A stretch of 36,057 nt of DNA from Bacteroidota bacterium (GTDB lineage Bacteria > Bacteroidota > Bacteroidia > Bacteroidales > UBA10428). Location: positions 1 to 36,057 of the forward strand of contig QKEH01000153.1 of assembly GCA_003252385.1 (NCBI GenBank). Direction: 5' to 3'. The notes under the pieces were generated by a model, which saw only the letters and a list, made by a program, of their open reading frames with translations, was not told the origin of the DNA and did not search any database. This document shows positions 1 to 36,057 of this stretch, piece by piece. Both the position numbers and the translations under genes were made by a program. The first letter of the stretch is position 1; each line of letters begins with the position of its first letter.

Positions 1-564
1 TTGGAGAAAACGCATTTCAAAACCGGTTTCTGCAACATCGAAGAAGGCGGAGGCAGCATTTACTACGATATTTCCTTCTTCAAAAAGTTGCAGCTGCCAT
101 GGTTCTATCTGAAAAATTATGCGAAAAATCCGGCCTATTTCAACGAGTCGGTATGGGATACCGTGGGCGCTTTTTTTTCGGCCTACTTCATTAAGCACGA
201 CTACATCTTTCTCTACCATTACATTCCCTGGAATGAGGAAGAAATAAATGAGACACTGATTAACCTCTACGACTGGGAGTTATCGCCAGATACCCCAACT
301 ACGTGGCGCATTGGCGATGGCACGGCGGCTTTTTACAACTACATCTACTATGGTATGGCCGGCATTACCGAGAACGATACCCTGCGCAGTAACCAGATAC
401 GCGAAGGGCACCTGAGCCGCGAAGAAGCTTTAAGGAGGGTTAACCTCGAGAACCGGCCCCGTTGGGAATCGATCCGGTGGTATTGCGATACCATAGGTAT
501 TGATATGAACGAGGCCATCCGGCGAATTAATCAGGCACCCAAAGTGAAATTGCTTCAGGGCTGA
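1..564 (+). CDS. N-acetyl sugar amidotransferase (WbpG/WbuX-like), 3' part only
   Basis: The reading frame is open from the first base, so the gene starts left of the window and only about 187 C-terminal residues are visible. The end of the protein has motifs I recall from the N-acetyl sugar amidotransferase family (WbpG/WbuX-like): TTWRIGDGTAAFYNYIYY near residues 100-117, SNQIREG and LSREEALRRV near 130-146, then a PRWESIRWY segment. These enzymes use ammonia to turn a sugar N-acetyl group into an acetamidino group. The ATP pyrophosphatase half with the PP-loop would lie upstream. Family members usually work with HisH-like and HisF-like subunits that supply ammonia; if present they are outside the window. 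The gene opens a run of polysaccharide genes. The family call is from memory of sequence motifs; the sugar substrate is unknown. Confidence 0.75.
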   Translation: MEKTHFKTGFCNIEEGGGSIYYDISFFKKLQLPWFYLKNYAKNPAYFNESVWDTVGAFFSAYFIKHDYIFLYHYIPWNEEEINETLINLYDWELSPDTPTTWRIGDGTAAFYNYIYYGMAGITENDTLRSNQIREGHLSREEALRRVNLENRPRWESIRWYCDTIGIDMNEAIRRINQAPKVKLLQG

Positions 565-600
565 CCAAGCTGACAGTACGTACATAAATAGACCACCTGC

Positions 601-1350
601 ATGAACCTTTCTATTGAAGAACAAAAGCAAAAGGAATACTACAACCGCATTTCGGGCGAGTACGATGTGCACTATGCCAGTGAGGGCGCGCTGCGGTATA
701 AATACCGACTGTTCGATAAATTTTTAGGACAAATGGACTTTGCCGGAACTACGGTATTGGACGGAATGTGTGGAGGCGGACAGAACTCGGGCTATTTCGA
801 GGGTAAAGGGTGCGAAGTTTACGGTATCGACATTTCTGAAAATCAGTGTGCGCAGTATGCCCGGCGTTTTCCGGCCAATAAGGTGGTATGCGGTTCGGCC
901 AGGAATACTCCTTTCGAGGACAATTATTTCGATTTTATCATTACCGATTCCGTACACCACCTGCATCCGTATATCGACGAAACCTTTGCCGAATTCAACC
1001 GCATACTCAAACCGGGCGGCATGTTGCTCATGTGGGAACCTTCGGCTCGGTCGGTTCTCGATTATGCCCGGAAGCTTTGGTACCGGATGGATACCAAATA
1101 CTTCGAAGCCAACGAGAAATCCATTGACCCCCAAATGGGGCTCAAAGGCCGGCTGTTCCGTCTGCGCCGGAAATTTTATGGTGGTAATGTGGGCTACCTG
1201 TTTGTATTCCTAACCATGGCGTTGCGAATACGTTCGCGCTACTTCGTCCTCCTCAATACATCCCTTATCCAGTTAGACTATTGGCTGTCGCATCTGCAAT
1301 TCCGGTTAACCTCCCTGTGGGTATTGTTACTCTACCAGAAAAATGCTTAA
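601..1350 (+). CDS. Class I SAM-dependent methyltransferase
   Basis: A 249-residue protein with a Rossmann methyltransferase domain at about residues 45-150. The glycine-rich SAM loop reads VLDGMCGGG (52-60), a variant of the usual D-x-G-x-G-x-G. The acidic ribose-binding residue is probably Asp77 in YGIDIS, and the post-core motif is LKPGG (136-140). About 60 C-terminal residues (190-249) are hydrophobic and aromatic and may sit on or in the membrane, which is unusual for this family. It lies 36 bases after the amidotransferase gene and overlaps the next gene by 8 bases, so it is probably co-transcribed and translationally coupled. In this setting it may O- or N-methylate a sugar of the repeat unit or the chain end, but the substrate cannot be read from sequence. 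Confidence 0.85.
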   Translation: MNLSIEEQKQKEYYNRISGEYDVHYASEGALRYKYRLFDKFLGQMDFAGTTVLDGMCGGGQNSGYFEGKGCEVYGIDISENQCAQYARRFPANKVVCGSARNTPFEDNYFDFIITDSVHHLHPYIDETFAEFNRILKPGGMLLMWEPSARSVLDYARKLWYRMDTKYFEANEKSIDPQMGLKGRLFRLRRKFYGGNVGYLFVFLTMALRIRSRYFVLLNTSLIQLDYWLSHLQFRLTSLWVLLLYQKNA

Positions 1351-2305
1351 GAATAAACGCCTTACCTCTGTGCTAACCGTGGCTATAACCCTGGTTTGTA
1401 TCTATATTATTTTAGTGAATGTAGATACCGAGCGCCTGAGCCGAACCTTTCGAACCATACCCTGGTATGTTTTTACCGCCAGCCTGTCGGTTCATTTTCT
1501 GGCCTACATCTTTCGTGCGCTGGTGTTCCTGAAATTGCTGGAGAAGGAAAAACTAGGCTTCCGTTTCGTTCTGTTAAATCATTGCATCCACAATTTTTAC
1601 GTTCATGTGGTGCCTGCCAGCCTGGGGGAGTTGAGTTTTCCCTATCTGCTCAGGAACCGGGTGAGTCAGGGGAAATCGTTGTTGGCAGTGGTGGTATCGC
1701 GCCTGGTATCCATGATTTTCTTTGTAGGACTGTTGCTGCTGTCGGTGCTTTTTATTGATAAACTGGCAAAATACCCCGAAGTGCAAACCGCAGCCGGCGT
1801 GCTTACGGGAATGGGGGCATTGGCTCTGGCAGCTACCGGGGTGCTGCGCCGGCAGTTTTTGGCAGTGCTCGAACGATTAAAAGTAGCCCGGAACCGTTGG
1901 CTTCAAAAAACAGGCGAGCAGGCTTCCCATGCATTCACCTACCTGGCCAGCCAAAAAAGTTTAAAATCCATCGGCTTGTTGTCGCTCTACACGCTCTTGT
2001 CGGTGTTGGCGGTTACCCTGCATTTTAAAATCCTTTTTCATCAGCTGGGCTACGCCTTATCGCTTTGGGAAATTCTGTTTGTAAGCTCTATCGAAATCAT
2101 TTTTATTGTTATTCCGGTGAAGAGTATCGGAGGGTTTGGCACGGTGGAAGGTGCCCTTACCATGGGGCTGCTCATGCTGGGTTTCGAATTGGAGCGTAAC
2201 ATTGAGACCAGCTTCGTCATCCATCTGATCACCCTTTTTAATGTAACCCTGCTGTTTTTAACCGCTACTGTCATCAAATTCCTTCAAACCCATGCAAAAG
2301 CTTAG
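1343..2305 (+). CDS. UPF0104 / LPG-synthase-TM flippase-like membrane protein (first copy)
   Basis: A 320-residue polytopic membrane protein with roughly eight hydrophobic segments, starting at about residues 10-27. It carries two signatures of the UPF0104 / lysylphosphatidylglycerol synthase TM-domain superfamily: PASLGE in the middle and VKSIGGFGTVEGA near the C-terminus. The soluble lysyl-transfer domain of MprF is absent, so it is a stand-alone membrane domain. Such proteins have been proposed to move lipid-linked substrates, including polyprenyl-phosphate sugars, across the membrane. A second copy sits at 6162, and both copies precede a GT-C glycosyltransferase gene (directly here; next in order after 6162 as well). 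That supports a role in supplying lipid-linked sugar to the periplasmic face. The gene overlaps its neighbours by 8 and 14 bases. The family is clear; the transport role is inferred. Confidence 0.82.
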   Translation: MLKNKRLTSVLTVAITLVCIYIILVNVDTERLSRTFRTIPWYVFTASLSVHFLAYIFRALVFLKLLEKEKLGFRFVLLNHCIHNFYVHVVPASLGELSFPYLLRNRVSQGKSLLAVVVSRLVSMIFFVGLLLLSVLFIDKLAKYPEVQTAAGVLTGMGALALAATGVLRRQFLAVLERLKVARNRWLQKTGEQASHAFTYLASQKSLKSIGLLSLYTLLSVLAVTLHFKILFHQLGYALSLWEILFVSSIEIIFIVIPVKSIGGFGTVEGALTMGLLMLGFELERNIETSFVIHLITLFNVTLLFLTATVIKFLQTHAKA

Positions 2306-3707
2306 CCGGTTTTACCTGCCTATACTGTTCCTGGTTTTTATGGCCATGAACCTTCGTATCAACCTGCATCCCGAGGAGGTGCGCAAGGATGCGTTTTATT
2401 ACCACTGCGTGGCCGAAGCCCTGGCCGGCAATTCCTCGACCGTCATCAATACTAATCCGTCCTATCACGGACGCGATATAGGCGACATCATTCTGCCGGG
2501 CTATCCATTTGTGGCATCGTTGGTGTACCGCTTGTTTGGGGTGAACCCCAATTACATTTTCCTGTTTCAGTTTCTACTCACGGGTATTGCCCTGTTTTTG
2601 ATCCACCGCATGCTTCGCGCCCTAACCTCCGATTTTTGGGCTTTCCTGGGCTGCCTGTGGCTCATTACCTACCGGCCTTTTTTGCGAACCATTTCTTCCT
2701 TTTACCTGGAGAATGCTACCCTTTGGATGCTCGTATTTGCGCTGTATGCCTTTTTCCGCCTTTACCAAACCCGGCGCATTCACTTCTTTTACCTGTATAG
2801 CCTGGCTTTTGCAGTGCTTATTACGTTTAACAACCGCTTTATCTTTCATTATGCCGTGGTTACCGTAGCGGTATTCATCTATTTCCTGCGGAAGGGGGAA
2901 CCCACATTCCGGCACCAGCTTTTTTCCGGTTTGTTGGTGCTTTTGGTATTGCTGCCCTGGCACATTCGCCAGCACCACACCTATGGCCGGTGGGTGGTGT
3001 TTTCGCCCTTTGCCACCTCGTACAGCCAGGGCGAAGGCGACCCGCTGCTTACCAAGGCGTACAAACCCTTCGATGAGGTCTACGAATCGTTGTATAACAA
3101 ATTGAACAGTAACCGGGAGCGAAAGGAATTTGAGCAGCTGTTTACTCCTGAGTACTACGATGCGTTAAAAGAACACCATCATCCCAATGGAGCAGGTAAG
3201 TATCTTTCCCGCTTAACAGGTTTCTTTAACCTCTACCGCACCAGCTATGCCTTTGGCTTTGGCGACGATTACCGGGTGAGCGGACCCAACCTTTCCAAAA
3301 CACAGCTGTTCTTGGGTTGGGCATTCAATTTGGCCATCCTCCTGTTGTTTATGGGGTATCTTTTTTTTCGGCGCTACTACGGTTCCCAACCCGTATTGGT
3401 TTCGGTGGTCCCCTGGGGTTTGGTTGTGTTCTTGTTACCCGGGTTTTACCAATCCACGGACCTGATCAATATCGGTTTGCTTTTCGCAGCCTGTATTCCG
3501 GGTATTTACTTTGCGTGGAAGCAAAAAAACACTTTCCTTTTATTTTGTATACTACTTGTGGGGGCGCATATGGTACTGCATTCCTATACCCATTTTATTA
3601 CCCGGTACCGGCTCACCGTTCTGCCACTACTCTTTTTACTGGCTATGTTTGGATTGAGTGAGCTGAACAAAACTTTTGCCGCTAAAAGGGATAGCCATGC
3701 TGTTTAA
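2292..3707 (+). CDS. GT-C fold (GT39/PMT-like) membrane glycosyltransferase (first copy)
   Basis: A 471-residue protein with many hydrophobic segments across its length, an N-terminal membrane helix (about 5-22) and a first extracytoplasmic loop with acidic residues (HPEEVRKDAFYYH, about 27-39). This layout is typical of GT-C enzymes of the GT39/PMT or ArnT type, which take a sugar from a polyprenyl-phosphate donor and transfer it outside the cytoplasm. The loop after the central helices (about 235-300, with FSPFATSYSQGEGD) is probably periplasmic. It overlaps the upstream flippase-like gene by 14 bases and the downstream MBOAT gene by 11 bases. A likely job is adding a side-branch sugar to the growing glycan. 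The GT-C fold is well supported by topology; the donor and acceptor are unknown. Confidence 0.72.
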   Translation: MQKLSRFYLPILFLVFMAMNLRINLHPEEVRKDAFYYHCVAEALAGNSSTVINTNPSYHGRDIGDIILPGYPFVASLVYRLFGVNPNYIFLFQFLLTGIALFLIHRMLRALTSDFWAFLGCLWLITYRPFLRTISSFYLENATLWMLVFALYAFFRLYQTRRIHFFYLYSLAFAVLITFNNRFIFHYAVVTVAVFIYFLRKGEPTFRHQLFSGLLVLLVLLPWHIRQHHTYGRWVVFSPFATSYSQGEGDPLLTKAYKPFDEVYESLYNKLNSNRERKEFEQLFTPEYYDALKEHHHPNGAGKYLSRLTGFFNLYRTSYAFGFGDDYRVSGPNLSKTQLFLGWAFNLAILLLFMGYLFFRRYYGSQPVLVSVVPWGLVVFLLPGFYQSTDLINIGLLFAACIPGIYFAWKQKNTFLLFCILLVGAHMVLHSYTHFITRYRLTVLPLLFLLAMFGLSELNKTFAAKRDSHAV

Positions 3708-5154
3708 TTCGCTGGAATTTGCGGTTTTCTTACCCTTGGTTTTTGCCCTGTACTGGTTGCTGCAAAGTTATGGCACACGGGCTCAGAACCTGTTGCTGCT
3801 GGTGGCCAGCTATGTTTTTTACGGGTGGTGGGACTGGCGTTTTCTGGCACTCATTGCGCTCAGTTCCCTGGTGGATTTCGGGGTGGGCTTGTTTCTTACC
3901 CGGCCATTGGGCGAGTGGCCCCGCCGGGTGGCACTGCTGTTTAGTGTGGTGGCGAACCTGGGCTTGTTGGGGGCATTCAAGTATTACAACTTTTTTATCG
4001 ACAACCTGAGCGGGGCATTTCAGTTTTTCGGGCATCCCGTTACGCTGAACCATGCCCGATTGATTCTTCCGGTGGGCATCAGTTTTTACACCTTCCAGAC
4101 CATGAGCTATACCATTGATGTATACCGCGGGAAAATTGCATCTTCTACCCATCCGATAGACTTTTTTGCCTACGTCAGTTTTTTTCCGCAGCTGGTGGCC
4201 GGGCCTATTGAGCGTGCCAGCAATCTGCTGCCTCAGTTTGCCACTCCCCGGTGTTTTGATGCCGTAAAAGCAGCCGATGGCATGAAACAAATTCTTTGGG
4301 GCTTGTTCAAGAAGGTGGCCATTGCCGATACCTGTGCCCTCTTTGTGAACGAAATTTTTGCTCGCCCAACCGATTACAGCGGGCTTACCCTGTTGTTAGG
4401 TGCCATGCTGTTTGCCATCCAGATTTATGGCGATTTTTCAGGTTATTCCGACATTGCCATTGGGGTGTCGCGCCTGTTTGGATTTTCGCTGATGCAGAAT
4501 TTTGCCTTTCCCTACTTTTCGCGCGATATTGCTGAGTTCTGGCGTCGATGGCACATTTCCCTATCCACCTGGTTTCGCGACTATTTGTATATTCCCTTGG
4601 GAGGCAGTCGGGGCAAAGCATTGCAACGTATCCGGAACGTGTTTGTTATTTTTCTGGTAAGTGGTTTCTGGCACGGAGCCAATTGGACCTTTGTAACCTG
4701 GGGTGCTTTGAACGCCTTGTATTTCCTCCCATTATTACTCCTGAACCGGAACCGCAAAAATACCGATACGGTGGCCGAGAACCGGGTCTTCCCATCGCTC
4801 GGGGAACTGAGCCGGATGACGGGTACATTTCTGCTCGTATGTATGGCGTGGATCTTTTTTCGCGCAGAAAACCTGTCGCAGGCCGGACAGTATCTGCATC
4901 AGATGGTCAGTCATTTTGTTCCCGATTCTTTGATGGAAATTAAAGGGGTAATCGGCTATAAAATACTGGCGCTTATGGTACTCATAGGCCTTATGGTTCG
5001 AATGGAGTGGATCAATCGTTTCGGGCTTCACGGCCTGGCTCGAAGGAGCGAACGTGCCTGGTACCGCTACAGTGTGTATCTGTTGGTGGCTACAGTGGTG
5101 TTGTATACGGGTAATTATCACAATCCCAGTGAGTTTATCTACTTCCAGTTTTAA
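3697..5154 (+). CDS. MBOAT family O-acyltransferase (AlgI/DltB-like)
   Basis: A 485-residue polytopic membrane protein from ATG 3697, which gives the typical AlgI-family start MLFNSLEF. An in-frame TTG at 3676 is possible but would deepen the overlap with the upstream gene, and an A/G-rich stretch (AAAAGGGA, 3684-3691) precedes the ATG. The two MBOAT signatures are present: EFWRRWHISLSTWFRDYLYI (from about residue 280) and FLVSGFWHGANWTF, whose His326 corresponds to the catalytic histidine of AlgI. Such proteins move acetyl groups across the membrane for transfer to a polysaccharide. The next gene encodes an SGNH-like protein, the usual periplasmic partner, which supports O-acetylation of the locus product. 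The donor and the acetylated position are inferred, not seen. Confidence 0.92.
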   Translation: MLFNSLEFAVFLPLVFALYWLLQSYGTRAQNLLLLVASYVFYGWWDWRFLALIALSSLVDFGVGLFLTRPLGEWPRRVALLFSVVANLGLLGAFKYYNFFIDNLSGAFQFFGHPVTLNHARLILPVGISFYTFQTMSYTIDVYRGKIASSTHPIDFFAYVSFFPQLVAGPIERASNLLPQFATPRCFDAVKAADGMKQILWGLFKKVAIADTCALFVNEIFARPTDYSGLTLLLGAMLFAIQIYGDFSGYSDIAIGVSRLFGFSLMQNFAFPYFSRDIAEFWRRWHISLSTWFRDYLYIPLGGSRGKALQRIRNVFVIFLVSGFWHGANWTFVTWGALNALYFLPLLLLNRNRKNTDTVAENRVFPSLGELSRMTGTFLLVCMAWIFFRAENLSQAGQYLHQMVSHFVPDSLMEIKGVIGYKILALMVLIGLMVRMEWINRFGLHGLARRSERAWYRYSVYLLVATVVLYTGNYHNPSEFIYFQF

Positions 5155-5164
5155 AAAATTTAGC

Positions 5165-6148
5165 GTGAAAGGGTTTCTGAAAAAATTGGGGCTGTTTGCA
5201 CTGGTATTCATCCTCTTGAACATGTTGCTGGGTGCCCTGCTAACCCGGGTGTACCAATGGTATCCCGAAACCAAACACGATTGGATTTTCTCGAAAAAGG
5301 ACATGCACTACGATTATGCCTTTTTGGGTTCATCGCGCACGTTGTTCATGGCCGATATCAATACCATCGATCAACATACCGGTTTGCAGGGTATTAATCT
5401 GGGGGTCGACGGATCGGGCATGGCCGATAACTTCCTTACCCTGTATCTTTTTCTTAGGAAAAACCAGGTAGATGCGGTATTCTTCCAAGTCGATCCGCTT
5501 TCGCTTTCGTCGGATAGTTCGTTCTCCGATCCTTTCAAGGAACAATCCTTTATTCCCTATCTGAACGATTGCGAAGTGTATACAACCAGCAAGGCTTTGG
5601 TGAAGACACGGTGGTTCTGGAGGGTGTTTCCCTGGAGCCGGTTTGTAGAGTTCAATTCGGTATATGAAATTCCAAATTTGTTATTGCGCATGGCTATTCA
5701 TCATCGGAATTTCGAAACCCAAAAGGGGTATATTCCACTCACGGGAATTATGCACGCCGAGCCGGATTACCCGGTGAAGGTGAAGCAGTGTACCCGTCAG
5801 GATCAGGAGTTTCTGGAAAAAATCGGGTTGCTGTGCCATCAATACCGGGTTCCGCTGATTGTGTATACCGCTCCCTTTTTCAACTATGAAAAGTATTTTC
5901 GCTGCCCGGAATTTTCGCCCTATATTCAGAGTATTGCCGCCAAATATGCTGCATCCTATTACGACTTTTCAGGTGCCGGCCGATACAACCAACTTTCATT
6001 TTTTGAAGATTATACCCACATGAATCAGGAAGGAACAGCCGCGTTTTCGGGTACGGAACTGGCCGGGCTGGTGCAGGAATATTGCGTAGGAAGTTCCCCT
6101 GCAAGGCCTGCTGGAGTTCCTGGGCGTGCGGAAGCCTTAGGTCAATAA
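5165..6148 (+). CDS. SGNH-hydrolase-like, membrane-anchored acyltransferase partner of MBOAT (AlgJ/AlgX/DltD-like)
   Basis: From GTG 5165 the protein has 327 residues: a short basic N-terminus, one membrane helix (about 9-26), then a periplasmic domain. The GTG lies 10 bases after the MBOAT stop; a longer in-frame version would start inside the MBOAT gene and begin with an implausible Cys/Trp-rich stretch. The SGNH features are AFLGSSRTLF (Ser56 the likely nucleophile, block I), INLGVDGSGMADN (block II/III region) and DYTHMNQEG near the end, with Asp282 and His285 as the D-x-x-H of block V. This matches the division of labour in alginate and peptidoglycan O-acetylation, where the MBOAT protein delivers acetyl groups and the SGNH protein transfers them. 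The exact subfamily is uncertain. Confidence 0.8.
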   Translation: MKGFLKKLGLFALVFILLNMLLGALLTRVYQWYPETKHDWIFSKKDMHYDYAFLGSSRTLFMADINTIDQHTGLQGINLGVDGSGMADNFLTLYLFLRKNQVDAVFFQVDPLSLSSDSSFSDPFKEQSFIPYLNDCEVYTTSKALVKTRWFWRVFPWSRFVEFNSVYEIPNLLLRMAIHHRNFETQKGYIPLTGIMHAEPDYPVKVKQCTRQDQEFLEKIGLLCHQYRVPLIVYTAPFFNYEKYFRCPEFSPYIQSIAAKYAASYYDFSGAGRYNQLSFFEDYTHMNQEGTAAFSGTELAGLVQEYCVGSSPARPAGVPGRAEALGQ

Positions 6149-6161
6149 CAATTGGAATAGC

Positions 6162-7112
6162 ATGTTACGAATCTTAAAATCGCTTATTGCTGCTGTCTTA
6201 CTGCTATCCCTGGCCGTGGTACTGTATCGTATGTATCGTTCAGGTAACCTGGTAGTGCCTCCCATTTATCATTCCGGTTTTCTCATTTTAAGCGTATGTT
6301 TGTTGCTCGGGGGTTTTGTGGCCGATGCGGCTGTGTGGCACTATCTGGCAAAGGTGTTTGGATTTAGGATTCGTTTTCGCGATACCTTCGTGGGATCGGG
6401 TTTGTTCGGTTTAACCAAATACCTGCCGGGGAAAGTATGGTTCGTTCTCGGAAGGGCGGGTTATATCACCAAAACAGCTCATAAACCCCTGGGAGAAGGA
6501 ACCTATCTGATTATCCTGAGTCAGATCCTATTACTCTTAACCGGATTTGCTTATATTCCTTTGATGGCTTTTACCCCTGCCCGTTGGCTTAACTATTGGG
6601 CTTTGTTGGGTTTTGCCGTGCTGGCCGTTTTAATAATTATAAACATTCGCCCTGTGCTTCGGCTGGGTTTCCGTTGGTATCGCAAACTGAATCCGAAAAG
6701 CGATTTGAATCCGGTGGAACTTTCTCGGGCAAATATTTACACTACACTGGCACTGAGCCTGCTGGTATGGTTGTGTTGGAACCTGGGGTTCTATTTTTTA
6801 CTGCGCAGTACCCATACTCAGGCCATTCCCTGGGCCAGCTTGGGTGTTTTCTCGATTGCTACCTGTGCCGGTATGCTGGCATTGGTGGTACCCGGCGGTA
6901 TTGGCGTGCGGGAGGGAGCCATGGTGCTGTTACTGCTTGCCGTGGGGTTGACCAACCAGCAAAGCACGCAAATTGCAGTGGCCGGCCGGCTTTGGTTCTT
7001 ACTGGGCGAGATAAGCATGTTTGTGATTAGCGGACTGTTGCATCTGAAGCGCCGATATGTGATGGTGCATACTTCACCCATTCCAAAAAGCACTCGTGAA
7101 TTCACCTTGTAA
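6162..7112 (+). CDS. UPF0104 / LPG-synthase-TM flippase-like membrane protein (second copy)
   Basis: A 316-residue polytopic membrane protein of the same superfamily as the product at 1343, but clearly divergent in sequence. The signatures are LFGLTKYLPGKVW (about 84-96), where the first copy has PASLGE, and VVPGGIGVREGAMVLLL (about 244-260), where the first copy has the GGFGTVEGA segment. The second motif is the more canonical form. It begins 13 bases after the SGNH gene and is followed after 27 bases by the second GT-C gene, so the flippase-like plus GT-C order occurs twice in this locus. The simplest reading is that each copy serves a different lipid-linked sugar or a different GT-C enzyme. 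A role as a structural or regulatory membrane protein cannot be excluded. Confidence 0.82.
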   Translation: MLRILKSLIAAVLLLSLAVVLYRMYRSGNLVVPPIYHSGFLILSVCLLLGGFVADAAVWHYLAKVFGFRIRFRDTFVGSGLFGLTKYLPGKVWFVLGRAGYITKTAHKPLGEGTYLIILSQILLLLTGFAYIPLMAFTPARWLNYWALLGFAVLAVLIIINIRPVLRLGFRWYRKLNPKSDLNPVELSRANIYTTLALSLLVWLCWNLGFYFLLRSTHTQAIPWASLGVFSIATCAGMLALVVPGGIGVREGAMVLLLLAVGLTNQQSTQIAVAGRLWFLLGEISMFVISGLLHLKRRYVMVHTSPIPKSTREFTL

Positions 7113-7139
7113 ACCTGTTAAAATCTAACTGATTCAACC

Positions 7140-8744
7140 ATGTCAATATCTAAAATGAATAAAGAACTCATTGGGATTACCCTGTTGAGTACTTTTTTTA
7201 CCGTACTGGGAGTGAACCACGGCCTCGATAACAGCGTGGGAGGACCAGCGTTATGGTCTGACGAAACCCATTTTATGCGATCGACCCTGAATATTGCCCA
7301 GGGCATGAATGGATACTACAACGGCTTTTATGTTTCGTTCCTCTATTATTACCTGGCGTTTATTGCGGTGGCCGTTCGTCTGGTTTTAGGCTTCATGGGA
7401 GGGAGGTACCACTCCATCGAAGATATTCGAATGGAGTTTTTCAGCGAACCCAATTCCCTGTACCTGAGTGGCCGTTTGGTGGCGGTGGTCTTTACCGTAC
7501 TTCTGGTGGTGGGTACCTTCTACATGCTAAGGAAAATGGTAAACCGCAAAGTTGCCTGGGCAGCAGCTCTGTTGCTGTTATTCGATATCACGGTTCAGAA
7601 GTATGCCATAATTATGCGTCTCGAAGGTACCTTTCTGTTTTTCTTTCTGCTTACTTTTTATGCCTGCTACCGACTGGTGGAACGGCAAGGGGATACTCAT
7701 CCGCAAAAGCTGTTGGGCGGCTACATTTTTGCCGGTATAGCCGCCGGACTCACCTTTAGCATCAAGTACAATGGTATGTTTGTAATTCTTGCGGTGGTGG
7801 CAACCCATGTTTGGCTGAATCTCAGGCAACCCCGCAAGTGGCTGTCGCTGAATTTGGTAGCTGCTTTTGCCGCATTTCTGATCACCTTTGTGGTTTTAAA
7901 TTATTTCCTGTTTAGCAGTGTCGATCGCTTTATGGCCAACTTTGCTTACGGTGCACTCCAAAAAGGAGCCACGGTGAGCCACCGGGTGAACACCACAGGA
8001 AGCGACCATACCTGGATCAATATTCTTACCTATGCGCTCCCGGAGTACCTGGGGGTCTCTTTTTACCTATTGTTTTTAGGTAGTTTACTGGCTGGGGTAT
8101 ACCTGCTACGGAAAGGCATCCCAGCCGGCTCCGGACGGAATATGCTGGTTCTTTCCTACCTCTTTTTGCTGACCTACTATCTACCCATTGGCTACTTTAA
8201 CCGGTGCTGGGATCGCGATATTATGCCACTGATTCCTTTCATGTATATAGGCTATGTGCTTGTGGCCTGGTTCGGGCTTCAAGGCGTGATAGCCAACGAA
8301 AAAATACAGGGAATAGTTTTTGGCTTGCTGGTTGTACTACCATTGGGGATCAATCTGTGGCGCAGTGTCGATTATAAGCTGGCCTGTTTACAGCCCGACC
8401 CCCGAAATCTGGCTAACGAGTGGCTGCAACAGACTGCCGAAAACGGGAATACCATCTATCAAAACACCGAGATACACGGGGTGCCACTACCAATGACCGC
8501 GGAATACTATTCCGGCTTGTATGAAGCCACCCGGGGCAAACAGATGAAATACTTGTTGGATATGGCCCGGCACGACACCCTGACCAAGCGCTTTAACCTG
8601 CAGGCCAATTGGAACGAGGCCGATTATGTTTTGATCAGTTCCCGGAGTTCTTCGAGAGTGCATACGAACTACCTCACAAAGCGCACGATTTTTCCTTCGC
8701 GCAGCTACTACATTCCGGCCATCACGGTATACACCGGCAGGTAA
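7140..8744 (+). CDS. GT-C fold (GT39-like) membrane glycosyltransferase (second copy)
   Basis: A 534-residue protein with an N-terminal membrane helix (about 9-25) followed by an extracytoplasmic loop with LWSDETHFMRSTL; Asp41-Glu42 fit the conserved acidic site of GT39-like enzymes. Ten or more hydrophobic segments follow, then a soluble C-terminal part (from about residue 420) containing PDPRNLANEWLQ, a layout common in PMT_2 family proteins. It should take a polyprenyl-phosphate-linked sugar and transfer it on the periplasmic side. It follows the second UPF0104 gene and precedes a methyltransferase and the GT2 enzyme that could make its donor. It is much longer than, and different from, the first GT-C protein, so the two probably add different residues. 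Confidence 0.8.
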   Translation: MSISKMNKELIGITLLSTFFTVLGVNHGLDNSVGGPALWSDETHFMRSTLNIAQGMNGYYNGFYVSFLYYYLAFIAVAVRLVLGFMGGRYHSIEDIRMEFFSEPNSLYLSGRLVAVVFTVLLVVGTFYMLRKMVNRKVAWAAALLLLFDITVQKYAIIMRLEGTFLFFFLLTFYACYRLVERQGDTHPQKLLGGYIFAGIAAGLTFSIKYNGMFVILAVVATHVWLNLRQPRKWLSLNLVAAFAAFLITFVVLNYFLFSSVDRFMANFAYGALQKGATVSHRVNTTGSDHTWINILTYALPEYLGVSFYLLFLGSLLAGVYLLRKGIPAGSGRNMLVLSYLFLLTYYLPIGYFNRCWDRDIMPLIPFMYIGYVLVAWFGLQGVIANEKIQGIVFGLLVVLPLGINLWRSVDYKLACLQPDPRNLANEWLQQTAENGNTIYQNTEIHGVPLPMTAEYYSGLYEATRGKQMKYLLDMARHDTLTKRFNLQANWNEADYVLISSRSSSRVHTNYLTKRTIFPSRSYYIPAITVYTGR

Positions 8745-8779
8745 CCGTCAATTCTCTTCGTAAAACTAAACTTACAATC

Positions 8780-9352
8780 ATGGGCGTACTATCAGCTTAT
8801 TTAAAGCGTAAGCGGGCTGCCACGAGTGGCAAATACATACAGGGCACGGTGCTGGAACTGGGCTGCGGCGATGCAGCTACCATCCAACAGTATGCTTCGG
8901 AAATTACCCGTTATGTGGGCATCGATCACAACCGGGAGTTAGTGGAGCAGTTGCGGGTTAACTATCCGCAGCATCAATTTTATGCCATGGATCTTGATTC
9001 CGATACCCTTCCGCCCAATGGTAAATTTGACACGATCTTGGCTCTGGCTGTGATTGAACACATTTACAACCAAAAGCACTTTATGCAACAGCTGGTTCAG
9101 AATCTGAAACCCGGAGGACGCATCATCCTTACCACCCCAACGCCCTTAGGTAACGATGTGGTGTATACCCTGGGTGCGCGGCTGGGCCTGTTCGATATAA
9201 CGGGCGGTTTGAACGATCATATTGTGATCTACAACAAGAAACGGTTTTACTTAATGGCCCGGGATATGAATTTGGAGGTGGAAGTGTACCGGACCTTTCA
9301 ATTGGGATGCAACCAGTTGGTGGTTCTGAAACACCTGACAAACTCTCGGTAA
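8780..9352 (+). CDS. Class I SAM-dependent methyltransferase
   Basis: From ATG 8780 the protein has 190 residues; the frame is open further upstream, but that stretch overlaps the preceding gene and has no plausible domain. The SAM-binding motif is VLELGCGDAAT (24-34), the ribose-binding acidic residue is probably Asp49 in YVGIDHN, and LALAVIEHIYN and LKPGGRIILTTPTP mark motifs III-IV and post-I. This is the compact Methyltransf_11/23 type often found in polysaccharide loci. It lies between the second GT-C gene and a GT2 gene. Sugar or lipid-carrier-linked methylation is possible; the substrate is unknown. Confidence 0.85.
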   Translation: MGVLSAYLKRKRAATSGKYIQGTVLELGCGDAATIQQYASEITRYVGIDHNRELVEQLRVNYPQHQFYAMDLDSDTLPPNGKFDTILALAVIEHIYNQKHFMQQLVQNLKPGGRIILTTPTPLGNDVVYTLGARLGLFDITGGLNDHIVIYNKKRFYLMARDMNLEVEVYRTFQLGCNQLVVLKHLTNSR

Positions 9353-9370
9353 CGAACTAATACGTACAGT

Positions 9371-10315
9371 ATGAAACTCATCATTCAGCTTCCGTGCCTG
9401 AACGAAGAAGCAACGCTTCCAAATACCATTCGGGCATTGCCTCGTACTATCGAAGGCATTGATACTATTGAATACCTGGTAATTAACGACGGGAGCACCG
9501 ACCGAACGGTGGAGGTGGCCCGGCAATCGGGGGTGCATCATATCATCAGCTTTACCCGTAACAAGGGACTGGCCAAAGCCTTTGAAGCCGGACTGGAGCA
9601 CTGCCTCAAGCTGGGTGCCGACCTGATTGTGAATACCGATGCCGACAATCAATACAATGCCGGGGACATTTGTAAACTGGTAACCCCCATTATCAGGGGA
9701 GAAGCGGATATGGTCATCGGCGATCGGCAAACCAATACCATCAATCATTTTAGCTGGCATAAAAAGAAACTTCAGCGGGTGGGAACCAAATTGGTTCGCA
9801 ACCTGGCCGACCTCGATATTAACGATGCGGTGAGCGGCTTCCGCGCCTTTTCGCGCGAAACAGCTATGCGTATCAATATACTAACCGATTTCTCCTACAC
9901 GGTTGAGACTCTCATTCAGTTGGGACATAACAAATCCAAGGTCATTTCCATTCCCATTCGCACCAATGGCGAAACCCGGAAGTCACGCTTGTTCAAAGGC
10001 TTAACCTCCTTTGTTCGCAGCCAGTTGTCCACTTTGGTACGTGTGTATTCCACGTATAAGTCGCTTCGGGTGTTCAGCACCCTGGGGGCTCTGGTTATGC
10101 TGCCCGGCCTGGTGGGTTTTGCCAGGTTCATGTATTTTGTGTACATCAACGATTACAACGGTCACATTCAATCGCTGATTTTCTCTACGGCTTTCATCAT
10201 CATTGGGTTTTTGATCATGATGTTTGGCCTGTTGGCCGATATGATTGCCAGCAACCGCAAGTTGATTGAAAAGCTGCTAATGATGCAAAAAGAACAAACA
10301 TGGAGCAAAAATTAG
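9371..10315 (+). CDS. GT2 glycosyltransferase, polyprenyl-phosphate sugar synthase (DPM1/GtrB)-like
   Basis: A 314-residue protein with an N-terminal GT-A domain: LPCLNEEATLP (7-17), VINDGSTDRTVEVA (37-50) and the metal-binding VNTDADNQYN with Asp90 and Asp92. Two hydrophobic helices follow the catalytic domain (about 237-260 and 264-290). This is the layout of dolichyl-phosphate mannose synthase and GtrB-type enzymes, which charge polyprenyl phosphate with a sugar from a nucleotide donor on the cytoplasmic face. The two GT-C enzymes in the same gene run need such donors, so it probably feeds them through a flippase. It overlaps the next gene by 16 bases. The sugar is not identifiable. Confidence 0.85.
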   Translation: MKLIIQLPCLNEEATLPNTIRALPRTIEGIDTIEYLVINDGSTDRTVEVARQSGVHHIISFTRNKGLAKAFEAGLEHCLKLGADLIVNTDADNQYNAGDICKLVTPIIRGEADMVIGDRQTNTINHFSWHKKKLQRVGTKLVRNLADLDINDAVSGFRAFSRETAMRINILTDFSYTVETLIQLGHNKSKVISIPIRTNGETRKSRLFKGLTSFVRSQLSTLVRVYSTYKSLRVFSTLGALVMLPGLVGFARFMYFVYINDYNGHIQSLIFSTAFIIIGFLIMMFGLLADMIASNRKLIEKLLMMQKEQTWSKN

Positions 10316-10917
10316 TAACCGGAAACTATTTTGATAAATACCATACCGGTAATGTGCTATATCGAAAACTGATGCTGAATTTTCATAAGCGTGTGCTATC
10401 CCTTATCCCGAATCAGTCAGGACTAAGGGTTTTGGAAGTGGGCTGTGGAGAAGGCTATCTGGCCCGGGTGCTGGAGCAACACATTCCCGGATTGCAGTAC
10501 ACCGGAATCGAAATTGATGCAGCTCTTGTCGATGAGGCTAAAGCGGCCATGCCCCAACATCAGTTTCACGTGGGTTCGGCCTACGACCTGTCAGCATATC
10601 GCACCAACAACTATGATTGTATTGTAGTATCGGAAGTGTTGGAACATTTACAGGAACCCGGAATTTGCCTGAGTGAAATCCGCCATCTGTCGGCCGGCTG
10701 CATCCTGCTTACGGTGCCCTGGGAGCCGGTTTGGCGCATTTTAAATATTTGCAGGCTCAGTTATTTAAGCGAATGGGGGAATACCCCGGGACACCTTCAA
10801 CATTGGAACCGGAAAAAGTTTCGCGCTCTGGTGGATTCCTACTTCAGGGTAAATGCCCTGAGCCTGGCTTTCCCCTGGATAGTTTGTGCTGCTGTGCACC
10901 GGCAAGCAAGGCCGTAG
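10300..10917 (+). CDS. Class I SAM-dependent methyltransferase
   Basis: A 205-residue protein whose ATG lies 16 bases inside the end of the GT2 gene, in a different frame. The SAM motif is VLEVGCGEGYLARVL (44-58), followed by YTGIEIDA (67-74) and VVSEVLEHLQEP, all standard for Methyltransf_11/25-type enzymes. The region after the core contains WGNTPGHLQHWNRKKF, an aromatic and basic segment seen in sugar or lipid methyltransferases of polysaccharide loci. It is the third methyltransferase in about 10 kb, so several methyl groups, or one group on several sugars, may be added. The start of the next gene is two bases after the stop. Confidence 0.85.
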   Translation: MEQKLVTGNYFDKYHTGNVLYRKLMLNFHKRVLSLIPNQSGLRVLEVGCGEGYLARVLEQHIPGLQYTGIEIDAALVDEAKAAMPQHQFHVGSAYDLSAYRTNNYDCIVVSEVLEHLQEPGICLSEIRHLSAGCILLTVPWEPVWRILNICRLSYLSEWGNTPGHLQHWNRKKFRALVDSYFRVNALSLAFPWIVCAAVHRQARP

Positions 10918-10919
10918 CC

Positions 10920-12059
10920 ATGAAAATAGCCTTTCTCAATCATACCCTGGCGTTAGCCGATCCGTCTTTCACCGGATCCGATTTGCAAATACTTTTACTG
11001 GCAAGGGGCATGCAGTCTTTGGAGCACGAGGTGTTCCTGCTGCACGAAACGGAGAATTCCCCTCGTTTTCCGGAAACGCCCGCTGTTAACTTCGTATATT
11101 GCCAGCCGGTTAAGCATTTGAAATTCTTTGCAAGCACAGCCTCCTACACCCGGCAGTTGCAGCAAATCAACCCCGATGTGGTGATTACCCGCGGAAGAAC
11201 CCTGCTGGTACAAACCGCTTCAAAATGGGCGCGCCGACATGGTAAGGTGCATGTATGGACTACCAACGGGGAAGATTCCTCCATGCGCTGGAAACGTGGC
11301 GGTCGACTGTTTCGGTCTGGCAAGCCCTTCTACTACAAAATGTTGGTTTTTCTTCCCTTTCTCCTTGAGGACTTGAAAATTCACCGGGGCATTCGTGCTG
11401 CCCACCGGGTGATCAATCAAACTGAAACCCAACGGCTGCAGCTTCAACGCATTTGGAATAAAAAGGGGGTCGTAATTCCTTCGTTAACACACTTTGAAAC
11501 GAAGTTAGAGGGAGAAAAGGAAAACGTGGTGCTGTGGGTGGCTCATATCCGAAAAGGCAAGCAACCCGAACGTTTTATCCATCTGGCCCGAAAGTTAAAG
11601 CACCTAAGAGATTGGAAATTTGTGCTCGTTGGAGGTACTTCGGACGAAGCCTATGCCTGCCAACTTCGACAACTGGCCGGCGAGTGTACAAACCTGGAGT
11701 TTACAGGACAGCTGTCGATGGAGGAAACCAGTGCCTGGTTTCAACGGGCCCGGGTGTTTGTAAATACCAGCACGGTGGCGGCCGATGGTTTGCCCAACTC
11801 GTTTCTGCAAGCCTGGTTCAGCCGGGTGGCTGTGGTATCCTTAAACATTGACCCCAACGGATGGCTGTCCGAAAAACAAGCCGGTTGCTGGGCAGAGGGT
11901 AACGATGACCTGCTGGGGGAACAATGCCTGAAACTGATGGCAGAACCCGATCAATGGGAGCAGCTGGTAACACGTGCCGGGCAGTTCGCCCGCACCACCT
12001 TCGACAATACCCGACAGCTCGAAAAATTTCAGCAACAATTGATACCTCACGAAGTATGA
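10920..12059 (+). CDS. GT4-like glycosyltransferase (GT-B fold), first of a tandem related pair
   Basis: From ATG 10920 (two bases after the preceding stop) the protein has 379 residues and starts MKIAFLNHTLALAD, as GT-B enzymes do. The C-terminal donor-binding half includes VLWVAHIRKGKQPERFI, KFVLVGG and VFVNTS. The usual E-x7-E motif reads DGLPNSFLQ, with Asp289 and Gln297 in place of the two glutamates. The downstream neighbour has the same arrangement, so the two are paralogs from an old duplication. The stop overlaps the next start as ATGA (12056-12059). It should add one sugar to the lipid-linked unit in the cytoplasm; donor and linkage are unknown. Confidence 0.83.
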   Translation: MKIAFLNHTLALADPSFTGSDLQILLLARGMQSLEHEVFLLHETENSPRFPETPAVNFVYCQPVKHLKFFASTASYTRQLQQINPDVVITRGRTLLVQTASKWARRHGKVHVWTTNGEDSSMRWKRGGRLFRSGKPFYYKMLVFLPFLLEDLKIHRGIRAAHRVINQTETQRLQLQRIWNKKGVVIPSLTHFETKLEGEKENVVLWVAHIRKGKQPERFIHLARKLKHLRDWKFVLVGGTSDEAYACQLRQLAGECTNLEFTGQLSMEETSAWFQRARVFVNTSTVAADGLPNSFLQAWFSRVAVVSLNIDPNGWLSEKQAGCWAEGNDDLLGEQCLKLMAEPDQWEQLVTRAGQFARTTFDNTRQLEKFQQQLIPHEV

Positions 12060-13219
12060 GAATTGCCTTTGTTATGCCCTGGCATATTCATCAGGGACGG
12101 GGAGGAGGTGCCGAACTTCAGGCATGGTACTTTGCCTGCGAAATGGCTCGGCGATCGATTTCCGTGAGCTACATCTGCCAATCGGCTAACGAAAAGCGGG
12201 GGCGCGAAATGGTGGATGGCGTGGAGGTGTGGTGGCTTAAACCTTCCGGTAAGTTTCAGTGGATGGATCTGAACAAATACTACAAGACCCTGTGTCTGGT
12301 GCAACCCGATATCGTTATTCAGCGGATGTCGGCTGCTTCCTCGTGGCCCATAGCCTGCTACTGCAGGGATCATCGGAAAACCTTTGTGTGGATTTGTGCC
12401 GATGATGACGCGCCTTTCGCCTGGATGCATATTCGAAAATACCTGCGGTATCAGAAAATACGGTCTTTCAAAGCCCTGCTTTTTTTGGGCAATGCGTTGA
12501 TGAACGACCTGTGCCGCCGAAAAGCCATGCCATGGGTGAACGTGGCGTTTACCCAACATGCCTCGCAGGCAGAGAACCTGCTTCGACAGTTTGGTTTGAA
12601 ATCGGAACGCATTACTTCCGGGCATCCCCGCCCTTTGGAGCGTATAGCACCCCGGCAACTCTTTGCAAACAGAACCTTGATTTGGATCGCCAACCTGTCT
12701 CCCCGAAAACGTCCGGAACTTTTTGTGGAACTGGCTCGCAGGCTGGCTTCCAAAGGATATCGGTGTCAAATGATTGGGTCGCGCGACGATTCGGAATATC
12801 GGAATACCCTCCTGAAGAATGTGCCCGGGAACCTCGAAATTCTGGGAAAACTTTCGCCCGATGAGGTGAACCGGAGGCTCAGTCAGGCATCGGTATTGGT
12901 CAATACCAGCGATACAGGTGGAGAAGGTTTTCCGAACACTTTTGTACAGGCCTGGCTGCGGGGCGTTCCCGTGGTAACTCTGGGCATCAACCCCGATCAA
13001 CTTATTGAAGCGAAGGAACTGGGTGCCGTATGCAGTGATTTGGATGAAGCCGTAAACCAATTGGAGTACTTGCTCAATAACGAGCACTCATACATCCGAA
13101 CCTCCGATCGCTGTTTTCAGTTTGCTGTCGAAAACCACACCCTGCAGCGGGTGGTAAAAAATTTCACAAACTGCTTCGTTCCTGAACCCCCAGGGATACC
13201 CGTGGAAGTGCCCGAATAA
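12056..13219 (+). CDS. GT4-like glycosyltransferase (GT-B fold), second of a tandem related pair
   Basis: The ATG at 12056 overlaps the preceding stop (ATGA), and the 387-residue product begins MRIAFVMPWHIHQGRGGGAE, with the glycine-rich loop common in GT4 enzymes. The donor half contains LIWIANLSPRKRPELFVELA, CQMIGS and VLVNTS. The E-x7-E position reads EGFPNTFVQ, so Glu290 is kept and the second glutamate is Gln298. The C-terminal part resembles the preceding protein over its length (VNTS, G-x-PN-x-F-x-QAW, VV-x-L-x-I-x-P). It probably acts in sequence with it. Four bases separate it from the next gene, which suggests strong coupling. Confidence 0.83.
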   Translation: MRIAFVMPWHIHQGRGGGAELQAWYFACEMARRSISVSYICQSANEKRGREMVDGVEVWWLKPSGKFQWMDLNKYYKTLCLVQPDIVIQRMSAASSWPIACYCRDHRKTFVWICADDDAPFAWMHIRKYLRYQKIRSFKALLFLGNALMNDLCRRKAMPWVNVAFTQHASQAENLLRQFGLKSERITSGHPRPLERIAPRQLFANRTLIWIANLSPRKRPELFVELARRLASKGYRCQMIGSRDDSEYRNTLLKNVPGNLEILGKLSPDEVNRRLSQASVLVNTSDTGGEGFPNTFVQAWLRGVPVVTLGINPDQLIEAKELGAVCSDLDEAVNQLEYLLNNEHSYIRTSDRCFQFAVENHTLQRVVKNFTNCFVPEPPGIPVEVPE

Positions 13220-13223
13220 GACT

Positions 13224-14294
13224 ATGAAGGTAGTACACGTTGCAAACATGGCTATGGGAGGCATTAGCCGCCTGGTTACTGACCTGGCCAATGAACAAAA
13301 TACACAGGGACATCAGGTGGAGGTTCTCTCTCCCCTGAAACGCGATAATTTTCTGCAGGAAGAACTGCATCCGGGCATAGCTTTTACCCGTGGGGTTCTT
13401 ACATCGGGTTTCAGTCTCAACCTTTTGGCCTATTGGAGGTTGGCAAAGCGTTTGTCGCATGCCGATGTAGTACATTTTCATGCCTTCAACCCGCTGCTGA
13501 TTCTGGCAGTAGCGCTTTATGGAACCCCTGCCGTATACACCGAACATGGAACCTTCCAGCTTGCGCATCAGACCAATTCGATAAAGAATCGCATCAAGAA
13601 AAAATGGTTGGGACGTTGGTTGTTACGCTCCAAGGTGCAAGCTCTGGCCTTCAATTCCCGCTGGATGATGCAGGATGCTCAGCTTACCAACCCGGTTGCA
13701 GTGGTTATATCGAATGGTATTTTGTGGAATCACCTTTCCGATCCTGCGGAGATCTTCGGCTCGCTCACCTGTTTGTCGGTGGGGAGGCTGGAACCTAAAA
13801 AACGTATGGACTGGCTGGTGGATCTGTTTCGGGATGACCGGCTGGCATCGGTGCAGTTGAAAATTCTGGGCGATGGTTCCCGTTATCAGGAGTTGCAGAG
13901 ACAGGTTGAGGTGGGGCATATTCAGGAGCGTGTGCAACTGATGGGTAGGCAGCAGCATCCGGAAATCTTTTATCGGCAGTCGCAGTTGTTTCTGCTGGGT
14001 TCCCGGAACGAACCCTTCGGACTGGTGGTGCTGGAGGCGGTTAAATATGGTTGCCTGCCTTTGGTATTTGCTGACTCCGGCGGAACCCTGGATATATTCA
14101 ACGGAATTGCTTCGGAGCTCATCTGTTCCGATAAGGAGGATATGATTCAAAAAATTGGCTATTGGCTGGAACGTCCGGCGGAACGAATTCAAAAAGTTCG
14201 GCTGCTGCAACAATCGCTTCAGGAGCGATTCTCGGCATTTCAAATGGCTTTGCAGTACAATAAGCTGTATCAACAGGTGATCCACTTAAAATAG
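13224..14294 (+). CDS. GT4 glycosyltransferase (GT-B fold)
   Basis: A 356-residue GT-B protein starting MKVVHVANMAMGGISRLV. The N-terminal acceptor half includes HFHAFNPLL and VYTEHGTFQL, and the donor half includes LSVGRLEPKKRMDWLVDLF, LKILGDGSRYQELQ and FLLGSRNEPFGLVVLEA. The canonical E-x7-E motif is intact (Glu263 and Glu271). Retaining GT4 enzymes of this type transfer hexose or related sugars from nucleotide donors. It sits 4 bases after the previous gene and 2 bases before the asparagine-synthase-like gene. The specific sugar cannot be assigned. Confidence 0.88.
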   Translation: MKVVHVANMAMGGISRLVTDLANEQNTQGHQVEVLSPLKRDNFLQEELHPGIAFTRGVLTSGFSLNLLAYWRLAKRLSHADVVHFHAFNPLLILAVALYGTPAVYTEHGTFQLAHQTNSIKNRIKKKWLGRWLLRSKVQALAFNSRWMMQDAQLTNPVAVVISNGILWNHLSDPAEIFGSLTCLSVGRLEPKKRMDWLVDLFRDDRLASVQLKILGDGSRYQELQRQVEVGHIQERVQLMGRQQHPEIFYRQSQLFLLGSRNEPFGLVVLEAVKYGCLPLVFADSGGTLDIFNGIASELICSDKEDMIQKIGYWLERPAERIQKVRLLQQSLQERFSAFQMALQYNKLYQQVIHLK

Positions 14295-14296
14295 CT

Positions 14297-15937
14297 ATGA
14301 CAATACAACAGGTACCATCCGTATGGGGAGCCAGTTTCACCCTGCCTTTAGATGCAACAGTTCTGAAAATGGATCTGGGAGGCATGTCCGTGTTTTACAA
14401 TCTGCCCGGTTCTCTGGCACATGCCACTCCGGGAAAGCTGCAGCTTATTCCGTTCGGGAAGGAGTTCAAATTACAACTAATTGCCAGCGGAAACGGGATG
14501 GAAATTCAGATGCATCCGTATGGGCTCCATCCGTGTTACTATTACCAGCATCAGGGTCGTTTTGCATTTGCCAGTAGTATTCGTAAACTGTTGGAATGCT
14601 TCCCCGGTCTTCAACCCCGGGTCAACCCCGATGCGCTGATTCATTTATACTGTTTTGGATTTGAACCTGCCGGTCAGTCGCTGCTGGAAGGCATTCGGAA
14701 ACTGGAAGCCGGGCAGCGTCTACATTGGAACCAGGACGGTTCGCTAAGCATTCAAAACGGGTACAACTGGCCGGTGGGAAATACCGACTCCCCAAGGCGA
14801 TGGGACGAAACGGAGCTGGCTCTGCAAATCGATGAAACCTTTGCCCGGTGCCTGGCCGAACTGTCCTTACCTCAGGGGGCGGTGGGCATATCGCTGAGTG
14901 GAGGGGTCGATAGCGGATATACCTGCGTGCATCTGAAAAATTCCGGGGCCGAAATAAAGGCTTACACCATGCTCTATGGCAAACAATACAGCGAAACCAG
15001 CCGGATAGGTCTGCTGGAAAAAGAATTGCGCCTCACGGTGAAACGTTTGGAACTGAACGAAAATGAGGTGCGCTCCAATTTTGAAGCCGTAAACCAATGC
15101 GTATCCAGTCCATGTGGGTTTAACAACGCTACCTTGAACCTATTGTTCCGGGAGGCCGGACAGGAAGGTGTGCAACAGCTTTTTGACGGCGATGGTGCGG
15201 ATCGGTTGTTCCTGGGGATGAATCGGTACCTGCAACTGCAAAAAGTATTGCGTGTTTTTATCGCCTGCAAACGTCTGGGGCTTTTGGGTTTTCTGTTGCC
15301 GGTGCTTCAGCGTGGCACATCGGCACAGCTCCGTAAAACCTACACCCTGTTTATGAACTGGAACCGAGGTTTACCTCCCTATGTCGAACGGATTTACGAA
15401 GCATTACCCTACCGGGACGGGTTTGAAGATTACCTGTTTAATTTGGCCGTTGCCCGCAATTGGGAATACTATTTGGCGCAGGATCCTCAAAGCAACTGGA
15501 TGGACGATCCCTTCCGCTTTATTAGCCATTTTGCCGTGAGCAAGTGTCCCGAAATGTTTTTCCACCATCCGGCCGAATTGCAGCTCATACAGAACATCAA
15601 TGCCACCCCGGCGTTTTGGCACCCCGATATGGTACGGCTGGCTTTTGAGATTCCCACTTCGCTTAAACTCCGCCAACGTACCACCAAGTACATTCTGCGT
15701 AAGGCGGCAGCAACCCGCCTGCTGCCCGACTATTGGCAACTACCCAAGATTGGCCTTCAGAGTTCGTTTAAATTTGCCACTTCCTCGTCCGATGGGATCC
15801 GCTGGCTTCGGCAGTGGGAAACGGATATGGAATCGACATTCTGGTTTCGGGAGCTGGAGCAGAAATTGGGAGTGCGTCCCGATTACAGCCGTTTAGTATC
15901 TTTTCATCTTTGGTATATTTCCCTGCCTCGATCATGA
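14297..15937 (+). CDS. Asparagine-synthase-like ATP-dependent enzyme without the N-terminal glutaminase cysteine
   Basis: A 546-residue protein with the two-domain plan of glutamine-hydrolysing asparagine synthase. The C-terminal synthetase domain has an intact PP-loop, SLSGGVDSG (Ser201-Gly-Gly-Val-Asp-Ser206), and DGDGADRLF (297-305), where AsnB-type enzymes have a GHGGDELF-like motif. The N-terminal part keeps remnants of the Ntn glutaminase fold (HPCYYYQHQGRFAFASSIRK; GIRKLEAGQRL). However, the start is MTIQQV: the catalytic cysteine normally at position 2 is absent, so it should not hydrolyse glutamine by the usual route. It may use free ammonia, an amine or another nucleophile to make an amide on a sugar acid or other unit. 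The stop overlaps the next start (ATGA). The domain call is firm; the reaction is inferred. Confidence 0.85.
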   Translation: MTIQQVPSVWGASFTLPLDATVLKMDLGGMSVFYNLPGSLAHATPGKLQLIPFGKEFKLQLIASGNGMEIQMHPYGLHPCYYYQHQGRFAFASSIRKLLECFPGLQPRVNPDALIHLYCFGFEPAGQSLLEGIRKLEAGQRLHWNQDGSLSIQNGYNWPVGNTDSPRRWDETELALQIDETFARCLAELSLPQGAVGISLSGGVDSGYTCVHLKNSGAEIKAYTMLYGKQYSETSRIGLLEKELRLTVKRLELNENEVRSNFEAVNQCVSSPCGFNNATLNLLFREAGQEGVQQLFDGDGADRLFLGMNRYLQLQKVLRVFIACKRLGLLGFLLPVLQRGTSAQLRKTYTLFMNWNRGLPPYVERIYEALPYRDGFEDYLFNLAVARNWEYYLAQDPQSNWMDDPFRFISHFAVSKCPEMFFHHPAELQLIQNINATPAFWHPDMVRLAFEIPTSLKLRQRTTKYILRKAAATRLLPDYWQLPKIGLQSSFKFATSSSDGIRWLRQWETDMESTFWFRELEQKLGVRPDYSRLVSFHLWYISLPRS

Positions 15938-17061
15938 AGCTGCTCGTCATTACCAACATTCCCAATCCGTACCGGATACCGCTGTTTAACCTGCTCAACC
16001 AAAAGTTGCAGGCCAGGCAGCACGAGTTGCATGTGGCTTTTGGAACCAGCAGCTACCAGCGCAGAAAATTTGTGCTCAATCCTTCAGAATTTAAGTTTCC
16101 GTACACGGTATTGGATTCTGGAAAGATGTCGCTTTTTGGGCGCGAGGGAGTCCTACTGACTTACTCCGGCATACGGAAACTGGTACGACACCAGCAGCCC
16201 GATGTCGTGGTAGTGGCCGGATTTTCGCTGGCCACCCTGAAATTGTTTCTCCTGTCGTTGGTCAGCCGTGTTCCGTATTATATTTGGTCCGGAGTGATCC
16301 ATTCCCCAAACCGGAGGCAAAGCCTCCGGCAGCGATGGTATCGAAGCCTGTTGGCCAAACGTGCGAAAGGGGGAATAGCCTATGGCACCCGTGCCGGCGA
16401 GTACCTCCGGGATCTGGGTATCCGGACGGAAGGTATTCAGGTGGCCATCAATACGGTTGATACTACTTTTTTTCAGGAAGCCACCTGTAGGTATCGACAA
16501 CAACAGAACCAAAGTACCATAGCGAAGAAGTTGGTGTATGTGGGTTACCTCACCCGCGGGAAACGCGTGGATCTGCTCCTTCGGCTGGTGAAGCAACTCG
16601 CCGGGCAACGAAACGATTTTTACCTTCAGATTATTGGCGATGGACCCGAAATGGCTCCGCTGAAAGAACAGGCAGAAAGGCTAGAAATTCGGTCGTTGGT
16701 GGAATTTACGGGCTTTGTTCAGAAAGAGGAATTGCCCCGCTACCTGGCAGATGCGTATGTGTTTTTATTTCCCAGCGAATACGACATTTGGGGGCTGGTG
16801 CTGGTCGAAGCTATGGCTGCCGGTATTCCCGTACTGGCTTCGTATAAGGCCGGTGCCAGTTTGGATTTGGTTCAGGAGGGACTCAATGGATGGATGATTA
16901 ATTTTGAAGATATTCCGTTAGTTGCAGCACGTGTGGCCTCGCTTTTATCCGATCCGGAAATGCAGGCACGGATGTCTGTCGAGGCGGTTCGTTTCGTTCA
17001 AAATAATGTTACCTTAGAGCATAGTGTTGCCGGTTTTTTAAATCTTTTCAATGAATATTAA
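15934..17061 (+). CDS. GT4 glycosyltransferase (GT-B fold)
   Basis: From ATG 15934, which overlaps the preceding stop as ATGA, the product has 375 residues and begins MKLLVITNIPNPYRIPLFN, a start common in capsule and exopolysaccharide GT4 enzymes. The donor half contains KLVYVGYLTRGKRVDLLLRL, LQIIGDGPEMAPLKEQAERL and FLFPSEYDIWGLVLVEAMAA. The E-x7-E motif is D-x7-E (Asp284, Glu292). A longer in-frame version starting inside the upstream gene is unlikely. The end overlaps the polymerase gene by 11 bases. A strong GC-rich hairpin sequence lies within the coding region at 16311-16329. Confidence 0.88.
   Translation: MKLLVITNIPNPYRIPLFNLLNQKLQARQHELHVAFGTSSYQRRKFVLNPSEFKFPYTVLDSGKMSLFGREGVLLTYSGIRKLVRHQQPDVVVVAGFSLATLKLFLLSLVSRVPYYIWSGVIHSPNRRQSLRQRWYRSLLAKRAKGGIAYGTRAGEYLRDLGIRTEGIQVAINTVDTTFFQEATCRYRQQQNQSTIAKKLVYVGYLTRGKRVDLLLRLVKQLAGQRNDFYLQIIGDGPEMAPLKEQAERLEIRSLVEFTGFVQKEELPRYLADAYVFLFPSEYDIWGLVLVEAMAAGIPVLASYKAGASLDLVQEGLNGWMINFEDIPLVAARVASLLSDPEMQARMSVEAVRFVQNNVTLEHSVAGFLNLFNEY
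16311..16329. repeat. Perfect 8-bp GC-rich inverted repeat inside a GT4 gene
   Basis: The sequence CCGGAGGCAAAGCCTCCGG has two perfect 8-base arms (16311-16318 and 16322-16329) around a 3-base loop. It lies in frame within the GT4 gene that starts at 15934 and is not followed by a T-run, so it does not look like an intrinsic terminator. As RNA it would form a stable stem-loop within the message. Confidence 0.7.
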
Positions 17062-18325
17062 ACAATGGAATGGCTGGCAGAAGAGCCTGCCTTGGGAATA
17101 TCGATGGTTTGTGCTGTTAATCCTGTTGCGGCCTCTGATTGATAATTTCTACGACCTTAAGCCTGTTTCGCCGTTAGTCATTGTGGGAATTCTAACTCCG
17201 GTGTTATCTCTGCGAACCATAATGCGCACCGGTACGGGCAACAGCAATCGAATGCTCTCGTTCAGCATATTCGCTTTTTTAACCGTGTTATCTGCCTTAC
17301 TCATGTTTCTCAGGCGACCGGGTGCTTATACCGGCGAAATTATGTTGAAAGTTACCCTTCCGGTGTACATGTTTTACTTCCTGCGCCGGTTTATTTACAA
17401 TCAGCAGGATTTGCACGGCATACTTTACATCTTTATAGTAGCAGCCTACATTGCAGGTCTTTTATTGATGTATGAGATCCTTTTTAAGCCCCTGCAGGAA
17501 GTGGTGTACTCCAGGGGGATGCAACGCTTCCGGGGAGGTTATGCCGATGTGATGAACTATGCGATCTACATGAGTTTAGGTATGGTGGCCTCGGGGTATT
17601 TCCATTTAAAAAAAATAAGTGTAAGGATCTTCGGTATCCCCAATTTGTATCTTTTTTTGGTGTTGGCTACTGTTATTGTGGTGAAAATTAATCATGTGGC
17701 CTCGTATGGCGTGTATGCAGCCATTATCATCATTTTTACCCTATATGCCCTGCGGAAAACTGCCGGGTTTGGTTTGTTGTTGGTGCTTATTGTTATTGGA
17801 AGCTCGGTTTACTACGGCGATAAAATTTTTCAGGAACGCATCAATCCATTAATCGAGAAGGATATTTCGGTGTTCGAAGGGGCTCGCGACGAAACCATGC
17901 TCCTGCACGGTCGGGTAGGCCGTTGGGAGCGCTTATGGGTTTTCTTTTCAGAAGCTACACTGGTTTCAAAGTTTATTGGAACGGGTCCGGAGATTGGTAG
18001 TGGTTACCTGATGGGCTCGGGAACCCACAACGATTTTTTGCGCATCTTGTTTGTTTCCGGGCTGATTGGAATTTTAGCCTACCTGGCTTTTTTATTTGGC
18101 ATCTGGAGGCAATCGTTACGTTTTGATTTGCCGGAACGTTTTCTGGCTCTGGCTTCCCTTGTTTCGGTTGCCATGTACTCCATAACCACCACGCCTACCT
18201 TTTACGCCAATTTTATGTATGTCTTTTTAACCATTCTTGTGTTCTTCACGCTTCAGCCCGAGGAAGCTTACGACAGCTACTCCTTCGACACAGAGCCTGA
18301 AATGCACGAAGAAGCCCTGCCGTAG
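17051..18325 (+). CDS. O-antigen polymerase/ligase-like membrane protein (Wzy/WaaL superfamily)
   Basis: A 424-residue protein that is mostly transmembrane, with about ten to twelve hydrophobic segments and a larger soluble loop near residues 255-325. The C-terminal part has the Wzy_C-like signature GTHNDFLRILFVSGLIGIL, with His326 followed by the conserved Gly-x-x-Gly. This matches bacterial polysaccharide polymerases and O-antigen ligases, which join undecaprenyl-diphosphate-linked units on the periplasmic face. Its place among glycosyltransferase genes favours a polymerase (Wzy-like). It overlaps the upstream gene by 11 bases and is followed after 23 bases by another GT4 gene. Polymerase and ligase cannot be told apart by sequence alone. 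Confidence 0.82.
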   Translation: MNIKQWNGWQKSLPWEYRWFVLLILLRPLIDNFYDLKPVSPLVIVGILTPVLSLRTIMRTGTGNSNRMLSFSIFAFLTVLSALLMFLRRPGAYTGEIMLKVTLPVYMFYFLRRFIYNQQDLHGILYIFIVAAYIAGLLLMYEILFKPLQEVVYSRGMQRFRGGYADVMNYAIYMSLGMVASGYFHLKKISVRIFGIPNLYLFLVLATVIVVKINHVASYGVYAAIIIIFTLYALRKTAGFGLLLVLIVIGSSVYYGDKIFQERINPLIEKDISVFEGARDETMLLHGRVGRWERLWVFFSEATLVSKFIGTGPEIGSGYLMGSGTHNDFLRILFVSGLIGILAYLAFLFGIWRQSLRFDLPERFLALASLVSVAMYSITTTPTFYANFMYVFLTILVFFTLQPEEAYDSYSFDTEPEMHEEALP

Positions 18326-18348
18326 GAACGTTAAATGCAACAACCCGT

Positions 18349-19587
18349 ATGGCGAAACTGAAAACTATTCTTCTTCTGGGCAAAATTCCGCCTCCCTACA
18401 TGGGGCCTTCCATTGCCACCGAAATTATTCTCAACTCTTCGTTGAAGGACGATTTTAACCTCATTCACCTCGATACCCGCCTGAACGAAAGTTTGACGGG
18501 TATAGGCAAGGCCGGTGTAAAAAAAGCCTTACGCCTGGCGAAGCAGTATGCGCAATGTTTTTTCATACTACTGTTCCGAAAACCACAATTGCTGCTGGTT
18601 CCTATCAGTCAGAGTGCTGTCGGCTATAAAAAGGATTCGGTTTTTATTCGCTTGGGTCGATGGTTTGGCGTACCCACTCTGGTGCATCTTCGTGGGAGCA
18701 ATTTTCTCAATTTTTATCAGGCTGCCGCACCTAAACTTAAGCAACAAATTCAGCACGACTTATACCACAGCGCCGGAGCCATTGTACTGGGCGAAAAACT
18801 GCGATCCATCTTTCAACCCTTTCTTCCCGAAGAGAAAATTTTTGTAGTACCCAATGGGGCCAATTATTCGTTCGACGGAGCCACCCAGGCTTCCGTGTCT
18901 GCGGAGACTATCCCGTTGGATTTCAACGAATTTAATTTGATCTACCTGGGTAACCTTCAGCCCTCCAAAGGGATACTAGATGTTATTCAGGCGTATGTTC
19001 AGGTTCGGAGTGCTGCTCCAACCTGCCTGCACATTGTGGGTAGCTGGCGCGATGACACCACCCGCGATCAGGCCTTTGGACTGCTTCAGGCATCGGGCTT
19101 TGTGGTAAATGCTTCGCAGTCCGTGTGCTGGGGCAGAAAACAGACCGCAGAACAAGCTTCTAAAAACATACATTTCCATTCCGTTCTGCACGGGCAAGCC
19201 AAACTCAGTCTTTTGGCATCCTGCGACCTCATGCTGTTCCCTCCGCGCGAGCCCGAGGGGCACCCCTGGGTCATTGTGGAAGCCATGGCAGCAGGGTTAG
19301 CCATTATTGCCACCGACCAGGGAGCCATTACCGAATCGGTGGTGGATGGCGCGAACGGCTTTATTGTAAAACCCAATAATCCTGATTATATTCAGGAAAG
19401 AATCCAATGGTGTATTCAAAACCCCGAACAGCTCAAGCGAATGAAGCAACTTGGCAGGCAGCGCTACGAGGAGAAATTTACGGAGGAAAAAATGGTGGAG
19501 AATCTCAAACGGGTATTTCTTAGTACCCTGTCCACAAAAGAAACAGCATCGGTTTCCGGCTTGAAAGCTTCAACAATTCACGTTTAA
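18349..19587 (+). CDS. GT4 glycosyltransferase (GT-B fold)
   Basis: A 412-residue GT-B protein starting MAKLKTILLLGKIPPPYMGP. The acceptor-side half includes LVHLRGSNFLNFYQ, and the donor half includes LIYLGNLQPSKGILDVIQAY and LMLFPPREPEGHPWVIVEAM. The E-x7-E motif is intact (Glu303 and Glu311). About 40 residues between the two strands of the donor domain (near 235-275) are an insertion relative to the shorter GT4 enzymes here. It follows the polymerase-like gene and is separated from the fused dehydrogenase gene by a single base. It is the fifth GT4 enzyme of the locus, consistent with a repeat unit of several sugars. Confidence 0.88.
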   Translation: MAKLKTILLLGKIPPPYMGPSIATEIILNSSLKDDFNLIHLDTRLNESLTGIGKAGVKKALRLAKQYAQCFFILLFRKPQLLLVPISQSAVGYKKDSVFIRLGRWFGVPTLVHLRGSNFLNFYQAAAPKLKQQIQHDLYHSAGAIVLGEKLRSIFQPFLPEEKIFVVPNGANYSFDGATQASVSAETIPLDFNEFNLIYLGNLQPSKGILDVIQAYVQVRSAAPTCLHIVGSWRDDTTRDQAFGLLQASGFVVNASQSVCWGRKQTAEQASKNIHFHSVLHGQAKLSLLASCDLMLFPPREPEGHPWVIVEAMAAGLAIIATDQGAITESVVDGANGFIVKPNNPDYIQERIQWCIQNPEQLKRMKQLGRQRYEEKFTEEKMVENLKRVFLSTLSTKETASVSGLKASTIHV

Positions 19588-19588
19588 C

Positions 19589-21730
19589 ATGCAGCAACTT
19601 ACCCAGCAACTAAAAACCGGACAGATGGAAATTGTGGAAGTGCCGGTACCCCGTTTGCAAAGCGGGCAACTTTTGGTTCGGAACCATTATTCCGTGATCA
19701 GTGCCGGTACCGAGGGGAAAACCGTTTCCGACGCACGTAAAGGCTACCTGGCCAAAGCCCGTTCACGACAGAAGGAAGTGAAACAGGTGTTGGATCTGGT
19801 AAAGGCGCAAGGGTTTAAGGCTGCCTACGATGTGGTTATGAACAAGCTGGAGGCTCTCTCGCCCCTGGGTTACAGTTGTGCCGGGGAGGTGATTGCCATA
19901 GCTCCGGATGTGAAAGGATTTAAGGTGGGCGATAAGGTAGCCTGCGGAGGTGCCACGGCCTCGCATGCCGATGTAGTGGCGGTACCCAAAAATCTGTGCA
20001 CTAAAGTAGCCGATCAGGTAAGTTCAAAGGAGGCCGCATTTACCACCATAGCCAGTATTGCTCTCCAGGGAATCCGTCAGAGTGACTTGCAGGTGGGAGG
20101 TACTTGTGTGGTGATTGGTTTGGGGCTCATTGGAATAATAGCCATGAAGTTGTTGGAAGCCTCCGGGATAAAAGCATTTGGTATTGATGTGGATGCCGGG
20201 GCGGTGGAACGAGCACGCAAGAAATTTGGTTTCTCGGCTGCGCTTCGTTCTGCTTCCGGCTTGGTGGATGAGGTACAACTGGGGTCGGGTGGCTATGGAG
20301 CCGATGCCGTGCTGATAACCGCCGGAACCAGCAGCCTCGATCCGGTAAACCTGGCAGGCCAATTGTGCCGGCAAAAGGGTATTGTGGTGGTTGTGGGAGC
20401 GGTGCCTACGGGCTTCGACCGTAAAGATTATTACCGCAAAGAACTCGACCTGCGCATGTCGTGCTCCTACGGCCCGGGGCGTTACGATGCCCGTTACGAG
20501 GAGCAGGGGATCGACTACCCCGTGGCCTATGCCCGCTGGACCGAGCAGCGCAACATGCAAACCATTGCCGACTTACTGGCTGCCGATAAACTGGTCTTCA
20601 GCGATATGATAAGTCATACCTTTCCGTTAGAAGAGGCTTCGAAAGCATACGGTCTCATTCTTGAAAAAAAGGAAAGTTTCCTCGGCATTCTGATTCGTTA
20701 TCCGGAAGAGACCGCTGAGGTGGATCGTATCGTATTTCCGCATACCACTGCCCGTCCGGAGGAACCTCGCATTGGGGTTCTAGGTGCCGGGTCTTTTGCC
20801 CACAACGTGATGCTGCCCCTGTTGCACCAGAATGGCCACCTGGAAGCTATTGCCACCTCGCAGGGCACAGCCGCCGTATTTGCCGCACGCAAATACCAAT
20901 TGCGCATGGCCACCACGCAAATGGAGGCCCTTCTCGATGATGAGCAGCTAAATACCATGGTGATTTTAACCCGTCACAACCATCATGCCCATCAGGTGAT
21001 GGCAGCTCTGCGGGCCCGAAAACATGTTATGGTCGAAAAGCCCTTGTGCATTAACGAGGAAGAGTTGGAAGAAATCCGAACGTATTACGAATCGATTCCC
21101 GGAACCAAACCCTTATTGATGGTAGGTTTTAATCGGCGTTTTGCCCCGGCTACCCGGGATAGTTTGCTCCATATCAATGCCCGTTTGCCCCGATCAATTC
21201 AGATTCGGGTGAATGCTGGCACCCTGCCCCCCGAGCATTGGGTTCACGATCCGAAAGCCGGCGGGGGGCGTATTGTTGGCGAAGGATGTCACTTTATCGA
21301 TTTGGCAGCCTGCCTGGCCGGATCGGAAATTGTCCGGGTAGCTGCCAGTGCTATGCAAACACCGGGTAGTACCTGCGATACCGTTACAGTCAACCTTGAG
21401 TTTAAGAACGGCAGTGTGGCAGGTATTGCCTACTTTTCCAATGGGAATAAGCGGGTAGCAAAGGAAGAAATTGAAATATTTAGCGGAGGAACCGTATTAC
21501 GGATTATCGATTTTAAGCTTTTAGAAATCAATACCGAACGCAATACCAAAACCATTAAGTACAAAACAGCCGACAAAGGCCACCGGAACGAAGTGTCACT
21601 TTTTATGCAGGCTATTCGCGAAGGCCGGGAAGCACCCATCACTTTTGATCAGATCTATCAGAGCATGAAAGCTACCTTTGCGGTTGAAACGTCTATCCGG
21701 GAAAAACGAAGCCTTGCACTAACGCAATAG
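19589..21730 (+). CDS. Fused oxidoreductase: zinc-less MDR dehydrogenase plus Gfo/Idh/MocA domain
   Basis: A 713-residue protein with two dehydrogenase domains. Residues 1 to about 365 form a medium-chain (alcohol-dehydrogenase-like) reductase with the dinucleotide motif VVIGLGLIG near 172-180. Residues about 393-713 form a Gfo/Idh/MocA oxidoreductase with IGVLGAGSF at its start, VEKPLC (Glu483-Lys484-Pro485) and EGCHFIDLAACL. In the MDR half the usual GHE zinc-ligand motif reads LGYSCAGEV (Tyr95 in place of His), and the usual catalytic Cys region reads SVISAGTEGK, so the catalytic zinc site is probably missing. Such bi-domain proteins recur in polysaccharide loci, where they are thought to oxidise or epimerise sugars. 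The partners and reaction here are unknown. Its stop codon overlaps the Shine-Dalgarno of the next gene. Confidence 0.87.
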   Translation: MQQLTQQLKTGQMEIVEVPVPRLQSGQLLVRNHYSVISAGTEGKTVSDARKGYLAKARSRQKEVKQVLDLVKAQGFKAAYDVVMNKLEALSPLGYSCAGEVIAIAPDVKGFKVGDKVACGGATASHADVVAVPKNLCTKVADQVSSKEAAFTTIASIALQGIRQSDLQVGGTCVVIGLGLIGIIAMKLLEASGIKAFGIDVDAGAVERARKKFGFSAALRSASGLVDEVQLGSGGYGADAVLITAGTSSLDPVNLAGQLCRQKGIVVVVGAVPTGFDRKDYYRKELDLRMSCSYGPGRYDARYEEQGIDYPVAYARWTEQRNMQTIADLLAADKLVFSDMISHTFPLEEASKAYGLILEKKESFLGILIRYPEETAEVDRIVFPHTTARPEEPRIGVLGAGSFAHNVMLPLLHQNGHLEAIATSQGTAAVFAARKYQLRMATTQMEALLDDEQLNTMVILTRHNHHAHQVMAALRARKHVMVEKPLCINEEELEEIRTYYESIPGTKPLLMVGFNRRFAPATRDSLLHINARLPRSIQIRVNAGTLPPEHWVHDPKAGGGRIVGEGCHFIDLAACLAGSEIVRVAASAMQTPGSTCDTVTVNLEFKNGSVAGIAYFSNGNKRVAKEEIEIFSGGTVLRIIDFKLLEINTERNTKTIKYKTADKGHRNEVSLFMQAIREGREAPITFDQIYQSMKATFAVETSIREKRSLALTQ

Positions 21731-21734
21731 GAGG
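21729..21734 (+). promoter_or_regulatory. Strong Shine-Dalgarno site
   Basis: AGGAGG overlaps the stop codon of the fused oxidoreductase gene. Its distance to ATG 21745 is 10 bases; to the alternative GTG 21736 it is only 1 base, so the ATG is the better start. Few other genes in this window have such a site. Confidence 0.65.
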
Positions 21735-21744
21735 TGTGAAGCAC

Positions 21745-22896
21745 ATGAACTATTACCCGTATATCCATCAGTTGCATTCCCGTCTCGAAAAGGCAAAGTA
21801 CAAGGGCTACGACCCCTACGATGCGCTTAACATGCCTTTACCCTGGAGTCGGATGGGTCGTATTCTTCCCATACTGTGCATTCAGATAGTTAAGCGTTTG
21901 CCCTGGAACCTCAGGCCACTTCTGGGTATAAAAAAGGGTTATAATCCCAAGGCCATGGGGCTGTTGCTCCATGCCTGCTGTGTGCTGTACCGTAAAACAG
22001 GCGAAAATACCTGGCTGAACCGTGCGGCTTTTTTCTTTAACTGGTTGTTGGAAAATACATCGGAAGGCTATCCCGGCCTGAGTTGGGGATACAATTTCAA
22101 CTGGAAAAGTCCCATTCGCGACTTGCCGGCCTATACCCCATCGGCCGTGGTTACGGCTTTTGTCTGCAGAGGGATCAAAGCCTACTACGACCTCACTGGA
22201 GATCAAAGAGCCGCTCAGGCGCTGCATGCCGCTGCCGAATTTGTCCATCAGGCATTACCCCGTGTAGAGGATGAAACGGGCATTTCTTTCAGTTATACAC
22301 CCCTGCAAACCGAGGTGTGTTACAATGCCAGTTTGCTCGCTGCCGAGGTGTTGTGGTATTCTCACAGCTTACAGTCCCGTGAGGAGTATGCCCAACTTGC
22401 AGCACGGGCAGGAAGCTTTGTGGTGCACCGGCAAAATAGAGATGGGAGTTGGGCTTACAGCGAGAAGCCCGATACCGGTGAGCGGCGTTCGCAGATCGAT
22501 TTTCACCAGGGTTTTGTATTAGAAAGTATCCAGATTCTGTACACCGGCCTGGGAAATTTTCATCCCCGGGTGCAGCAGGCGATTGCTGCCGGTCTGCATT
22601 TTTACCGGAGCTATCAGTTCGAATCCAATGGCCGGCCGAAGTACCGCTTACCCAAAGGGTATCCGGCCGATATTCATCACGTGGCACAGGGAATCCTGAC
22701 CTTTACACGGCTCGACAGTCAAAACCGGTACCTCGGGTACCAGCATACCATAGCCAATTGGGCAATAAAGCACATGTATTCCAGGCGAAAAAATCACTTT
22801 TATTATCGGAAATATTGGCTGTATACCAACCGGATAGAGTACATTCGGTGGGGGCAGTCCTGGATGCTGTTGGCGTTAGCGGAAATAGACGGATAA
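21745..22896 (+). CDS. Probable alpha/alpha-toroid protein of unknown function in polysaccharide locus
   Basis: From ATG 21745, chosen by the Shine-Dalgarno at 21729-21734, the product has 383 residues, without a signal peptide or membrane helix. The sequence has alternating helical segments with aromatic residues, including KGYNPKAMGLLLHACCVLY, YTPSAVVTAFVCRGIKAYYDL and RQNRDGSWAYSEKP, the last resembling a terpenoid-cyclase QW-like motif. This suggests a six-hairpin (alpha/alpha) toroid as in some glycosidases, polysaccharide lyases and uronyl epimerases. From memory, relatives are often misannotated as delta-aminolevulinic acid dehydratase; nothing here supports that reaction. Its position after the fused dehydrogenase points to sugar or glycan modification, but no catalytic residues can be assigned. 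It is the last gene of the tightly packed run. Confidence 0.7.
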   Translation: MNYYPYIHQLHSRLEKAKYKGYDPYDALNMPLPWSRMGRILPILCIQIVKRLPWNLRPLLGIKKGYNPKAMGLLLHACCVLYRKTGENTWLNRAAFFFNWLLENTSEGYPGLSWGYNFNWKSPIRDLPAYTPSAVVTAFVCRGIKAYYDLTGDQRAAQALHAAAEFVHQALPRVEDETGISFSYTPLQTEVCYNASLLAAEVLWYSHSLQSREEYAQLAARAGSFVVHRQNRDGSWAYSEKPDTGERRSQIDFHQGFVLESIQILYTGLGNFHPRVQQAIAAGLHFYRSYQFESNGRPKYRLPKGYPADIHHVAQGILTFTRLDSQNRYLGYQHTIANWAIKHMYSRRKNHFYYRKYWLYTNRIEYIRWGQSWMLLALAEIDG

Positions 22897-22953
22897 ATCC
22901 TTCCCCCTTATCGTAGTTTATAAAATTTCCCTCAGTTTTCCTATACCCGGCGA

Positions 22954-22967
22954 GTGATATATCTCAC
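22954..22967. promoter_or_regulatory. Candidate CRP/FNR-like operator
   Basis: GTGATATATCTCAC fits TGA-N6-TCA, the symmetric core recognised by many CRP/FNR-family regulators. It lies in the 208-base gap before the DUF354 gene. A similar site with 11 of 14 identical positions is at 28950-28963. The match is short, so it is only a candidate. Confidence 0.3.
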
Positions 22968-23015
22968 CCGCAGGTCGGTGATAAACAGGACATTAATCAG
23001 TAAATTTAATATACT

Positions 23016-23108
23016 GGCTAATGATCGTGTGTTAAGGCCTGCAGCAAGGCACGGATAGAGGGGAATCATCATTAGCAAATTTGGTTTACCTAAATGTATG
23101 GCTAATGA
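23016..23108. repeat. Three copies of GCTAATGA around the DUF354 start
   Basis: GGCTAATGA occurs at 23016-23024 and again at 23100-23108, and the inverse (TCATTAGC) lies between them at 23069-23076. The first copy and the inverted copy extend to a perfect 9-base inverted repeat (23017-23025 with 23068-23076). The third copy contains the ATG start of the DUF354 gene. This may be a regulatory or RNA structure element; no known family matches it. Confidence 0.55.
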
Positions 23109-24286
23109 AGTTACTCTTTTATCTGGGGCACCCGGCTCACTATCACTTGTTCAAAAATGCCATCCGGTATTTTAAAGGGGAAGGGCAACACGTTACGGTT
23201 CTGATAAAGAAGAAGGATGTATTGGAAGATCTGTTGGACGCAGATGGCATCCCGTACCGGAATATCTTTCCAAAAACCCGGGGTAATTCACACTTTGAGA
23301 TGGGTAGAACCATCATGAAACGCAACGCTCTTTTGTTTCAGCATTGTTTGAGAAACCGCCCCGATTTGCTCATAGGAACTTCGGTAGAAAACTCCCATAT
23401 CGGTAAGGTGTTAGGAATCCCTTCCATTAATGTGAATGAAGACGACCACGATGTGGTTCCCATGTATAGCAAGTTCAGTTACCCGCTGTCGCATACCATT
23501 CTGGCTCCTAACCCGTGTTCAACCGGGCGCTGGGAATACAAAACCATCCACTACAAAGGCTATCACGAATTGGCCTACCTGCATCCGAACCAGTTTGTTA
23601 GCAATCCCCGGATTACAGAGCAGTATATACCCTCGGGTGAACCCTATTTTCTCATCCGCTTTGCCCGGCTTAATGCCCACCATGATGAAGGAATCCGGGG
23701 CATCGATAACCGCACGGCGTTCCATATTATTGATAAGCTCAAGGCTCATGGCAGGGTGTACATCACCTCCGAGAAACAGCTGATCCCCGAATTGGAACCG
23801 TACCGGATTAAAATCAATCCGGCCGATATGCATCATATTATGGCAGGTGCCAGCCTATATATTGGCGACAGCCAGACTATGGCGGCCGAAGCCGGGGTGT
23901 TGGGCGTACCGTTTATACGCTACAACGACTTTGTGGATCGCATTGGCTACCTCAGGGAACTGGAGCGGAGCTATCATCTGGGCTATGGTATTTCTCCATC
24001 CGATCCGGGTAAACTCTTCTATACTTTAAATACCTTGCTCTCGACCCCCGATTTACGCCCCACTTTTCAAAGGAGAAGAATGAAAATGCTGCGCGAAAAG
24101 ATTGATGTTAACCAGTTTATGATATGGTTTATTGAGAATTTCCCCAAAAGTAAATCGATTATGGCAGATAATCCGGAGTTTCAGGATCAGTTTATTTCTG
24201 CAACCATCCAATCCTCCTCCGATACGGTTAAAATTAAAACAGGCAGGGAAGTTCTCACTCCGGGAGTGACGCTGAAACAAGCGTGA
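23105..24286 (+). CDS. DUF354 family protein, GT-B-like
   Basis: From ATG 23105 the product has 393 residues and begins MKLLFYLGHPAHYHLFKN, the typical DUF354 start. A TTG start at 23081 would add eight residues that do not fit the family. Other visible parts are VLIKKKDVLEDLL, LIGTSVENSHIGKVLGIPSI and the late SLYIGDSQTMAAEAGVLGVP, resembling the nucleotide-sugar-binding end of GT-B enzymes such as UDP-GlcNAc 2-epimerase or MurG relatives. DUF354 proteins are found in archaeal and Bacteroidota polysaccharide loci; their reaction is not firmly known to me. The gene is preceded by the largest gap in the polysaccharide locus, so it may start its own transcript with the sugar transferase gene after it. 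Confidence 0.8.
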   Translation: MKLLFYLGHPAHYHLFKNAIRYFKGEGQHVTVLIKKKDVLEDLLDADGIPYRNIFPKTRGNSHFEMGRTIMKRNALLFQHCLRNRPDLLIGTSVENSHIGKVLGIPSINVNEDDHDVVPMYSKFSYPLSHTILAPNPCSTGRWEYKTIHYKGYHELAYLHPNQFVSNPRITEQYIPSGEPYFLIRFARLNAHHDEGIRGIDNRTAFHIIDKLKAHGRVYITSEKQLIPELEPYRIKINPADMHHIMAGASLYIGDSQTMAAEAGVLGVPFIRYNDFVDRIGYLRELERSYHLGYGISPSDPGKLFYTLNTLLSTPDLRPTFQRRRMKMLREKIDVNQFMIWFIENFPKSKSIMADNPEFQDQFISATIQSSSDTVKIKTGREVLTPGVTLKQA

Positions 24287-24299
24287 ACCGTCAACTGAC

Positions 24300-25898
24300 A
24301 TGTATATAATTCGTCGCAATTCTACAGTCATTTCTTCAGAATGGTTCCTATCTTTAGAGGGAATTATTGCTATTATGCGTTTGCGGACTACTTACTATGC
24401 TTTATTTGACTTGCTCAGCGTTACCGCGGTGTTCTTAGGTCTTTTAACCCTTAAATTGGAGCCTCTTTGGTATCTCTTTCAGAAGTATTTCTATTCCTTC
24501 TTCCTGTTTATGGGCATCTGGTTCTTTATATCGGTAATCAGCAAGAAATACCGTTTGTTCCAAATTACGGATCAGCTTGAAATAATTAGCAGAATACTCC
24601 TGTGCAACCTTTTTGTTTTAGGCATTGCCACCACCTTAATGTATTTGATTCGGATCGATTTTTATTCGCGTGCGATAGTTTTAGGAACAATTGTGATAGT
24701 AACTGCTTTAGAATTAGTATTGTCTATGTTTGATTACTTTATACGGACTGCAATTATTGAACCTCCCGATGTTATTGCCACACCCTCCACCCGGAAGCGG
24801 CAGCTTTTGCGCGAGGTTTTTACGCAACGTCTATTGGAACGAAAAAGTCCTGTACAGAAGGCGAGGGAAGATGCCGTATTGGTGGAGATTGACCAGGATG
24901 CCTTTGAGTTTGTTTTCCGCTATGCTCCCATTGAATCGGCCGAAACCCTGGTGATCAGTACTACGTCGGGTTTCAATATCGATATGCAGATGAGTGATGA
25001 GTTCGAAGCTATCGTCAATCTGAAACGGATTAACGACATACGCTACGTCAATAAATTTTTTGAATCGGCCAACAGGAAACTCTGCGATGGCGGGTTGTTC
25101 ATCGATTATGTTGAAACCAAAAACCTGCGCAAAAAACGAATACTGGCCAAGTTTCCTCCGGTATTGAATTATATGGCCTACTCTGTCGATTTTGTGATCA
25201 AACGTATTTTCCCAAAATTTTTACTTACCAAGGGTTTGTATTTTTTCCTGACCCGGGGGCAGAATCGTGTGTTTACCAAGGCAGAGACGTTTGGTCGGTT
25301 GTACTCCTGCGGATTCGAAATTGTGGATGAAAAGCAAATCAGCAAGCATTTGTTTTTTATTGCCCGGAAGGTAAGTGAACCTTTTTATCCGGAGAACCCC
25401 ACCTACGGTCCTCTGATTAAACTCAAGCGGGTGGGCAAGAACGGAAAAATGATTAACGTATATAAATTGCGTACCATGCATCCCTATGCCGAATACCTTC
25501 AGGAATACATCTATATGAAGGAAGGCCTGCAGGAAGGGGGTAAATTCAAGGACGATTTCCGGGTATCTACCTTAGGGCGGATATTCCGTATGTTTTGGAT
25601 TGACGAACTTCCCATGCTGATCAATCTGCTTAAGGGCGAGCTCAAGTTGGTAGGCGTACGTCCCCTTAGCAAACACTACTTTAGTTTATATACCCTCGAG
25701 CATCAGGAACGGCGCGTAAAGTATAAGCCCGGCCTGGTACCCCCGTTCTATGCCGATAATCCCAAAACCCTGGAAGATATTATGGCTTCGGAGCAAAAGT
25801 ACTTTGATGCCTACGATAAACATCCCCTGTTTACTGACTTTAGGTATTTTTTCAAGGCAATCTTTAATATCGTGTTCAAGAAATCGCGCAGCAATTAG
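24300..25898 (+). CDS. Initiating sugar-phosphate transferase (bacterial sugar transferase family) with unusual N-terminal half
   Basis: A 532-residue protein (507 from the alternative ATG 24375). The N-terminus has about four membrane helices (within about 30-150). Residues about 370-532 form the bacterial sugar transferase domain: KRVGKNGKMINVYKLRTM, then DELPMLINLLKGELKLVGVR with Asp435-Glu436 as the probable catalytic dyad, and KYKPGLVPPFYA. It should transfer a sugar phosphate from a nucleotide donor to undecaprenyl phosphate, the first step of the locus. Between the two parts, residues about 195-365 look like the second half of a class I methyltransferase fold (ANRKLCDGGLFIDYVETK, FGRLYSCGFEIVDE). 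The usual re-entrant membrane helix just before the catalytic domain is not evident. It ends the + strand polysaccharide locus and faces the convergent SDR gene 39 bases away. Confidence 0.87.
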   Translation: MYIIRRNSTVISSEWFLSLEGIIAIMRLRTTYYALFDLLSVTAVFLGLLTLKLEPLWYLFQKYFYSFFLFMGIWFFISVISKKYRLFQITDQLEIISRILLCNLFVLGIATTLMYLIRIDFYSRAIVLGTIVIVTALELVLSMFDYFIRTAIIEPPDVIATPSTRKRQLLREVFTQRLLERKSPVQKAREDAVLVEIDQDAFEFVFRYAPIESAETLVISTTSGFNIDMQMSDEFEAIVNLKRINDIRYVNKFFESANRKLCDGGLFIDYVETKNLRKKRILAKFPPVLNYMAYSVDFVIKRIFPKFLLTKGLYFFLTRGQNRVFTKAETFGRLYSCGFEIVDEKQISKHLFFIARKVSEPFYPENPTYGPLIKLKRVGKNGKMINVYKLRTMHPYAEYLQEYIYMKEGLQEGGKFKDDFRVSTLGRIFRMFWIDELPMLINLLKGELKLVGVRPLSKHYFSLYTLEHQERRVKYKPGLVPPFYADNPKTLEDIMASEQKYFDAYDKHPLFTDFRYFFKAIFNIVFKKSRSN

Positions 25899-25937
25899 TG
25901 CTTTCCGGGTTTGGAGTGGGAAGATGCTCCCTGGAAT

Positions 25938-26945
25938 CTAGGGTAAACTATTCAGGTAGCAGCCTGCCGTATAGTCGATCGTTTCCTGTAAGGGATGAAA
26001 TGTGAAAGGGATGGTTTCTTGTAGTTTTTTGGAACTGTATTTCTGGGTGTTGTTTGCCGCATGCATGCTGTGACGGGTAATACGGGCTTCCTGGCCGGAC
26101 AGGCGGCTCCACACCCATTCGCCGCGCCATAATAGTCCGGTTAAGCGCGTTGATACCAAATGACTTGGAGCTTTCCGGCGAAGAGCTTTGGCAATCGCAC
26201 TAAATGCAGACAGGTAACTTTCGTTGGCTCCGTTAACAATAAAACGCTCGCCGTAAATGGGTTGCTCCATTAGCAGTTGAGCAACTGAGATCACATCGCG
26301 TACATCGACAAAACCGGTGCCCCCGGAAGTGGTATATCGTAAACCCCGATAGAGGACATCAAAAATACGGGCACTGCTGTGTTGCCAGTTGCCGGGACCT
26401 ACTATTACCGTTGGATTTAGTATTACGGCGTTCAACCCTTCGGCAATTCCCCTCCATACTTCCAGTTCGGCGAGGGTTTTGGTTTTTGAATAAACCGATT
26501 TGGGATCGGTTGGCCAACCGCAACTTTCCGTTGTAGGCTCTCCCGGTTCGGGCGTGGCAATTGCGGCTACAGAGCTTATGTACAGTAACTTGCTGATGTT
26601 TTTTTCCAGGCAGGTGTTAACCAGGTTTCGTGTAAGTTCAACATTGGATTGCCACAGTTGCTTTTTAAGGCGGGGGTCGAAACTTACCTGGGCAGCGCAG
26701 TGGTATACCAGGCGAGCTCCTTCCAGTGCTTCCGAAAGGGCTTCTGTATCGCTCCAATCCAACGGATACCATTCCACCCGGTTTATTAACTCATCCGGGT
26801 TGGTCGTTAGATGTTTCCATACCTCAAATACTTTTTCCGGCGAGGTCTGTGGTCGGATCAGGGCGCGAACCTTGTTATCTCCCCTGATAAGCTGGAATAA
26901 CAAATGGCCGCCTACCAATCCGGTGCCTCCGGTTACAACAATCAT
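25938..26945 (-). CDS. Extended SDR, NAD(P)-dependent epimerase/dehydratase-like reductase
   Basis: A 335-residue protein with the nucleotide-binding motif VTGGTGLVGG (4-13), an NNAG-equivalent YHCAAQVSF (81-89), catalytic Ser near 124-125 (LYISSVAAI) and YSKTK with Tyr152 and Lys156. It continues with NPTVIVGPGNW, typical of extended SDRs such as dihydroflavonol-reductase-like and nucleoside-diphosphate-sugar epimerases. The substrate is unknown. Its gene starts 9 bases downstream of the CPBP protease stop on the same strand, so it is probably the last gene of a four-gene minus-strand operon. It converges on the sugar transferase gene, and no clear terminator hairpin is visible in the 39-base gap between them. 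Confidence 0.87.
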   Translation of the reverse strand: MIVVTGGTGLVGGHLLFQLIRGDNKVRALIRPQTSPEKVFEVWKHLTTNPDELINRVEWYPLDWSDTEALSEALEGARLVYHCAAQVSFDPRLKKQLWQSNVELTRNLVNTCLEKNISKLLYISSVAAIATPEPGEPTTESCGWPTDPKSVYSKTKTLAELEVWRGIAEGLNAVILNPTVIVGPGNWQHSSARIFDVLYRGLRYTTSGGTGFVDVRDVISVAQLLMEQPIYGERFIVNGANESYLSAFSAIAKALRRKAPSHLVSTRLTGLLWRGEWVWSRLSGQEARITRHSMHAANNTQKYSSKKLQETIPFTFHPLQETIDYTAGCYLNSLP

Positions 26946-26954
26946 AACAATAGC

Positions 26955-27881
26955 TTAGGATGAAATGGGTTGCCAAAGTTTTTTCCAATTCCTCCATTGG
27001 AATTTTTTATGGCTCACCAGAATAAACACAGTTGCCGCCAGAAGGAAAAACAGATTCATCAGCCAGGGATGCAACTGTTCGATATGCCAAATGGAGGGTG
27101 TTTGCAACACCGAGGATTCATAGCTTACAAACACGGCGCTGTAAATATTGCTTACGGCATGAATGCCACATGCCATTTCAATACCATTATCCATCACTAC
27201 CAACAGTCCGGCGAAAATGCCAAAACCGATGTAGTAGGGCATGGTCGATGCAAGTCCAAACAAACGTACTTCGGGGTTGGTGATATGCAACAGCCCAAAA
27301 GCTATCGAGGTAATGAGTAAGGCTGCCAGTCGGGAGTTGAACAGCAAACCCATACCCTGCATCAGGTAGGAGCGGAACAGGAGCTCTTCAAACCAGGTTT
27401 GGAGTGGGATCATGACCAAGGCAATACCCAGCAGGGGAAAGAATAGTCGGGCATTAAAATGATAGCTGTAATTCTGGGGCATGAGCAGTGCGGTAAGGAT
27501 TTCGGCGAATACCAGGAGCAGCAGCCAAAAACCTGCGGCATAGAGCAAACGTTTCCAGCGCAGCTTTCCGTATGCCGATGCCATTTGCCCTGTATTTCGG
27601 CCGTGGAGCCAGCGAATGAAGAACCACAATGTGAAAAAACCAGCTACCGCCGGGAAAAGGAGCATGGCCAGGCCCGGGTTTTTACCAATTCCAATAAACT
27701 CCGGATTATAGGTTTGCGCAAACGACACCACATCTACCGGAAATCCCTGGCGGTTTTGGTACCAGATGGCCAGGCTCACCGGGAGCGAACCCAGAACCAG
27801 GTAGGCGAAAACAGTGGCCGTTAGCGTGATGGCATAGCGCCACCACGATGGTTTACTTTCTTTCGCATATTGAAAATACAT
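26955..27881 (-). CDS. CPBP family intramembrane metalloprotease
   Basis: From ATG 27881 the protein has 308 residues; an in-frame TTG at 27923 would add 14 residues and is less likely. It has about eight hydrophobic segments. The CPBP (Abi/CaaX-protease-like) motifs are all present: EELLFR (Glu165, Glu166 and Arg170), AFGLLHIT (His199) and GIHAVSN (His241 and Asn245). These form the membrane-embedded metal site. Family members cleave membrane or prenylated substrates or act in bacteriocin self-immunity; the substrate here is unknown. It lies between SiaC-like genes and an SDR gene on the same strand. Confidence 0.9.
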   Translation of the reverse strand: MYFQYAKESKPSWWRYAITLTATVFAYLVLGSLPVSLAIWYQNRQGFPVDVVSFAQTYNPEFIGIGKNPGLAMLLFPAVAGFFTLWFFIRWLHGRNTGQMASAYGKLRWKRLLYAAGFWLLLLVFAEILTALLMPQNYSYHFNARLFFPLLGIALVMIPLQTWFEELLFRSYLMQGMGLLFNSRLAALLITSIAFGLLHITNPEVRLFGLASTMPYYIGFGIFAGLLVVMDNGIEMACGIHAVSNIYSAVFVSYESSVLQTPSIWHIEQLHPWLMNLFFLLAATVFILVSHKKFQWRNWKKLWQPISS

Positions 27882-27944
27882 ACCCTTCTCAATTTTGAAC
27901 GGCGCAAGATAGTCAAACCCCAAGGAAATTGGTAACCGGACGGT

Positions 27945-28334
27945 TCAGATTTCTCTTAAATGAAACGGAATATACAGGGTGGTTTTTAGTAACTCTCCTG
28001 TCTCCAGTATGGTCTCATCGTCGGATTCGAAATACCAGTTAATTTCGATCATTCCCTTTTCCCGGGTCAGTTCCTGGAGCGATTTTAGAAGGATATGCAG
28101 CCATTTTGCCGAGGTGGTATTGATGTATTCAAACCTACAATCGATAATAAGTGTGTAACGGAAATTGTAAAAACAACTTTCCAGTTTTTTATAGAGTTCC
28201 TCGTAAAAAAACTGGGGAACGGTCATTCGTGAAAAACCCTGAATTTCCACTTTTTTTAAACGTTCCCGAACAATAACGTTGGGGAATTCGCATGCTATTG
28301 ATGTTTTTCCTTTGCTTGAGACAAACCAACCCAT
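27945..28334 (-). CDS. SiaC-like (DUF1987) protein, Thr form
   Basis: A 129-residue protein without signal or membrane segment. The strand-helix pattern and the motif EYINTTSAKWLHILLKSL (69-86) match the SiaC family (DUF1987), in which the Asn-Thr-Ser-Ser segment holds the threonine phosphorylated by the kinase SiaB in Pseudomonas (Thr68, from memory). Here Asn72-Thr73-Thr74-Ser75 keep a phosphorylatable residue. SiaC partners with a diguanylate cyclase and controls biofilm formation in Pseudomonas. No SiaA, SiaB or SiaD gene is seen in the window. It lies 44 bases downstream of a second SiaC-like gene. Whether it acts in a similar partner switch is inferred. Confidence 0.72.
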   Translation of the reverse strand: MGWFVSSKGKTSIACEFPNVIVRERLKKVEIQGFSRMTVPQFFYEELYKKLESCFYNFRYTLIIDCRFEYINTTSAKWLHILLKSLQELTREKGMIEINWYFESDDETILETGELLKTTLYIPFHLREI

Positions 28335-28378
28335 ACTTTAATGATTAAAGTTACCACCATCACACCCTCAAGTTTGAA

Positions 28379-28759
28379 CTATTCTGCCGTTTGCGACAGC
28401 AGGTTCACCCGGAACGTGGTTTCATTCTGAAGAAGTTGCCCGCAGGCGAGTACTGACGGGCTTTTCCCGTTCAGATACATGTTTATTTCGATTCCCGTTC
28501 CGGGAGCAAGCAGCATCAGCTTGCGGAATATGAGCCGCAACCAGCGCGATGAACTGTCGTTCATGCGTTGAAGTTTAATATTGATCGTAGCAGTATGAGA
28601 ATGTCCTTTGTTGAACGCAATTAACCATTTCAGAAGATTGCTGTAAAACCAATTGGTTTCGGTTAGGGTGGATATGCCCGAAATTTCTACCAGGCTCTCG
28701 GCTTCGTTCATATATACCCGGGGCGAATCAATACCTCCTTCAATAGAAAAAGTTCTCAT
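28379..28759 (-). CDS. SiaC-like (DUF1987) protein, natural Asp form
   Basis: From ATG 28759 the protein has 126 residues and begins MRTFSIEGGIDSPRVYMNE, a typical DUF1987 start; the frame is open nine codons further upstream, but those do not fit the family. The key segment reads LQRMNDSSSRWLRLIF, where Asn67-Asp68-Ser69-Ser70 align with Asn-Thr-Ser-Ser of SiaC, so the phosphorylated threonine is replaced by Asp. This could mimic the phosphorylated state permanently. It is the first gene of the probable minus-strand operon, and its promoter should lie in the intergenic region that also serves the divergent efflux operon. Confidence 0.75.
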   Translation of the reverse strand: MRTFSIEGGIDSPRVYMNEAESLVEISGISTLTETNWFYSNLLKWLIAFNKGHSHTATINIKLQRMNDSSSRWLRLIFRKLMLLAPGTGIEINMYLNGKSPSVLACGQLLQNETTFRVNLLSQTAE

Positions 28760-28949
28760 AGCTGTACGTTTAAACCTATAGTGCACCTGTATGGCCCGAA
28801 CCCTTATGTTTCCAATGCCTATGGAATTTCCAGACTTCGGGATGCTAACAAGTGTTTCAATGGATTAGCACCTAGGTTATTTCCAGCTAAAGTATTATTC
28901 TGTTGCTCGATACTCAACGATTGATCAGTGATTGTTGTTGATTCCTGGG

Positions 28950-28963
28950 ATGAGATATCTCAT
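28950..28963. promoter_or_regulatory. Perfect 14-bp palindrome, candidate CRP/FNR-like operator
   Basis: ATGAGATATCTCAT is a perfect palindrome with TGA-N6-TCA spacing, like many CRP/FNR-family sites. It shares 11 of 14 positions, including ATATCTCA, with the site at 22954-22967. It lies about 190 bases upstream of the SiaC-like start and about 250 bases upstream of the efflux operon. A few palindromes of this length are expected by chance in the whole window, so support is limited. Confidence 0.35.
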
Positions 28964-29130
28964 AACTTTTTTATCCACAGGTTGTTCATAACTCCAATTG
29001 ACATTTTAAGGGTTAATATCGGTTGCGAGCACCGGTTTTAGGCGGCAAAAGGGGATTAACCGCCTATTTTACCGATAACTGGCAACTGTTAACCGATTTA
29101 TTTTTTAGTATCCCAAAGCAGACTCCTATT

Positions 29131-29160
29131 TTTGTCGGCAAATTCGAATAGGTACATGTT
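29131..29160 (+). promoter_or_regulatory. Candidate Bacteroidota-type promoter of the efflux operon
   Basis: TTTG at 29131-29134 and TACATGTT at 29153-29160 are 18 bases apart and resemble the -33 (TTTG) and -7 (TAnnTTTG) elements of Bacteroidota promoters; the -7 element matches at four of six defined positions. The efflux operon starts at 29210. The inverted repeat at 29143-29172 overlaps it. Confidence 0.35.
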
Positions 29161-29172
29161 AGGCTATTCGAA
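29143..29172. promoter_or_regulatory. Inverted repeat operator candidate upstream of efflux operon
   Basis: TTCGAATAG (29143-29151) and CTATTCGAA (29164-29172) are perfect 9-base arms with a 12-base spacer. The repeat overlaps the candidate promoter and ends 37 bases before the first efflux gene, which fits a repressor or activator site. No regulator gene lies next to it in the window. Confidence 0.5.
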
Positions 29173-29209
29173 ATAAAAATGCACAATAATATTTAAACAG
29201 TTCAGAAGA

Positions 29210-30580
29210 ATGAAATTAGGGATAAATGCAGGTGTTGTTCTGCTGGGAAGCCTGTTAACGTTTCAGTTGATGGCACAGAGTGATACCATCGAAAAGTCGT
29301 TTTCGCTGGAGGAAGCTCAAAAATTTGCGGTAGATAACTATTATCAAAGTAAAAACGCGTCGCTCGACATAAAATCGGCCAAATGGAAGGTATGGGAGAC
29401 CACGGCTATTGGCTTGCCTCAGGTTTCTGTTTCGGCCTCGTACCAGCACATACCCGGCGATATACCGGCAATCGATTTTGGTAGCGAACTTGCGGTCATT
29501 TTTGAACCGTTGGCAGAGGCCGGAATCTTGGATCCCAATGCAATTCCTGCCGGAGAGCCTTCGGCCATTGCTGTGCGTAATTCGTTAACCTATACGGCAA
29601 CGGTTTCGCAGCTTATTTTCAGCGGCGAATACATTGTGGGCTTACAGGCTTCCAAGGCTTATCAGGGCATGTCGGCGGAAGCCTCGGAAAGAACCAACCT
29701 GGAAATCAAAGCTTCAGTGGCGGAGGGCTATTATTCGCTTCTGATACTGAAAGATAACCGGGAAGCAGTGGTAAAAACCCTGAAGAATTTACAGGATAAC
29801 CTGGTCCGTATGCAAAAGATGTACAAGCAGGGATTTATCGAAGATACCGAGGTCGACCAGATAGACCTGGTGGTTAAAACAACTGGTAACGAATTGGCCT
29901 CTATGGATCGGCAAATCGAGTTTTTAGAAAACATGTTCAAATACCAGATTGGCCTGGAACCGCAAACCAAGGTTACCCTTACCGAAGCCATTGATGACCT
30001 CATAGCCCGGAACCTGGTGAACGATTCGAACTACGTTTTTAACCTCGACAAGAACATCGACTATCGGATGCTGAGTACCCAGGAGCGCTTAATGGAGCTG
30101 AGCATGCGTCGCGAGCAATCAAAGTATTTGCCCAGCGTGGCTGGATTCTATCAATACCAGGATAAAACCGAGAAGGCCGATTTCGACTTTACGATCAATC
30201 ACATTGTCGGGGTAAGCGTGGAGGTTCCCATTGTGACCAGTGGTTCGCGAATTGCAAAGGTAAGCCAGGCACGTATTGAGTACGAAAAGGCGCTCAACCA
30301 AAAGGAACAGGAGGCCAACCGACTGGTTACCGCTGCGCGGCAGGCCAGTTACGATTACCATACAGCGGTGGAAAAGTATACCAACGCACTGGACAATCTC
30401 CATTTGTCGGCCAGGGTGTACGAGAAAACCAATTTGAAACACCAACAAGGTGTGGTGTCGAGCCTAGAACTTACGCTGATCAATAATCAGTACCTGCAGG
30501 CTCAAATGGGCTATTCCATGGCTGTACAGGAACTTCTGACCGCTAAAACCAAGTTGGATAAAGCTTTCAATCTATTATAA
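29210..30580 (+). CDS. TolC-family outer membrane efflux protein
   Basis: A 456-residue protein with an N-terminal signal peptide (about 1-22, ending LMAQ before SDTI). The remainder is rich in long amphipathic helices and has the family features: SLEEAQKFAVDNYYQSKNAS at the start, VEVPIVTSGSRIAKVSQARI in the second repeat and RVYEKTNLKHQQGVVSSLEL near the end. TolC-type proteins form trimeric beta-barrel channels with a periplasmic alpha-helical tunnel. The length is normal for the family. It is the first gene of a three-gene operon with the adaptor and RND permease, so it provides the outer membrane exit duct. The exported substrate is unknown. Confidence 0.92.
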   Translation: MKLGINAGVVLLGSLLTFQLMAQSDTIEKSFSLEEAQKFAVDNYYQSKNASLDIKSAKWKVWETTAIGLPQVSVSASYQHIPGDIPAIDFGSELAVIFEPLAEAGILDPNAIPAGEPSAIAVRNSLTYTATVSQLIFSGEYIVGLQASKAYQGMSAEASERTNLEIKASVAEGYYSLLILKDNREAVVKTLKNLQDNLVRMQKMYKQGFIEDTEVDQIDLVVKTTGNELASMDRQIEFLENMFKYQIGLEPQTKVTLTEAIDDLIARNLVNDSNYVFNLDKNIDYRMLSTQERLMELSMRREQSKYLPSVAGFYQYQDKTEKADFDFTINHIVGVSVEVPIVTSGSRIAKVSQARIEYEKALNQKEQEANRLVTAARQASYDYHTAVEKYTNALDNLHLSARVYEKTNLKHQQGVVSSLELTLINNQYLQAQMGYSMAVQELLTAKTKLDKAFNLL

Positions 30581-30583
30581 CCC

Positions 30584-31855
30584 ATGTATACTATTATAAA
30601 GAACACCATAATGAAAAGAGCAGGATTACTAGTTTTAACGGTTGTTATGGCAGCTTGCGGAGGGCCAACGACCAGCGAAAGTATCGAAAAACTGATTACC
30701 CGAAGAGATTCGCTCCAGCAGGTGCAATACCAGCTGGATAAGGAACTGAACGCCATTGACCAGCAAATTGCCCTGTTGGATACCTCGGCCAGCAAGGAAG
30801 ATGTCAAGCTTCAGAAGCTGATTACCATGCAGAAGGATCGTATGGCAAAGATGGAACTGAAAGTAAGACAGTTGGAGAATAAACTCTCCAAGCCTGAGGA
30901 AGATAATTTAACTCCCGTGGCGGTAAAAGAGATGAAAGGCGAAACCTTCAAACACTACATAACTGTTTACGGTGAGGTAGAGGCCGATAAGTATGCCATG
31001 ATCAGCCCTGAGATGGGCGGCCGTATTCAAGGGATACCTGTAAATGAAGGTCAGCGAGTGGGCAAAGGGGAATTATTAGTGTCCCTGAATACCGAAGCGA
31101 TCCAAAAACAGATCGAAGGTTTGGAAAGCAGCCTGGAATTTGCGGTGAGCACTTTCGAAAAGCAAGATGTTTTATGGAAACAGGGCATTGGTTCTGAAAT
31201 GCAATACTTACAGGCTAAGAATACCAAAGAAAACCTCGAAGCACAATTGGAATCGTTAAAAGCCCAGAAACAAATGGCTCAAATCCGGGCACCTTTTGAC
31301 GGGGTAGTGGATAAGATCTTTCTGAAAGTGGGCGAGCTGGCTTCCCCTGGATTTCCGGTTGTGGAATTTGTGAATTTGAGTCGTATTACCATCAAAGCCG
31401 ATGTGCCGGAGAAATTTATCGACGAGGTGAAAACCGGCCAGGAGGTAGAACTTACCTTTGCTGCATTGCCGGGGATGATTTTAACCGCACCAATTAAGAA
31501 TGTGGCTAAAGTTATCAATAGTGCCAGCCGTACCTTTCAAATTGAGCTTTCGGTGAACAATGCCGGCGAGCGCATCAAACCCAATATGGTATCTTCTATT
31601 CGTATCAACGACTTTACCCGCGAGAGTGCTTTTGTGGTTCCTTCCCTGGTAATTCGGAAGGATATTTCGGGCGAATTCCTCTACCTGGTTAAAGAGCAGG
31701 AGGGTAAATCCATCATTTCCAAACAATATGTTAAACCCGGCAAAGCCAATAACGACCAATCACTTATTCTGGAAGGTTTACAGGAAGGCGACCAAGTGGT
31801 GGTGGAAGGTTTCCATCTGGTGAGCACAGGGCTGCCGGTAAAAGTTGTAGAATAA
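30584..31855 (+). CDS. RND efflux periplasmic adaptor (membrane fusion protein), lipoprotein
   Basis: The frame gives 423 residues from ATG 30584; an ATG at 30611 gives 414 and starts the signal cleanly (MKRAGLLVLTVVMAAC), with a lipobox ending at Cys16 by that numbering. The lipoyl and coiled-coil parts follow: VEADKYAMISPEMGGRIQGI, EGQRVGKGELLVSL, a long helical hairpin, then RAPFDGVVDKIFLKVGE. The beta-barrel and membrane-proximal parts contain KTGQEVELTFAALPGM and ESAFVVPSLVIRK. An extra N-terminal coiled coil (about residues 30-110) precedes the first lipoyl half. It bridges the permease and outer membrane channel and lies 3 bases after the channel gene. Confidence 0.92.
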   Translation: MYTIIKNTIMKRAGLLVLTVVMAACGGPTTSESIEKLITRRDSLQQVQYQLDKELNAIDQQIALLDTSASKEDVKLQKLITMQKDRMAKMELKVRQLENKLSKPEEDNLTPVAVKEMKGETFKHYITVYGEVEADKYAMISPEMGGRIQGIPVNEGQRVGKGELLVSLNTEAIQKQIEGLESSLEFAVSTFEKQDVLWKQGIGSEMQYLQAKNTKENLEAQLESLKAQKQMAQIRAPFDGVVDKIFLKVGELASPGFPVVEFVNLSRITIKADVPEKFIDEVKTGQEVELTFAALPGMILTAPIKNVAKVINSASRTFQIELSVNNAGERIKPNMVSSIRINDFTRESAFVVPSLVIRKDISGEFLYLVKEQEGKSIISKQYVKPGKANNDQSLILEGLQEGDQVVVEGFHLVSTGLPVKVVE

Positions 31856-31874
31856 TACGCCAAAGAGGATCACT

Positions 31875-34800
31875 ATGAGTGTAAAAGAACTATCACAACA
31901 AGTAATACGGGAGTTTAAGCTTACAACGCTGGCTCTCAAAAACAAGAACACGGTATACCTGCTCTCGTTCATTCTTTTAATAGCCGGGGTAATTTCGTAC
32001 CGGAACCTGCCCAAGGAACTGTTCCCGGAAATTACCTGGCCACAGATTATGGTTCAAACCATATATTTCGGGAATTCCCCGGAAGATATTGAGAACCTGA
32101 TTACCCGCCCCCTGGAAAAGGAATTGGAGAATGTACGCGGATTGAAGGAACTAACCTCCATTTCGGCTCAGGATGCTTCCATGATTTTTGTGGAATTCAA
32201 TACCGATGTGGATATCGAAGATGCCTTGCGGCGGGTGAAGGATGCAGCCGATAATGCCAAGAGCGAACTGCCATCGGGCGATGACATACAGGGCCCTCTG
32301 GCATTTGATATCGATTTCAGTGAATTTGCCATCCTGAATATCAACCTCTCAGGCGATTACAGCGTGGAAGAGCTAAAAAACTATGCCGAATATCTTCAGG
32401 ACGAAATTGAGGCTATTGGTGAGGTGTCCAAGGTCATTATCGAAGGGGTAAACGAGCGGGAAATCAAAATCAACGTGGATCTGGTGAAACTGGAGGCCAT
32501 GGAACTTTCTTTCTACGATATCACCAATGCCATCCGGGCTGAAAACGTGACCATTTCGGGAGGCGAAATTTTGCTGGGGCAAACGCGCCGTGGCATACGC
32601 ACCCTTGGGGAGTTCAAAAAAGTGAAAGACCTGGAAAACATCATCATCAAGAAGGATGAAGGTAAAATTGTTTACTTGAAGGATGTGGCCCAGGTAGTGG
32701 ATGGTTTTGCCGAACCCACTTCGTTTGCCCGTCTTAACCAGGAACACGTGGTATCCGTTCAGGTGGTTAAGAAGGGGGGAGAGAACCTGCTCACCACTAC
32801 CGCTGCCATCTACAAAACGCTCGATAAAGCCAAGGCAGATAACATGTTGCCCGAAAACCTGAATATTTCCATTACCAACGATCAGAGTGAAATGGTTCAG
32901 ATGCAGCTCGATAACCTCGAGAACAGCATGATTATGGGCGTGATTTTCGTGGTGCTCATTCTTTTCTTCTTTCTGGGAACGCGCAACGCCCTTTTTGTGG
33001 GTCTGGCCATTCCCATGTCCATGTTCATTTCCTTTGTGATCATTGGAGCAATCGATTTTCGCATTAATATGATTGTGCTTTTTGCCCTCATTCTGGCTTT
33101 GGGAATGTTGGTAGACAATGCCATTGTGGTGGTGGAAAATATCTACCGGTTTGTCGACAACGGTTTTGAACCCTGGGAGGCAGCCCGGCAGGCGGTGGGC
33201 GAAATTGCCATACCCATTATTGCTTCAACGGCTACCACGCTGGCGGCCTTCCTGCCCCTGGCTTTCTGGGATGGTATTATGGGTGAGTTTATGAAGTATT
33301 TGCCCATTACCCTGATCATCGTATTGTCCTCGTCCCTGTTTGTGGCACTGGTTATCATTCCGGTTATTTCGGCCACTTTTATTAAGGTAAAAGGAAGCAA
33401 TGAGAATAACGGATCGGCACAGCGCAAACTGGCCTTTTCCGTAGCCAGTATCATGGTAGTGGCAGGTGTCCTGCTGTTGCTGGCTGATAAGCGGATTTTT
33501 GGAAACCTGCTCATTATTTTCGGGGCTATCGGGTTCATGAACCTTTTGTTCCTGAAACGGATGGAATCCTGGTTTCAGGATATCTTCCTGGTACGGCTCG
33601 AACGGGTTTACAGCAAGGTATTGTATTTTGCACTGCATGGTAAAAACCTCATACTCTTTTTTGTAGGCACCTTTGTGCTGATGATTCTTACGATCATTCT
33701 GTTCTTTTCCCGTATGCCCGATGTGGAATTGTTCCCTGATTCCGATCCCAACTACATTAACGTGGTTTGCGAACTGCCCATTGGAACCGATATTACCGGG
33801 ACAAACGAATTTGTGGAAAAACTCGAGAAGGATATGGTCACCTTCTTTGAACCCTATAAAGATGTGGTAGAATCAATCTTATCTACTGTGGGCAAAGGCG
33901 ATCCCATGGACTTTTCGGCGGGGGCTAAGCCAAACCAGGCAATCGTAACTATTAGTTTTATCGATTACGAAGACCGGGGCGATGTGAGCACCGGTGATTT
34001 GATGGCCAAGTTGAGCGATTTTGCGCTGAACCGTTATCCGGGTGTGGAATTGGAAATTTCGAAGGACGAAGGTGGCCCTCCTACCGGGAAGCCCATTAAC
34101 CTGGAAATACGCGGGCAGGATTTTGATAAACTGGTGTACCTGGCCGATACCATTAAAACGCACCTCGAGCTGGCTGAAATTGATGGGGTGGAAGGCCTTA
34201 AAATGAATATCAGCACCCAGAAACCGGAAATACTCATCCATATCGATCGCGACAAAGCCCAACGTTTTGGATTAAGTACGCAAACCATTGCCTTTACGCT
34301 GCGTCAGGCACTGTTTGGCGAAGAAGTTTCGAAATTTAAAGTGGGCGAAGATGAATATCCCATTCAGGTACGTCTGGCCGATCAGTACCGCTACGACCTG
34401 TCATCGCTGATGAATATGAAAATGGTGGTTTACGGCGATGGGCCTCCCACATACATTCCTTTATCGTCCATAGCAGATTTTGAGTACTCCACTACTTTTA
34501 GCTCGGTTCGGCGCAAGGACCTCGATCGCGTGGTAACACTATATTCCAATGTCATTGAGGGGTATAATGCCAACACCATAAACCAGCAATTGGCCGCACG
34601 CATGGAATCGTTCGCGATGCCTACAGGCTACAGCTACGAGTTTACCGGCGAAGCGCAGGAACAGCAGGAGTCGTCAGCGTTTCTGGGCAGGGCCATGCTC
34701 ATTGCGCTGGCATTGATCATGCTCATTTTGGTGACTCAGTTCAACTCCCTGATTCGTACACTGATCATTATGGCCAGTATCCTTTTCAGCACCATTGGCG

Positions 34801-35336
34801 TGTTTGGTGGCTTGTGGGCTTTCCACATGGATTTCATCATCATCATGACAGGAATTGGACTTATTTCCCTGGCAGGTATTGTGGTAAATAACGCCATTGT
34901 ACTGATTGATTATATCGAACTGCTGAAGGCCAGAAAGCGGAAGGAAATGGGGCTGCCCGAAAACACCTTCCTGCCGGTTGAAGTGGCTACCGAATGTATC
35001 ATTGAAGGAGGGAAAACCCGTTTGCGCCCGGTTTTGCTCACGGCTATTACCACCGTGTTAGGGCTGGTACCCATGGCAATTGGAATGAACTTTGATTTTA
35101 ACGGGCTTTTAAGCAATTACGATCCCAATATTTACTTTGGTGGCGACATGGCCGATATGTGGAGCCCCATGTCATGGACAGTAATTTTTGGCTTGACTTT
35201 TTCTACTTTCCTTACCCTGGTGATTGTTCCGGTTATGTACCGTATGACCACCATTGCTCAGAAAAAATGGATCAAGCTGTATTCCATATTCCAAGACAAA
35301 CGAGCCAGCATGATGCAGGACAACAATAACGGATAG
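31875..35336 (+). CDS. RND-family efflux permease
   Basis: A 1153-residue protein with the duplicated RND plan: an N-terminal helix near 30-50, a large periplasmic domain, a helix bundle, then a second periplasmic domain (about 610-930) and bundle. TM4 holds LGMLVDNAIVVVENIYRF with Asp414, equivalent to the first of the two proton-relay aspartates of AcrB; the second is Asn415. The protein is longer than the roughly 1030-1050 residues usual for AcrB-type pumps. Two extra hydrophobic stretches (about 517-535 and 543-557) lie between the two halves, and the C-terminal half has an insertion (FNGLLSNYDPNIYFGGDMAD) before its last helix. It exports drugs, lipids or other small molecules by proton exchange. 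An intrinsic terminator follows the gene. Confidence 0.93.
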   Translation: MSVKELSQQVIREFKLTTLALKNKNTVYLLSFILLIAGVISYRNLPKELFPEITWPQIMVQTIYFGNSPEDIENLITRPLEKELENVRGLKELTSISAQDASMIFVEFNTDVDIEDALRRVKDAADNAKSELPSGDDIQGPLAFDIDFSEFAILNINLSGDYSVEELKNYAEYLQDEIEAIGEVSKVIIEGVNEREIKINVDLVKLEAMELSFYDITNAIRAENVTISGGEILLGQTRRGIRTLGEFKKVKDLENIIIKKDEGKIVYLKDVAQVVDGFAEPTSFARLNQEHVVSVQVVKKGGENLLTTTAAIYKTLDKAKADNMLPENLNISITNDQSEMVQMQLDNLENSMIMGVIFVVLILFFFLGTRNALFVGLAIPMSMFISFVIIGAIDFRINMIVLFALILALGMLVDNAIVVVENIYRFVDNGFEPWEAARQAVGEIAIPIIASTATTLAAFLPLAFWDGIMGEFMKYLPITLIIVLSSSLFVALVIIPVISATFIKVKGSNENNGSAQRKLAFSVASIMVVAGVLLLLADKRIFGNLLIIFGAIGFMNLLFLKRMESWFQDIFLVRLERVYSKVLYFALHGKNLILFFVGTFVLMILTIILFFSRMPDVELFPDSDPNYINVVCELPIGTDITGTNEFVEKLEKDMVTFFEPYKDVVESILSTVGKGDPMDFSAGAKPNQAIVTISFIDYEDRGDVSTGDLMAKLSDFALNRYPGVELEISKDEGGPPTGKPINLEIRGQDFDKLVYLADTIKTHLELAEIDGVEGLKMNISTQKPEILIHIDRDKAQRFGLSTQTIAFTLRQALFGEEVSKFKVGEDEYPIQVRLADQYRYDLSSLMNMKMVVYGDGPPTYIPLSSIADFEYSTTFSSVRRKDLDRVVTLYSNVIEGYNANTINQQLAARMESFAMPTGYSYEFTGEAQEQQESSAFLGRAMLIALALIMLILVTQFNSLIRTLIIMASILFSTIGVFGGLWAFHMDFIIIMTGIGLISLAGIVVNNAIVLIDYIELLKARKRKEMGLPENTFLPVEVATECIIEGGKTRLRPVLLTAITTVLGLVPMAIGMNFDFNGLLSNYDPNIYFGGDMADMWSPMSWTVIFGLTFSTFLTLVIVPVMYRMTTIAQKKWIKLYSIFQDKRASMMQDNNNG

Positions 35337-35362
35337 ATTTTGTTATTATCTTACTGAAAACG

Positions 35363-35387
35363 AAAAGGGGGGTATGACCCCCTTTTT
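35363..35387 (+). terminator. Intrinsic terminator of the efflux operon
   Basis: AAAAGGGGG (35363-35371) and CCCCCTTTT (35378-35386) form a 9-base perfect stem with a 6-base loop, and the T-run extends to 35387. It starts 26 bases after the permease stop. It should end the efflux transcript before the next gene, and the A-rich left arm could make it work in both directions. Confidence 0.9.
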
Positions 35388-35416
35388 GTATTTTAGGATA
35401 GCTAAAACTTGAAGGT

Positions 35417-36057
35417 ATGGATTTGGATATAGCCAGGAAAAAATTTATTATATGCGGGGCAACCAGTGGTTTTGGTTATGGCATTGCCAACCAGCTGACT
35501 GCCGATGGAGCCCATATCGTTGCTGTTGCCCGTCGCGAAGAGAAATTGCGCGAATTGCAGGATGCCTATCCCGGACAGGTGGAAATACTGGCTGGCGATA
35601 TTACGCAGCGCGAAACCATTGGCCGACTGCTCTCTGCTACCGAAGGAAAGGAGTTGCATGGTATTTTGGTTAACGCTTCAGGGCCTCCGGCCCGAAAGTT
35701 TGTAGACACCACCCTCGAAGATTGGGATACTGCCTATCAGCAATTGCTACGCTGGAAGGTGGAACTTACCCAGGCCTTTCTGCCTCGTTTTTTGAAAGCG
35801 GGTTACGGCAGGTTCCTGTATATTGAGAGTTCGGCCGTGAAACAACCATTTGAAAATCTGGTACTAAGTACCTCCCTGAGACTGTCTGTGGTAGGTTTTG
35901 TTAAAACCCTGTCGCAGGAGTTGCCCGACCGGGGGGTAACTTTTAATATTCTCGCTCCGGGTTACCATTCAACACCGGCTGTGGACCGGCTTATCGCAAA
36001 AAAGGCCGAAGTGGAAAAGATTTCCCTGAAACAAGCGCGGAAGCTCATGGAAGATGC
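35417..36057 (+). CDS. SDR family oxidoreductase with degenerate active site, 5' part
   Basis: ATG 35417 opens a frame to the right edge without a stop; 213 residues are visible. The N-terminus MDLDIARKKFIICGATSGFG has the classical SDR cofactor motif G-x3-G-x-G, followed by VAVARREEKL, LAGDIT and VNASGPPA (the NNAG-like segment). The catalytic serine lies in YIESSAV. The usual Y-x3-K is missing: the segment where YSASK is expected reads LSTSL, with Leu in place of both Tyr and Lys and an Arg right after. A subgroup of SDRs, often annotated as 3-oxoacyl-ACP reductase, has this change. It is separated from the efflux operon by the terminator. The function is unknown. Confidence 0.85.
   Translation, partial: MDLDIARKKFIICGATSGFGYGIANQLTADGAHIVAVARREEKLRELQDAYPGQVEILAGDITQRETIGRLLSATEGKELHGILVNASGPPARKFVDTTLEDWDTAYQQLLRWKVELTQAFLPRFLKAGYGRFLYIESSAVKQPFENLVLSTSLRLSVVGFVKTLSQELPDRGVTFNILAPGYHSTPAVDRLIAKKAEVEKISLKQARKLMED

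Follow-up and report, generated by a model that had tools for sequence, protein, structure and literature searches.

Why should a bacterium keep, side by side on one strand, two proteins of the SiaC family, one with the threonine at which its Pseudomonas relative is phosphorylated and the other with an aspartate in its place? The question is raised by a locus in the window (the whole stretch of 36,057 nucleotides that was analysed, contig C70 of genome G000), for which an initial annotation made from the sequence alone had proposed a switchable protein accompanied by a built-in phosphomimic. The reading that we favour, with a probability of roughly 0.5, is that the upstream paralogue (UP) is a fixed, phosphorylation-independent partner of the downstream one (DOWN), acting on the same or a joint target.

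Two adjacent SiaC paralogues

The two genes, the gap between them and the codons at issue are all given for the minus strand:

28379–28759, minus strand: UP, the upstream SiaC paralogue (126 aa from ATG), with Asp68 at the phosphosite position
28556–28558, minus strand: codon GAC of Asp68 of UP, read from the sequence
28335–28378, minus strand: intergenic gap between UP and DOWN (44 bases)
27945–28334, minus strand: DOWN, the downstream SiaC paralogue (129 aa), with Thr73 at the phosphosite position
28116–28118, minus strand: codon ACC of Thr73 of DOWN, read from the sequence; Thr in 10 of 10 paired DOWN members

UP and DOWN are both SiaC-family (PF09345) proteins, scoring 56.9 and 72.6 bits, respectively, against a Pfam cut-off of 24.5; the pair of adjacent SiaC-like genes described in the initial annotation is thus confirmed both as open reading frames and as members of the family. 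Their shared strand makes co-transcription probable. An upstream GTG offers UP an alternative start that would lengthen it to 135 aa, and the alignment of its orthologues begins at the ATG.

Asp68 at the phosphosite position

The site reads INTTS, with Thr73, in DOWN and MNDSS, with Asp68, in UP. A phmmer search pairs DOWN with P. aeruginosa SiaC (PDB 6kko, E 0.0013), laying YINTTSAK over YLNTSSIK, so that Thr73 aligns directly with the Thr in the P. aeruginosa peptide LLYLNTSSIK; Asp68 of UP reaches the same Thr via the multiple alignment. This Thr has index 69 in the PDB chain count and is taken here as T68, the peptide being called "T68-containing" in the accessible part of PMC7647112. Searched against the PDB with phmmer, UP returned no SiaC and just weak unrelated ribosomal hits, and its relation to SiaC therefore rests on the Pfam score, the fold match and the alignment.

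In AlphaFold2 models of the two proteins (pLDDT 90.5 for UP and 90.3 for DOWN), helix 2 spans residues 68–84 of UP and 73–90 of DOWN. The UP model, with which alone the fold search was run, matches the SiaC structures 6k4f, 6kko, 6kkp and 7e6g at Z 17.0–17.8, the next family following at 8.9, and the strands and helices of the DOWN model are ordered similarly. The alignments and the starts of helix 2 together make Asp68 and Thr73 equivalent and put both at the site of phosphorylation by SiaB in P. aeruginosa SiaC (PMC7647112 and PMC8457831, each in excerpt). The phosphorylatable Thr/Ser that opens helix 2 is accordingly absent from UP and present in DOWN, and the placement of Asp68 at the phosphosite, suggested earlier from the motif, is borne out by alignment and model alike.

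Conservation of the pair

In a search of the 23 genomes of the family (the window's genome, G000, among them) with UP and DOWN each as query, an adjacent UP–DOWN pair was found in 10: G000, G006–G012, G016 and G020. The site of the paired UP proteins is Asp in six of these (G000, G006, G007, G009, G010 and G012; codons GAC/GAT), Glu in three (G008, G016 and G020; GAA/GAG) and Thr in one (G011; ACA), while the paired DOWN site is Thr in all 10. The pairing of Thr with an acid is hence conserved across genomes, with an acid at the aligned phosphosite in 9/10 paired UP members of the family and in 9/13 rows of the UP clade defined below. The nine other paired UP proteins are 31–58% identical to that of the window, and 15 columns are invariant among the 10; the three members with Glu also have Asp in place of Asn67.

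A clear UP match (E 4.8e-14 or better) is present in 12 of the 23 family genomes and missing from 11, where the weaker matches were not all placed by the tree. Among the clear matches, a UP homologue in G004 has no adjacent partner and carries Asn at the site; another lone homologue, in G002 (L037/L097, G002:C25), has Lys there and a stop inside the match, and is probably broken, with an RND operon still adjoining it. Outside the family, the 392 genomes of the order yielded a single candidate pair, that of G174 (Ser + Thr; 1.2e-35), no other genome beyond the family reaching better than 3.9e-27, and among 395 genomes of the class G000 alone passed 1e-27; these order and class samples were even and overlapping, with at most 11 candidates scored per genome, so that rare members may be missed. 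The Thr of G011, Ser of G174, Asn of G004 and Lys of G002 mean that the acid is not required clade-wide: at the UP site it is frequent, not obligatory.

SiaC proteins across the genus

The frequency of such a residue in the family at large was read from a census of 130 PF09345 genes, 21 of them in G000 and 109 in seven genomes of the same genus, all of which were inspected. The eight genomes, with 13 to 21 SiaC matches each, were picked for carrying the pair; G005, of the same genus and 66% complete, was excluded and shows no clear match to UP or to the Ala-site protein described below. At the site, the eight UP proteins have Asp (6), Glu (1) or Thr (1), and the 122 others have Thr (75), Ser (36), Ala (8), Ile (1) or Arg (1), one gene (G006 C11, with a stop inside its match) being unaligned at the site and dropped from the tree. 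An acid thus occupies the site in 7 of 8 UP genes versus 0 of 122 other SiaC genes, one of them unaligned, in these eight genomes, a recurrence that makes Asp68 more than chance.

The tree comprises 141 rows, 129 from the census and 12 from other genera or families, and drew a warning from the tree tool that the columns are few for so many rows. UP forms a clade of 13 rows (support 100/98) and DOWN a group of 15 (93/64), the two being joined at 99/95. The simplest history would be an old tandem duplication that preceded the split of the family's genera; on our reading of the tree, rather than by computation, the acid may have two or three separate origins, or a single one followed by reversion to Thr in G011. 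Two more tandem SiaC pairs occur in G000, at L018:6472-7323 (C161) and L020:6440-7593 (C174). Both are Thr/Thr, so that pairing in tandem does not by itself lead to an acid.

Each census genome also encodes exactly one SiaC protein with Ala at the site (8/8), and these form one clade (support 100/98):

L021:189-566 (G000:C174): Ala-locked SiaC, with seven orthologues, L237–L243

Clear orthologues of this gene (E 5.2e-26 or better) were found in the eight census genomes only. Several of its neighbours, which we take to be housekeeping genes from their sequences, are conserved in the genus.

Divergence of UP beyond the phosphosite

DOWN retains Tyr70, Asn72 and Thr73 together with an acidic loop; UP has kept Asn67, has Arg at position 65 and has lost the loop. 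Over the 141 rows, an aromatic residue stands three positions before the site in 118/120 members with Thr or Ser versus 2/21 others, and in 1/13 UP rows; a Fisher test of this association (p 2.7e-19) was set aside, the rows being related and reflecting few lineages. The mean number of acidic residues in the six-column loop is 0.69 in UP, 4.53 in DOWN, 4.74 in other Thr/Ser members and 4.25 in the Ala clade. In P. aeruginosa, Tyr65 contacts SiaD (according to an excerpt of PMC8457831), and with this residue lost UP may no longer bind the target of DOWN.

In addition, the UP clade has residues of its own, each in the majority there and rare elsewhere, which lie mostly on helix 1 (Phe4, Ser12, Thr31, Trp37, Asn41, Lys/Arg44, Ala48 and Asn50). 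Estimates of dN/dS, rough because dS is near saturation, are 0.10–0.21 for UP (five comparisons with estimable dS) and 0.12–0.40 for DOWN. Judged from these sequences, UP looks like a maintained protein, with its predicted fold intact and its switch face rebuilt, and is more than a plain Thr-to-Asp copy of DOWN.

The same changes underlie the main rival to the fixed-partner reading, according to which UP has been re-purposed for a new, phosphorylation-independent partner and its acid merely suits the first turn of helix 2 without mimicking a phosphate. Acids are preferred at the N-termini of helices, which they stabilise. The concentration of clade-specific residues on helix 1 and the loss of both the aromatic at position 65 and the acidic loop would fit such a history, as would a site that can also be Asn, Ser, Thr or Lys, and the exchange of Asn67 for Asp alongside Glu. 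The Ala clade, however, keeps its Ala in 8/8 genomes, so that not every freed site is driven to an acid by helix stability, and an acid is present in 9/10 paired members, of which the other nine are 31–58% identical to the window's protein. We regard re-purposing as possible, though less likely than the fixed-partner reading.

Kinases, phosphatases and the absent cyclase

The window's contig has no match to the SiaB-like kinase profile (PF19788) or to that of SpoIIE-type PP2C phosphatases (PF07228), in line with the earlier remark that SiaA, SiaB and SiaD are not nearby. Such genes lie elsewhere in the genome: G000 has five PF19788 matches (the seven relatives, 3–6 each) and at least 12 PP2C domains (12 PF07228 matches, besides the domain in the fusion described below), so that the search for kinases and phosphatases proposed in the initial annotation succeeded. 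Kinase and SiaC genes are neighbours on contigs C127, C145 and C150 of G000, with PP2C also on C127 and C150. A GGDEF profile found no match at E 0.001 in G000 (97.55% complete), the window's genome and the one searched, from which we conclude that SiaD, the target in Pseudomonas, is absent. An on/off effect on a SiaD-like enzyme can consequently not be assumed.

G000, whose 3.9 Mb contain 21 SiaC-family matches and no GGDEF match, would appear, from its gene content, to possess a large partner-switching network without known c-di-GMP output. Domain fusions occur within this repertoire. On contig C51 of G000, L016:7783-9849 encodes a 689-aa protein with a SpoIIE/PP2C domain and a C-terminal SiaC domain with Ile at the site, seemingly a phosphatase joined to an unphosphorylatable substrate; it was not among the 12 PP2C search matches, and its first 320 residues, without a Pfam match, look caspase-like. 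At a distance of 1.2 kb lies L016:6296-6592, a SiaC-like frame that has diverged, has the longest end branch of the tree and carries Arg at the site. Another fusion, probably of kinase and substrate, is found in G009, where one open frame of 305 aa contains in-frame matches both to SiaB-like kinases (265-648) and to SiaC (694-1062) (G009:C193:265-1062, L188).

This supply of enzymes bears on a second alternative, in which UP is a decoy that occupies the PP2C phosphatase or the SiaB kinase and thereby sets the rate at which DOWN is phosphorylated or dephosphorylated. Modelling in P. aeruginosa has SiaA staying on phosphorylated SiaC and leaving upon dephosphorylation (PMC7647112, in part); by comparison, an acid that cannot be cleaved off could inhibit in the manner of a product, and the 12 SpoIIE-type matches of the genome, together with the PP2C domain fused to SiaC on C51, would suit this role. 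The lack of any phosphatase or kinase match on the window's contig and the extent to which the face around the site is changed in UP speak against it, and we consider the decoy improbable. Still further from likely is that UP is a decaying duplicate whose Asp68 was a chance step towards loss, as the stop in the G002 match and the 11/23 family genomes without a clear UP match might hint: the low, if rough, dN/dS of UP, its kept adjacency, the 15 invariant columns and the charge-keeping exchange of Asp and Glu all argue otherwise.

Genomic neighbourhood

The genes flanking the pair are the following:

25938–26945, minus strand: NAD-dependent epimerase family protein (PF01370), following the CAAX protease gene
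26955–27923, minus strand: Rce1-like CAAX membrane protease (PF02517), 21 bases downstream of DOWN, with an unsure TTG start
28760–29209, no strand: stretch separating the SiaC pair from the divergent RND operon, from the coordinates
29210–30580, plus strand: outer membrane efflux protein of TolC type, opening the RND operon (PF02321, E 7e-37; synteny)
30584–31855, plus strand: HlyD/CusB-type periplasmic adaptor (PF16576, E 2.9e-30; synteny)
31875–35336, plus strand: AcrB-type RND transporter (PF00873, E 1.8e-196; synteny)

Neighbours were compared (tblastn, 1e-8) over 17 loci, namely 11 pairs, 2 lone UP and 4 lone DOWN genes, in stretches of the relatives of 2.5 to 19 kb (2.5 kb for G174); lone DOWN-type genes such as those of G015, G017, G018 and G019 had no wide flanks in the comparison. 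The divergent TolC–HlyD–AcrB operon adjoins SiaC in 8/17 loci: the pairs of G000, G006, G009, G010 and G012, the lone UP of G004 and G002 and the lone DOWN of G003. It is not within the fetched flank of the pairs in G007, G008, G016 and G020, and the contig of the G011 pair ends shortly after a TetR-like sequence upstream of UP; in G010 UP and the pump are separated by a TetR-type gene. Moreover, a gene of one and the same PagL-like family is found next to SiaC, without the pump, in three more loci (G016, G020 and G021) and follows the pump in G002, G012 and, with one predicted frame between, G009:

L089:485-1582, L094:7143-8234, L086, L093, L097 and L098: PagL-like genes (lipid A 3-O-deacylase family), near SiaC or after the pump

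AcrB-type matches in G000 number four at full length, one in pieces (C105), one partial (C36) and one weak. Pumps are so few that chance is, in our judgement and not by a computed probability, unlikely to have put them beside SiaC repeatedly; yet the Ala-locked gene keeps its neighbours too, so that gene order can be inherited without function. The recurrence of RND-pump and PagL-like neighbours suggests an envelope or efflux output.

The polysaccharide locus, which had been put forward as the setting of the pair, is by comparison not conserved and gives way to the more often recurring TolC–HlyD–AcrB operon. A polysaccharide link was rejected as conserved context: apart from the window, only G007 has homologues of the sugar-transferase, CAAX and epimerase genes beside the pair, and in G004 a homologue of the window's DUF354 gene (23081–24286) is found ~3 kb away from the lone DOWN (L096). 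Within the polysaccharide cluster of the window, positions 19589–21730 encode a 713-aa protein in which a zinc-dehydrogenase domain precedes a GFO/IDH/MocA domain.

Proposed function of the pair

In the fixed-partner reading, an old tandem duplication would have given rise to two SiaC paralogues with different jobs. DOWN would be phosphorylated by a SiaB-like kinase and dephosphorylated by a PP2C phosphatase, both encoded elsewhere in the genome, while UP, which cannot be phosphorylated at the site, would be held in one state by a charge resembling that of the phosphorylated form. As a subunit of a hetero-oligomer or as a competitor on the same target, UP could then serve as a constant reference against which the phosphorylation state of DOWN is read. 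Given the lack of a GGDEF match in the genome, that target would be other than a SiaD-like enzyme.

Replacing a phosphorylated residue by an acid is a general laboratory means of mimicking the phosphate. RsbS S59D is an example (PMC3944199, in excerpt). SiaC of P. aeruginosa binds its target and activates it while unphosphorylated, and phosphorylation prevents this (PMC7278518). According to the accessible part of PMC12834913, chromosomal SiaC T68D abolishes biofilm at room temperature and T68A behaves like wild type, and at 37 °C T68D makes no difference and T68A increases biofilm. At room temperature T68D thus acts as the phosphorylated state would, making Asp a reasonable phosphomimic, and by analogy UP would be fixed in a phosphorylated-like form; phosphomimicry by UP is plausible. 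An excerpt of PMC8457831 adds that T68A still supports biofilm and that it took the triple change N67A/T68A/S69A to abolish function, so that the residue at the site need not decide binding alone. The original idea of a switchable protein beside a built-in phosphomimic survives in part: Asp68 is at the phosphosite and the pair is conserved, so that both refuting observations foreseen in the initial annotation fall away, but UP has lost the aromatic at position 65 and the acidic loop and is more than DOWN frozen in one state.

A wider and more speculative proposal, which we think doubtful as a whole, is that the genus possesses a three-state SiaC toolkit, made up of many switchable Thr/Ser proteins, one Ala-locked protein (8/8 genomes) and one Asp/Glu-locked protein with a dedicated Thr partner (7/8). 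The locked forms would be references of opposite sign in a partner switching without c-di-GMP, and the acid-locked pair would control a module for envelope efflux or lipid A modification.

Nature has made both of the changes by which SiaC is frozen in the laboratory, to an acid and to Ala, each of them maintained in a single clade. These Bacteroidales have many SiaC genes, and the window's genome is without the Pseudomonas-type target, a diguanylate cyclase. Together with the Thr partner and the adjoining pump, the locked proteins form a small testable set, which offers a handle on SiaC switching outside Pseudomonas. The fold, the family and the idea of phosphomimicry were already known; neither a natural acid-locked SiaC with a switchable partner nor an Ala-locked clade was found in the titles and abstract openings of the open literature searched.

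Comparison with known systems

The nearest relative in family, fold and position of the site at the start of helix 2 is SiaC of the P. aeruginosa SiaABCD system, whose engineered T68D and T68A forms (PMC12834913, in part) are laboratory versions of both locked states. The present locus differs from SiaABCD in its natural Asp, its tandem paralogues, the lack of a kinase or PP2C match on the contig and the lack of a GGDEF match in the genome.

Beyond SiaC, the UP model resembles the anti-sigma factor antagonists SpoIIAA and RsbV (Z 8.2–8.9), in which the phosphosite opens the equivalent helix (a comparison made for 4QTP in the accessible part of PMC7647112). These belong to another Pfam family, and no sigma or anti-sigma gene was noted beside the pair, in the course of a survey without a dedicated search for them. 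A STAS-fold protein within a transporter complex is exemplified by MlaB of MlaFEDB (PMC7367683, in excerpt; 6xgz, Z 8.9); that transporter is of the ABC type, whereas the neighbour of the SiaC pair is an RND pump.

For an acid that occurs naturally at the phosphosite of a STAS domain, the closest precedent found is YtvA of the Bacillus and Listeria stressosome (PMC3019169, in excerpt). In this STAS paralogue, natural Glu residues (E168 and E202) take the place of the Thr that is phosphorylated in its RsbR relatives, and they have been suggested to mimic the phosphorylated state (PMC3019169, same excerpt). YtvA differs from UP in its LOV sensor domain and its place in the sigma-B pathway, as well as in sequence family, kinase and target.
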